Assembly (NCBI GenBank): GCA_017860345.1
Contig: JAFNAV010000013.1
Span: 1 to 53,013, forward strand
Direction of reading: 5' to 3'
From: Bacteroidota bacterium
GTDB lineage: Bacteria; Bacteroidota; Bacteroidia; Bacteroidales; Paludibacteraceae
DNA length: 53,013 nucleotides
Part shown: in pieces, positions 1-53,013 of the stretch
Layout: the number at the start of each line of letters is the position of its first letter
Position numbering within the stretch: the stretch's first letter is position 1
Translations under genes and position numbers: made by a program
Notes under the pieces: generated by a model
The model's input: only the letters and a program-made list of their open reading frames with translations
Database searches by the model: none
Told to the model about the DNA's origin: nothing

Positions 1-64
1 CGGTAAGTCCGCGAAAGATATCAAGCGCCAGAAAACGCTGCTGCTCAGTAAGTGATTTAGTCAT
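1..64 (-). CDS. N-terminus of an HGSNAT/NagX-like inner-membrane acyltransferase (partial)
   Basis: Read on the minus strand, an ATG at 64-62 opens a frame that runs off the window edge. It encodes MTKSLTEQQRFLALDIFRGL followed by T. The ALDIFRGLT motif is the hallmark start of the first membrane helix of the DUF1624/DUF5009 family (heparan-alpha-glucosaminide N-acetyltransferase-like, NagX). Members are multi-pass inner-membrane proteins thought to transfer acetyl groups to amino sugars. Only 21 codons are visible, so the family call rests on this motif alone. The 5' flank holds a copy of repeat A rather than another gene. Confidence 0.6.
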   Translation of the reverse strand, partial: MTKSLTEQQRFLALDIFRGLT

Positions 65-126
65 ATAAAAAGTATTGTTGATTTGGTGTGTAAAAATACA
101 TTTTTTTATACAAATCAATTTAGTAT

Positions 127-423
127 ATGACAAAAATTCTATTTTGTCTATAATTCATGGATGTGAATAGTGATTCATGTGAATAGAAACGCGGATGTAG
201 CGGATTAAACAGATTTTCGCTGTAGACTCAAAAGCTTTCCTAATACGGATTACATTACAGATTTTGACTTCACAAGTGAAGTCAGCTGATTTTCAGCTGC
301 GAACACTAATCAGCCATTTACGTAGTAAATAAATCAGAATTAAAATCCGTTTTATTACTACAATAAATCAGTGTATATCAGCTAAATCCGCTACATCCGC
401 GTTTCTATTCCTTTTTTTGTCAT
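127..423 (+). repeat. Repeat A, copy 1 (MITE-like or structured intergenic repeat)
   Basis: The core, 181-410, is bounded by a perfect 26-bp terminal inverted repeat (181-206 and 385-410) that contains GCGGATGTAGCGGATT. Outside the core, TGACAAAA and TTTTGTCA boxes also pair. Internal hairpins are visible: GACTTCAC/GTGAAGTC (266-283), CAGCTGA/TCAGCTG (283-299) and ATTTAC/GTAAAT (316-330). A reverse-complement copy lies at 4456-4734 and a third, interrupted copy starts at 52532. There is no open reading frame of note, so it is non-autonomous if it is mobile. Confidence 0.85.
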
Positions 424-637
424 GTACAAATCAAATACAATAAGGTAAAAAAACAATCCCTGTTTTACGGCAGGTAATTTCTAAAAACAGATAAGAAGAT
501 TTTCGGCGCAACGGGTTATAGGAAAAAGTATTTAATCAATAGCCTTATTTACTTAAGCTATTAACATCCCCATTATAATAGGTAGTAATTAACTGAAATT
601 CTGTTACAAAAACTACATTTATCACAAATTATAGGTA

Positions 638-668
638 TTGTGCTGCCTTTCCTGCGGCTCTACCTTTG
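638..668 (+). promoter_or_regulatory. Promoter for the siderophore receptor gene
   Basis: A TTG at 638-640 (-33 element) is separated by exactly 20 bases from TACCTTTG at 661-668, a perfect match to the Bacteroidetes TAnnTTTG -7 element. The start codon follows 47 bases later. No clear Fur operator was recognised around it. Confidence 0.7.
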
Positions 669-715
669 CAAGCTGAAATCAAAAAATATTTTCCCAATAT
701 ATATAAATTTAAGGT

Positions 716-3043
716 ATGCAAAAGTTTTTATTGATTATCGCGCTGTTTGTGTCGGCGCAACTTATGGCTCAAACAAGTCAGATCAGAGGAAAAGTAACCA
801 CCAAAGATGGTAAACCTGCCGAATTTGTGAACATCATCCTGTTGGGTTCGCAAAAAGGTGCAACTGTAAGTCAGGAAGGTAATTACAGTATTGAAAATGT
901 AAAGGCCGGAACTTATACATTGGTAGCATCGTTTGTAGGACTTGATACACAAAGCAAAACCGTAACGGTAGAGTCCGGTAAAACCGCCATAGCCGATTTT
1001 GTACTGTCAGAGAACAGCAGGGAACTGACCGAAGTGGTGGTTACGGCCAATCCGGCCAAATATGTAGCCGATTACCCATCAGTATCGTTGCGACTGAAAA
1101 CACCGCTGCTTGAAGTTCCGCAAAACATACAGATAGTCACCAAACAAGTGATTCAGGAGCAGCAGGCTTTTGACATGCTCGAAAGCATTACACGTAACGT
1201 AAGTGGTGCTCGCCGTATGGAACACTGGGACAATTATGCACTTATCTATATGCGTGGTTCGCAAATAGCAGCTTTCCGCAATGGGATGAATGTTACCATG
1301 TCATGGAGTCCGCAACCAGAAGATATGAGCATGGTAGAGCGCATCGAATTTGTGAAAGGGCCAGCAGGGTTTATGCTTGCCAACGGAGAGCCCAGCGGTT
1401 TTTACAACGTAGTTACCAAAAAACCTACCGGAATTACCAAAGGAGAACTAAGCATGACCGTAGGTAGTTACAACACCTACCGTACCACCCTTGATCTGGA
1501 CGGGAAATTGGACAAAAGCGGCAAACTGCTTTATCGCCTGAATGTGCTGGCACAATCCAAAGGTTCACAACGTCCGTATGAATTCAACGACCGTATCGCC
1601 ATAGCTCCGGTTATCAAATACCAGCTCAGCCCGCAAACCTCACTTACTGCCGAATATACTTACAACTACAACAAGATGTCGGTTATCGGGTCGAACTATT
1701 CATTTTCGGCCAAGGGGTATGCCGATCTTCCGGTAGACTTTACTACTGCCGAAGCCAATATGAGTCCTACCATTCTGAAAGAAAGTTCAGCCTTCGTTAC
1801 GCTGGTACACAGCTTTGACGACAACTGGAAATTTACCGGACAGGTTGCTTATATCAATTCCCGTCAGGAAGGACAGAGCTTGTGGCCTTCAGGTTTTGAT
1901 ATTACGAAAGACACCCTGAACAGAGGAATTTCTATTTGGGATTACGAGGGCGAAAGCAAGGTTGGTCAGTTTTTTGTGAATGGCGACCTGCAAACCGGAT
2001 CGGTCAGACACCGCATACTTGCCGGAATTGACATGGGCGATAAATTGTTTTATCACGACTGGATGCAGGGAGGATCCATTGGAAGCATGGCCATATATAA
2101 CCCAACCTACGGAACGGTTGCGGCTACCGCATATCCTGTATACGACCGCTCGCTAAGCCTGAAAGAGCGTGGCGTGAACTATCATCAATCTTATGTGGGA
2201 TATTATGTTCAGGATGAAATAGGGCTTTTCAACGACAAACTCCGCCTGACAATAGCAGGACGGTTGACTACCGCCATTGATGAAGATTATTATTCGGGAA
2301 AAGCCAAAGCATCGAAATTCACACCCCGCTTCGGAGCAAGTTACAGCATCGACAAAAACACCTCGGTATATGGCGTTTACGATCAGGCATTTGTTCCACA
2401 AATTGGAACTACTTCAACAGGAAGATCTGTTAAACCGCTTACTGGTGATAATTATGAATTAGGGTTGAAGCGTGATTGGTTTGGAGGCAACTGGACTACA
2501 TCGCTTGCTCTTTTCCATATTGTAAAAAACAACATACTTGCCAGTGAGTCTATAAATTATGTGTATGAATTAGGTCAAGCAGTTACCAAAGGTGTTGAGT
2601 TTGATATACGCGGACAAATAACCGATGAATTTAGTGTAACTGCAAACTATGCTTATACTGACGGTGTTGTAACTAAAGATGAAAATCCGGAAAAAGTGAA
2701 TGTTACCCTTCCGGGTATCAGCACACATTTGGCTAATGCCTGGCTGACATACCGTTTTACCGATACAGCTCTGAAAGGATTTGGTGTTTCGCTGGGTGCT
2801 CAATATCAGGCAGGACGTACAGCATGGTACGTGTTCGACGGAACCAGTCAGGTATTGCCCGATTATTTTCGCTTGGATGGAGGTATTTCGTACAAAGCCA
2901 ATAAATTTACTGTTGCATTAAACGTAAACAACCTCACCAGCAACTATCTGTACTCAGGCGCTTATTACAACTGGGGCGGATTATACTACTGGCAGGCCGA
3001 AGCGCTTATCAACGCCAGACTGAATGTAACTTACAAGTTTTAA
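716..3043 (+). CDS. TonB-dependent siderophore receptor (FhuE/FcuA type)
   Basis: Outer-membrane beta-barrel receptor of 775 residues, predicted to import ferric siderophores using TonB energy. A signal peptide ends at about residue 19 (LMAQ). A carboxypeptidase-regulatory-like domain follows at about 22-100 (IRGKVTTKDGKPAEF), then a plug domain at about 110-250 with the siderophore-receptor features EVPQNIQIVTKQ, YMRG and ERIEFVKGPAGFM. The rest is barrel, ending in the terminal aromatic residue (TYKF) typical of barrel proteins. The extra N-terminal domain is common in Bacteroidetes receptors. The following PepSY-type membrane gene lies about 175 bases downstream on the same strand and fits an uptake-plus-reduction pair. 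The actual ligand cannot be inferred. The two genes are flanked by inverted repeat A copies. Confidence 0.88.
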   Translation: MQKFLLIIALFVSAQLMAQTSQIRGKVTTKDGKPAEFVNIILLGSQKGATVSQEGNYSIENVKAGTYTLVASFVGLDTQSKTVTVESGKTAIADFVLSENSRELTEVVVTANPAKYVADYPSVSLRLKTPLLEVPQNIQIVTKQVIQEQQAFDMLESITRNVSGARRMEHWDNYALIYMRGSQIAAFRNGMNVTMSWSPQPEDMSMVERIEFVKGPAGFMLANGEPSGFYNVVTKKPTGITKGELSMTVGSYNTYRTTLDLDGKLDKSGKLLYRLNVLAQSKGSQRPYEFNDRIAIAPVIKYQLSPQTSLTAEYTYNYNKMSVIGSNYSFSAKGYADLPVDFTTAEANMSPTILKESSAFVTLVHSFDDNWKFTGQVAYINSRQEGQSLWPSGFDITKDTLNRGISIWDYEGESKVGQFFVNGDLQTGSVRHRILAGIDMGDKLFYHDWMQGGSIGSMAIYNPTYGTVAATAYPVYDRSLSLKERGVNYHQSYVGYYVQDEIGLFNDKLRLTIAGRLTTAIDEDYYSGKAKASKFTPRFGASYSIDKNTSVYGVYDQAFVPQIGTTSTGRSVKPLTGDNYELGLKRDWFGGNWTTSLALFHIVKNNILASESINYVYELGQAVTKGVEFDIRGQITDEFSVTANYAYTDGVVTKDENPEKVNVTLPGISTHLANAWLTYRFTDTALKGFGVSLGAQYQAGRTAWYVFDGTSQVLPDYFRLDGGISYKANKFTVALNVNNLTSNYLYSGAYYNWGGLYYWQAEALINARLNVTYKF

Positions 3044-3179
3044 ACCCAACAGATAAGGCTTATATCACGACCCCAATTCAATCGGGTAAGAAATAAAAGG
3101 AACGCATGTAACACCCATGGGCGAGTTTACCCGCACAAGGGAATGATTAATAAATCCGACGTCACCTCAATCAGTCGGG

Positions 3180-3214
3180 AAGCCTCCCTTCCAGGGAGGT
3201 TGGAGGGGCTTTTA
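3180..3214. repeat. Short G/C-rich palindromic repeat upstream of the PepSY gene
   Basis: AAGCCTCCCTTCCAGGGAGG followed by TTGGAGGGGCTTTTA ends five bases before the ATG at 3220. It belongs to the same style of element as the one inside the GH94 gene (22432-22461). The CCTCCC/GGGAGG arms can form a hairpin over the translation start region. Confidence 0.65.
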
Positions 3215-3219
3215 AACAC

Positions 3220-4350
3220 ATGAAAAAGATATTCAGGAAACTACACCTCTGGCTCGGACTTTTGTCCGGGCTTTTGGTGTTTGTTATAGCCCTCACAGGC
3301 GCTCTTTACGCTTTTCAGGCCGAAATAAGTTCGTTGGCCGGATACCGCCATGTACAAGAACAACACGGGAGTTTTCTACCTCCGTCGGTACTTCAGCAAA
3401 TTGCTGAGGAGCAGTTGCCCGGCAAAGAGCTGCACTCCATCAATTACCGGGGCCGCACGCATGCAGCCGAGGCCGTGTTTTATGGTTACGAACCCACTTA
3501 CTACCAACTTGTGTTCCTGAACCCGTACACGGGCGAAGTGCTGAAAGTAAAAGATATGGAAAAAGATTTTTTCCGTTTCATTATCAACGGACACTTTTAC
3601 CTGTGGCTACCTCCGGCTATCGGTCAGCCATTGGTGGCGTGGTCTACACTTGTTTTTTTACTTGTAACCCTTACCGGCCTCATTATCTGGATACCCAAAA
3701 ACCGGAAAGCGCTTAAGAAACGTATTTGGTTTAGTTGGGAAAAGGGAGCTAAATGGCCCAAAATCAATTTCGACCTGCACGTTGTAGGTGGACTGTATGC
3801 TACGGTTTTTGCTGTGATATTCGCCATTACCGGATTGGTATGGGGTTTTCAGTGGTTTGCCTACGGATATTACAAAATAGTAGGCGGCGTAAAATCACTC
3901 GCCTACAACGATATAAGTCCGTATAAAAATCAGACAACCGGCAACAAAACAACGCATGCCCTGGACTCGGTATGGGTACTTATGCAGCACGAATATCCTG
4001 AAGCCACCACCATAGAAGTGCATCCGGTACACACCGACAGCACTCTGATTACAGCCAGTGTGTCGCTTGGCAAGGGCACCTACTGGAAAACCGACTATCG
4101 CTACTTCGACCAGCATTCGCTAACCGAGGTAAAGCCTGACAATATCTACGGACGATTAGAAGATGCTAATGCCGGCGAGAAGCTTTTTCGGATGAATTAC
4201 GACATTCACACCGGGGCAATTCTGGGTTTGCCGGGAAAAATTCTGGCTTTCGTTATGAGTCTTTTTATTGCCAGCCTGCCAGTTACAGGATTCATTATCT
4301 GGTGGCGAAAAAAACGCAATAAGCTCCAAAAGAAGAGCCGGAAACATTAG
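3220..4350 (+). CDS. PepSY-associated transmembrane protein, putative siderophore/iron reductase
   Basis: A 376-residue inner-membrane protein of the PepSY-TM (PF03929) family. The first membrane helix is at about 12-34, directly after the typical start KKIFRKLHLWLGLLSG. Further helices lie at about 138-160, 190-212 and 340-362. Histidines sit at the helix edges in HLWLG, NGHFYLW, DLHVVGG and DIHTG, a pattern shared with haem-binding FoxB/PiuB-like proteins that reduce ferric siderophores at the inner membrane. It follows the siderophore receptor on the same strand. The family and topology are seen in the sequence; the reductase role is inferred from context. A basic C-terminus (KKRNKLQKKSRKH) is expected to be cytoplasmic. 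Confidence 0.8.
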   Translation: MKKIFRKLHLWLGLLSGLLVFVIALTGALYAFQAEISSLAGYRHVQEQHGSFLPPSVLQQIAEEQLPGKELHSINYRGRTHAAEAVFYGYEPTYYQLVFLNPYTGEVLKVKDMEKDFFRFIINGHFYLWLPPAIGQPLVAWSTLVFLLVTLTGLIIWIPKNRKALKKRIWFSWEKGAKWPKINFDLHVVGGLYATVFAVIFAITGLVWGFQWFAYGYYKIVGGVKSLAYNDISPYKNQTTGNKTTHALDSVWVLMQHEYPEATTIEVHPVHTDSTLITASVSLGKGTYWKTDYRYFDQHSLTEVKPDNIYGRLEDANAGEKLFRMNYDIHTGAILGLPGKILAFVMSLFIASLPVTGFIIWWRKKRNKLQKKSRKH

Positions 4351-4380
4351 CCTGAATATCGCCAGAAACAAGATATCAAA

Positions 4381-4453
4381 CTATAAGATTTTAACCACAA
4401 TAGACACATTAGAACAATGATTTGTTGATTAAAACTTTACAATTTCGTTAAGT
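4381..4453 (+). repeat. Repeat B fragment, copy 1
   Basis: A 73-base segment containing AAGATTTTAACCACAATAGA and TGATTTGTTGATTAA is repeated near-identically at 52446-52516 and within 52612-52871. In two of the three places it directly precedes a repeat A copy. Confidence 0.75.
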
Positions 4454-4455
4454 AA

Positions 4456-4734
4456 ATGACAAAAAAAATAGAAGCGCGGATATAGCGGATTTAACTGATA
4501 TACAATGATTTATTGTAGTGATAAAACGGATTTTAATTCTGATTTATTTACTACGTAAATGGCGGATTAGTTTTCGCAGCTGAAAATCAGCCGACTTCAC
4601 TTGTGAAGTCTAAAATCTGTCATGTAATCCGTATCAGGAAAGCTTTTGAGTTTACAGCGAAAATCTGTTTAATCCGCTATATCCGCGTTTCTATTCACGT
4701 CCATTAATTGTAGACAAAATGGAATTTTTGTCAT
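4456..4734 (-). repeat. Repeat A, copy 2 (inverted relative to copy 1)
   Basis: The reverse complement of 127-423, with scattered substitutions. It keeps the inner hairpins, the GCGGAT...ATCCGC inverted ends and the outer TGACAAAA/TTTTGTCA boxes. Together with copy 1 it brackets the siderophore receptor and PepSY genes. Confidence 0.85.
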
Positions 4735-4804
4735 GGACTAAAACTCAAAAGCTAAAAAGTAAAGTAAAATTCCGCAATAATATCGTTTTTAAGATACAAA
4801 TACT

Positions 4805-4812
4805 TATCTTTG
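4805..4812 (+). promoter_or_regulatory. -7 element of the B12 locus promoter
   Basis: TATCTTTG matches TAnnTTTG and lies a few bases before the riboswitch aptamer, so transcription would begin right at its 5' edge. The -33 region is only a T-rich run. Confidence 0.55.
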
Positions 4813-4817
4813 CAACC

Positions 4818-5112
4818 GCAATGGTTCAGCCGGGATACTCTTTTCCGGTCTGATTAAAAGGGAATCAGGTGAAAATCCTGAACAGTCCCGCTGCTGTAAG
4901 CTCTAAGCCCCTTCAAAACCTTTCCGCCACGGCGGAAGATTAAGATAGGGAAAACGTATTGAACATCACATTTGCCACTGTTTCTTTTGACAACAGACGG
5001 CAGACAACCGTGAACACAGATTCTATCTGTCGTTCCGTTGTCTGAAAACCGTTGTCAGTGTTACGGGAAGGCGTTCAAAACGGGAGTAAGTCAGAAGACC
5101 TGCCATATTGTA
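4818..5112 (+). promoter_or_regulatory. Cobalamin riboswitch
   Basis: The conserved cobalamin aptamer blocks appear in order: AAAAGGGAATCAGGTG (4856-4871), CAGTCCCGCTGCTGTAAG (about 4883-4900), GCCACTG (4974-4980), GGGAAGGCG (5065-5073) and the B12 box GTCAGAAGACCTGCC (5090-5104). The outer ends ATGG (4821) and CCAT (5103) can pair. A peripheral arm is unusually well formed, with nested stems TGACAAC/GTTGTCA, CAGACAAC/GTTGTCTG and ACAGAT/ATCTGT between 4988 and 5057. The element should switch off the downstream receptor gene when cobalamin is plentiful. Confidence 0.95.
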
Positions 5113-5242
5113 AATAGTTTTAAAGCTTTCGAGGATAGAGCTAAAAACCAATACTGCATTACGCTTCGCCGGAGCGCCATTCATGCTTTGTTGATTTTAC
5201 CTTTTCTTGCAGGCTATTTGGTAACAAACAAATAGTATCAAT

Positions 5243-7291
5243 ATGCGTTTTTCAGCAATCAGGTTATTCGTGCTTTCGGGGCTTTTAGGGCTTCGGTTGT
5301 TGCCATTGGCAGCTGCCGACCCAAAGGTTGATACCACCAAAGTATACTCCATCAACGAAGTAACCGTGACTGAAAGCTACCGCAAAACCGAGGTTCGCTC
5401 ATCGGCACCCCTTCAGATATTATCATCCAAACAAATAGAAAATCTGAACGCCTTGCAGGTGTCCGATGCCGTTAAGTACTTTTCAGGAGTATCGGTAAAA
5501 GACTATGGCGGCATAGGCGGATTAAAAACCGTATCGGTACGTAGTTTGGGTGCAGCTCATACAGCGGTGAGCTACGATGGCATATCGCTTACCGATTGCC
5601 AAACCGGGCAGATTGACATAGGCCGCTTTTCGCTGGACAATGTAGATATGCTATCGCTTAACAACGGACAAAGCGATAATATTTTTCAGCCGGCCAGATT
5701 ATTTGCTTCGGCAGCTGTGCTGAATATCCGCACGCTGGCCCCACGGTTCGAAGACAACAAGCTCCTGAACGGGAAAGCATCGGTTAAAACAGGGTCGTTC
5801 GGACTGATTAATCCATCGGCGTGGCTACAATATAAAGTCTCGAAAAAACTCTCGGCCTCGGTGAGTGCCGAGTGGCTTCAGGCCGACGGGCAATATCCAT
5901 ATAAGCTTTATCAGGGTGGCGACGACGGTATTGTAACCGACGAAACACGCAAAAACACCGAAGTGAAAAACTTCAGGGTAGAAAGTACTCTCTATGCCAA
6001 CTTCTCCGAAAAAGAAAGCGCTTACATCAAAGCCTATTATTACAACTCCGAGCGCGGACTGCCCGGAGCAACTATTTTCAACAATACGGATAATTTTTCG
6101 TCGCAATATTTGTGGGATGCTACCTGCTTTGTACAAGCACATTATGAGCGCGACATCTCTAAAACGCTGTCGGTTCAAACTAATGCCAAGTTCAACTACG
6201 GCTATCTGCACTATTTAGACCCCACTTACCTGAATTCAGAAGGAAAGCAGGAAAGTTTTTATCATCAGAATGAATATTACGCCTCTTTTTCGGCCTTGTA
6301 CAAAGCATTCAGCCGTTTGTCGTTTTCAGCATCAGCCGATGGATTTATAAACACTTTGGGTGCCGAATACGAAAGCGCTGCGGAAACAGAAAATTTTGCA
6401 CGCCCTGTGAGGTACAACCTTGTGAGTGTGTTGGCCGCAAAGTACGTATCCGAAAAGCTTCTCGGCACTGCCAGCCTGTTATCCACCCTGGTAACCGAAA
6501 CTGTAGCTCAGGGCGATGCAGCTGCCAGCCACAACCGGCTTTCGCCCTACATAAGCTTTACTTATAAGCCATTTGACAAGCAGGATTTGCGGTTCAGGGC
6601 ATTCTATAAAAATATTTTTCGCCTGCCTACGTTCAACGACTTGTATTATTCGCGTGTAGGAAATGCCGACTTGCTGCCCGAAACCACCGACCAGTTCAAT
6701 TTGGGAATTACTTACTCCCTGTCGGTAGGGAAAGTGATACCGCTTGTATCGCTTACTGTAGATGGGTATCGCAACTATGTAAAAGACAAAATTATAGCCA
6801 TGCCAACAAAAAATATATTTGTATGGACGATGGTTAATCTGGGTAAAGTAGAAGTTACCGGCGTAGATGTGTCGGGCGAAGCATCGGTGGCGGTAGGTAA
6901 AAAACTGGGGATTATCCTTGGCGGAACCTACACCTATCAACGTGTATTAGACGTAACCGACCCTGAAAGTGACACTTACCGGCATCAGGTAGCTTATACG
7001 CCACGTGTGGCAGGTTCGGGCAGGCTGGCTTTTGAAAATCCCTGGGTAAATGTGGCTTATTCGGTTTTGTGGTCGGGAGCGCGCTATGCTCTGTTTCAGA
7101 ACTTTGCCGAAAACCGGTTGGCCGGCTACAGCGACCACAGCATTTCGCTATCGCGCGAGTTTGCATTCAACAAAAAAACACTGAATCTCAATATAGAAGC
7201 ACTGAACATCCTGAACGAGAATTATGCCATCGTGCGGTGGTTCCCCATGCCGGGGCGCTCGTTCAGGGCAACAGTGTCCCTGAAATTTTGA
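5243..7291 (+). CDS. btuB: BtuB-like TonB-dependent cobalamin receptor
   Basis: Outer-membrane receptor of 682 residues directly behind the cobalamin riboswitch. A signal peptide ends near residue 25 (PLAAADP). A TonB-box-like INEVTVTE follows at about 36, then a plug at about 50-165 (IENLNALQVSDAVKYFSGVS, VSVRSLGAAHTAVSYDG). A barrel fills the remainder and ends in ATVSLKF. It lacks the extra carboxypeptidase-like N-terminal domain of the receptor at 716. In Bacteroides, BtuB forms a stable surface complex with the lipoprotein BtuG, and a BtuG-like gene follows here after 56 bases. Cobalamin as substrate is inferred from the riboswitch and the neighbour. Confidence 0.9.
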   Translation: MRFSAIRLFVLSGLLGLRLLPLAAADPKVDTTKVYSINEVTVTESYRKTEVRSSAPLQILSSKQIENLNALQVSDAVKYFSGVSVKDYGGIGGLKTVSVRSLGAAHTAVSYDGISLTDCQTGQIDIGRFSLDNVDMLSLNNGQSDNIFQPARLFASAAVLNIRTLAPRFEDNKLLNGKASVKTGSFGLINPSAWLQYKVSKKLSASVSAEWLQADGQYPYKLYQGGDDGIVTDETRKNTEVKNFRVESTLYANFSEKESAYIKAYYYNSERGLPGATIFNNTDNFSSQYLWDATCFVQAHYERDISKTLSVQTNAKFNYGYLHYLDPTYLNSEGKQESFYHQNEYYASFSALYKAFSRLSFSASADGFINTLGAEYESAAETENFARPVRYNLVSVLAAKYVSEKLLGTASLLSTLVTETVAQGDAAASHNRLSPYISFTYKPFDKQDLRFRAFYKNIFRLPTFNDLYYSRVGNADLLPETTDQFNLGITYSLSVGKVIPLVSLTVDGYRNYVKDKIIAMPTKNIFVWTMVNLGKVEVTGVDVSGEASVAVGKKLGIILGGTYTYQRVLDVTDPESDTYRHQVAYTPRVAGSGRLAFENPWVNVAYSVLWSGARYALFQNFAENRLAGYSDHSISLSREFAFNKKTLNLNIEALNILNENYAIVRWFPMPGRSFRATVSLKF

Positions 7292-7347
7292 TACAAAATG
7301 AATTTAAAAGGCAGTAATAAATACAAAATAACTTACGCACAAACAAC

Positions 7348-8499
7348 ATGAACTCAGCTCAATATTTATATTTTATAAAACTTATATCATCCCGTAGAAA
7401 GGTTTGGGGATTGCTTGTGCTGGTTGTGCTGTGTTTGTCGGCATGCGACGATATGGAAGACAAAGAGCGTAAAACCAACTACATTACGGAAGAGTCGGTA
7501 ACAGGGGTGTACGTGCTATCCGAAGGATTGTTTAACAGCAACAACAGTACCCTGGCCTATTACGATTTTGATACGCAAACCCTGACCTCCGACCAGTTTC
7601 TGGTGGCGAACAAACGCGGACTGGGCGATACTGCCAACGATATGAAACTTTATGGTTCGAAACTTTATATTGTGGTGAATGTTTCGAGTCAGATAGAGAT
7701 AGTAGATGTAAGCACAGGTAAATCGCTGAAACGCATACCCATGTTTAACGATGCAGGAATAGCACGCCAGCCACGGTATATAGACTTTGCCGGTGGAAAT
7801 GCTTACGTATGTTCGTTTGATGGTACGCTGGCGCGGATAGATACGACCAATCTGAGCATCACGGGTATTACACAATGCGGCAGAAACCCCGACGGACTTT
7901 GCATAGCCAATGGTAAGATATATGTGTCGAACTCGGGCGGACTTGATTTTCCGAACTATGACAATACAGTATCGGTAGTACCTATAAGTACTTTTAAAGA
8001 AACAAAGAAAATAACCGTCAGCAGTAATCCGTCAAAAATCGAGGCCGATTCGCAGGGCGATGTTTACGTGGTATCGCGGGGCGATAATTTTGGGAATCCG
8101 CCCTACAAGTTCCAGAAGATAAGCTCTGTTACCGACGAACTCGTACATACCTTCGACGACATACAAGCGCTTAATTTCGCTATAAACAATGATACAGCTT
8201 ATATTTACAATTACGATTTCAGCAACCAAAGCTGCTGGGTAAAGGTATTCGACTGTATTGAAGAAAAAATTATATCAGATAACTTTATAACCGACGGAAC
8301 CGAACTCGCTACCCCTTATGGCGTAGATGTAAATCCGGTTAACGGCGATGTATACCTCACCGATGCCAAATCATACGTAATTTGGGGAGACGTACTTTGC
8401 TTTGACCGAAAGGGCAAACTAAAGTTTAGAATACAGTCTATTGGGCTCAATCCCAATAAAACTATATTTGTCGGCAGTAAAAAAACAATTCAAATATAG
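7348..8499 (+). CDS. btuG: BtuG-like cobalamin-binding beta-propeller surface lipoprotein
   Basis: A 383-residue lipoprotein with an N-terminal membrane stretch and a lipobox at about residue 31-34 (LSAC), followed by acidic DDMEDKE. This is the pattern expected for surface export in Bacteroidetes. The body is a DUF5074/YncE-like propeller with repeated blades such as KLYIVVNVSSQIEIVDVSTGK, AYVCSFDGTLARIDT and GKIYVSNSGG. In Bacteroides thetaiotaomicron the propeller lipoprotein BtuG sits over BtuB and captures B12 with very high affinity. The architecture and the position after the riboswitch-controlled receptor support the same role here. Confidence 0.85.
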   Translation: MNSAQYLYFIKLISSRRKVWGLLVLVVLCLSACDDMEDKERKTNYITEESVTGVYVLSEGLFNSNNSTLAYYDFDTQTLTSDQFLVANKRGLGDTANDMKLYGSKLYIVVNVSSQIEIVDVSTGKSLKRIPMFNDAGIARQPRYIDFAGGNAYVCSFDGTLARIDTTNLSITGITQCGRNPDGLCIANGKIYVSNSGGLDFPNYDNTVSVVPISTFKETKKITVSSNPSKIEADSQGDVYVVSRGDNFGNPPYKFQKISSVTDELVHTFDDIQALNFAINNDTAYIYNYDFSNQSCWVKVFDCIEEKIISDNFITDGTELATPYGVDVNPVNGDVYLTDAKSYVIWGDVLCFDRKGKLKFRIQSIGLNPNKTIFVGSKKTIQI

Positions 8500-8728
8500 T
8501 GGGACAACAATAAAAAACAGCTTAGGAAAAACAGATAAATATAATTCAAAGAAATTCTCAAACCGAGCAACCCAACAAAACAAATCATCTGATTATACAA
8601 GGCACACACTACTGATTCCGGAATAAAATAATTTGCAGAAAGTGGTGCCCCGATAGTCCCTATGGATACAGGGGACAGGCATGTTGTATCCCTGTAAAAA
8701 AGAGCATAAAACTCGTAACTTATTGAAC

Positions 8729-10579
8729 ATGAATAAAATTACTCTATCATTTATCACAATTACCCTGTTTTTTTCGTCGTTGATTTACGGAGCCAATTCC
8801 GAAAAAATCACCCGGGTGATTGAATACAAACCAGCACCCGGGCAGCACATCAACAGGCTGTTTCCTACTCCGGTATACAGTACCAGAGCCGATAGTGCTT
8901 TGCTTTTTGCATCCAACTCGCTGGTAAACAACAAAACCATGCTTGGATTAGGTGCTTTTGGCGGCTACGTGGTAGTTGGCTTCGACCATCCCATTGTAAA
9001 CGTACCCGGCGAATACGATTTCAAAGCTTTGGGCAACGCCTTTACCAACAGCGCCGAGCCGGGCATTGTTATGGTCTGTAAAGATTTGAACAAAAACGGT
9101 GTGCCCGATGCCGATGAACCCTGGTACGAGCTGGCCGGCTCTGATTACAGCAAGGCCACTACCATTCACAATTACCAAATAACCTATTATCGTCCCAATC
9201 CCGACAAACAAAAATCGAATATCGTATGGAAAGATAATCAGGGAAATCAGGGTGTAGTAACCCATATCAGCTACGCCACACAAGCCACTATGTACCCGCT
9301 CTGGATGGCCGAAGATTCCATCAGTTTCAAAGGCACTCGTCTGGCAGGAAATGGAACTGTATCTGGCTCAACATGGTCGTTGCCGGCATTGGATTGGGGC
9401 TATGCAGACAATCAGGCAAACACAGCAAGCGTTGATAAAACAGGCTTTAAGATAGAATGGGCCGTAGATGCAAGTGGCAATCCGGTACATCTGAACGAAA
9501 TAGACTTTGTAAAAGTATACACCGCTATGGTACAGGAAGCTGGCTGGCTGGGCGAAACTTCTACCGAGTTTGCAGGCATTGTGGACCTTCATCCCGAAGC
9601 CACAGCCACCGTATATCCACCTACGGGCGACAACTACATAACGCTGGACCTGCAAAACACCACCACGCTGGCAGCCAGTCCGCTTGCGGCAGAGTCGCAC
9701 TGGAGCAATACCTATGTAGAGAACACTTATCTGGAATCGCAGAAATTTATTTTTTCGCACCGCACAGGCTGGGGTGGCACTTACTGGGATGGATTCACCA
9801 TCAGCAACCATACCGACAATGCTAACTTCGGCGCTAATGGTTCGGATGGGTGGGTGGCTAATCAGTGGGGAAGTATGGCCCAGGGCGGCTACAACGGCAC
9901 TGGCTCCAATTTTATAGTAGGCAGCTGGGGATTTTTTAGCGATTACGCAGCCGGCAATGTTACTGAAACATCCAACTATGTAATGTTTAACGATGGAAAA
10001 AGCTACAAAGCCACCGGAGTTTATGTCAACAATGCTCCATGGGCATACTACAGTTGCAAATACGGCGACACCTTTGCCCGTAAATTTGCTCAGGGCGATC
10101 ACTTAAAGCTGATTGCCAAAGGTTACGCTGCCGACGGGACAACAACTACCGGTACTGCCGAGTATTATCTGGCCGATTATCGTTCGTCGGACTCTGTACA
10201 GTGGCGATTGAATAAACAATGGGAATGGTTCGATCTTTCGGCGCTTGGCACCGTATCGTATATTCAGTTCACCATGGCATCGACCGACACCGGCGATTAC
10301 GGTATGAATACAGCAGCATACTTCTGCTTAGATAAATTAACTGTAGAAAAAACAGATTCGCCGTCAACCGGAAACACAAACACCACTGTAAACAAAGCAT
10401 ATCGTTCGGGCAACAGGTTGTACAACCTTACAGCAGGCGATAATGTAGAAATTTACCAAATGAACGGAGCCATAATATACACAGGTAAAGCCACCCATAC
10501 CGAGATGGAAATACCCGGAAATGAAAAGCTCTATATCATTAAAATTAAATCAGATAACAATATTCAAATATTGAGATAA
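8729..10579 (+). CDS. DUF4465-type secreted surface protein in the B12 locus
   Basis: The start at 8729 (MNKITLSFITITLFF) is preferred over the upstream ATG at 8681, because it begins a clean signal peptide ending near LIYGANS. The protein is then 616 residues. The first half (about 25-300) resembles Bacteroidetes cell-surface proteins of B12 loci. A DUF4465 domain follows at about 305-535 (WSNTYVENTYLESQKFIFSH, GWGGTYWDGFTISNHTD). The last ~65 residues look like a T9SS-type sorting tail (VEIYQMNGAIIYTGK), but the usual YPNP start motif is missing. It sits 230 bases after the BtuG-like gene. A role as an accessory B12-binding surface protein, like the BtuH group of Bacteroides, is an inference that needs structural comparison. 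Confidence 0.68.
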   Translation: MNKITLSFITITLFFSSLIYGANSEKITRVIEYKPAPGQHINRLFPTPVYSTRADSALLFASNSLVNNKTMLGLGAFGGYVVVGFDHPIVNVPGEYDFKALGNAFTNSAEPGIVMVCKDLNKNGVPDADEPWYELAGSDYSKATTIHNYQITYYRPNPDKQKSNIVWKDNQGNQGVVTHISYATQATMYPLWMAEDSISFKGTRLAGNGTVSGSTWSLPALDWGYADNQANTASVDKTGFKIEWAVDASGNPVHLNEIDFVKVYTAMVQEAGWLGETSTEFAGIVDLHPEATATVYPPTGDNYITLDLQNTTTLAASPLAAESHWSNTYVENTYLESQKFIFSHRTGWGGTYWDGFTISNHTDNANFGANGSDGWVANQWGSMAQGGYNGTGSNFIVGSWGFFSDYAAGNVTETSNYVMFNDGKSYKATGVYVNNAPWAYYSCKYGDTFARKFAQGDHLKLIAKGYAADGTTTTGTAEYYLADYRSSDSVQWRLNKQWEWFDLSALGTVSYIQFTMASTDTGDYGMNTAAYFCLDKLTVEKTDSPSTGNTNTTVNKAYRSGNRLYNLTAGDNVEIYQMNGAIIYTGKATHTEMEIPGNEKLYIIKIKSDNNIQILR

Positions 10580-10631
10580 GAATTTATAGTTTCTAAGCAA
10601 AGCTATAATATGTTGATTTTCCAAAAAAGAG

Positions 10632-10670
10632 AGCAGCGACCCAGTGATGAATCGCTGCTTTCGCATTTTT
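10632..10670 (+). terminator. Intrinsic terminator after the B12 locus
   Basis: A perfect 8-bp stem, AGCAGCGA (10632-10639) and TCGCTGCT (10652-10659), is followed by TTCGCATTTTT. It lies between convergent genes and most likely ends the B12 transcript. Confidence 0.75.
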
Positions 10671-10703
10671 AATTATCAATCATTCCAAAAAACCAGATTC
10701 AAC

Positions 10704-12542
10704 TTACTCCTTTAAAACGCGGAATAATTTTTTTTGCTTTTCGGTAACAATAGTTAGCAGATATATCCCTTGAGGCAAATCAGACAGACTAACTTTGGCC
10801 AACCGGCAATCAGCCACATCAACTATACGTATTAATTGCCCTTGTACACTACTAATTGATATTCTGAACTTATTGTATTCTTTACTCATATCAACCGTAA
10901 TATACTCTTTTGCCGGATTAGGATATATGCTTAGAGGTACAACATCATTATCGGAAACACCATTTACCGGCACAGTTACGGTGTAACAAGCAGAAGTATC
11001 CCGACATCCGTTTTTCATAATTTCTACAGCATAATTTCCACTTACTGCGGGTGCAAAACTCTGCATATCGGCATTATCAATGCTACTATTTCCGTTAGCA
11101 CAGTCCAACCACTGATAGGTAGCGCCCTGTTCGTTGGCAGTAAGTATCAAACCTGTTTGCGTTACCGATTTATCCACCGATAACGCAGTGAAGTTGATAG
11201 TCAGCAAGCTATCACAACCCCAACTATTAGGAACAGTATCGTGGTAAACACCGGTAGCAGAGTATGTATATTTTCCGCTGGGAGAAATCATCGATCGGCA
11301 TTCCGTAACCGATAAGGAGTTAAATGTATTTCCTGAAATAGTCAATGTTTTGGATATGGTATGCCCGGTCATTGTAACTTTATCGGACACTGTGTAATCT
11401 ACAGTATAACTTCCGGGAGTGTAAAACACATGGGTAGGGTTAGCAATTGTATCGGATTGATTATCCCCAAAACTCCATAGATATTTATTACCATCAACAC
11501 TTTTATCGGTAAATTCAACTACCGTAGAGTCGCAGTTACTATTCGTTGCATACGAAAAATCGGCCAGCGGTAGAGCTACTTTCTGAATAGTATCTGTAAG
11601 TACCGCACTCCAGACATTGGCCGAGTCTTTGAACTGAAAATTCACAACATAATCGGCAGCCTGTACCTTTGAGAAATCAAAATTATCAGACAAAACAAAC
11701 TGAGCGACCGGGTTTTCTAACTTTACCTCCGTTTTGTTTACGAAGTCATCATTTACCCAGTAACGCCATTCTGTAATTTTATTTCCAGAGCTGGTACCCA
11801 GCACAGGAGCATTGTAAAAAAAATGATTTTGAGGACTGCTCCACAGTCCTTCGGTATCTTTAAATCGGATATTAAGTACGTGAAGCCCTACGGGTAAGTT
11901 GCCCGGGACAAGCGGAATGTTCAACAGATAATCAGATCCGGTGGTCAAATCATTTTTTATAACATTCGCATACTCATTGTCAAACCAATACTCATAAGCA
12001 GCAATGTGATTATTAAAAATTTGATTTTGTTCTGTTTTATAAAAGAAATTACTTTGTACGCTTGAAAACAAGCCACTATCATCTAAAAACCGGAAGTTAA
12101 TCACGTGAACCCCGGCACTTAAGGAGTTTGTAGTTAGCTGTAAATCAAACAACAAGTCGGCAGAACTTTGTACTGCAGCTACCTTTACCACCGAGTCATA
12201 ATTCTGATCGAACCAGTATTCATACCCTTTTATTTTCCGGTTTGGAACATCAACGGCCTCAGTTTTAAAGAAAAAATGACTCAATGTAATGCTCCACATC
12301 CCACTTTGATCCTTAAACCGAATATTGAGCGAGTGAACTCCGGCAAGCAAGTTGGCTGTAGAGAAATCTGCTTCGAGATTATATGCAGGGGAATTGCCGG
12401 AAATACCGGTTCTGACAGCGGCCGTATAGTCGCTATCGAACCAGTATTCGTAACCCGAAACAGCGTTTTGGGCATCGGCTGTAAACATCATTAAAACAAT
12501 ACACAGCAGGGTAAAACTTATATTTTTTATAGCCTGTTTCAT
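10704..12542 (-). CDS. Secreted YWFD-repeat / PKD / T9SS protein, function unknown
   Basis: The start at 12542 (MKQAIKNISFTLLCIVLMMF) gives a good signal peptide ending at TADAQ, and a 612-residue protein. The upstream in-frame ATG overlaps the previous gene. Four ~80-residue repeats follow, the first three beginning with YEYWFD(S/Q/N) and the last with WRYWVND; each ends with a VHxLNIRFKD...GLWS-like strand. Then come a PKD domain at about 330-405 (FTDKSVDGNKYLWSFGDN), an Ig-like segment, and a T9SS sorting domain starting at YPNP about 70 residues from the end. It is probably anchored at the cell surface. Its ATG starts one base after the stop of the beta-helix gene, implying co-translation. 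No enzymatic motif was recognised. Confidence 0.75.
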   Translation of the reverse strand: MKQAIKNISFTLLCIVLMMFTADAQNAVSGYEYWFDSDYTAAVRTGISGNSPAYNLEADFSTANLLAGVHSLNIRFKDQSGMWSITLSHFFFKTEAVDVPNRKIKGYEYWFDQNYDSVVKVAAVQSSADLLFDLQLTTNSLSAGVHVINFRFLDDSGLFSSVQSNFFYKTEQNQIFNNHIAAYEYWFDNEYANVIKNDLTTGSDYLLNIPLVPGNLPVGLHVLNIRFKDTEGLWSSPQNHFFYNAPVLGTSSGNKITEWRYWVNDDFVNKTEVKLENPVAQFVLSDNFDFSKVQAADYVVNFQFKDSANVWSAVLTDTIQKVALPLADFSYATNSNCDSTVVEFTDKSVDGNKYLWSFGDNQSDTIANPTHVFYTPGSYTVDYTVSDKVTMTGHTISKTLTISGNTFNSLSVTECRSMISPSGKYTYSATGVYHDTVPNSWGCDSLLTINFTALSVDKSVTQTGLILTANEQGATYQWLDCANGNSSIDNADMQSFAPAVSGNYAVEIMKNGCRDTSACYTVTVPVNGVSDNDVVPLSIYPNPAKEYITVDMSKEYNKFRISISSVQGQLIRIVDVADCRLAKVSLSDLPQGIYLLTIVTEKQKKLFRVLKE

Positions 12543-12543
12543 A

Positions 12544-13575
12544 TTAATTCTCCTGAGCTTTAACTTTAATTTGTACATTTAATTTCCCCTGTGCATCGGT
12601 TTCAGTAGCAATATTCAGGGAATTTATATGAGGAGTTACCGGAACAGAACCTGATTTAAAGGGCGACAGACCTCCGTAAATCCCTACCGGCTTACCATCG
12701 ACTCCCGTATATATAGCATTTCTCACACTAAAGTTCTCATTATAGCCAAATGTCAGCTGACTGTAGCTTACAAAAAAATCGGTGGACGGAACTCCTGTGA
12801 AATTATTTGTCCAGACATTATCCGTCCCCACGGGAGTAGCATTAAACACATTGTTTCTGAAAGTATTATTGGTAGCGTTAGGCGATAGGACATTAGCCAG
12901 TGTAGTTCCTTCGTTGAAAATCACATTGTTTTCGAAAAGGCAATCAGTAATTATGCCGAATAAATAGCAATTAGTATAAGAAACCACATAACCCCTTCCC
13001 ACAATTACATTATTATGAATCCAGGCATTTTGAGCCATATTTGTCAATATATTTTGGCTGCTATATTTGATAATATTGTTTCCCACAACCATGTTGGACG
13101 ATGAACTTGCATTGACAGGGCCAAGTATGATGTTTTCAATTATCCTTACACCATCACCATTAAGAGACACGCTGCCTGCTACATGACATCGTTTCAACAG
13201 ACACCTATCGTTATTCCCGGCCGTACCCACATTTCCATTAATTTTAAGTCCTTCGATATGACTATCGGCCGAACCGCCATACAAATTAAATCCGCCACTG
13301 ATAATCGTAGCGCCGGTTACAGCTGTTGAGTCGGGATGATGCCCTACGCCAAATATCGTAATACTTTTTTTGATGTCTACCGGAGGAAATGTACCCCCAG
13401 GCAAGTAGAGAGTGTCTCCATTTACAGCTGCGTTATAGGCACTAACATAGGCTGTGGCTCCTCCATAAAAAGAAGTTACACCGTTACTTTGGAGCGCAAC
13501 TTTACGCTGTGCAAATACAGTTACTGAAAACATGCAGGACAAGAGTAATAGTATTTTAATGGTTTTCATTCTCAT
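12544..13575 (-). CDS. Secreted right-handed parallel beta-helix protein
   Basis: A 343-residue protein with a signal peptide (KILLLLSCMFSVTVFAQ). The body has a parallel-beta-helix pattern (NNRCLLKRCHV-like rungs, VVGNNIIKYSS, IHNNVIVGRG, LFENNVIFNEG, FRNNVFNATP). The opening, VSAYNAAVNGDTLYLPGGTF, is typical of right-handed helix proteins whose rungs start with a low-complexity cap. It lacks a T9SS tail and instead ends with a compact LNVQIKVKAQEN segment shared with the paralogue at 13619. No catalytic carbohydrate-lyase signature was noticed, so it may be structural or binding. The next gene begins one base downstream. Confidence 0.75.
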   Translation of the reverse strand: MRMKTIKILLLLSCMFSVTVFAQRKVALQSNGVTSFYGGATAYVSAYNAAVNGDTLYLPGGTFPPVDIKKSITIFGVGHHPDSTAVTGATIISGGFNLYGGSADSHIEGLKINGNVGTAGNNDRCLLKRCHVAGSVSLNGDGVRIIENIILGPVNASSSSNMVVGNNIIKYSSQNILTNMAQNAWIHNNVIVGRGYVVSYTNCYLFGIITDCLFENNVIFNEGTTLANVLSPNATNNTFRNNVFNATPVGTDNVWTNNFTGVPSTDFFVSYSQLTFGYNENFSVRNAIYTGVDGKPVGIYGGLSPFKSGSVPVTPHINSLNIATETDAQGKLNVQIKVKAQEN

Positions 13576-13618
13576 ACAAGTTAAATTGTTGATTATGTTA
13601 TTGATAAGTAAAAAGTTA

Positions 13619-14638
13619 TCAGTTACTCTGAGCTTTCACATGAATACGGACATTAAGTTGCCCCTGATTGTTGGTTTGAGGAGCCAGCTGTGCAGAGCTT
13701 ATATGCGGATTAGAAGGAACAGCACCATTTTTGTACGGAAAAACACCCCCGTAAATACCAACCTGAGTTCCGTCAGTACCAATATACACCGAAGATGTAG
13801 CAAGATGATAGTCGGACTCATAACTGAATAAATTGTCAGACTGATTTACAAATACGGCGCTGGCAGCAATTCCCGTGTAGTTGTTTTCGGTTGTAGCATT
13901 GGTTCCGTAAGCCGGATTTGAAAAAGCAAGAAGATTATTGTAATAACGATTGCCCGAACCATTGGTCATGCCATAAGACCCATGCAACAGAAATACATTG
14001 TTGGACAATAGGTTATTGCTACCTCTGAAGTTTTCGTACGAACCATTTGGTAACCTTGAAAGCAGGATGTTATTCTGTATCAGATTACCATACGAAGCGT
14101 CGACACCTTCTTTGATAATATTATTCGCAATCAGCACATTCATGCCGTTAGGCAAACTCAGATACCGGAGAAATACATTGCCGATAAAAGAAATATTTTG
14201 CGAAGGATTAGCCAGGTCACCTTCAACCGACACCAAATTATTAAACTTGCATTGTTTGAAAATAACTCCGTTGACAGACTCGTTATAAGCAAAACTAACG
14301 GTACCTGTAAACTCAATGCCTTCGAAATAGCAATTGTCGGCATTGTTCTTGAGCACCACACTCCCGTTGAAATAAGTTTTTCCGGTTACCTGAGTAGAAT
14401 CCGGGTAATGGCCGGTTCCAAAAATCACAACCGGCTTATCAATAGAGCTTACAGCATTAAAAGAACCACCCGGCAAATAAATGGTGTCGCCTGATACAGA
14501 AGCACTATATGCACTTACCAACGCATTGATGCCTGTAAAAAAACGTACATTCCCGGCAGAGTGCAAAGCCACCTTTTGCGCATTAAGCAAGGTGAATGAG
14601 AAAAAAAACAATAATGTAAGTAGCTTAAAATGTTTCAT
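13619..14638 (-). CDS. Secreted parallel beta-helix protein, paralogue of the next gene
   Basis: A 339-residue protein with a signal peptide (LLTLLFFFSFTLLNAQ) and the same layout as the 12544 gene. Shared features include an HSAGNVRFFTGINALVSAYS-like start, SGDTIYLPGGSF, FGTGHYPDSTQVTG, asparagine-rich rungs, and the closing VGIYGGVFPYKNGAVPSNPH and LNVRIHVKAQSN. The two clearly arose by duplication. It is the first gene of a three-gene minus-strand unit with 43- and 1-base gaps. It diverges from the AraC-type regulator, with which it shares a 318-base control region. The function is unknown. Confidence 0.75.
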   Translation of the reverse strand: MKHFKLLTLLFFFSFTLLNAQKVALHSAGNVRFFTGINALVSAYSASVSGDTIYLPGGSFNAVSSIDKPVVIFGTGHYPDSTQVTGKTYFNGSVVLKNNADNCYFEGIEFTGTVSFAYNESVNGVIFKQCKFNNLVSVEGDLANPSQNISFIGNVFLRYLSLPNGMNVLIANNIIKEGVDASYGNLIQNNILLSRLPNGSYENFRGSNNLLSNNVFLLHGSYGMTNGSGNRYYNNLLAFSNPAYGTNATTENNYTGIAASAVFVNQSDNLFSYESDYHLATSSVYIGTDGTQVGIYGGVFPYKNGAVPSNPHISSAQLAPQTNNQGQLNVRIHVKAQSN

Positions 14639-14956
14639 CTTAGTTGTTAATTGACAAATAATGTATGAGCAATAATAAAATAACGCATTTGCAAAATAAG
14701 GCAGTATTTAGAGCTCAGGTAGCTCAAAAAGTAAAATCTTTTACTCAAAAAGTAAAAATTATTACGACAATGTTATATATTTGCATCAATAAATGTTTGA
14801 TAGAAGGAGATAATTTGCTATCAGAAACGTTATTTATTCAACTATAAACCAGGACACAAACTATTTTACAAGGCTATAGAACATTGTTTGTCTGCGCACA
14901 CATTTTCCAAAAAAAGGTATATTATACTGAATTTATATCTGTAACACACTTGCTAC
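14639..14956. promoter_or_regulatory. Divergent control region between the beta-helix module and the AraC-type regulator
   Basis: A 318-base gap with no credible gene. It holds a 21-bp-spaced direct repeat of CTCAAAAAGTAAAA at 14723-14736 and 14744-14757, listed separately. A good -7 element, TATATTTG (14776-14783), points toward the regulator, leaving a 5' leader of about 170 bases. On the other strand, TTATTTTG near 14689-14696 could serve the beta-helix genes. Confidence 0.5.
14723..14757. promoter_or_regulatory. Tandem operator candidate (21-bp-spaced direct repeat)
   Basis: CTCAAAAAGTAAAA occurs twice with a 21-base period, i.e. two helical turns, as is usual for AraC-family sites. The second copy sits inside a perfect inverted repeat, TTTTACT-CAAAA-AGTAAAA (14739-14757). 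The pair lies just upstream of the regulator's -7 element, so autoregulation and control of the divergent module are both plausible. Confidence 0.45.
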
Positions 14957-16072
14957 ATGTTAAAGCTTATACTCTTATTAAACCCTATTTATGTCACTTT
15001 TTTCTGGTTTTTAGTACTTAATGCTAATAAGAAGAAAGGAAATGTTCCAAAGATTTTTCTTGGGAAATTTATGGCGATAGCTTCTTTGCTGTATATCTCG
15101 CATTTACTGTTTTATTATCCATTGCCTGAAATTTATCATTATACCGATGCCTTGTATCATTTCCTGTCGCTGTTGGTATATCCTATGTATTACGTTTATA
15201 TCCGGCTACTTACGGTCGATGGTTCATTTTCGTTGCGCAAGCATGGTATTTACTTTGTCTTACCATTGGTCATGTTTATACTGTACGCATCAGGTATTAT
15301 AATGATGAGTAAAAATCAGCATCTTGAGTACCTGTACAAACATCTGCCAACCAACGAAAGCCTGTCAGGAATATTCCTGTATCAGAAAACCGTTTACATC
15401 ATCAGCCGTATGGTTTTCATCATTCAATGTGCTGTATATCTTCTTATCTCATTTAAGTTGGTACGCGAAAACAAAAAAACGGTGGAGAATTATTATACCA
15501 ATACCGACGAAGACAGATTAAACAAAATTCAATGGTTGAACATCAGCCTTTTGATAACTACATTAGGAGGTATTGCTTTATCTGCCATTGGAAAAGAAAA
15601 TTTTTTACAAAGCGAAATAAAGTTATTAGTGCCCTCAGTTATTTTTTCTGTTGCGCTGTTTTTCATTGGGTGGCTGGGCAACATGCAACGACCGGTACTA
15701 ACCACCAACGACGACGATGTTAACTGTCAGGAAAGAGAAAAAAATCCTGTTGAAATATCCAACACGCAATTAACCATTATCAAGCAAAAAATACAACAAC
15801 TGTTTGAAGAAGAAAAGATTTACCTGAACAAAGATTTAACTATTTGGGAAGTATCACGGGTAATCGGAACAAACCGCACGTACATTTCGATGGTTATCAA
15901 TAACGATTTTAAACAGAATTTCTCATCGTACGTCAATAATTATAGGGTGCAATATGCCAGAATGCTACTCAGAAAAAATCCTTATATTTGCAAAGAAGAT
16001 TTGGCCGAGATGTCAGGTTTCGGTTCGGTCATGTCTATGAAAAGAGCTTTTCACGCAAACGATTTAAAATGA
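14957..16072 (+). CDS. Membrane-anchored AraC-family transcriptional regulator
   Basis: A 371-residue protein. The first ~235 residues contain about seven hydrophobic helices (from LILLLNPIYVTFFWFLVL to SVIFSVALFFIGWLG). The C-terminal ~100 residues are an AraC-type helix-turn-helix domain (KIYLNKDLTIWEVSRVIGTN, RTYISMVINNDF, YVNNYRVQYARMLL, EDLAEMSGFGSV). Bacteroidetes have many such sensor-regulators with a membrane input domain. The second HTH is short: it stops at MKRAFHANDLK, without the customary last ~10 residues. Its stop overlaps the start of the thioredoxin gene by four bases (ATGA at 16069-16072), indicating coupled translation. Probable targets are the divergent beta-helix module and itself. 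Confidence 0.8.
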   Translation: MLKLILLLNPIYVTFFWFLVLNANKKKGNVPKIFLGKFMAIASLLYISHLLFYYPLPEIYHYTDALYHFLSLLVYPMYYVYIRLLTVDGSFSLRKHGIYFVLPLVMFILYASGIIMMSKNQHLEYLYKHLPTNESLSGIFLYQKTVYIISRMVFIIQCAVYLLISFKLVRENKKTVENYYTNTDEDRLNKIQWLNISLLITTLGGIALSAIGKENFLQSEIKLLVPSVIFSVALFFIGWLGNMQRPVLTTNDDDVNCQEREKNPVEISNTQLTIIKQKIQQLFEEEKIYLNKDLTIWEVSRVIGTNRTYISMVINNDFKQNFSSYVNNYRVQYARMLLRKNPYICKEDLAEMSGFGSVMSMKRAFHANDLK

Positions 16073-16587
16073 AGAAAATAATATTTTTAGTAATGCTTGT
16101 TATTCCGGCTCTGCTATTGGCACAGCAAACCGATGAGCGCGGATATATTGTAAAAACCGGCGATACAGCCCCCGATTTCAGCATTAAGCTCACCAACGGA
16201 AAGGTAGTAAAATTATCTTCGCTCAGAACTAAAGTGGTGATGTTGCAGTTTACAGCCAGCTGGTGCGGGGTTTGCCGCAAGGAAATGCCGTTTATCGAGA
16301 AAGATATTTGGCAAAAACACAAGAACAACCCCAACTTTGCCCTGATAGCTATTGACCGCGACGAGCCCTTGGCCACTGTTGTGAAATTTGCACAGAGTAC
16401 GGGTATTACCTATCCGATAGGGCTTGACCCCGGCGCAGATATATTTGCACTTTATGCCGACAGGAAAGCCGGCATTACCCGCAACGTAATTATTGACAAA
16501 ACCGGTAAAACAGTGATGCTCACACGCCTTTATGATGAAGATGAGTTTGTGCATATGACTAAACTCATTGATTCATTATTGCAATAA
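16069..16587 (+). CDS. TlpA/ResA-like thioredoxin-fold protein
   Basis: A 172-residue exported thiol-disulfide protein. The start at 16069 (MKKIIFLVMLVIPALLLAQ) gives a clear signal peptide; an upstream in-frame ATG lies inside the regulator gene and is not used here. A redoxin domain follows (GDTAPDFSIKLTNGKVVKLS), with the active site WCGVC in FTASWCGVCRKEMPF. Then come LIAIDRDEP, the cis-proline-type stretch ITYPIGLDPGAD and GITRNVIIDKTGK. It probably acts in the periplasm on cysteine redox state. It overlaps the AraC-type regulator gene by four bases, so a link between redox state and that regulator's membrane domain is possible but unproven. Confidence 0.85.
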   Translation: MKKIIFLVMLVIPALLLAQQTDERGYIVKTGDTAPDFSIKLTNGKVVKLSSLRTKVVMLQFTASWCGVCRKEMPFIEKDIWQKHKNNPNFALIAIDRDEPLATVVKFAQSTGITYPIGLDPGADIFALYADRKAGITRNVIIDKTGKTVMLTRLYDEDEFVHMTKLIDSLLQ

Positions 16588-16695
16588 GAAGCACCATCTG
16601 CAAACAAAAAAATCGCTTGTGATTAACTAAATGTTATCCTAAAGCGGTTTTTAGTATTTTTATACATTACAACTCTTTTTTTACACCCGATTTCG

Positions 16696-16703
16696 TACCT
16701 TTG
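16696..16703 (+). promoter_or_regulatory. -7 element upstream of the nuclease gene
   Basis: TACCTTTG matches TAnnTTTG and lies 52 bases before the ATG at 16755. A T-rich -33 region sits near 16674. Confidence 0.55.
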
Positions 16704-16754
16704 CAGTCGCACAACGGTGCATCAATATCTACTTTATTCAATAATTTTTTGCGT

Positions 16755-18798
16755 ATGAGAAAAAACTTTACTCTTTTATTCCTATATTTTTTCCTTTTTT
16801 ACATTTGCCTCAGCTCCGGCAGGATATTATAACAGTGCCAATGAAAAAAACACCTCGGCGCTGCGAACAGCTTTGCAGAGTATAATAAGTAACGGCTATA
16901 CGCAGCTTACATACACCCCGGGCTTATGGAATGCTTATCAAACCACTGATATCAATTCATCGGGAAAAATCTGGGATATGTACTCTAACTGTACATTCAC
17001 AGTAAGCGCCAATCAGTGTGGAAGCTACTCGCAGGAGTGCGACTGTTACAACCGGGAGCATACTACGCCTGCCAGCTGGTTTAACGACGCGTATCCGATG
17101 TACAGCGACCTGTTTAATGTTTATCCTACCGATGGGTATGTAAACAATCAACGAAGCAATTTTCCATATGGCGAAGTGGGCTCAGCTACCTATACTTCGG
17201 CCAATGGCTCCAAACTTGGTACAAGCAATTTCAGTGGCTATTCGGGCACCGTATTTGAGCCTATTGACGAGTATAAAGGTGACTTTGCACGAAATTATTT
17301 CTACATGGCTACCCGCTATGCCGGGCTCTGCGAAAGCTGGACCGGAGGAAGTGGAGCCGTTGTATACAGTTCGGCCAATCTGGGACTTACCAGTTATGCT
17401 GTAAGCCTGTTTCTGAAATGGAGTCGCGAGGATCCAGTAAGCGCCAAAGAAATGACCCGAAACGACGCTGTTTACTCCATACAGAACAACCGCAACCCAT
17501 TTATCGACTTCCCCGGACTGGAAGAATATATCTGGGGCAACAAAACTACGGCACTTTTTTATACCGATGGTACTGCAACGCCTTATCTGACTTCTCCTTC
17601 GGCCAATACTACTCTGGCCTTTGGCAACGTAGCCTATCAGCACACCGGAAGCGCCACCATATTAATCAAAGGGATTAACCTTACAGGCAACCTTACGCTG
17701 GCTCTGAGCGGTACTTCGGCATCGAAATTCAGTCTGCCACTGACTACCATTACGCAAGCGCAAGCTACAGCCGGTTACGAACTTAGCATCGGTTACAATG
17801 CGTCGGTTATTGAAACAAGCACCGCCATACTCACTATTTCGGGAGGAGGGCTCAGTGGGCAGGTGCAGGTTAACCTCAGCGCTACAGCCACCGACGATTT
17901 TATGGCGCTGGCCGCAACCAACATCGGCGCTAAAGCTTTTACCGCCAACTGGACAAGCTCTGCTGCTGCCACCGGATATACACTCGATGTATACAAAATG
18001 GCCGGTACAGGAACTGTTGCTCAAACAATTATTGAAGAAGACTTTAACTCAGGAATACCAACCGGATGGACTACCGGTGGCTATACCGAAACGCAAACAA
18101 GCAGTAATGTGCGAATGGCATCGGGTAGTAACTTTGGGTCGGTTACAACACCTGCGCTTAGCCTCGCGCAACCGTCTGTGGTTACCGTAAAATCCAAGCA
18201 ATATGGCAGCGATGCAGGAGCTAAACTCTGGGTTATCGCAGGTACGAGCGACACCATCACTTCGTTTGTAAACAGCGATACATATCAAACTTTTACCTAC
18301 AATATTCCGGCTAAAGCAAGTACAACGCTTACTTTTTATGCCATGAAAAGCAAACGTATTTACCTGGATTATGTAAAGCTAACTACCGAAGGTTCAACTC
18401 AAACTCCCGAAAGCTTAAGCGGCTACCCAAAATCGGTAGGGAATGTTTTGTCCTATGCTGTGAGTGAGCTTAGTCCCTCTACAACTTATTACTACAATGT
18501 AACACCCGAAGGAAACAGCACCGGTAAATCGGCGTCGATAACGGTGCAAACCACAGTTGACACCAGCAATGCCGAGCTTACCGGAAACCGGATTTACAGC
18601 TACAGCACCGCCGAAGGCATTGTGATAAATAACCTGCCCGAAAACAGCGAAGTTACAGTAATGAATGTTTTGGGCAGAACGCTTCAGGTATTGCGCCCAA
18701 CTGATAACAAAGCGCTGATAAACCTTCCGGCTAATGGCATATACCTACTACACGTGCAGTATCAAAACGGTAACAAGGTACTCAAGGTTCAATTATAA
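16755..18798 (+). CDS. Secreted endonuclease I family protein (signal peptide frameshifted)
   Basis: The mature frame is open from 16759 to 18798, but no ATG in that frame precedes the nuclease domain. The natural start at 16755 (MRKNFTLLFLYFFLF) is in the other frame and ends at a TAA around 16832. Removing one T from either six-T run (16787-16792 or 16795-16800) would join it to TFASAPAGYYNSAN and give a normal signal peptide. The nuclease domain (about residues 25-250) has the endonuclease I signature NREHTTPASWF and the conserved YKGDFARNYFYMATRY. Ig-like, DUF5017-like and fibronectin-type segments follow, then a T9SS-like tail (VTVMNVLGRTLQVL...GIYLLHVQYQNG). It would degrade extracellular DNA or RNA. 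The frameshift may be a sequencing error, a switch or a true mutation. Confidence 0.75.
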
Positions 18799-18806
18799 AA
18801 TATAGC

Positions 18807-18845
18807 ATAAATAAACCTGCTTCAACATCGAACAGGTTTATTTAT
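18807..18845. terminator. Bidirectional terminator between convergent genes
   Basis: The stem ATAAATAAACCTG (18807-18819) pairs perfectly with CAGGTTTATTTAT (18833-18845) and is flanked by A- and T-rich sequence. It overlaps the stop codon of the GH5 gene and follows the nuclease stop. Confidence 0.7.
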
Positions 18846-19797
18846 TTAACTCAACAAGAGTTTCGCGTACCAAACGCCCCCACGGTTTCAGCAGGTCATT
18901 GGTCCAGTTGCCTTTGGCCGAAGCACGGGGCAAAAGCATGGAGCAGGTTTCGTTTTTGTCGGATACCGACCAGGCCGCCCAACTTATTTTACGACTTTCC
19001 ATCCATGCTACATACTCGTGCCATTCTTTAGTACCTAAACGACCATCGCCGCTGGCTTCGGAGCCACCACATTCCGACACAAATACAGGGATTCCCTGAG
19101 CAATTGCGGCGTCGGTACGGTCGCGTAGCCATTTCTCATGTGTAGCGGCATAAAAGTGCATGGTGTACATGATGTTTGTAGCGTTTAAAATTGGGTCGGC
19201 AGCCACCAGATGCAAATCCTGATCCCAATGCGGATTGCCTACCAGGATAATATTATCGGGGTCGATAGCCCGAATGGTTTTGATAAGTTCTTCGGAATAC
19301 GCTTTTACCTCCGCCCATTCAAAATAATCCGGCTCGTTCCAGATTTCATAAATCACGTTGGGGTACATTCCATACTTTGTGGCCATTTGGGTAAAGAATT
19401 TTTTAGCCTCGGCCGTATATTTTTTGTGCGCATGAAAATCGATAATCACATAAATACCATTTTTAATCGCAGCTTCAATTACGGGCGTCATGCACTGCAT
19501 GGCAAATTCAGGATTTTCTCTGTAATTATCTTCAATTTCCAATCCCATAGCTGCCCTTACAACACTACATTTCCAGTCGGTAGCCAGCCATTTCACGGCA
19601 GATTTGTTGTAGAAACGTGGCCAGAGATTGTGCCAGCCCAGACTTGCTCCCCGCAGCACAACAGGCTGACCATCAGTGTTGGAAAGTTGCGTTCCAATCA
19701 CCCGGAGCTTACCGTTGATTGCAACAGGCGAGTTTTTAGGTGCTGCAAAAGCAATTGTACCTAAAACAAGAAATAAGGATAAAAATAGTGATTTCAT
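18838..19797 (-). CDS. GH5 endo-beta-1,4-glucanase/mannanase-like enzyme
   Basis: The start at 19797 (MKSLFLSLFLVLGTIAFAAP) gives a tidy signal peptide and a 319-residue enzyme; the upstream in-frame ATG adds a charged leader. The single GH5 domain has the acid/base Glu155 in YEIWNEP, the nucleophile Glu242 in VFVSECGG, HFYAATH before it, and WAAWSVSDK near the end. The sequence style (GWHNLWPRFYN, VVRAAMGLE) is closest to GH5_2 bacterial cellulases, so it may cut glucosidic bonds in glucomannan. It is the last gene of the minus-strand PUL, 76 bases after the epimerase gene, and is probably periplasmic or secreted. It has no lipobox or T9SS tail. Confidence 0.85.
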   Translation of the reverse strand: MKSLFLSLFLVLGTIAFAAPKNSPVAINGKLRVIGTQLSNTDGQPVVLRGASLGWHNLWPRFYNKSAVKWLATDWKCSVVRAAMGLEIEDNYRENPEFAMQCMTPVIEAAIKNGIYVIIDFHAHKKYTAEAKKFFTQMATKYGMYPNVIYEIWNEPDYFEWAEVKAYSEELIKTIRAIDPDNIILVGNPHWDQDLHLVAADPILNATNIMYTMHFYAATHEKWLRDRTDAAIAQGIPVFVSECGGSEASGDGRLGTKEWHEYVAWMESRKISWAAWSVSDKNETCSMLLPRASAKGNWTNDLLKPWGRLVRETLVELNK

Positions 19798-19873
19798 AAA
19801 ATATTTTTTAAGCGGAAAAGACATATTTATTTTACACAAACTTTAGCATTAAAACCATAACAGTGATTTTGAT

Positions 19874-21085
19874 TCATTGTAATTCAGGTACATTTATTCT
19901 TCCAATCATTTCCAGACACATGCGTCCGTTATGATAAGGGCATTTCCAAAAGCCGGCTTTATCGTCAAAACGATTCACCGAGCCATCGGCTTTAATGCTC
20001 CAAAACCATTCGCCTTGCTCTTTATCGACTAATTTTTCCTGAATAAACTTCCAACAGTTTTGAGCAATTTCGGCGTATTCTCTGTTTCCCGTAATGGCAG
20101 CCGCATAGCTAAAACCAACCACCGCTTCGGCCTGCACCCACCAATGCCGGTCATTATCGACATGACCCGTGGCCTCATCCTTTTCATAGATCAAAGCTCC
20201 GTCGGGCTGCAAGCCTTCTTTAGCGGCTTCGGCAATGAGCGGCACCACAGCTTTCACCCGTTCAATCAAATCGGAGTCGCCCAACACGGTTGCAGCTTCA
20301 TACATCAGCCAAAGTGCTTCAATGTCGTGTCCGTAGGAAGTTATTCTCGATTTGCAGTTCCAGTTTTCATCAAAGAAAAGACGAAGATGGCCTGTAGAAC
20401 TATCTAAAATTGTATCCAAAAACAACCCGAGCAGATTGCGAAGACTTGATTTCAATTCTGCCGAAGGCCACACCCGGTACAAATTGGCATAAGGCTCCAA
20501 AATATGCAAATGGGTGTTCATTGTCTTTTTTTCGTTGGCATCCTTATCGCTCAAGCGCATGTCTTCGATTTCGTTCCAATCACGTGTAAAAGCCTCGAAA
20601 TAACCGTTTTTTGCTTTATCGAAACTGTATTTTTCTATCGAATAATACAGTTCACGCGCTTTTTCCAAAGCCTCCTTGTCGCCTGTTGCACGCACATATT
20701 CGCTCAAGCCATAAATAGCAAATCCCAAGGCGTAAATTTGCTTTTTCGAATCTATAGGCGTTCCGTCTGCGCCCAATTGCCAAAAGACTCCTCCGTTTTC
20801 AGTATCCCAAAACCGGGCAAGAAGAAAATCTTTGGCCCTGTTCGCTGTATCAAGGTACTTCAGGTCATGAAAAATGCGGTAAGCCGCCGAAAATGTCCAT
20901 AAAATTCGTGCATGAAGAATCGCCCCTTTCGGAGCATCCGCATGAGCTATCCCATCTCCTGAAATCCGACCGATAAATCCGCCATTTTGCAAATCGGGCA
21001 TCTTATCCATCCAAAACGGAAGAATGTTCTGGCGAATTTCAGCAGTGAAGGCTTGCTGAAAGTTTAATGAAAAATATGTATTCAA
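19874..21085 (-). CDS. Cellobiose/mannobiose 2-epimerase (AGE family)
   Basis: A cytosolic 403-residue (alpha/alpha)6-barrel enzyme without a signal peptide. It carries the landmarks of disaccharide 2-epimerases: NTHLHILEPYANLYRVW with His near 192-194, SYGHDIEALWLMYEA (His253), HWWVQAEAVVGF, and KAGFWKCPYHNGRMCLE (His385). These enzymes convert the reducing-end sugar of beta-1,4 disaccharides: cellobiose to glucosyl-mannose and mannobiose to mannosyl-glucose. It stands next to GH94 and in the same locus as GH130, so it should supply both phosphorylases with substrates. The assignment against N-acylglucosamine epimerase rests on length, motifs and context. Confidence 0.9.
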   Translation of the reverse strand: MNTYFSLNFQQAFTAEIRQNILPFWMDKMPDLQNGGFIGRISGDGIAHADAPKGAILHARILWTFSAAYRIFHDLKYLDTANRAKDFLLARFWDTENGGVFWQLGADGTPIDSKKQIYALGFAIYGLSEYVRATGDKEALEKARELYYSIEKYSFDKAKNGYFEAFTRDWNEIEDMRLSDKDANEKKTMNTHLHILEPYANLYRVWPSAELKSSLRNLLGLFLDTILDSSTGHLRLFFDENWNCKSRITSYGHDIEALWLMYEAATVLGDSDLIERVKAVVPLIAEAAKEGLQPDGALIYEKDEATGHVDNDRHWWVQAEAVVGFSYAAAITGNREYAEIAQNCWKFIQEKLVDKEQGEWFWSIKADGSVNRFDDKAGFWKCPYHNGRMCLEMIGRINVPELQ

Positions 21086-21123
21086 TTTATTCCTTGTATT
21101 TATGATTATAAAATAGGATTTTA

Positions 21124-21142
21124 GAACTGATCAAATCAGTTC
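21124..21142. promoter_or_regulatory. Operator-like palindrome upstream of the epimerase gene
   Basis: A perfect inverted repeat, GAACTGAT-CAA-ATCAGTTC, lies about 40 bases before the epimerase start codon. The short arms and odd-numbered spacer suit a dimeric repressor, but no candidate protein is encoded nearby. Confidence 0.35.
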
Positions 21143-21208
21143 CAATACCAATGTTATGTTAACTATCAATTGTCGGCAACTTTAGCCGGAAAGCGCAAGA
21201 AAGTTTTT

Positions 21209-21248
21209 GGGCTTTAGCCTAATTCTGAGATATATTTGGCTAAAGTCC
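21209..21248. repeat. Hairpin repeat of the GGGCTTTAGCC type
   Basis: GGGCTTTAGCC (21209-21219) pairs with GGCTAAAGTCC (21238-21248), with one G-T pair, and is flanked by TTTTT on both outer sides. Sequences of this type recur between genes in Bacteroidetes. It may act as a transcript attenuator or a stability element. Confidence 0.5.
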
Positions 21249-21349
21249 ATTTTTACAATCTCAATTTGTCCGTCCCAAAAATGAAACGGCAATTAAACGA
21301 ATGCGTCAAAATAGCCTAACATAACACTAATTTTTCCCGTTTCGGCAGA

Positions 21350-23827
21350 CTACATCACTACTTCCACCTGATAAACCCCAGCTCCGGTCTGTAACGGTAC
21401 CACATTGCCAACCAGACTTTCACCGTTCACTTTCAGTGATTTCACGCCTTTCATCTTTCCGTCGGGATTTTTCACGGTGATTTCGTAAGTTGCACCACGG
21501 AATTTGCGTATAACGCTGTATTCTTTCCATTCGGGCGGAAGGCACGGGTCGATACGCAAGCCTTCGTAAGTGGGCTGAATGCCGAGAATATATTGCGTAA
21601 TGGCATAGAAATTCCAGGCTGCCGTCCCGGTAAGCCACGAGTTTTTGGCCTCGCCGGGTTTGAAAGCGTCTTTCCCGGCAATCATCTGTGCATACACGTA
21701 GGGTTCCACCTTGTGCAGATCGCTGATATGCTCGGTGTACGATGGGCAGATTTTGCGGAAATACTCCCAGGCACGGTCGCCGCGCCCCTGCACGGTTTCG
21801 CCAATAATGATCCACGGATTGTTGTGACAGAAGATACCGGCATTTTCTTTGTATCCGGGCGGATAGCTGGATATCTCACCATATTCGATATAATATTTGG
21901 TAAAGGCCGGGTTATTCAGCACAATGCCGTGCTCGCAATCGAGCCTTTCCTTTACCGAATCGAGTGCTTTGGCAACCATTCCTTCTTCCAGCCCGATGCC
22001 TGCCATGGTACACCATCCGTTGGATTCGATAAATATTTTTCCTTCTTCATTGTCGTTGGAGCCCACTTTATTTCCAAAATAATCGTAAGCACGCAGAAAC
22101 CATTCTCCATCCCATCCATGTTTTTTGATAGATTCCACCATGGCATCAATATGTTTCTGAGCGCGGGCAGCTTCGTCGGTTTTGCCGAGTACTTTGCACA
22201 ACTCCACATAATCACGACCATACACCACAAACAGCCCGGCAATCATCAGGCTTTGAGCCTGACTTCCTTCCGATTTATTTTCGGTAGTTTGGAAGCTTTC
22301 GTTCGGGTCGTTGGAGAAACAGTTGAGGTTGAGGCAATCGTTCCAGTCGGCACGACCACTGAGCGGCAACCCGAGTGGCCCAAGGTTGTTGATCACATGG
22401 TTGAAAGAAACGGTGAGGTGGTCGAAGAGCGAAGCCTCCCCAAGCCCCTCCAAAGGAGGGGATGTGATAATACCTTCATCTTCTATAATAGTATCATTAA
22501 AAGGCACTTTCTCAAACAATATCGAAAAATCGCCTGTTTCTTTTATATAAGCCGTCGTTCCAAGGATCAACCACATAGGGTCGTCGTTGAAACCCTGACC
22601 TATTTCATTGTTTCCTTTTTTTGTTAATGGTTGATATTGGTGGTAGCAACCGCCGTCGGGGAATTGTGTGGAGGCAATGTCGATAATGCGCTCGCGGGCA
22701 CGTTCGGGAATTTGGTGCACGAATCCGATCAAATCCTGGTTGGAATCGCGGAAACCCATGCCACGGCCAATGCCGCTTTCGAAGAACGAAGCCGAGCGCG
22801 AGAAGCAGAAGGTGATCATGCATTGGTACTGATTCCAGATATTCACCATACGGTCGAGTTTTTCTTCGCCGGTTTTTACCTGAAAAGCATTGAGTAAATT
22901 ATCCCAGTAAGCACGCAACTCCGCCAAAGCAGCGTTCACTTTTTCGGCCGTATCAAAACGGGCAATGGTGGCTTTGGCTTTGGTTTTGTTGATAATGTTC
23001 TTGCTTTCCCATTTTTCGTCCTGCGCATTTTCCACATACCCAAGCACAAACACCAAATCTTTCGACTCGCCGGGTTGCAGCGTTACTTCAATGTAATGCG
23101 AAGCAATGGGCGACCAGCCGTGTGCCACCGAATTGCGGGGCGCGCCTTCGAGTACGGTTTGCGGTTCGTCAAAACCGTTGTACAGCCCGAAAAAAGTTTC
23201 GCGGTCGGTATCATAGCCTTTCAAAGGTACGTTAACCGAGTAATAAGCGTAATGGTTACGACGCTCTTTGTATTCTGTTTTATGATAGATGACAGAGTCT
23301 TCAATTTCGACCTCGCCCGTCGAGAAATTGCGCTGGAAATTTTCCATATCGGTGGCTGCGTTCCACAAAGCCCATTCTACGAACGAAAATATTTTAAGCG
23401 TTTTTACCTCCGCTGTTGTATTTCGCAAAGTCAGCTTTTGCACTTCGGCCCATGTTTTAAGCGGAACAAAATAAAGCGCTTCAGCTTCTACACCGTTTTT
23501 CACCCCTTTGATGGTGGTGTAATTCATCCCGTGGCGACATTCGTAGCTGTCGAGTTCGGTTTTGCAGGGCTTCCAGCCCGGGCTCCATACCGATTCACCA
23601 TCGTTGATATAAAAATACTTGCCGCCACTGTCCATCGGTACGTTGTTGTAGCGATAACGTGTCAGGCGGCGAAATTTCGCATCTTTATAAAATGAATATC
23701 CGCCTGCCGTATTTGAAATAAGGCTGAAAAAATCTTCGTTTCCCAGATAATTAATCCATGGCCACGGTGTACGTGGATTGGTAATGACGTATTCACGCCG
23801 GTTGTCGTCGAAATGTCCGTATTGCAT
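21350..23827 (-). CDS. Cellobiose phosphorylase (GH94) with an in-frame repeat peptide
   Basis: An 825-residue cytosolic enzyme with no signal peptide, close to the ~810-residue norm for cellobiose phosphorylases. The N-terminal sandwich begins with [27 protein letters not shown]. The catalytic barrel has [14 protein letters not shown] and the acid motif [14 protein letters not shown] (Asp near 497). Near the end of the barrel are [22 protein letters not shown] and [20 protein letters not shown]. The reaction is cellobiose plus phosphate to glucose-1-phosphate plus glucose. Residues 456-466 ([11 protein letters not shown]) are encoded by a G/C-rich palindromic repeat (22432-22461), apparently inserted in a loop between NDTIIEDE and LFDHL. 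The reading frame is kept, so the protein is probably functional. Confidence 0.92.
22432..22461. repeat. G/C-rich palindromic repeat inserted within the GH94 gene
   Basis: The plus-strand sequence AAGCCTCCCCAAGCCCCTCC followed by AAAGGAGGGG has hairpin arms CCCCTCC/GGAGGGG. It resembles the intergenic element at 3180-3214 but here it is translated in frame as part of the phosphorylase. Confidence 0.65.
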
Positions 23828-23844
23828 GTTGATTCTATCTAAAC

Positions 23845-23955
23845 CCAGCCCCCTAAATCCCCCATGGGGGACTTAAAAGACCTTGTTCAGTTTAATTATT
23901 ACTACTTTTTCTATTTCATTTTTCTAAAAGTCCCCCTTGGGGGATTTAGGGGGCC
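23845..23955. repeat. Inverted pair of CCCCCTAAATCCCCC-type repeats
   Basis: Copy one is 23845-23876 (GCCCCCTAAATCCCCCATGG, then GGGACTTAAAAGA). Copy two is 23922-23954, its near-exact reverse complement. Each contains its own CCCCC/GGGGG hairpin, and the two can also pair with each other over about 32 bases. They fill the gap between GH3 and GH94 and extend into the GH3 stop codon. Confidence 0.75.
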
Positions 23956-26258
23956 ATCACTTCAAAACTAATTCCTTTCAGTTCTTCTGAATTTGAACCT
24001 ATCATCACTTCAAATGCTCCGGGTTCAATAACTTTATCCAGATTGGCATTGTAATACTCCAGCTTATCGGGGGTAATAACAAATGTCACTGTTTTGCTCT
24101 GAGCCGGTTCAAGGTAAATTCGTGTAAAATCTTTCAACTCCATAACAGGGCGAACTGCCGAGCTAACCTTGTCGCGAATATATAGCTGCACTACTTCATC
24201 GCCTGCTTTCTGTCCTGTATTGCTAACCTTTACCGATACTTTTACCGAATCTGTTTTCGCAATTTTTGTTTTGTCGATACTTATTTCGGAATAAGAAAAA
24301 CTGGTATACGATAATCCAAAGCCAAATGGGAACAGGGGTTTACTGCCCGCAAATCCGATATAACTACGCATACGCGAAGGCTTGCGGCTGTAGAAACAAG
24401 GTAACTGTCCCACCGATTTGGGAATGGTTACAGCCAGCTTACCCGAGGGATTTACTTTGCCAAAAAGTACGTCGGCAATGGCTGTGCCTCCCTCCTGACC
24501 CGGGTAGAAGACCTGCACAATAGCCGGAACGTTTTCAGCCACGTCATTAAAACTTAGTACACGGCCTCCAAACATAAGTACCACCACCGGCTTGCCGGTT
24601 TTCAGGATAGCCGTTACTAATTTATTCTGATTACCTATCAGGTCGAGGTTTTCACGGTCGCCCAAGTGTTCTTCGCCCCAGGCTTCGCGACTGAACGCTA
24701 CGGTTTCGCCCAAAGCTAACACCACAACATCGCTTTTGCCCGCTACTTCTACAGCTTCCTTCATCAAACGGGCTTCATCAGCTTCATTATTGGGTGTTTG
24801 TCCACCATCATTCCAAAAAGAGCTTTCCTCCAAAGCTATTTTGCAACCCTCGGCATACAGCACATCGAACCGCCCTTTAGCAAAATTCCGAATACCATCG
24901 AGCACGTCTACGCCATGGCGTGGTTCGGCAGTATAGCCGCCAAAATGAACGCCTTTAGCCAGAGGGCCGATTACCGCCACCGTTTTCAGTGTTGCTGTGT
25001 CGAACGGCAAAGTATTTCCCTGATTTTTGAGCAGGACTAATGATTTTTGAGCAGCTTCGAGTGCCAATGCTTTATGAGAAGCACTGTTGGTTACTTTCAG
25101 CATTTCTTTCGGATTAACATCTTTGGCATCAAAAAGTCCCAATATATATTTCAGAGTAAGAATTCTAAGTACAGCTTTGTCAATAGCTTTTTCGCTAACA
25201 TGGCCTGATTTTACCAAGCCTTCCAGTTCGTCGTAAGCACCGGTTGTGTAGCGCAAATCAATATCCACTCCGGTACTCATACCCACCATAGCTGCTTCGG
25301 CCAAAGAAGAAACACTATTATGCGTTTTATACATTTCACGCAGAGCATCCTGGTCGGCAGTTATGAGTCCGCTGAAGCCTAATTTACCGCGTAATATATC
25401 TTTCATGAGCCACTGATTGGCATGGTTGGGCAACCCGTTAATTTCGTTGTACGAAGGCATCACGGAAAGTGCTCCCGCTTGAATAGCTTTCTCAAAAGGC
25501 AGGGCGTGGCTATTCATCAAATCGTAAGGTGAAAGACTTACCGGAGCCACATTGCGACCACCTTCGGGCTGTCCGTGACCCATAAAATGCTTCAGTGTAG
25601 CAGCCACATGATTTGCATCGGGCATACCATTGCGACCCTGAAAACCCCAAACAGCAGCCTGTCCGCAAATGGCAGCGAGATAAGCATCTTCACTGTACAT
25701 TTCCTCGGAGCGGCCAAAACGTGGTTCGCGAGCCAAATCAAGTACCGGTGAAAACAGTTGCTTTACGCCACGCGCCGAAGCTTCGAGTGCAGTGACTGTA
25801 TATATACGTTCAAGCAAATCCGGATCCCAGGTGCAACCCAGCGCGTTGGCCTGCGGGAAAACAGTAGCGCCATTGGCCATAAACCCGTGAAGACCCTCGC
25901 CGATAAACAAGGGGGGAATATTTACCTTCAAACTTTTGTTGTATTTACGAAGGCTGTTTACCACGCTGACATAAAATACAGGTTCGAGCCTGAAAGCCAA
26001 ACCGATATTGCCCACACCATAAGGAAAGTATTTCTTCAGGCTGTCGGTATTTACTTCTCCTTTTTCATTCACATACGGACGAATAACCTCATAAGAGTAG
26101 TTTTTCATCTGCGCAATTTTTTCGCTCAACGACATCTTAGAAAGCAGTAACGCAGCCCTTTCGGCCGGCAGGTTTACCACGGGCTTATTGGATGCAGGTT
26201 GTCCGCTAACTCCCAAAAGAAAAAAAGAAAATACAAGTATGGATAAAAATTTCTTCAT
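23946..26258 (-). CDS. GH3 beta-glucosidase-like glycosidase
   Basis: The start at 26258 (MKKFLSILVFSFFLLGVSGQ) gives a signal peptide and a 770-residue protein; the 34-residue upstream extension is discarded. Domain order is a GH3 barrel (GEGLHGFMANGATVFPQANA, KHFMGHGQPEGG), the nucleophile region GLITADQDALREM, a GH3 C-terminal domain (SLVLLKNQGNTLPFD, ALGETVAFSREAWGE), and a fibronectin-III-like domain (GDEVVQLYIRDK). Periplasmic trimming of beta-1,4-gluco- or mannooligosaccharides is likely; substrate choice is not visible. The last codons (GCC CCC TAA) come from a G/C-rich repeat, so the C-terminus has been reshaped by it. It is followed by GH94 and preceded by the GPH transporter gene. 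Confidence 0.87.
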   Translation of the reverse strand: MKKFLSILVFSFFLLGVSGQPASNKPVVNLPAERAALLLSKMSLSEKIAQMKNYSYEVIRPYVNEKGEVNTDSLKKYFPYGVGNIGLAFRLEPVFYVSVVNSLRKYNKSLKVNIPPLFIGEGLHGFMANGATVFPQANALGCTWDPDLLERIYTVTALEASARGVKQLFSPVLDLAREPRFGRSEEMYSEDAYLAAICGQAAVWGFQGRNGMPDANHVAATLKHFMGHGQPEGGRNVAPVSLSPYDLMNSHALPFEKAIQAGALSVMPSYNEINGLPNHANQWLMKDILRGKLGFSGLITADQDALREMYKTHNSVSSLAEAAMVGMSTGVDIDLRYTTGAYDELEGLVKSGHVSEKAIDKAVLRILTLKYILGLFDAKDVNPKEMLKVTNSASHKALALEAAQKSLVLLKNQGNTLPFDTATLKTVAVIGPLAKGVHFGGYTAEPRHGVDVLDGIRNFAKGRFDVLYAEGCKIALEESSFWNDGGQTPNNEADEARLMKEAVEVAGKSDVVVLALGETVAFSREAWGEEHLGDRENLDLIGNQNKLVTAILKTGKPVVVLMFGGRVLSFNDVAENVPAIVQVFYPGQEGGTAIADVLFGKVNPSGKLAVTIPKSVGQLPCFYSRKPSRMRSYIGFAGSKPLFPFGFGLSYTSFSYSEISIDKTKIAKTDSVKVSVKVSNTGQKAGDEVVQLYIRDKVSSAVRPVMELKDFTRIYLEPAQSKTVTFVITPDKLEYYNANLDKVIEPGAFEVMIGSNSEELKGISFEVMAP

Positions 26259-26386
26259 CGGTAATTTAAAAAGAAAGAAAAATTCCTCTTGAAAATTGTT
26301 TGTCAAAAAAATTCGGGATGAAAACACAGCCATCCCAAATTTTTGAAAATTACAACCCAATCTGTTTCAAATAAAACAATGCCCTG

Positions 26387-27817
26387 TTATTTCAAATTTC
26401 TTTTTTGTTCCAGAGCTTCAGCATTTTCCTTCACTTTCTTATCGGAAAGTGGGTAGAAAAACATGCCTACAAACGCCAGAATAGCACAAACAGCAGGAAT
26501 GAGCGTAATCATGATATGTTCACCAAAAATAGTTTGTATGTTCTGATCCTGACCTAATTTGGCAAAACTCTCGTTGTAGCCAAACCATCCCAAAATCCAT
26601 AAACTAAGGGCAGAACCAAGCGCCCAACCCAATTTTTGAGACATGGACGACGACGAGAAAATAAGACCTGTAGCCCGGCGTCCGGTGAGCAATTCCTGAT
26701 GATCGACAATATCAGCAAACATAGACCACAAAAGCGGCAAAACGTATCCAGCCAACACTGATATTAAGAATTGGAATATAAGAATCAGAATGATATTATT
26801 GGGAATAAAGAAGAAACCTGTACTCAAAATGCCGGCAATAAGCATGGCAATCATGTAAGTCCGTCTTTTTCCATATTTAGCCGAAATAGAAGGAGCCGCC
26901 ATTACTCCAATCAGATTGGCCGCCTGACCAATCAGAAAATAAATGGTAGTCATATCCCAACCCGTACCAGCCATGTGGTAATTCACCTTCACATAATCAC
27001 GGAAGAAATAAATAGCCACACTATCGCGAATGGCATTAAAAAGCAAAGCAGCCAGCCCGGTAGCTACTAAAATCCACCAGGGTGCATTATGCAGCAGGTT
27101 TTTCAAATCCTGCTTTACCGAAACATTTTCGTCGCTTTCAATTTGCTGTACGCGCTCTTTTGTCCAGCTAAAACAAAGCAAAAACAGCACCACGCAAATA
27201 ATACCGATACTGGCAACCCCCAATACCCATCCAATGGGTGAAGTACTCACAGTAGCTTCGGCACTTTTTATTACAGAATCGCCTCCAAAGGTATTGGAAA
27301 AGAAATCGATAAGCGGTTGCAGCAACATAAAGGTAACAAAGCTGCCGATAAAAGCAAACGACATACGGTATGACGAAAGCGAATTCCGTTCGATTGGGTC
27401 GGATGACATGGCTCCCAGCAACGAAGCATAGGGTACGTTGATAAGCGAATAAACAATCATCATTAACGAATATGTAACGTAAGCATAAATCAGTTTTGCA
27501 GTGCTACCAAAATCGGGCGAATAAAAGGTAAGGGCTCCCATCACAGCAAATGGAATGGCAAACCAAAGCAGATAAGGGCGGTATTTACCAAAACGACTTT
27601 TGGTTCGATCACTCATTATTCCCACAAAGACATCGAAAAACGAGTCCCATAAGCGGGCTACAAGAAACATCGTACCAGCGGCCTTAGCAGTGATGCCAAA
27701 TACATCTGTGTAAAAAAAGGCGGCATACATGCCGAAGATTTTCCAAAACATGGAAGAGGCAGCATCGCCAAAACCGTAACCGATTTTTTCCTTTAATGTG
27801 ATTTTTTGAAGATTCAT
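26387..27817 (-). CDS. GPH-family sugar:cation symporter (MFS)
   Basis: A 476-residue inner-membrane transporter with about twelve hydrophobic helices. The start GYGFGDAASSMFWKIFGMYAAFFYTDVFGI and the loop DRTKSRFGKYRPYLLW are characteristic of the glycoside-pentoside-hexuronide (GPH) family. It has no signal peptide, as expected for this family. In mannan-utilising Bacteroidetes such transporters carry mannobiose into the cytosol next to a 2-epimerase and GH130. Here it should carry mannobiose, cellobiose and mixed disaccharides. It follows GH130 after a 231-base gap that contains a candidate internal promoter. Confidence 0.88.
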   Translation of the reverse strand: MNLQKITLKEKIGYGFGDAASSMFWKIFGMYAAFFYTDVFGITAKAAGTMFLVARLWDSFFDVFVGIMSDRTKSRFGKYRPYLLWFAIPFAVMGALTFYSPDFGSTAKLIYAYVTYSLMMIVYSLINVPYASLLGAMSSDPIERNSLSSYRMSFAFIGSFVTFMLLQPLIDFFSNTFGGDSVIKSAEATVSTSPIGWVLGVASIGIICVVLFLLCFSWTKERVQQIESDENVSVKQDLKNLLHNAPWWILVATGLAALLFNAIRDSVAIYFFRDYVKVNYHMAGTGWDMTTIYFLIGQAANLIGVMAAPSISAKYGKRRTYMIAMLIAGILSTGFFFIPNNIILILIFQFLISVLAGYVLPLLWSMFADIVDHQELLTGRRATGLIFSSSSMSQKLGWALGSALSLWILGWFGYNESFAKLGQDQNIQTIFGEHIMITLIPAVCAILAFVGMFFYPLSDKKVKENAEALEQKRNLK

Positions 27818-27952
27818 TTTAATCTGAATTTTAAATAAATTAGAACTTAAAAGTTTTCCATTTAAAAAAACTAATTGGTATTACAATGCATCAGTCTCTC
27901 ATTGAAGGCACACTCTAACCATTTGTTTTTCGAGTCGGATAATTTGATTTTA

Positions 27953-27960
27953 CAAAATTA
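27953..27960 (-). promoter_or_regulatory. Candidate internal promoter of the PUL
   Basis: On the minus strand TAATTTTG matches TAnnTTTG, 136 bases before the transporter start, in a 231-base gap that is among the longest in the locus. No convincing -33 element was found, so this is tentative. Confidence 0.35.
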
Positions 27961-28048
27961 TCTATTCCTGTATTCTATTTCGGTCTTTATTGTTTCCAAA
28001 TAGGGACTGTTTTAGTGATTTTCTCACTCGGTTACAAAGGTTTTACAA

Positions 28049-29218
28049 TTACATAAAAGATTTGTTTTGTGCAATCAGAGCCTTGATGGTCTGCACCGAA
28101 GTGGCCGAACGATAGCCGTCGGCAGGCGTATTCAGGACGTAATCCAACAATTTATTCACCGTAGAAGTAGCCACATGCATGCGCGTATCGCTGGAAGCAT
28201 AATAAATAAATACAGTTCCGTCTTCATCAGCTATCCAACCATTACTGAACAATACATTAGACACATCGCCAATGCGTTCTTCGCCTACTGGAGCCATAAA
28301 ATAGCCGGCAGGTTCAGCAATGAGCTTAGCCGGATTATCCAGTTCGGTAAGGTAGAGGTACAACACATAGCGTAACCCGGCAGCACAACCACGCACGCCA
28401 TGAGCCAGATGCAACCAGCCTTTCTCCGTTTTGATTGGATGGGGTCCTTCGCCGTTTTTTACCTCTTTGATGGTATGATAATATCGTTGATTTATAATCG
28501 TTTCTTCTTTTATTTCGGCACGAGTCATGTCGTCAATAAGCGCCCAACCAATACCTCCGCCACTTCCGGCATCGATAAAACCGTCTTGCGGACGGGTGTA
28601 AAGGGCATATTTTCCGTCAACAAATTCGGGGTGAAGCACCACATTGCGTTGCTGGCTTTTGGTTTTCAAGTCGGGTAGTCGTTCCCAGATTTTCAGATCA
28701 CGGGTGCGGACAATCCCTGCCGCTGCCACTGCCGACGACAAATCGCCCGGAGCAGCATCGGGGTCTTTACGTTCACTACAGAAAACGCCGTAGATCCATC
28801 CATCCTCATGAGCTGTCAGGCGCATATCGTACACATTGGTGTCGGGCTCGTCGGTTTCCGGAATTGTTACAGGTTCATCCCAGAACCGAAAATTATCAAT
28901 CCCATTGGGGCTTTCGGCTATGGCAAAGAAAGACTTCCGGTCAATTCCTTCCACACGTACTACAAGCAGATATTTGTCACCCCACTTCATTGCTCCCGAA
29001 TTCATCGCAGCATTGACCCCTATCCGTTCCATTAAATAAGGATTTGTTTCCGGGTTCAGATCGTAACGCCAGTGAATCGGGGCGTGCTCAGCGGTTACAA
29101 CCGGATTTGTGTAACGATTGTAAATACCGTTACCATAGGCGGCTTTTTCATTTTTTCGACTCAAAAATTCTTCATGACGCGTCTTCAGCAATTTCAATGC
29201 CTCTTTAAAATCGTTCAT
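28049..29218 (-). CDS. 4-O-beta-D-mannosyl-D-glucose phosphorylase (GH130_1)
   Basis: A cytosolic 389-residue five-bladed propeller enzyme with no signal peptide. The length and key residues match Bacteroides fragilis mannosylglucose phosphorylase, including Asp131 in [14 protein letters not shown], the expected acid catalyst. Other GH130 landmarks are [53 protein letters not shown] and [12 protein letters not shown]. The reaction is mannosyl-beta-1,4-glucose plus phosphate to mannose-1-phosphate plus glucose. With the 2-epimerase and the GPH symporter it forms the known phosphorolytic mannobiose route. Confidence 0.93.
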
Positions 29219-29298
29219 TGTATGTTGTTTTTAATAGTGATTTCAATATTTATTATTTGTACCGACAAATTGTAGCTTGTTTTATACACTTGCTGGCG

Positions 29299-31209
29299 CT
29301 ATTGTTTGTTGATTAAAATTTTTCTTAATTCATTCACTGATTTACTTTTGATTTCTAAAAAATAAATCCCGGATTCGTAGTCCGATACATGGATATTCAT
29401 TTCTCCGGAATTAATCTTCGTAACAGAGTTTATTTTTCTGCCACCTATATCGTAGATATTTAGTGTTACCGGCTCATTAAGTCCTGACTGAGTATAAATA
29501 AAAACATTGTCCTTCACAGGATTTGGATACACAGTTATTTCGTCTCTTTCTGCCTTCAGATTATCTACGGCGGTAGGGTTCGATTTCAGAATAACTGCTG
29601 TAGTTGAAAGTGCCGGTAAGGATATTGTAAATGCGTTTCCACTTAATGTTACTGAGCCGGATTTCAAGGCGTTGTTGGTGTGCGATTTAAAAGTTTCGGT
29701 AGCAGGCAACGAAACCAGTTGCAGCGTATTGCTTGCACCTGCTGTAGCCGAAAACCCGGAAATATTTACCTTAACGCTTCGAGTAAGAGTCTGACTCCGG
29801 TTTACGAGAATGACAGTCATTGAGTCGGCACTATTTGTTACAGTAGTATATGCCGAAACTGTATTCTCTACTGTAGAGGAGCTACTCACGCTATAATTTT
29901 TGGCATAGCGGCTGAATAAATGTAAAGTTTCCCACATCCCTACCCGCCATGTCCAGGGGGTATACAATTCTACGCCATTGTTGGCAAATGTCCCGAGCAG
30001 AGAAGCATATAACACCGAATTTATATTGGCATCGGTAGATTCAATGCCCGATTCGCTCAGCCCTATTCCGATACCATGATTCTCGCCAAAATACTGAGTA
30101 AGCCAGTCGGCAATGCGCTGAAAAATAAATTCTTTGGTTTGAGAGGTATCCCAACCACCATTGATTGTTTTAACCCCATTAGCGCCCGGGTATACATAAG
30201 TTTTATCGTAAAATATCCTGTATAACTGAAGAATATCAGTAGCCGAAGTCTCGCCGGGATACCAATGAATATCCACTACATCGAGCAAACGAACTCCTGT
30301 AGCTTTTTGCTCCTCAGCCACTTTTTTCAAAAAATATTCGAGCCAGCAATAATACTTACCGTCAATCATGAGTGATTCGCTCCCCCATTTATACCATTGC
30401 CATTCGTTGGCACAAACAGGGCCACAAAGCTTAATACCCGGATAAAGCGCTCTCGCCTTTTTCGCTACCGCAAAGTATTTATCCATAAATGCCGAAGCAG
30501 TCAACAATGTTGGCATCACATCATCATGAGTACCATTCCATATTTCTGGTTCATTATCCATGTTCCAATAAATAAAATTACCGGAATTTAATTCTGCTCC
30601 ATTAGCTCCAAACCAATGTTTGAGAATAGCTGTTGTAGAATCGGCTGGCCAGTCGACTGTGTATAATGCTGGATTCCCGTTTACTGTGGCCACGCTTCCG
30701 CCAGCTGCATTTACGGTTCCTCCGCCAGCCAGATTCTGTGTGCACCCGCTCCACCATTGCGAGTGATTATAGCCCCAGTCATTGAAATTGTTATTTTTAT
30801 TTGAAGCCACTTTCCCGATCAGCTGAAACGCCCACATTACCTGCATATCGGGAGCGTTAGCAACTATAGTCTGCGAAAGCGTAGTCCAGTCTCGGTCATA
30901 AACATTGTTATACCAATCCGGATGGCTCGATATTTTTTTTCTCCAGTTGTACTTTGTAGCATTGTTGCCTCCGTTTTCGCGCGCCAAACGCAAACCGGCT
31001 TCTTTAAACAGAACCATATCCGATGCCGACGACGTTGTACCAAAAGAATTGGAATAGCTGTTATTGCGACCGTAAATATATGGTGAGACCAGTTTTCTGT
31101 CAGCCGAAGCATCCACAGATACCACCACATCCTGCGATAGCAACTGCGCCATTGGCAAAAAGGATAGCCAAAACGAAAGCACTAATATTTTATCGATTCT
31201 AAATAACAT
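29299..31209 (-). CDS. GH44 endoglucanase/glucomannanase with T9SS sorting domain
   Basis: A 636-residue secreted enzyme. The signal peptide ends near residue 26 (MAQLLSQ). The GH44 domain (about 28-545) has SPYIYGRNNSYSN, RLARENGGNNATKYNWR, the acid/base Glu220 in IYWNMDNEPEIWNG, and the nucleophile Glu386 in IGLSESGIES. A Ser/Thr-rich beta region follows (about 450-545). The last ~75 residues are a T9SS type A sorting domain starting at VYPNPVKDN and ending MNIHVSDYESGIYFLEIKSK. GH44 enzymes cleave beta-1,4-glucan backbones, including glucomannan and xyloglucan. The T9SS tail predicts export and attachment at the outer surface, unlike the lipoprotein route of the neighbouring GH26. Confidence 0.9.
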   Translation of the reverse strand: MLFRIDKILVLSFWLSFLPMAQLLSQDVVVSVDASADRKLVSPYIYGRNNSYSNSFGTTSSASDMVLFKEAGLRLARENGGNNATKYNWRKKISSHPDWYNNVYDRDWTTLSQTIVANAPDMQVMWAFQLIGKVASNKNNNFNDWGYNHSQWWSGCTQNLAGGGTVNAAGGSVATVNGNPALYTVDWPADSTTAILKHWFGANGAELNSGNFIYWNMDNEPEIWNGTHDDVMPTLLTASAFMDKYFAVAKKARALYPGIKLCGPVCANEWQWYKWGSESLMIDGKYYCWLEYFLKKVAEEQKATGVRLLDVVDIHWYPGETSATDILQLYRIFYDKTYVYPGANGVKTINGGWDTSQTKEFIFQRIADWLTQYFGENHGIGIGLSESGIESTDANINSVLYASLLGTFANNGVELYTPWTWRVGMWETLHLFSRYAKNYSVSSSSTVENTVSAYTTVTNSADSMTVILVNRSQTLTRSVKVNISGFSATAGASNTLQLVSLPATETFKSHTNNALKSGSVTLSGNAFTISLPALSTTAVILKSNPTAVDNLKAERDEITVYPNPVKDNVFIYTQSGLNEPVTLNIYDIGGRKINSVTKINSGEMNIHVSDYESGIYFLEIKSKSVNELRKILINKQ

Positions 31210-31246
31210 TTTCTAATTGAAAAAATACGTTGTCCTGCTTTTATAG

Positions 31247-33598
31247 CTAATCGTTCACCTCACTATTCAGCAAAATTAACGGTGATTCAGCAAACTTTCT
31301 GAAATCATCGGCTGCCGGGTGTCCCGGAAACGGAACATAGTAGTGCGTGGGTATGGTGTAGGCATTGCGCCACAGTAACACATAGCTTATTTTAAATGGC
31401 TGAATAACAGGCAACAGAATATTTGTAAAATAATCGGTAACCTTGATGCCTTCCATACCGGTTTCGGCCATAACAGGGATTTTTCCTGTTCGGGCAGCAT
31501 AACGGGTTACCACGTGTAAACCTTCGCTCATTTTCTTTTTATACAATTCAATATCTTTAGGCTCAGTACCATAAGCATAAGTATCAAAACCAACAATATC
31601 CACCCACTCATCGCCCGGATAGCGGAGCAGATATTCCTGCTCGGTAGCCACATCGGCTGGCGAAAAGGCGTACAGTAAGTTGTGTACCCCTTTTTTATCG
31701 CGGAGAAATTTCACCGTCATGCGGTAGAGTTCGTTATACTCATCAGGAGTACATTGTTTGGCGCCCCACCAAAACCAGCTTCCGGTATGCTCGTGATACA
31801 TCCGGAAAATAACCGGAATTAGCCTGCCGTTTTTATCTTTCAAATCGCAGAAAAAATCGGCAACTTTATCGAGGTATTTCAAAAATTTTGCATGATTGCT
31901 ACCATCGGGCAATATGCTTCGCACTACCGTATCCTGGGCACAATCCCAGGCGGTTTTGCCGGTAGCTATATTGTCGCCGTGCCAACTGATGGTGTTGATA
32001 CCGCCCCGTTCGTGCACTTCGCCTATCAGCCGTTTCATATCGGTAAAATAGATAGAATCCAGGTTATAAGGCGCATCAATTTCGATATGACCTATTTCCC
32101 AGCCGTTGACCGCCGGGTAATCGCCCGTAATCGCTTTCACATCCGATCCTCCGGGTTTGCCGTACCAGCCATGGCCATACGCTGCATCGTCCTGATGAGC
32201 CACCATAATACCTTTGTTCATAAGGTTTTTCAATCTTGCGTAGAGCGCCCGCGTTTCCGGACTTGCTTTATCGTCTACCAAAGCGGTTTTCCCTTTTAGC
32301 CGGTCGGTATAGTTTTTTATCAGTCTGATGGTGGCATCGGTATCGAAAACCGAGTTCAATCCTTGCTCCTCCTGAGCCGGATCGCCCAGGTAATCATCGC
32401 CTTTTTGCCAGAAAACATGCTCACCCTGAGGACGACCGAAACCACCCCACGCCCAGAAGTTGCATCCGGCCAACACATCATTGTTTTGGGCCGATTGCTG
32501 TATCTGCCTGAACACCGATGCGTAATATTGATCGCGAAACGATGTGGAATCTTTCAGATTGTATTCATGGTGATCGCGTGGAAAACCAAATTCCTCAATC
32601 ACTACCGGTTTTTTCAACCTGCGAGCCACATCTGTATGAATTTGCATATATTCAGCCGTTTTATCGATACAAGCCTGAAGAGTTCCCTGCATATTATTTA
32701 CATCGAGCCAGCCCCAGTTTTTAGGCCAGATATGCGCTGTGAGATAATCAACATTGGGGTCGGCATGTATTTGTTCAAACAAAGCCATATCCTGTTCGCA
32801 GCCGTGCTTGCCTTCCGAGCCTATACTTACCATGTGATTTTTGTCCAATGATTTGATATAGGCAGAAATATCTCTAAGCCAGGCGGCGAACAAAGGCTTG
32901 TTTTCGTCGGAAAAAGCGCGGGGTTCGTTACCTATCTGCCACGAAAAAATAGTTGGATCATCGATATATTTCTTGCCAGTGTACCGGTTATTACGGGTTA
33001 TTACTTTTTTGATATGCTTTTTAAGCAATTCTTTACATTCGGTGCAACCTGCATATTGCTTAACATACTCCATGTAGGCAGGCCAACCATCAACTGACGG
33101 AATCGGGTTTTTGCCTTTACCCAGCCAGTTGAGATACTGGCTATAACCACCGGACCACTCCCATGAGTTGGTAAAGTAAAGTACAGCATTCATGTTTCGT
33201 TTTCCCATTTCGGCCAACAAGAAATCAAGACCATCGAAGATAACATCGTTGTAAACGCCCGGTTTTATTTGTAAAGTGGGCTCTACCTTTGACGGTACAC
33301 CATTTTCGCCATCGGCACCTATTAATATGCGTAAATTGCTAATACCCTGAGCTTTCAAAAAGTCCAATTCACGTAGTAGTCGCTCCCGGTTACCACCTTC
33401 GGCTTTACTCCCCAGAATAGCGCCGTACCAGAAATTTGTGCCAATAAAGTAACAGGGCTTACCGCCAGCTACAAATTGTCCATCTTTTACGACAACAAAA
33501 GGAGATGTGCCAGAGTTGTTTTTTTTATTTTTTGCCGGTAAATGCATCACAAAGCCCATAAAAAACAGCAATAATGTGATTATTGTTATTCGTTTCAT
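31247..33598 (-). CDS. Bimodular GH5_7-GH26 beta-mannanase
   Basis: A 783-residue protein with an N-terminal signal peptide and two catalytic modules. GH5 (about 32-435) has the mannanase-type YFIGTNFWYGAILGS, the acid/base Glu225 in WQIGNEPRAF, and the nucleophile Glu335/336 in VVIEEFGFPRD, matching subfamily GH5_7. GH26 (about 446-783) has VAHQDDAAYGHGWYG, NTISWHGDN, the acid/base Glu603 in IFRMYHEHTGSWFWWG, and the nucleophile Glu712 in VMAETGMEG. Both domains are complete. Such a tandem should attack mannan in two modes, endo plus mannobiose-releasing. No lipobox or T9SS tail is seen, so it may be periplasmic or exported. Confidence 0.92.
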   Translation of the reverse strand: MKRITIITLLLFFMGFVMHLPAKNKKNNSGTSPFVVVKDGQFVAGGKPCYFIGTNFWYGAILGSKAEGGNRERLLRELDFLKAQGISNLRILIGADGENGVPSKVEPTLQIKPGVYNDVIFDGLDFLLAEMGKRNMNAVLYFTNSWEWSGGYSQYLNWLGKGKNPIPSVDGWPAYMEYVKQYAGCTECKELLKKHIKKVITRNNRYTGKKYIDDPTIFSWQIGNEPRAFSDENKPLFAAWLRDISAYIKSLDKNHMVSIGSEGKHGCEQDMALFEQIHADPNVDYLTAHIWPKNWGWLDVNNMQGTLQACIDKTAEYMQIHTDVARRLKKPVVIEEFGFPRDHHEYNLKDSTSFRDQYYASVFRQIQQSAQNNDVLAGCNFWAWGGFGRPQGEHVFWQKGDDYLGDPAQEEQGLNSVFDTDATIRLIKNYTDRLKGKTALVDDKASPETRALYARLKNLMNKGIMVAHQDDAAYGHGWYGKPGGSDVKAITGDYPAVNGWEIGHIEIDAPYNLDSIYFTDMKRLIGEVHERGGINTISWHGDNIATGKTAWDCAQDTVVRSILPDGSNHAKFLKYLDKVADFFCDLKDKNGRLIPVIFRMYHEHTGSWFWWGAKQCTPDEYNELYRMTVKFLRDKKGVHNLLYAFSPADVATEQEYLLRYPGDEWVDIVGFDTYAYGTEPKDIELYKKKMSEGLHVVTRYAARTGKIPVMAETGMEGIKVTDYFTNILLPVIQPFKISYVLLWRNAYTIPTHYYVPFPGHPAADDFRKFAESPLILLNSEVND

Positions 33599-33676
33599 CT
33601 AATTGGTTTTATTTTTTTGCAAATAAATTCAGGGTTTCATTATCATTAAATGTTTTTATCAATTAAGAAAAAAGAA

Positions 33677-35410
33677 TTATTTAATTCCTAATTTTTCTTT
33701 GAAAAAATCCATGCGTAGCTGATACCATTCATTCGGAGTGCCATGTCCCTGATCATGATAAATCACCCATTTTTTTTCAGATTTAATATTATTGAATCCG
33801 GCAAAGTTGGTATGATTAGGACAAACTTCGTCCTGTAAACCGGCAGCCATATATACCGGACATTGAATCCATCCAGCCAGATTTTTTATATCAAAATAGC
33901 TTAGCACGTTATACACCTTTTCCCAGTTGGCGTCAGGGTGCTGAGCCAGATAGGTCTCGAAGTCGGAGCGTGGCCAGCTGACAATGCGGAAATAGTCGCG
34001 ATAATCGCTCAAGAAAGGAATGGTAGGCGCCGCAGCTTTAATTCGGTGATCGAGCGCACAAGCAGCCAGCGTAAAGGCACCTCCCTGACTACCACCTTCG
34101 GCAACAATTTGTTCGGCGTTAACCTCCGGCCGCGAAACTAAAAAGTCGACCGCCCGCACCAAATCCAGAAATGCACCACGATAATAATAAGTATCCCTGT
34201 CGGCCAATCCCCATGTATCCCAATTGCCATAAGCACTTTTTGCTTTCTGAATACCCTGACCACGTACCGAAAGGATAAACTCACAAAAACCGGGATTTCC
34301 ATCAGTATGCGGGAAATAAGGTTCGGAGCCATAGCCCATATATACTGCTATAGCCGGATATTTTCCTTCGGCTTTGGGTGCAGCATAATATCCTTCAATT
34401 TTAGTATTCATGTACGACATCATTTCTACATGGTAGATGTTTTTAGCTCCGGTAGACCGTTCCGGAATCAGCGTCATTCGAAAATCAGGAGCCGTTTTGG
34501 CCAGGTCGGCCAGCGACTGTTTCCAGAATGATTCAAAATCGGCTTTGGCATCAGGTACGGATATTACCTTTTCAGGTTCGTAACCGATATTTATTTTTTG
34601 CACATCGCCTGCAATGCCATTTTTTTCAAGATATAATGACACACGATAGAAACCCGGAGCGGGTAACTGAAATGGAATCTCTTTATTTAATTCGGCCCCT
34701 TTGGCCAACGCTACCGACACCGAAATACTGTCAACAGGTTTATAATCGTCGGTTGTAATTTTCAAAACAACATTACATTTTAATCTTTCTCCCAAAGTAT
34801 TGGTTATACTCACATTCACCAACTGAGGGTCGCCTTGCATAAAGACCCATTCTTTAGCCGGGAAATTGTAGGTAAATTTCACCTTATCGGTTCCGGATAT
34901 GGAGCGAACTGTGATTTTGTCGCTCACAATACCGCCACCACCACCGCCGTCATAAGTGCGAACAGCCAAAAGATTGGCCTGTCCTCCTTTGATATATTGA
35001 GCGGGTACAATATATTTACGTAAGACTCCGTATTTACTTTCGTAATGAGGAGGCATACCGCCTGTACTGCCTATTTTATATCCATTGAAATATAGTTCAT
35101 CAGCATCGTCCACATTATTGTACTTAATCATCAGTCCACCATATTTTTTTATCTGACCTGCCTCGCTTGCCGAAATAATAATTTGCTTGCGATACCACCC
35201 AAAACCATCGTAGTCCACGTATCCCTGGCTTTCCCAGGGGTAAACCGACGAAATTGTTTTCCAGCTACTATCGTCGAACTTGGGTAAAGCCCATTGAGCA
35301 TCGTCTCCGATAGAGAATTTCCACTGATTATCTACATTCAGCTCCTGAGCCTGCATTGGCAAAGCTAAGAGTAAAAGACCTATAAAGGCAAAAATTCGTA
35401 TGTTTTTCAT
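33677..35410 (-). CDS. CE7 acetyl (xylan/mannan) esterase with N-terminal galactose-binding-like domain
   Basis: A 577-residue exported esterase. The signal peptide ends near residue 22 (ALPMQAQ). A jelly-roll domain of the galactose-binding type spans about 23-170 (WKFSIGDDAQWALPKFDDSSW). A spacer follows, then a CE7/AXE1 alpha/beta-hydrolase domain at about 280-577. Its triad is visible: Ser441 in GGSQGG, Asp527 in GLQDEVCP, and His556 in DQGHGTPNE. Other landmarks are LSVRGQG and YYYRGAFLDLVRAVDFL. CE7 enzymes remove acetyl groups from hemicellulose oligosaccharides. In this locus acetylated glucomannan is the likely substrate. The gene is in line with the GH26 and GH5-GH26 genes. Confidence 0.87.
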   Translation of the reverse strand: MKNIRIFAFIGLLLLALPMQAQELNVDNQWKFSIGDDAQWALPKFDDSSWKTISSVYPWESQGYVDYDGFGWYRKQIIISASEAGQIKKYGGLMIKYNNVDDADELYFNGYKIGSTGGMPPHYESKYGVLRKYIVPAQYIKGGQANLLAVRTYDGGGGGGIVSDKITVRSISGTDKVKFTYNFPAKEWVFMQGDPQLVNVSITNTLGERLKCNVVLKITTDDYKPVDSISVSVALAKGAELNKEIPFQLPAPGFYRVSLYLEKNGIAGDVQKINIGYEPEKVISVPDAKADFESFWKQSLADLAKTAPDFRMTLIPERSTGAKNIYHVEMMSYMNTKIEGYYAAPKAEGKYPAIAVYMGYGSEPYFPHTDGNPGFCEFILSVRGQGIQKAKSAYGNWDTWGLADRDTYYYRGAFLDLVRAVDFLVSRPEVNAEQIVAEGGSQGGAFTLAACALDHRIKAAAPTIPFLSDYRDYFRIVSWPRSDFETYLAQHPDANWEKVYNVLSYFDIKNLAGWIQCPVYMAAGLQDEVCPNHTNFAGFNNIKSEKKWVIYHDQGHGTPNEWYQLRMDFFKEKLGIK

Positions 35411-35526
35411 AACTCACAATCCCTTTTCAGGGAATTATTAATTAATATTCTTGATTGTTTATCTTTCAAAAAATCTGATTAGGCTACAATCGGCCTGTTT
35501 GAACAAAAAATCACTTAACCACCGGC

Positions 35527-37251
35527 TTATTTCAGTGATGGCATTTGATCTCTTGTAATTACATAATCGTAACTAAAAAATTTATTCCACCAGGTAACGC
35601 CATTGTGCGAAGCCGATTCGGTATAGTCGCCGTTCCAGGGCATAAACCATGACCATGTGTCGCCATTTTGCAGCATCAGTGCCGGGTCAGGTACGGATCC
35701 ACACTCACTCAGGGTGATTATTTTTTTTCCGGCCGACATTTCGCGTACAGCATTGAATGCGATATACTGAGAACCATGTTGGTTTTCGCCGGGATAAATG
35801 TCCATTCCCAGAATATCCACATAATCATCGCCCGGATACCAGGTTGCAGCATTGGCAGATGCGCTGGTAGTCCATACCCAAAGCAGGTTGTTTAGACCGT
35901 GATAATTCACCAGCCGATCGAACATCAAGCGCCAGAGTGCTTTGCAGGATGCAGCTCCTTTGGCACCCCACCAAAACCAGGCACCTTCGGCCTCGTGTAA
36001 CGGACGCCAGAGTACAGGAATGCCCGCATCTTTAAATTGCTTGAGATAGCCCGCTATAACATCAATATCCACAATCATCGCCTTATATTCGTCCGAAGTG
36101 GTATCGTTTATTTTCGACACATCAAAGGTTGTTCCTGTTGGATAAGTTGTGGAATAGGTGTTGAAACTACCCGATTTATTAAGAGGATCGCGCCAATGCC
36201 AGGAGATGGTTACGATACCGTTGTTGTTCCACCAGTCCTGCCCAAGAGTAAAAGGGCCTGAATAGTTTACCCAGTTTTGGTTCAGGTTTGTATGGTCAAT
36301 AAAGTCGAAGCCAGTAAGCGCCGGCCACTTTCCGGTATTGGTGTGTACCCAGGTAGCTTCGGTGATATTGGTACTGTGCGCTGCCATAGTGCCCGAAATA
36401 ATCTTTGTTCCAAAATTGGTTTTCAGAAAATTATACAACTTTACCGCTTGCGTTGACGCATTGGCACTTACGGGCGAAGCAGCAATGTTAAATGCCACTG
36501 GCCCTGTATTGTTTTTAAGTATACGCAAATAATCAAGTTGAATATATCCCCAGCTTTTATTTAAAGAAATGGTATGCGTACCGGCAGTAAGTTTAAGCAT
36601 AGCTGCTTTCACTTCGGTCCATGCAGTAGCTGTTGCGAAAGTAACATCGACAGCATACGTACCATCTACATACAAAGTATTTACCTTTTGTGCAGAAGAC
36701 GTAAAGCGGAAATAAACATCATAATAGGCTGTTTCGGTAGCCTGAACCGTAAAAGTTACATTACCGGCATTGGTATTTACGTAACCTGTGCCGCTGTATC
36801 CCGTAACGGAATTTGCGGTAGCAGCATCAGTTGTGAGCGTGGCGCTCTCAGCTTCGTAAAGTGTACCATCAACAGAAATAGCCTGTGCCGTTGAAAAAGA
36901 TACTGTAATCTCTTTAGCCGAATTGCCTGCATCGTCAAAAACCGTTTGCGCAGGTATCGTCAGGACATACTCTGTCCCCGCAGCCAATGAGGCGTTTATA
37001 GTAATAGTTCGTGCCGAAACGGAAGCCGTTACAGTTATCCCATTCAGTTTTATCTGTGGATTGGCTGATAAGCTTATTTTCTCTGTAAATTTGAGTGTAA
37101 TTGTAGTAGATGTACTAACATTTAGTTCGTTGTCGGCCGGTGTACTTTCCATAAGCGACGGCGCAATACTGTCGTCGGGCTCGTCAGGAGTACACGAAAA
37201 GAGTAAAAAAAACAAGGAAACAATCAATAGCCTTAAAATACTTCTTTGCAT
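35527..37251 (-). CDS. Surface GH26 mannanase lipoprotein with Ig-like and CBM35-like domains
   Basis: The start at 37251 (MQRSILRLLIVSLFFLLFSC) puts the lipobox Cys at residue 20, followed by acidic TPDEPDD, the pattern of surface-exported lipoproteins. The preceding 17 codons are dropped. A Big_5-type Ig domain lies at about 30-125 (SVDGTLYEAESATL begins the next module). A CBM35-like carbohydrate-binding module follows at about 130-260 (VTGYSGTGYVNTN, TAYYDVYFRFTS, IQLDYLRI). The GH26 domain spans about 270-574, with ISGTMAAHST, VTISWHWRDPLN, the acid/base Glu in WRPLHEAEGAWFWWG, and the nucleophile Glu in IITLSECGS. It probably makes the first cuts in mannan at the cell surface. Confidence 0.9.
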   Translation of the reverse strand: MQRSILRLLIVSLFFLLFSCTPDEPDDSIAPSLMESTPADNELNVSTSTTITLKFTEKISLSANPQIKLNGITVTASVSARTITINASLAAGTEYVLTIPAQTVFDDAGNSAKEITVSFSTAQAISVDGTLYEAESATLTTDAATANSVTGYSGTGYVNTNAGNVTFTVQATETAYYDVYFRFTSSAQKVNTLYVDGTYAVDVTFATATAWTEVKAAMLKLTAGTHTISLNKSWGYIQLDYLRILKNNTGPVAFNIAASPVSANASTQAVKLYNFLKTNFGTKIISGTMAAHSTNITEATWVHTNTGKWPALTGFDFIDHTNLNQNWVNYSGPFTLGQDWWNNNGIVTISWHWRDPLNKSGSFNTYSTTYPTGTTFDVSKINDTTSDEYKAMIVDIDVIAGYLKQFKDAGIPVLWRPLHEAEGAWFWWGAKGAASCKALWRLMFDRLVNYHGLNNLLWVWTTSASANAATWYPGDDYVDILGMDIYPGENQHGSQYIAFNAVREMSAGKKIITLSECGSVPDPALMLQNGDTWSWFMPWNGDYTESASHNGVTWWNKFFSYDYVITRDQMPSLK

Positions 37252-37389
37252 AATAAAAAAAATGATAAAAGAACACGATAAAAATAATTGTTTTTCATTC
37301 AATTACATTGAAAAACCTTAAAAAACTAACACCTCAATCAGAGAAAAAGAATTATTGTACACTAACAATGAAGTACTTTTTTGGGAAAA

Positions 37390-37428
37390 GAAAGGAGGAT
37401 ATTCAGTTCAGGAAAATATCCTCCTTTC
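37390..37428 (-). terminator. Hairpin after the IPT lipoprotein gene
   Basis: GAAAGGAGGATATT (37390-37403) pairs with AATATCCTCCTTTC (37415-37428), a perfect 14-bp stem just behind the stop of the 37440 gene. On the minus strand it is followed by TTTTCCC. It may reduce read-through so that the surface-capture genes upstream are transcribed more than the enzymes downstream. Confidence 0.6.
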
Positions 37429-37439
37429 AAAAGATAAAA

Positions 37440-39587
37440 TTAAAAACCAAATAATTTTGGTGCTCCTGAAGCAGAAGAGTTCTTCAAATCGAACCGGAGG
37501 TTATCTATCATAATACCCGAGAAGTCGTATGTAGCGCTTGCGCCGCTGATGTACATACCCCAATCTTTAGTACCATCAATAACCATAGTCGAATTCAAGA
37601 CATCAAACGTGAGCGTTACCCATTGTCCATTGGTGGAACTACTGAATATATCGCCAAGATTCACAGCTACATCCCAACCTTTAAGACACATTCCGGCAGT
37701 AATACCAGTTACCGGTTTGGTAATACAAATGTCCATCTTAAGCACATAATCTCCGGCGTTAGCCAAAGATGGTATTGCACCCCAGTTGGCAGCCCATAGC
37801 CAGTCCCATGAGGTTGAAACACCCGATTTACCAATCATGGCAGCAGTTCCATTAAGATCTACGGCTGGTGTACCGAAAGTAAATGAACCTCCCCAGGTCG
37901 ATTGTGAGTTTCCACCACCATCAAAATTAGTAATCATTATTGTAGAACTAAGAATTGGATCAGTACCGTAAGCAAACTGCGGAGAGGTTACCTCTTCACC
38001 ATCAAATGAAACCATCTTGAAGGTAGTTTTACCATGCTTAGCTGTAGTGGGTATGTAAACTTCTATCGATGTTGTAGTACGAGCACCATAAAGAACTGCT
38101 TTCACGTTATCTTCAAAGTATATGGCCTCCACATAATTCAGATTTTTGCCTGTAATGGTCATCAATCCTCCATGAGGAACCGAAGTCGTAATTGTGGCAA
38201 TAGCTGGTGTAGTAGCTGCTTTTATAGCCAACTGATCGGTTGAATTAACAGTAGCCCCATTCACTGTAGTGAAAGCTACATAGTCAGTTCCGGCACAGGT
38301 CATTGGCACTACTACATCCAAAGATGTAGCTCCGGCTGCAGGTGTAAGCTCAACAGAACCACCCGTAAACGATATTTTACGAATCAAATCGAGATTAGTT
38401 CCGGTAATGGTAACTGTTTCCCCAGCTGTTAATGACAATGGACTCAGCCCTGTAATTTCAGGCTTAATCAGAGAAATAGCATCGCTTGTAGCAGTTAAAC
38501 CTGAGTTTGTATTTACTACCACTGGGCCATCATAAGCAGTCATTGGAACTGTAACTTTAATACTCGTTTCCGATTGTTCGGCTATCGTTCCTGTAACTAC
38601 TGTTCCTGAACTGCTGGTTGCAAAGTCAACACTTGTAACTAAATCAAGATCAGTTCCTGTAATAGTTAATTCGTCCCCATTTTTAATTAACAAGGGAGCT
38701 ACTGCCGTAATAGCAGGAGCTACCAATTGAAGTGTTCCATCGGTGCTTATTTCTTTTCCTGAATAGGTAATAACTTTGATAGCACCTTCTTTAACAGTAA
38801 CGGGTGTTTTTACAGTAATTTGAGTATTCGATTCGTTCAGTGTGAAATCCGTATGACTAATTTTATTGCCATCGGGCAAAACCACCGTTTCGATCAAATT
38901 CAGATATGTACCAGCCAAAGTAACATCCTGACCGGGTTTTACAACATCAGGAGAAATAATTCCGAGTGTAGTAGGGTCGGTTACCGTTATTGGGTCAGTA
39001 GAGTATACTAAAACAGGAATTTCGGCACCATTAGACACTGAGAATTTACCGGTTTTGGCAGCTTTAGGTACGTATACTTCGATTTTTTTTCGTGTTTGGC
39101 TTACAAAATCGGCACTATCAACAGAGGCTCCTTCAAAGAAAATAACCTGAGCAATATTATTCAGATAGTCGCCCTCAATAGTGAACAAATCACCTGCCTT
39201 TACAGCGGCAGTTGTATAAGTACTAATTGAGATAGGTTCTGTAAACGTCAACGGAGTTTTGGTTGTAATATCTCCCGAAGATGTTTTTAGAATAACAACT
39301 CCCGGTTTGGAATCCTGCGGGATAGTAATAATAAGTTCGGAAGATGTTTTACTTACAAAACTTGTAATCTCCACATTGTTTTGCAAAACAATTGCAGTTA
39401 CTTTATCCAGATTTGATCCGATAAATTTCAGTTCGCCTCCCCTTAAAGCGGGTGAAGGACCAAAGACTTTCAATTCAGGGGTGGTTGATACATCCGACGA
39501 GTCATCGCAAGCGGTCATAAACAACCCTGACAATAATATGCAGGTGAAAAAACCTACAAATATCGATTTGTTAAATATATGTCGCAT
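37440..39587 (-). CDS. Surface glycan-binding lipoprotein with a tandem IPT/TIG array
   Basis: A 715-residue lipoprotein with lipobox MTAC (Cys27) followed by DDSSD. About six consecutive IPT/TIG Ig-like domains run from residue 35 to 540, each with a GGELKFIGSNLDKV- or GDELTITGTDLDLV-like hairpin and a closing IxVxxPxxxxxG strand. The last ~160 residues form a separate beta-sandwich (SQSTWGGSFTFGTPAVDLNG, TSWDWLWAANWG, GMCLKGWDVAVNLG) with many exposed Trp, the likely glucomannan-binding domain. It lies in the SusE/SGBP position after SusD and a second such lipoprotein. It is longer than most SGBPs and would hold its binding tip well away from the membrane. Confidence 0.83.
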   Translation of the reverse strand: MRHIFNKSIFVGFFTCILLSGLFMTACDDSSDVSTTPELKVFGPSPALRGGELKFIGSNLDKVTAIVLQNNVEITSFVSKTSSELIITIPQDSKPGVVILKTSSGDITTKTPLTFTEPISISTYTTAAVKAGDLFTIEGDYLNNIAQVIFFEGASVDSADFVSQTRKKIEVYVPKAAKTGKFSVSNGAEIPVLVYSTDPITVTDPTTLGIISPDVVKPGQDVTLAGTYLNLIETVVLPDGNKISHTDFTLNESNTQITVKTPVTVKEGAIKVITYSGKEISTDGTLQLVAPAITAVAPLLIKNGDELTITGTDLDLVTSVDFATSSSGTVVTGTIAEQSETSIKVTVPMTAYDGPVVVNTNSGLTATSDAISLIKPEITGLSPLSLTAGETVTITGTNLDLIRKISFTGGSVELTPAAGATSLDVVVPMTCAGTDYVAFTTVNGATVNSTDQLAIKAATTPAIATITTSVPHGGLMTITGKNLNYVEAIYFEDNVKAVLYGARTTTSIEVYIPTTAKHGKTTFKMVSFDGEEVTSPQFAYGTDPILSSTIMITNFDGGGNSQSTWGGSFTFGTPAVDLNGTAAMIGKSGVSTSWDWLWAANWGAIPSLANAGDYVLKMDICITKPVTGITAGMCLKGWDVAVNLGDIFSSSTNGQWVTLTFDVLNSTMVIDGTKDWGMYISGASATYDFSGIMIDNLRFDLKNSSASGAPKLFGF

Positions 39588-39644
39588 AATTATATTTTTT
39601 ATAATGCCTCCCGTTATTGCGGGTTGGGCTGGGTTTATTTACGA

Positions 39645-40889
39645 TTAATTAGCTGGAACTACGCGAATGTTATCAATATGCATTTCTGGTGTACAAGCAT
39701 CACCCTTAATACCACCATGGTATACAAAGAACGTAAGCCCTCCAAAATTACCTGCACTGGCTGCTTTAATTTCGCTGCCGGTCTGGGTGTATTTAAAGTC
39801 GCTTAAAGGAACAGTTACGGTAATCCAACCATCAGTGGTAAAAGTTCCGGTAGATTCCCATGGTCTCCACAGTCCTCTTGGCGTAACTCCGTCGGCAATG
39901 TACGAGTTGGTACCGGCAGTAGCCCAAGGTGTAAATATCATTTGCAAAGCACAGCAAGACCAGGCCTTGGTAACATTAATCTCAAATTTCAAAACAGAAG
40001 TTGACGGGTCGGTAGAGAATAAGTCTCCCTGCGCACGCCCGTTGGCTACACCCCAAAGATTGAAAGAGAACCCATCTTCATTCCAGCTGCTTCCAGCACC
40101 TTCCGAATCGTCCAGACTGCCACTAAATTTTACATAGTTTCCGGAAATACCGCCATCCGAAGCAAGATTACCAGCACGCCAGCCTCCACTTGCATTGGTA
40201 TTATCCCAATCGAGAATAATTCCACGATTATCTCTGAAATAGAACGATGTAGAGCGCGTTGTACCGTAACGACTTGTAACAGATACCGGACCAGCGCTTG
40301 CTCCCTGAGGAACCTTTACCTTAATTTGATTAAGCGTGAACGAAACAATTTCAGTAGCTTTGATATTCGGAGTAAAAGTAACCTCCGGCACCTCAGACCC
40401 ATCAACAGGCAAGAAATAGTTTCCGTTGATTGTAGCAACATCTCCATCAGCCACATACTCGCAATCCATACTTGAGAGTAAAGGATTAGGCACGTCAACT
40501 CCAAAATCGAACTTCACTGTATCGCCTACTGCATTGATGAGGTAGATTTTACTGGTAACATTATCCGGTATTTTTTCCGGAACAATCACGATTAATGCCT
40601 CAGAGGTTATCAGGCTTGTGTTCAAATCAGCCTTTTTATCATTAAACCAAAGCTCTTTTACACTTGTAAGGTTTTTACCAACAAGCGCTATTGTAGTTCC
40701 CATGTAAGCATGTGTTATCAACGAATCTGAGCTTAGGGCATCCGGAATACGGGCATAATAAACCTCAGGCACTCCGCTGGTAGTTTTGTATGCATCCGGA
40801 TAATCTTCACACCCCGACAATGTTACTACCGTAACCAGTGTCATAAGTAACGAAAAGATCTGTATTGATGTTTTAAAAATATTTTTCAT
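39645..40889 (-). CDS. Surface glycan-binding lipoprotein (SusE/SGBP-like) with two IPT domains
   Basis: A 414-residue lipoprotein; the signal peptide ends at lipobox SGC (Cys27) followed by EDYPDA. Two IPT/TIG domains lie at about 40-135 (GTTIALVGKNLTSVKELWFND) and 140-220 (ATINGNYFLPVDGSEVPEVTF). A C-terminal beta-sandwich at about 225-414 is rich in Trp and Gly (ILDWDNTNASGGWRAG, SSWNEDGFSFNLWGVANG, IFTPWATAGTNSY, RGLWRPWESTG) and is probably the carbohydrate-binding part. It follows SusD by 18 bases on the same transcript. It is related in plan to the larger lipoprotein behind it. Confidence 0.83.
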   Translation of the reverse strand: MKNIFKTSIQIFSLLMTLVTVVTLSGCEDYPDAYKTTSGVPEVYYARIPDALSSDSLITHAYMGTTIALVGKNLTSVKELWFNDKKADLNTSLITSEALIVIVPEKIPDNVTSKIYLINAVGDTVKFDFGVDVPNPLLSSMDCEYVADGDVATINGNYFLPVDGSEVPEVTFTPNIKATEIVSFTLNQIKVKVPQGASAGPVSVTSRYGTTRSTSFYFRDNRGIILDWDNTNASGGWRAGNLASDGGISGNYVKFSGSLDDSEGAGSSWNEDGFSFNLWGVANGRAQGDLFSTDPSTSVLKFEINVTKAWSCCALQMIFTPWATAGTNSYIADGVTPRGLWRPWESTGTFTTDGWITVTVPLSDFKYTQTGSEIKAASAGNFGGLTFFVYHGGIKGDACTPEMHIDNIRVVPAN

Positions 40890-40907
40890 ACGATATTCTT
40901 TAATTTT

Positions 40908-42605
40908 TTAAAAACTGATAGAACTGAAGTCAAAAGAGACTGGCTCCTTTTTTAAATTAGGATTGGCCGATAAGTCCGTATCCGGGAACGGTATTTCAAA
41001 GAATATCACGCTCTCTGCAACTTTCCATGATCCAACGGTAACGGTAGAGTTATCAATGTTTCCTTTGTAATAAGCAGCCAGATTATTCCAGTAGCCTCTT
41101 TCCTGAGCAGCCAAACGAGCTTTTGCTTCTGCTGGTTTGTAATAGCTCAATCGTACAAAATCATACCAATAGTCTCCTTCACAGGCTAACTCTAACCTAC
41201 GTTCCTTGAAAATATCGTCGAAAGTAATGGATGCCGGTTTTACGTAACTTGCTACGCTACGACTGCGAACTTTATAAAAAGCGTCAATAGCGCTTGCATC
41301 TGAAGTAGATGAACTATTTCCCAAAACAGCTTCGGCATACACCAGATACACATCGGCTAACCGAAGCAGGTGAGTGCTCAGTGCTGTGGACATACGCGAA
41401 AGTCCAACACTTGCACCGTTGATGTGATCCTGATTATCGCCAACTATGTTTTTCACACAGTTTGATCCTGTTGGGCTGGCAAAAGTGACTGTAAGCGCAT
41501 TATCGCTCGAAGTAGTTTTATTCCAATCATAATCAAAACCTCCTTTATCGGCCCAGAAATAATCGTAATGATCACCCTGCATCATCATGGTGGCTTTACG
41601 ACGGGCATCGGTGTTGATACGCGTAAAGCTTGAAGCGTTTTCGCCAAAAGCAGTTTGCAAATCAACCGTCGGGCCTACATAAGTACCCCATGTATCGCCA
41701 AGTTCGGAAAATCCATTTAACCCTAAGTCCGACTGAAAAGTATTCTGGCAGGTCCAGTGCGTACCAATAGTCCAGTGCCATGCAATAAGGCTTTCGTCGC
41801 TGAAGTTGTTTGCCAAACGGAAAATATCAGAATATTCAGGGGTAAGCACCCGTCCGCTTTCGTCAATTACTTTTTTGGCATATTCGGCGGCTTTAGCCAA
41901 ATCTTCGGCATTGCGTGTGCCATCGGTAGAACCATAACCGGATTTTGTGAGGTATACTTTAGCCAACAGTCCATAAGCACTGTATTTGTCAATACGGCCT
42001 GTAGCGTTTTCGGCCGGCAGCAATTCTATAGCTTTATCAAGACATTTAATGATGTAAGTGTAAACATCTTCTATTTTGTTTCGGTATAAACTATTCGACT
42101 GGTTATTGGCAATAATCTCACTATTGTTGTGAATAATAGGCACAGCGCCAAAACAACGTACAAGGTAGAAGTATGTCATCGCCTTCCATGTAAGCGCTTC
42201 GCCTTCAACGGTATTTTTGGTAGTTTGAGTTACATCTGGGCCTGCTTTAAGCTTAATGTTTTCAATCAAAGTATTGCAATAAGCATTTACCGACCAAAGT
42301 GATGCCGAAGCATTCTTGAGGTCTGAGTCGCTTGATTTAAGCACAAAAGCTTGATATGCATTATCAGTTCCGTAATAGATATTCCCTGAAAGAACATCGC
42401 CTATTTTTACAAAGCCACGTTGAAAATCGTACCATGGCGAGTTGTAAATAGGATTAACAGCCTGAAAGCATTGGGCGTCGGTTTGATAAAACCCATCGAT
42501 GGTGTAGCTATCTTCGGTTGGACGATTTAAAAAGTCATCACAAGAAGTCATTCCAACCAAAAGTATGGTGGCAACAGCCAGACTTTTTATATTAAGTATT
42601 TTCAT
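40908..42605 (-). CDS. susD: SusD-like outer-membrane glycan-binding lipoprotein
   Basis: A 565-residue lipoprotein; the signal peptide ends in lipobox TSC (Cys22), followed by DDFLNRPTEDSYTIDGFYQT, a standard SusD start. The TPR-rich body includes EALTWKAMTYFYLVRCFGAVPII, YTYIIKCLDKAIELLP and SAYGLLAKVYLTKSGYG. The C-terminal part has RLADVYLVYAEAVLGN, DDIFKERRLELACEGDYWYDFVR and IFFEIPFPDTDLSANPNL. It caps the SusC barrel and helps select oligosaccharides; here presumably mannan or glucomannan. It lies 18 bases behind susC. Confidence 0.93.
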   Translation of the reverse strand: MKILNIKSLAVATILLVGMTSCDDFLNRPTEDSYTIDGFYQTDAQCFQAVNPIYNSPWYDFQRGFVKIGDVLSGNIYYGTDNAYQAFVLKSSDSDLKNASASLWSVNAYCNTLIENIKLKAGPDVTQTTKNTVEGEALTWKAMTYFYLVRCFGAVPIIHNNSEIIANNQSNSLYRNKIEDVYTYIIKCLDKAIELLPAENATGRIDKYSAYGLLAKVYLTKSGYGSTDGTRNAEDLAKAAEYAKKVIDESGRVLTPEYSDIFRLANNFSDESLIAWHWTIGTHWTCQNTFQSDLGLNGFSELGDTWGTYVGPTVDLQTAFGENASSFTRINTDARRKATMMMQGDHYDYFWADKGGFDYDWNKTTSSDNALTVTFASPTGSNCVKNIVGDNQDHINGASVGLSRMSTALSTHLLRLADVYLVYAEAVLGNSSSTSDASAIDAFYKVRSRSVASYVKPASITFDDIFKERRLELACEGDYWYDFVRLSYYKPAEAKARLAAQERGYWNNLAAYYKGNIDNSTVTVGSWKVAESVIFFEIPFPDTDLSANPNLKKEPVSFDFSSISF

Positions 42606-42623
42606 ATTATTAGCTTTAATAAA

Positions 42624-45600
42624 TTAGAATGATAGATTTAATCCGAAAGAATATACCTGTGGCGAAGGATAACGTCCATTATCTAATCCCATAACATTCG
42701 AACTGGCCGTACTTGATCCAATTTCAGGATCGAAACCTGAGTATTTGGTCAGGGTGTATAGGTTTTGAATATTGGCATAAATACGTAACGTCTCCAGATG
42801 AAGTGGTTTCAAAAGCTTTTTGTTAAAATTATAACCCAAGGCTATATTCTTAATTCTAAGGTAAGATCCATCTTCAATATATCTGCTGGAAATACGGGCA
42901 TTATCATTCGGGTCGTTCTGAATAGCACGTGGCAGTTTTGCGCCGGAGTTAGCTACTTTTACGTTATCAATATCATCGTACCAGTTATAAACTATAGTCC
43001 CGGTTGAATTGGTGCGAGGGTAAGATATCGATGCATCAATCTGCGTCAGGCGTGCACGTTCGGTAACTACTGCCAACTGGTTGTTCCATAAAGTTTCCAT
43101 GCTGGTTAAGTTAATCGAAGAATAGTTCAATACCTTATTACCATAAGATCCGTTTACAAAGATATTTAAATCGAAATTTTTGTAGCGGATCGTATTGTTG
43201 AGTCCAAAAGTAAACTTTGGCAGTGGAGATCCTAAGTTCGTACGGTCATTTTCGTCGATATATCCATTGCCATCAACATCTTTATACTTGATATCTCCGG
43301 GATATACTGTATTGGTTCTGCTATAAGAAACTCCATCAGTAGGATTATGATCCGGAGTTGCACTGTTCTCAATATCTTCTTTATCCTGATAGATGCCTTC
43401 TACTACATATCCATAAAAGTTATATAACGATTGTCCAACCACAGTATGCGATACTACATCAGTCCATTGTCCGTAACCTTCAATAGAGGTTGAGGATGTT
43501 CCGTCTAATGCAAGTAATTTGTTTTTGTTGAACGAAACTTGCAATTCGCTATCCCATTGAAAATCCGCAGTTTTAATATTATGAGTATTCAAAGAGAATT
43601 CAAGCCCTTTGTTTTCGATAGACCCATAATTACCCCAGGGAGCAGCCAATGCACTCGAAACATTTCCATCGGTACCCATGTACGAAGGTAAATCCATCTG
43701 CATCAACATGTCTTTAGATATTTTACGGTAAGCATCTACATTAAGCTCTATTCTGTTATCAAGCAAAGCTAAGTCCAATCCCAGATTAACTTGCTCCTGT
43801 GTTTCCCATTTTATGTACGGATTGGCAATATTGCTTTGACGATAACCAGCTCCTAAGCCAGTTTCCATGCTTGAGATAGATGCTCCCCAGCGATACCCGT
43901 CGATTGCCTGATTACCTGTCTGTCCCCATCCTAAACGAAGTTTTGCATTTGAAATTACAGGCTTAAAATCGGCCATAAAATTCTCGTTAGACAAACGCCA
44001 CGAAGCAGCAGCAGCATGGAACGGCGCCCAACGGTTTAGCGGCCCAAAGTTTGACGATCCATCGTACCTGAACGTATAAGTAGCATAGTATTTATCGTTG
44101 TAGTTATACGTACCACGGGCAAAAACTGAAGCCATAGAGCTGCTTCCAAATCCGGAGGTAATGAGAGGATCGCTACCCAAACTTGGATTATGAATCGTAT
44201 TGTCGGGGAGGTTCGATGCTGAAATGCTTTGGTATTCCCAGCTTGACTCCTGAATTTCGTTACCAATCATGGCAGTGGTTTTGTGCAATCCAAAATCTTT
44301 GGAATAATTCAGGTAGTTTTTAATTTGCCAGAATGTACTTTGATTGTGTTGTTTAGTATCGCTATTGATGGAGCGGCTCCAGCTACCGTATGTAGCAGTA
44401 GGGCGGAATCTTTCGGCATCTGAACCCGATTTATTAATAGCGTACTCGGTATGCCAAATCAGGTTTTTGTACAGTGTGGCGTCAAAATATATATTTCCAC
44501 TCAGATTACTACGGCTAAGCAGGTTATCTTCATCCAGCGCTTTTGCTATAGGGTTTATTCTTGTTGCCACTCCTTCGCGGTTAACGCTTGTATAATTACC
44601 ATCAATATCTTTGATTGGAACATCAGGTGTCGACAAAAGAGCGATATTGATAATTCCCTCATCGCTATCAGCCAGTCCCAACCGTTCGTCGGTAGATGAA
44701 TAACTCAGGTTAACGCCCATTTTCAACCATTTTTTTAGTTGAGCATCCAAGTTGCTTTTGAAAGAGAAACGTTCAAATTTAGTTCCGATTACCGTTCCTT
44801 CCTGATTCAGATATGATCCCGAAACATAATACTTCATAAACTCGTTACCGCCCGAAGCACTTACGGTATGACTATGCATTGGGGCTGATTGGAATACAGC
44901 GTCCTGCCAGTTGGTACCAACGCCCAACAGTGATGGGTCGCGAAATTCAACGCGAATGTCCCGTCCGGCCGTTTCGGCAGCCATATCATTACTATATTCA
45001 GCAAATTCTTTGAGATTCATTACATCAAGACGTTTAGCCTGACGCTGAAATCCAAACATGCCTTCGTAGGTAAATTTTGCTTCGCCGACTTTACCCCGTT
45101 TGGTGGTGATAAGCACAACACCATTTGAAGCCTGAGAACCATAAATAGCAGTAGCCGACGCATCTTTCAATATCTCCATGGAAACAATATCCGAAGGATT
45201 GATAGTAGAAAGAGGAGAAACAGTTGATACTGCTCCATTACCCAGTGCATCGCCCAAACCAAAATCAGCTCCCGAACGCCCCTGGATTTGAACAGGAACA
45301 CCATCGATAACGTACAATGGTTCAGCATCAGCATTAATGGTACTTTGCCCACGTACGCGGATTGACACCGAAGAGCCCGGAGCGCCCGAAGTTTGTACAG
45401 CTGTAACACCAGCTACACGTCCCTGAAGCGCCTGATCCATATTGGTGATAATTGAACCTTTAAGTTTGTCTTCGCCTACAGTAACCGAAGCGCCTGAGAG
45501 GTCGCTCTTTTTCATGGTACCGTAACCTACGGCTACCACCTCGTCGAGCATCTTGGCGTCGGGCTGCATCTTTACATTAACAATTCTTGATTTAACAGAG

Positions 45601-45851
45601 ATTTCCTGTTTTTCCATACCGATGTACGAAAAAACAAGAACCGAACCCTGGTGAACGTTTATGGAGTATTTGCCATCGAGGTCGGTTACCGTACCTGTCG
45701 ATGTTCCTTTTACCTGTACCGATACACCCAAAAGCGGACTCCCGTCCGAAGCATCGGTTACAACTCCCGAAACAGAAAGGTTCTGCTGTGCAGAAACGAA
45801 GTACACTCCGAAAAGAAGAAGTACTGTCAGAAAAAAGATTTTTCTCTTCAT
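42624..45851 (-). CDS. susC: SusC/RagA-family TonB-dependent oligosaccharide transporter
   Basis: A 1075-residue outer-membrane transporter. The signal peptide ends near residue 21 (FVSAQQ). A carboxypeptidase-like domain spans about 24-100 (SGVVTDASDGSPLLGVSVQVKG). A TonB-box region follows, then the SusC plug signatures LDEVVAVGYGTMKKSDLSGA, LQGRVAGVTAVQTSGAPGS, YVIDGVPVQ and ILKDASATAIYGSQASNGVVLITTK-like sequence. The barrel ends in VYSFGLNLSF. It is the first gene of the 14-gene minus-strand PUL and, with SusD, imports oligosaccharides of the target glycan. A candidate promoter lies 60 bases upstream. Confidence 0.95.
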   Translation of the reverse strand: MKRKIFFLTVLLLFGVYFVSAQQNLSVSGVVTDASDGSPLLGVSVQVKGTSTGTVTDLDGKYSINVHQGSVLVFSYIGMEKQEISVKSRIVNVKMQPDAKMLDEVVAVGYGTMKKSDLSGASVTVGEDKLKGSIITNMDQALQGRVAGVTAVQTSGAPGSSVSIRVRGQSTINADAEPLYVIDGVPVQIQGRSGADFGLGDALGNGAVSTVSPLSTINPSDIVSMEILKDASATAIYGSQASNGVVLITTKRGKVGEAKFTYEGMFGFQRQAKRLDVMNLKEFAEYSNDMAAETAGRDIRVEFRDPSLLGVGTNWQDAVFQSAPMHSHTVSASGGNEFMKYYVSGSYLNQEGTVIGTKFERFSFKSNLDAQLKKWLKMGVNLSYSSTDERLGLADSDEGIINIALLSTPDVPIKDIDGNYTSVNREGVATRINPIAKALDEDNLLSRSNLSGNIYFDATLYKNLIWHTEYAINKSGSDAERFRPTATYGSWSRSINSDTKQHNQSTFWQIKNYLNYSKDFGLHKTTAMIGNEIQESSWEYQSISASNLPDNTIHNPSLGSDPLITSGFGSSSMASVFARGTYNYNDKYYATYTFRYDGSSNFGPLNRWAPFHAAAASWRLSNENFMADFKPVISNAKLRLGWGQTGNQAIDGYRWGASISSMETGLGAGYRQSNIANPYIKWETQEQVNLGLDLALLDNRIELNVDAYRKISKDMLMQMDLPSYMGTDGNVSSALAAPWGNYGSIENKGLEFSLNTHNIKTADFQWDSELQVSFNKNKLLALDGTSSTSIEGYGQWTDVVSHTVVGQSLYNFYGYVVEGIYQDKEDIENSATPDHNPTDGVSYSRTNTVYPGDIKYKDVDGNGYIDENDRTNLGSPLPKFTFGLNNTIRYKNFDLNIFVNGSYGNKVLNYSSINLTSMETLWNNQLAVVTERARLTQIDASISYPRTNSTGTIVYNWYDDIDNVKVANSGAKLPRAIQNDPNDNARISSRYIEDGSYLRIKNIALGYNFNKKLLKPLHLETLRIYANIQNLYTLTKYSGFDPEIGSSTASSNVMGLDNGRYPSPQVYSFGLNLSF

Positions 45852-45910
45852 GGAATTAGAATTTATATTTACGGTTAGTTATACTTGCGAAATGATACAC
45901 TTCGACATTG

Positions 45911-45918
45911 CAAAAATA
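45911..45918 (-). promoter_or_regulatory. -7 element of the PUL promoter
   Basis: The minus strand reads TATTTTTG, matching TAnnTTTG, 60 bases before the susC start. The -33 area is only T-rich (TGTTTATTC). No HTCS or sigma-factor site was recognised. Confidence 0.45.
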
Positions 45919-46243
45919 GTATCAATAAAAAAAGAATAAACATATTTTTTTATCCTAATGTAATACTTTTTCGACAACTTTATATGGCTGTATTATAGAG
46001 TGCGCTTAAAAACATGTTGTATATCATGTTTTTGCGTATTTTTGTTATTGCAGCAACAAATAGTATAATACTTTTCAGTCAGATTACGTTGTCTGATCAT
46101 CTTTTAATTTCAACAAACTTAATCATTATTATCGTTTGGAATTGCCCGGTATTATGTAAAAAAGTGTTTATTTTATATAATTATGTGATTGATACACAGA
46201 TTACACATTTTACATTTACGGGGCGCGCTAACATAGTTTTAAA

Positions 46244-46273
46244 TTTGAATAGAATATTTTATTTATTATCTTT
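46244..46273 (+). promoter_or_regulatory. Promoter of the POT transporter gene
   Basis: TTTG (46244-46247) is 18 bases before TATCTTTG (46266-46273), a TAnnTTTG match. The chosen start codon at 46320 follows 46 bases later, which supports that start. Confidence 0.6.
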
Positions 46274-46319
46274 GTCAGAATTGATTTTTTTAAGGTATAA
46301 TTTATATTCAGAAAACTGC

Positions 46320-47678
46320 ATGGTGAAATTTTCTAAAGCTTTTTGGGTGGCCAACTCAGTGGAACTGCTGGAGCGACTGGCCTACTACGGTGTATTTATA
46401 GTTATCACCCTTTATTTGTCCAATGTATGGGGTTTTTCCGATATCGAAGCCGGACTGATTTCCGGTACTTTTTCGGCTTGTTTGTACCTGCTGCCAACCT
46501 TTGTGGGAGCGCTGGCCGATAAAATTGGCTTCAGAACTTCTATTATGCTGGCTTTCCTGCTGCTCACGCTGGGCTATGGTGGGTTAGGACTGCTGCCTAC
46601 ATTGCTTGAGAGTGCCGGACTGGTACATTACGAAATGACAACGACCTTCACCGGACTCGAAAGCAGTTACCTGCGTTGGTCGATAGTGCCGGTGTTGCTG
46701 CTGATTGTTGTTGGTGGTTCGTTTATCAAAGCGGTAATATCGGGTACTGTAGCCCGCGAAACAAGTTCGGAAACGCGCGCACGTGGATATGCGCTGTTTT
46801 ACATGATGGTGAATATCGGCGCTTTTTTGGGGAAAACGGTGGTGGACCCATTGCGCAAAAGTATGGGCGACGAAGGGCTGGTTTATCTCAATTTCTTTGC
46901 GGCTTCGATGACCTTGCTTGCTTTAATTATTGTTGCCATATTATACAAATCGGTCAAAACGGAGGGAAAGGGCAAAAGCTTTGCCGAGATTGGCCGCGGA
47001 CTGCTCAAAGTGATGAGCAATGTCCGACTATTAGTATTAATACTGATTATCAGCGGTTTTTGGATGATTCAAAGCCAAATGTATGCCACCATGCCTAAGT
47101 ACGTAATTCGCATGATTGGCGAAGACGCCTCGCCAGGATGGTATGCCAACGTAAATCCGCTGGTGGTTTTTGTATTGGTCAATTTTATTACTTCATGGAT
47201 GAAAAAACGCAAAGCGCTGACTTCCATGACCATTGGGATGCTCATTATTCCGCTTTCGGCTTTAGTTATGTCGTTGGGCACACAGGTAGGAAGCGATTCC
47301 ATACTGGGACTGCATCCGGTGGCTTTTATGATGATTGTGGGTATAGCCATGCAGGCGGTGGCCGAATGTTTTATATCGCCGCGCTTTCTGGAGTATTTCT
47401 CGCTGCAATCGCCTAAGGGCGAGGAAGGGCTGTATCTCGGGTTCAGCCATTTACATTCGTTTTTCTCGTATCTTTTTGCTTTCGGACTTTCAGGTTTTCT
47501 GTTGGATAAATATTGCCCCGATCCACGTACATTTGCGTCGGCCGAGGCCTATGCTACAGCCACACAACATGCACACTACATCTGGTATGTGTTTGTGGGT
47601 ATCGGACTTATATCGGCAGTGGCATTACTTGTTTACGGATACGTTACGCGCAAAGCCGATAGCCGGAAAGTTGCTTAA
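46320..47678 (+). CDS. POT/PTR-family proton-dependent transporter
   Basis: The start at 46320 (MVKFSKAFWVANSVELLERLAYYG) gives 452 residues and about twelve to fourteen membrane helices. The sequence before it, in frame from 46014, is AT-rich and contains the promoter. POT-type signatures are LERLAYYGVFIVITLYLS in helix 1, GALADKIGFRTSIMLAFLLLTLGYGG, and RGYALFYMMVNIGAFLGK, the FYxxxNxG motif. Members import di- and tripeptides or other solutes with protons; this one lacks obvious substrate evidence. The next gene starts 12 bases downstream, so the two are co-transcribed. Confidence 0.8.
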   Translation: MVKFSKAFWVANSVELLERLAYYGVFIVITLYLSNVWGFSDIEAGLISGTFSACLYLLPTFVGALADKIGFRTSIMLAFLLLTLGYGGLGLLPTLLESAGLVHYEMTTTFTGLESSYLRWSIVPVLLLIVVGGSFIKAVISGTVARETSSETRARGYALFYMMVNIGAFLGKTVVDPLRKSMGDEGLVYLNFFAASMTLLALIIVAILYKSVKTEGKGKSFAEIGRGLLKVMSNVRLLVLILIISGFWMIQSQMYATMPKYVIRMIGEDASPGWYANVNPLVVFVLVNFITSWMKKRKALTSMTIGMLIIPLSALVMSLGTQVGSDSILGLHPVAFMMIVGIAMQAVAECFISPRFLEYFSLQSPKGEEGLYLGFSHLHSFFSYLFAFGLSGFLLDKYCPDPRTFASAEAYATATQHAHYIWYVFVGIGLISAVALLVYGYVTRKADSRKVA

Positions 47679-47689
47679 ATATCACTAAA

Positions 47690-48577
47690 ATGCTAAAAAA
47701 ATTAAAAGGGTATATGATGCCCATTGCCATGACGATGGGCATCATCCTGCATCAATATGTGGGAATATTGAGCCCGCTTATTCCCTACCTGATATTCGTT
47801 ATGCTGCTGCTTACTTATATCAAGTTATCGTGGCGCGATATCAGGTTTACGCGGATGCACCTGTGGCTAATCGTTATCCAGCTGGCAGGAAGCATCGGCA
47901 TTTATTTTATTCTCAACCCCATCAATACCGTACTGGCACAGGGAGTTATGATTTGCGTGCTGGCTCCCACGGCCACCTCGGCGCCGGTAATTACCGGTAT
48001 GCTGAAAGGGAATGTAGCCAGTCTCACCGCCTACAGCCTTATCAGCAACTTGTCGGTGGCGGTGGTTGCCCCTTTGCTTTTCTCGTACATCGGGTACAAT
48101 GAGTTACCGTTTTTCAGCTCGCTGCTGGAAATAGCCCAAAGAGTGGGCTTATTACTGATTGCTCCATTTGTGCTTACCATACTGCTCAACAAGTTTCTAC
48201 CCAAAACATCGGCATTTCTGCAAAGCAAATCAGGACTCTCATTTTACCTCTGGAGCATAGCGCTCACTGTAGTGACCGGACGCACTGTGCAGTTTGTTAT
48301 TGACCAGGGTAAGTCGCATATAGGTGTAGAAATAGCTATTGCTGCGCTGGCCTTTGTGGTGTGCGGTATGCAGTTTTATTTCGGACGAAAAATAGGGCGC
48401 AAGCACGATGACACCGTGGCCGGTGGACAGGGACTCGGCCAGAAAAACACCGTACTCGCTATCTGGATGTCGCAAATGTATCTGAATCCGCTATCGTCCA
48501 TCGGCCCGGGCGCATATGTGGTTTGGCAAAACATTGTAAACTCCTATCAGGTATGGCGTAAGCGAAAAAATCTATAA
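47690..48577 (+). CDS. Bile acid:sodium symporter (BASS/SBF)-like membrane protein
   Basis: A 295-residue inner-membrane protein with about nine to ten hydrophobic helices. The motif APTATSAPVITGMLKGNVASLTAYSLISNL matches the conserved core of BASS-fold transporters, and GQGLGQKNTVLAIWMSQMYLNPLSSIGPG matches the second crossover region. The substrate is unknown; bacterial members carry bile acids, pantoate, keto acids and other organic anions. It is joined to the POT gene by a gap of 11 bases. A 177-base gap separates it from sppA. Confidence 0.78.
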   Translation: MLKKLKGYMMPIAMTMGIILHQYVGILSPLIPYLIFVMLLLTYIKLSWRDIRFTRMHLWLIVIQLAGSIGIYFILNPINTVLAQGVMICVLAPTATSAPVITGMLKGNVASLTAYSLISNLSVAVVAPLLFSYIGYNELPFFSSLLEIAQRVGLLLIAPFVLTILLNKFLPKTSAFLQSKSGLSFYLWSIALTVVTGRTVQFVIDQGKSHIGVEIAIAALAFVVCGMQFYFGRKIGRKHDDTVAGGQGLGQKNTVLAIWMSQMYLNPLSSIGPGAYVVWQNIVNSYQVWRKRKNL

Positions 48578-48754
48578 AAAAACTTTCAGTATATTAGAAT
48601 TGGTTTGTTTTAAAAGTTAATGATGTATTTTTACCGCCATTATGTTGGAGGTGAAGCTTTATTAGCTTTTTGTATCCATACTATATTGTTGATTTTCGTT
48701 GTTTTTTGTATAGATGCCGATACATTTACTTTTAAAAAAAATACAAACACATTT

Positions 48755-50470
48755 ATGAAACCCTGCTTTTCTCACCCAAAAACATGGATGCTTGCGTTGT
48801 TACTAATGCTGTTTTTAGTTCCACAAACTGCTCTGGCAAAAAGGATAAAACCAAACACCGTGTATGTAATTAGCCTGAAAGGTTCGCTGATAGAGTATAA
48901 GGATAAAAATAAGTTTTCGGACATAATCCCCGTTCTGATGGGGTTTAAGCCTAATGTTACGCTGGGAATGAATCACCTGATTAAAAACATCAGAGCAGCC
49001 CGTAATAACCCGAACATCATTGGCATATATCTGGTAGGTGGTACACTAAAAGGCGGGTATGGAATGTTTGCTGAAGTGCGCGATGCCCTGGAGGATTTCA
49101 GGCGCAGCGGAAAATTCATTATTGCTTATGCCGATAATTACAGTCAGAGCAACTATTATCTGGCGTCGGTAGCCAATAAAATAATGCTTAATCCCTACGG
49201 CAGTGTGGATCTGAAAGGATTAGCATCGCGCAGCACTTTTTATAAAAACATGATGGATAAGGCAGGCGTGGAAATGCAGGTAGTAAAGGTAGGCGAGTAC
49301 AAATCGGCGGTAGAGCCTTTCAGCGCTACGGCTATGAGCGAAAAGAACAGAGAGCAGGTAACGGAATACCTGCATTCGTTATGGAAAAACCTGAGCTCGG
49401 AAATGGCCGAATCGCGCAAACTTACAACGAACGCTATCAATGCCAATGCCGACGAATATACCCTGATGCAAGCCGCTGGCAAACTCAAGACCTCGCATCT
49501 GGTGGACACGCTGGTATATGCCGACCAAACCGACAGTATCCTGAACTCATACTCATTATTTCCGGGCAAAAAGGTAGCCTTTACCGGGCATTATAATTTC
49601 ACAAAAAAGAACAGAAGAAGTCCGCGCGACCGCAATAAAATAGCGGTTGTGTATGCCAATGGCGAAATTGGTGGCAGCCGGGGCGGCATAGATGCCGATG
49701 CTATGATAAGAACCTGCAGGGCTTTGGAGAAGAATCCGGGCATAAAGGCTGTGGTGTTGCGGGTAAACTCGCCCGGTGGTAGCGCCTTCGACTCCGAAAA
49801 AATATGGCGTGCCTTATCGCAGCTCAAAGCCAAAAAGCCGCTGGTAGTGTCCATGGCCAATTATGCTGCATCGGGCGGATATTATATTTCGTGCATGGCC
49901 GATAAAATTATAGCTGAACCTACCACCATTACCGGGTCGATAGGTATCTTCGGAATGTTTCCTAACCTGAAGGGACTGAACGAAAAACTGGGTTTAACCT
50001 ACGACGGAGTAAAAACCAACAAACTAAGTGATGCCTTCTCAACCGACCGGCCTTTTACCGACGAAGAACGAACTTTGATGCAGGCCAACGTAGACCGGGG
50101 CTACGAACTGTTTATAAAACGATGTGCCGATGGCCGTAAAAAATCCGTGGACGAAATAAAACTGATAGCTCAGGGTAGGGTGTGGACCGGTGAAGACGCC
50201 CTTAAAACAGGTTTGATTGATGAACTGGGTGGACTCTACGATGCAATAAACTCGGCAGCCCGACTGGCCAAATTACCATCCTATCAGGTTATGGCTGTTG
50301 TAACCAAGCCGGGAAGTTCGCCTGTGATGAAAGCCATCGAGGCCAAAGTGGAAGAGCAGCTGTTGAGCAATACGCTTGGCGGATACTACAACCTGTTTCG
50401 TGAACTGAACAACATGCAGCAACAGGACCGCATACAAACCCGCCTGCTGTACGACGTGGATGTGGAATGA
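48755..50470 (+). CDS. sppA: Signal peptide peptidase SppA, 67-kDa type
   Basis: The start at 48755 (MKPCFSHPKTWMLALLLMLF) gives a membrane anchor or signal and 571 residues; the 45 residues before it have no clear role. Two peptidase_S49 domains are present, as in the long SppA form. The N-terminal one carries the general-base lysine region VVKVGEYKSAVEPFSATAMSE. The C-terminal one carries the nucleophile serine in SMANYAASGGYYISCMADKI, preceded by LRVNSPGGSAFDSE. It cleaves remnant signal peptides in the inner membrane, facing the periplasm. No regulatory link to its neighbours is visible. Confidence 0.92.
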   Translation: MKPCFSHPKTWMLALLLMLFLVPQTALAKRIKPNTVYVISLKGSLIEYKDKNKFSDIIPVLMGFKPNVTLGMNHLIKNIRAARNNPNIIGIYLVGGTLKGGYGMFAEVRDALEDFRRSGKFIIAYADNYSQSNYYLASVANKIMLNPYGSVDLKGLASRSTFYKNMMDKAGVEMQVVKVGEYKSAVEPFSATAMSEKNREQVTEYLHSLWKNLSSEMAESRKLTTNAINANADEYTLMQAAGKLKTSHLVDTLVYADQTDSILNSYSLFPGKKVAFTGHYNFTKKNRRSPRDRNKIAVVYANGEIGGSRGGIDADAMIRTCRALEKNPGIKAVVLRVNSPGGSAFDSEKIWRALSQLKAKKPLVVSMANYAASGGYYISCMADKIIAEPTTITGSIGIFGMFPNLKGLNEKLGLTYDGVKTNKLSDAFSTDRPFTDEERTLMQANVDRGYELFIKRCADGRKKSVDEIKLIAQGRVWTGEDALKTGLIDELGGLYDAINSAARLAKLPSYQVMAVVTKPGSSPVMKAIEAKVEEQLLSNTLGGYYNLFRELNNMQQQDRIQTRLLYDVDVE

Positions 50471-50495
50471 TATTTAGCCCTGAGGCAAACACACA

Positions 50496-50557
50496 TAAAA
50501 AATGAGGATACTCCTGCGTTTATTTCGCTCCCGGAGTATCCTCATGCTGTTTTTTAC
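50496..50557. terminator. Strong bidirectional terminator between sppA and the acyl-CoA synthetase gene
   Basis: A perfect 13-bp stem, ATGAGGATACTCC (50502-50514) and GGAGTATCCTCAT (50533-50545), has an A-run before it and GCTGTTTTTT after it. It can stop transcripts from both convergent genes. Confidence 0.88.
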
Positions 50558-52215
50558 AGGTTGCTGTTGTCCTTTTCCCTGATTTCGGTGCGGCGTATTT
50601 TGCCGCTGATTGTTTTGGGCAGTTCGTCCACAAATTCTACAATGCGTGGATATTTATATGGTGCTGTAACCTGTTTCACATGTTCCTGAATTTGCCTGAT
50701 TAATTCATGGTCGGCTTTGTCTTTATATTCTTTAGCCAGTATTATGGTAGCTTTCACCACTTGTCCGCGAATTTCGTCGGGAACACCCGTGATAGCACAT
50801 TCCACTACGGCCGGATGCGTCATCAGCGCACTTTCAACCTCAAATGGACCTATGCGGTAACCGGAGCTTTTGATTACATCATCAGCCCTGCCCACAAACC
50901 AGAAATAGCCATCTTCATCGCGCCAGGCCACATCGCCCGTATAGTAAATATTATCGTGCCAGGCCTCGCGGGTCAGCTCGGCATTGCGGTAATAGCCTTT
51001 GAACAAGCCCACGGGATAAGCGCGGTCGGTGCGAATTACTATTTGCCCCTGCTCGCCAGCCTCGGCGCTACGTCCTTCGGGCGTTAGCAGGTCTATGTCG
51101 TAATGCGGGTTGGGCAAACCCATCGAACCCGGTTTGGGTTGTGTCCAGGGTGATGTAAAGATGGTGAGCGTGGTTTCGCTCTGGCCGTAGCCTTCCATCA
51201 GTTTCACACCCGTTAGTTTCAAAAACTGCTCATACACGGCAGGGTTTAATGCTTCGCCGGCTATGGTGCAATACTCCAGCGACGATAAATCGTAACTCGA
51301 TATATCTTCCCGAATCAGAAACCTGAAAACCGTAGGAGGTGCACAAAGCGAGGTGATGCGGTATTTCTGTATCATTTCCAGCATGGCAGCCGGAGTAAAT
51401 TTGTCATGGTCGTACACAAATACGCAAGCCCCCACTATCCATTGTCCGTACAGTTTCCCCCATACGGCTTTAAGCCAACCGGTATCGGCTATGGTCAGGT
51501 GCAGGCTGTTTTCGTGCAGGTTGTGCCAGTATTTGGCGGTAATAATATGTGCCAGCGGATATACATGATCCAGCATTACCATTTTAGGATTGCCTGTAGT
51601 ACCCGATGTAAAACTGATAATAAGCGGATCGCTGTTTTGGTTGGCATTTTCAACCTTTACAAAAGGTTGAGCATTGTCAATACCCTGATGGAAATCGTGC
51701 CAGCCTTCGGGCACTATCGGCCCCACCGAAATCAGAGATTTTACGGTGGGCGACTCCGGCATAGCATCGTTGATATGCGTAATTACGGGTTCCTCGCCTA
51801 CTGCTACAATAGCCTTGATATCGGCAGCATTGGTGCGGTATACAATATCTTTTTTGGTGAGCAGGTGCGTGGCCGGAATAATTACTGCGCCCAGTTTGTG
51901 CAACGCTATTATGGTAAACCAAAACTCATAACGACGTTTAAGAACCGCCATTACAATATCGCCTTTGCCGATGCCCAGACTTTGAAAGTAAGAGGCTGTA
52001 CGGTCGGAGTAGGCCTTGATATCGGCAAAGGAAAAATGACGGCATTCGCCCTTGTCATTGGTCCATAACAAAGCCGGTTTGTTGGGTTCCTTTTCAGCCC
52101 ATGCATCTACAATGTCGTACCCGAAGTTAAACTGTTCAGGAACCTGAAGTTTGTAATTTGCCGTAAAATCATTGAAGTCGGCAAATTCTGTCTGTGTAAG
52201 AAATTTTTCTATCAT
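50554..52215 (-). CDS. AMP-forming acyl-CoA synthetase (acetyl/medium-chain type)
   Basis: A 553-residue cytosolic enzyme of the ANL superfamily. It activates a carboxylate with ATP and CoA. The P-loop-like motif ISFTSGTTGNPKMVML is at about 200, the adenylate motif MEGYGQSETTLTIF at about 345, YYTGDVAWRDEDGYFWFVGRADDVIKSSGYRIGP at about 420, and the catalytic lysine in KTISGKIRR near the C-terminus. The start MIEKFLTQTEFADFNDF and the overall plan resemble acyl-CoA synthetases of Bacteroidales that act on short- to medium-chain acids. Acid chain length cannot be read from sequence. It is monocistronic. Confidence 0.88.
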   Translation of the reverse strand: MIEKFLTQTEFADFNDFTANYKLQVPEQFNFGYDIVDAWAEKEPNKPALLWTNDKGECRHFSFADIKAYSDRTASYFQSLGIGKGDIVMAVLKRRYEFWFTIIALHKLGAVIIPATHLLTKKDIVYRTNAADIKAIVAVGEEPVITHINDAMPESPTVKSLISVGPIVPEGWHDFHQGIDNAQPFVKVENANQNSDPLIISFTSGTTGNPKMVMLDHVYPLAHIITAKYWHNLHENSLHLTIADTGWLKAVWGKLYGQWIVGACVFVYDHDKFTPAAMLEMIQKYRITSLCAPPTVFRFLIREDISSYDLSSLEYCTIAGEALNPAVYEQFLKLTGVKLMEGYGQSETTLTIFTSPWTQPKPGSMGLPNPHYDIDLLTPEGRSAEAGEQGQIVIRTDRAYPVGLFKGYYRNAELTREAWHDNIYYTGDVAWRDEDGYFWFVGRADDVIKSSGYRIGPFEVESALMTHPAVVECAITGVPDEIRGQVVKATIILAKEYKDKADHELIRQIQEHVKQVTAPYKYPRIVEFVDELPKTISGKIRRTEIREKDNSNL

Positions 52216-52421
52216 ACCTGTGAAATATCTTATTTCAAAAAAAACTTTGCAAAAGAAACTATATATTGCGAAACCGGTTTAAATCAGGGGCAGAAACAAG
52301 GATTCAGGGATAAAAATCCCTTATTCGGGATAAAAACCTCATCAAACAAATACCATCGGAGGCGTGCATCAAGGAATATATTTGCATTTTTGCATACCTT
52401 GGTTCGTTGTAATACGAATAA

Positions 52422-52516
52422 CTGCCTACTTCTTTCGGTTAAGCTGTAAGATTTTAACCACCATAAACACATTAGAACAATGATTTGTTGATTAAGATTT
52501 TACAATTTCGTTAAGT
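52422..52516 (+). repeat. Repeat B, copy 2 (partial)
   Basis: It begins CTGCCTACTTCTTTCGGTTA and continues with TAAGATTTTAACCACCATAA, parallel to the left part of copy 3 (52614-52705). It stops at CGTTAAGT, just before repeat A copy 3, the same junction found at 4453. Confidence 0.7.
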
Positions 52517-52531
52517 GCACGGCAAAAAACA

Positions 52532-53013
52532 GAATAGAAACGCGGATGTAGCGGATTTAGCTGATATACACTGATTCATTGTAGTAATAAAACGGATTTT
52601 AATTCTGATTTTACTGCTTATCCCTTCGGTCAAGCTATAAGATTTTAACCACAATAGACACATTAGAATAATGATTTGTTGATTAAGATTTTACAATTTC
52701 ATTAGATTAAATGCCAATAGGCATTTGCCCTATTGTGCTCTATATTATATATTTTCATATTAGTTTTCTTTCTATTGTGCCTATTGTGGTTTAATAGATT
52801 TTTACCCTGATAGCAGGGTACAAAAGTTTTGAAACGAATATGTATATAACCTGACTAATGTGGATAAGCAATCTGATTTATTTACTACGTAAATGGCGGA
52901 TTAGTATTGGCAGCTGAAAAATCAGCTGACTTCACTTGTGAAGTCCAAATCTGTCATGTAATCCGTATCAGGAAAACTTTTTGGGTTTACAGCGAGACTC
53001 TGTTTAATCCGCT
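52532..53013 (-). repeat. Repeat A, copy 3, split by an insertion and cut by the window edge
   Basis: The left part, 52532-52611, matches the beginning of copy 2, and the right part, 52872-53013, continues it (TTTACTACGTAAATGG, then the GACTTCAC/GTGAAGTC hairpin). It is in the same orientation as copy 2. An 8-base duplication, TCTGATTT, flanks the interruption. Confidence 0.82.
52612..52871 (+). mobile_element. Repeat B, copy 3: MITE-like 260-bp insertion
   Basis: It is bounded by the 8-base direct duplication TCTGATTT (52604-52611 and 52872-52879). Near-terminal inverted repeats TGCTTATCC and GGATAAGCA lie at the two ends. Inside is a larger imperfect inverted repeat (AACCACAATAGACACATTAG against CTATTGTGCCTATTGTGGTT), with hairpins AAATGCC/GGCATTT (52709-52726) and TACCCTG/CAGGGTA (52803-52820). 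It contains no transposase and would need one in trans. Confidence 0.65.

Follow-up and report, generated by a model that had tools for sequence, protein, structure and literature searches.

A palindromic repeat translated in frame within a Bacteroidota cellobiose phosphorylase, a candidate solo copy of a palindrome-nuclease mobile element

Inteins carry homing nuclease domains in frame at fixed places of conserved enzymes, for which empty and filled alleles coexist. A second, distinct type of in-frame insertion is represented by short palindromic repeats. In Rickettsia, palindromic elements (RPE), first reported at about 150 bp (PMC10969869), are located in intergenic regions as well as, in frame, within functional proteins (PMC10969869, PMC3733652). 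The latter report also describes intragenic REPs of the GTAG and CGTC families, that is, palindromes of 20–40 bp, and REPtrons, in which the gene for an enzyme is flanked by palindromes; the enzyme that moves the CGTC REPs is not known (PMC3733652). Because the hosts of intragenic REPs in that account already include uvrA and tRNA synthetases, solo palindromes translated in frame are not wholly new but rather a variant of an already known phenomenon.

The DNA analyzed here (hereafter, the window; 53,013 nucleotides) encodes on the minus strand, at 21350..23827, a cellobiose phosphorylase (GH94) of 825 residues, which was identified by its open reading frame, its domain content (Pfam PF17167, E 2.6e-163), the closest solved structure by sequence (the cellobiose phosphorylase 3qde), and the dN/dS values given below. 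The earlier note on this sequence had claimed that a palindrome is translated in frame inside this enzyme, at residues 456-466, ahead of the GRADWNDC motif, and had read it as a palindromic repeat insertion, an interpretation that our analysis supports. On the plus strand, positions 22432-22461 read AAGCCTCCCCAAGCCCCTCCAAAGGAGGGG; the minus-strand reading agrees with the claim, with the palindrome translated within an 11-residue peptide at residues 456-466 and GRADWNDC starting at residue 491. Pattern and hairpin scans delineate a perfect hairpin core, CCCCTCC AAA GGAGGGG, at 22445..22461. This core belongs to a palindromic repeat unit of 33 nt as the gene reads it, encoding 11 residues (22433..22465, minus strand), which recurs as the same unit at other sites of the genome. 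The net in-frame insertion, as judged by the lengths of orthologs, amounts to 42 nt or residues 452-465 (22433..22474, minus strand; the ends depend on the alignment). Unlike REPs and REPtrons, the window copy carries no GTAG or CGTC tag at its ends or in its flanks, as read by eye.

The insertion is readily seen when orthologs are compared, as the earlier note had proposed. We collected 46 closer GH94 loci from the genus and the order, one of which was not readable at this stretch; more distant GH94 proteins, which are variable in this loop, were excluded from the count. The stretch between NDDP and ADWN is exactly 69 residues long in 43 of the 45 orthologs read and 83 residues long in the window protein and its ortholog from genome G013. 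Both 83-residue proteins carry the palindrome in their DNA, and the other 43 have no extra residue there, so that the segment is unique to the two palindrome-bearing genes and no palindrome-free ortholog among those read contains it. The size originally given for the segment, about 10 residues, has to be revised to a net gain of 14 residues, of which the repeat accounts for 33 nt; the insertion itself stands. Given the common place, there must have been either one insertion before the split of the window species and G013 or a transfer between them; most simply, the sequences point to a single event in their common ancestor.

The two GH94 proteins are 88% identical, with dN of 0.081 and dS of 1.749; thus, the enzyme evolves under purifying selection with the insertion present. 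The insertion need not serve any function for the cell. Between the window genome (G000) and G013, the repeat codons 455-465 are identical at 10 of the 11 positions, and the neighboring residues of the insertion differ. In terms of conservation, the 11-codon window starting at residue 456 ranks in the top 5.3% of the gene, and the 33-nt window at the repeat in the top 5.1%. Because about 5% of the gene windows are equally conserved, this conservation of the palindrome at the DNA level is only suggestive. An estimate made by hand from codon identity comes to about 0.003 (the 10 codons encoding the same residue are all identical, compared to 382/690 gene-wide).

An ordinary loop expansion in which the palindrome arose by chance would seem conceivable given that the segment is short and that insertions of comparable size are found at other positions of GH94 orthologs (L020, L497, L498, and others, among which only L020 was looked at for a palindrome, with none apparent to the eye). 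However, this explanation is barely credible and was rejected in view of the invariant length of the stretch in the other 43 orthologs, the shuffles, and the genomic copies. A single occurrence of the core CCCCTCCNNNGGAGGGG was detected in the window, compared to none in any of 100 shuffled windows, and the unit recurs both in the sister genome G013 and in the window genome (3.27 Mb, 86% complete), where six exact copies of the core were detected, compared to 0 for the reversed control pattern.

The six copies include those in GH94 and in ValS (contig C34), two in contig C29, and two at sites that look intergenic. In C29, one copy lies 25 residues past the start of a 464-residue frame, and the other lies 2 residues ahead of the stop of the neighboring 466-residue frame; the two palindromes (G000:C29 49255-49400, L072) are in opposite orientation at the junction of the two genes and extend into the end of one and the beginning of the other; the gene products resemble the nitrogenase-cofactor-like proteins NifN and NifE. 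Units with another block order or with other C runs are present in the window genome as well. Within the window, the earlier note had offered positions 3180-3214 as a comparison copy. This sequence, AAGCCTCCCT TCC AGGGAGG TT GGAGGGGCTT, is indeed related and lies just upstream of the ORF 3220-4350, but spans 3180..3213 (plus strand) and is a variant with the same block design, in which the two C-rich blocks are swapped in order relative to the GH94 copy. A second palindrome type, CCCCCTAAATCCCCCATGGGGGACTT, is located upstream of the GH94 start (23849..23874, plus strand) together with its inverted partner (23928..23953, minus strand; the plus strand reads AAGTCCCCCTTGGGGGATTTAGGGGG); 23849-23953 accordingly form an inverted pair of CCCCC-type palindromes just before the gene. 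In G013, similar C-rich palindromes are found 3' of the stop codon of the GH94 ortholog.

The suggestion that peptides encoded by the same repeat might occur in other proteins was borne out: such peptides are present in frame in further proteins of both the window genome and its relatives. The longer repeat pattern, with up to 3 mismatches, has a match in 25 of the 40 genomes of the genus. In G013, ValS contains at least 4 repeat copies (the open frame is cut by the contig end), IleS contains two, and PurL contains one or more. Aligned to its orthologs, the ValS copy at KGW...QPE is present in G013 and absent in G025, G000, G009, and L288, with an apparent eroded relative in L286. Many copies sit between genes, near start or stop codons, and none of the 22 copies listed for G012 and G060 was judged to be clearly inside a protein. 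The intragenic copies are translated in different frames. All six frames of the 33-nt consensus are free of stop codons, which is also the case for 16% of its shuffles and 2.5% of random 33-mers. Two in-frame palindromes are adjacent in a DNA methyltransferase-like protein of G035 (L111, C63, 3220-3284).

The likeness to RPE that the earlier note had drawn holds for the behavior, that is, a palindrome translated in frame inside a conserved protein, but the window repeat is not an RPE. With a length of about 33 nt, compared to about 150 bp, the unit is shorter; it has another sequence and comes from another phylum, with the named relatives belonging to Bacteroidales and other Bacteroidota as opposed to Rickettsia. 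Furthermore, the available text on RPE names no nuclease (PMC10969869, PMC3733652), whereas the palindromes in relatives of the window genome flank DUF559 domains.

In ValS of G013, two repeats in opposite orientation bracket an in-frame DUF559 endonuclease domain. Scanning the 40 genomes of the genus with PF04480 yielded 82 matches in 30 genomes, 35 of these in open frames of more than 500 residues. Those 35 were judged to comprise 32 in-frame insertions and 3 other fusions (L171-L173). Counted by hand, a further 41 of the 82 matches are stand-alone; the remaining 6, weak or partial, were kept outside the analysis. The hosts of the inserted domains, by NCBIfam matches, are IleS, ValS, MetH, PurL, LeuS, and UvrA, and one further protein matched only DUF559. 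Judging by junction sequences, from which hosts beyond the NCBIfam-scanned proteins were named by eye, insertion places are common to different species, with the insertions distributed among MetH (9), PurL (6), LeuS (5), IleS site B (3), ValS (3), IleS site A (2), UvrA (1), and others (3).

The domain is not confined to the genus. In the phylum sample, DUF559 was detected in 169 of 296 genomes, with frames of at least 600 residues in 34 of 150 among the matches listed; when 30 phylum loci were compared to six references using BLAST, LeuS was recognized twice and MetH once. The ValS cassette is present in Paludibacter sp. UBA5753, Bacteroidia bacterium S5R_St_3, Dysgonamonadaceae bacterium Cd354_bin49, and Dysgonomonas sp. 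PF1-14. Among the 67 full ValS frames obtained from 80 loci, these four exceed 1000 residues and the other 63 range from 870 to 918, with the cassette taking the place of the host turn EGEDG of the empty alleles. The window genome (86% complete) yielded no DUF559 match; therefore, the solo copies in this genome might be of ancient origin or have arrived by lateral transfer, and they cannot be tied to an enzyme that the genome still encodes. A full DUF559 domain inside GH94 at the palindrome site was not seen among the 295 genomes of the order or in the genus sample.

Complete units have the structure palindrome - DUF559 nuclease - palindrome. We counted hairpins within 250 bp whose 5' arm consists solely of pyrimidines and is 5 or more nucleotides long, 4 or more of them C. 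Such pyrimidine-arm hairpins are found near 31 of the 32 inserted domains (23 on both sides) and 39 of the 41 stand-alone genes (25 on both sides), compared to 9 of 338 background 500-bp windows. When the minimum arm length was raised to 6, hairpins were detected near 29/32 inserted and 21/41 stand-alone DUF559, with 7 in 169.6 kb of background. The arm sequence is identical on both sides in 36 of the 48 two-sided cases (2000 shuffles: mean 6.3, maximum 15). Mapped on the DUF559 tree, which was built on only 107 columns, the palindrome type, labeled by our own rule with 5 of 73 rows excluded for want of a label, changes 15 times (200 shuffles: mean 43.7, minimum 37); for the stand-alone genes only, there are 9 changes (shuffles: mean 20.6, minimum 17).

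These counts bear on the possibility that the repeats are ordinary REP-like palindromes moved by RAYT (Y1) transposases, with DUF559 genes merely adjoining them. RAYT domains are indeed widespread, in 33 of the 40 genomes of the genus, with 4 in the window genome, itself devoid of DUF559, and Y1 domains also occur in frame within long proteins. However, the position beside a Y1 gene that characterizes REP/RAYT systems is not typical of these palindromes: among 21 RAYT genes, not a random draw but taken among the matches listed, pyrimidine-arm hairpins within 250 bp were detected near none at a minimum arm length of 6 and near 4 at a minimum of 5, three of these with a different, GTAG-containing core; some RAYT genes are instead flanked by inverted palindromes of other sequence. 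RAYT is thus disfavored as the cognate enzyme, and we consider this explanation quite unlikely. The likeness to REPtrons lies in an enzyme gene flanked by one palindrome type, here with DUF559 in the place of the Y1 transposase; the difference is that the enzyme domain itself resides inside host proteins.

Comparisons of sequences and models suggest that DUF559 has the fold and the active site of a known homing endonuclease family. The positions that we take to be the active-site residues of the PD-(D/E)XK type are kept almost throughout (D in 73/73, E in 73/73, D in 72/73, and H in 71/73). The DUF559 profile matches the structures 3hrl (E 4.9e-31) and 3r3p, a mobile-intron protein (E 7.4e-6), and the model of the domain likewise matches 3hrl (E 1e-6) and 3r3p (E 1.2e-3), the homing endonuclease I-Bth0305I, which we take to be Vsr-related. 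In the predicted structure of ValS with its cassette, DUF559 (about 228-342) folds between two host strands, and the palindrome-encoded linkers have pLDDT below 50, as do several host stretches; the two structure models are of modest confidence (mean pLDDT 62.6 and 70.1).

Thus, I-Bth0305I (PDB 3r3p) appears to be a relative of DUF559 in sequence and fold, and the two have in common that occupancy of the same site varies between species. However, 3r3p is titled a mobile intron protein or homing endonuclease, whereas the DUF559 units lie in one continuous frame with palindromes on the flanks. With inteins, they share the in-frame nuclease in conserved enzymes, but no intein family is listed for the DUF559 hosts: intein models are missing among the NCBIfam matches for IleS, ValS, MetH, PurL, and LeuS, and for UvrA among the best 25 of 181 matches. 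The intein explanation was rejected accordingly.

Whether such units move or are inherited can be gauged by comparing the cassettes with their hosts. In both MetH and ValS, occupancy of the same site varies among relatives, some having it empty and others filled. At the MetH site, among 30 loci, 17 are empty (24 residues), 7 are filled, 2 are intermediate (51 and 40 residues), and 4 were not read; the 51-residue form (G022) holds a hairpin in its DNA, and the 40-residue form has none to the eye. Between G025 and G013, MetH is 96% identical in the host part and 52% in the cassette, with a synonymous difference of 0.80 in the cassette compared to the host median of 0.32. In ValS of the same two genomes, the relation is reversed: the cassette is 93% and the host 88% identical, the DNA identity peaks over the cassette, and the synonymous difference is 0.12 in the cassette, compared to the host median of 0.55 and the lowest host window of 0.45. 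For LeuS of G017 and G022, the values are 0.28 and 0.67 for the cassette and the host, respectively. Altogether, the synonymous difference of the cassette is lower than the host median in 48 of 59 pairs, lower than every host window in 24, and not below the median in 11; these pairs share genomes and hence are not independent, the G021 MetH row was excluded from these counts and from the comparison of identities, and one MetH pair had no host window (59/60).

The patterns differ among the hosts. Cassettes from the same site form single tree groups in PurL, LeuS, ValS, and IleS sites A and B, and the identities of host and cassette are correlated in PurL and LeuS (Spearman 0.68 and 0.66, respectively) as opposed to MetH (-0.02). 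Given the correlation in PurL and LeuS and the mostly single groups of same-site cassettes, the units must have been inherited vertically for some of their history, if not more. Extended to all units, this becomes an alternative under which they are old, immobile decorations that are inherited vertically and frequently lost. We regard this as quite improbable in the face of the 24 pairs, albeit not independent, in which the cassette falls below every host window and of MetH, where the cassettes do not track the host and the one from G013 has as its nearest tree relative a cassette in another protein (support 90). Judging from sequence comparison, the histories of nuclease and host disagree in several pairs, and those in PurL and LeuS look largely vertical.

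Another alternative is that the palindromes belong to the host, serving, for example, as terminators or mRNA elements, and are merely favored as landing sites by DUF559 genes, with the solo insertions spreading otherwise. The abundance of intergenic copies close to start and stop codons fits this scheme, as does the MetH site, which, with hosts 96% alike and cassettes 52% alike, can hold different nucleases as a landing site would. However, the palindrome types are distributed in accordance with the nuclease tree, the palindromes flanking a nuclease match each other, and solo copies occur inside proteins whose relatives have none, so that this explanation, too, appears unlikely.

In our assessment, the GH94 insertion is probably a solo copy, lacking the nuclease, of a palindrome-nuclease mobile element, which enters genes in frame and persists in the encoded protein; the mobility of this element we infer from the comparisons above. 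Most likely, the DUF559 nuclease would recognize its own palindrome type and cut DNA at or near it, and repair of the break would copy the palindrome-nuclease-palindrome unit into a new place. The reading frame and the tolerance of the loop would then filter the survivors, and copies, nuclease-bearing or not, would remain part of the mature protein. The unit encodes linkers rich in Pro, Ser, and Gly; given such linkers and the lack of stop codons in all six frames of the typical unit, as seen for the 33-nt consensus, copies would survive upon in-frame insertion into a tolerant loop. Solo palindromes could be either remnants after the loss of the nuclease or non-autonomous copies moved in trans. 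The comparisons show the insertion, its repeat identity, the nuclease units lying in frame, their association with palindromes, and the conservation of the active site; cutting, copying, and the direction of change are all steps that we infer.

More broadly, the evidence appears to us evenly balanced on whether these units represent an undescribed class of elements, in which an I-Bth0305I-like DUF559 nuclease between inverted pyrimidine-arm palindromes homes or transposes in frame and, unspliced, remains as an extra domain of essential enzymes, with solo palindromes as footprints or non-autonomous copies. In the open-access literature, we found no description of a DUF559 unit between palindromes inside proteins. 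The movers of several families of in-protein palindromes are unknown, and DUF559 is a candidate for this role: many genomes have it flanked by palindromes, the subtypes correspond, and its active site is preserved. If this is the case, DUF559, by name a domain of unknown function, would drive a mobile element that resides within proteins; ValS, IleS, LeuS, PurL, and other essential enzymes would be able to accommodate a nuclease in a loop; and palindromes inserted into proteins would offer a testable route of loop evolution. For genome annotation, it is relevant that a cassette within an essential enzyme can easily be taken for a fusion or an assembly error.

Several additional observations were made in the course of this analysis. 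GH94 matches at E up to 1e-150 were obtained in 39 of the 295 genomes of the order, the longest frame among the matches listed being 858 residues. In the genus sample, the longest GH94 frame, at 875 residues, is that of G034 (C1, L020), owing to another insertion further on, of about 32 residues near residue 541, in which no C-rich palindrome was apparent to the eye; this protein also has an extended C-terminus. Parallel to the DUF559 insertions, a Y1-transposase-like domain is found in frame in L204, L205, L206, and L208 (G017, G022, G024, and G035, respectively), apparently at one common place and with repeat-like peptides nearby; the host enzymes presumably are of the large restriction-modification type. 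Finally, 177 stretches of IMG/VR contigs encode relatives of DUF559 (loci L407-L485), among which L407 is 57% identical to the query over the full length.
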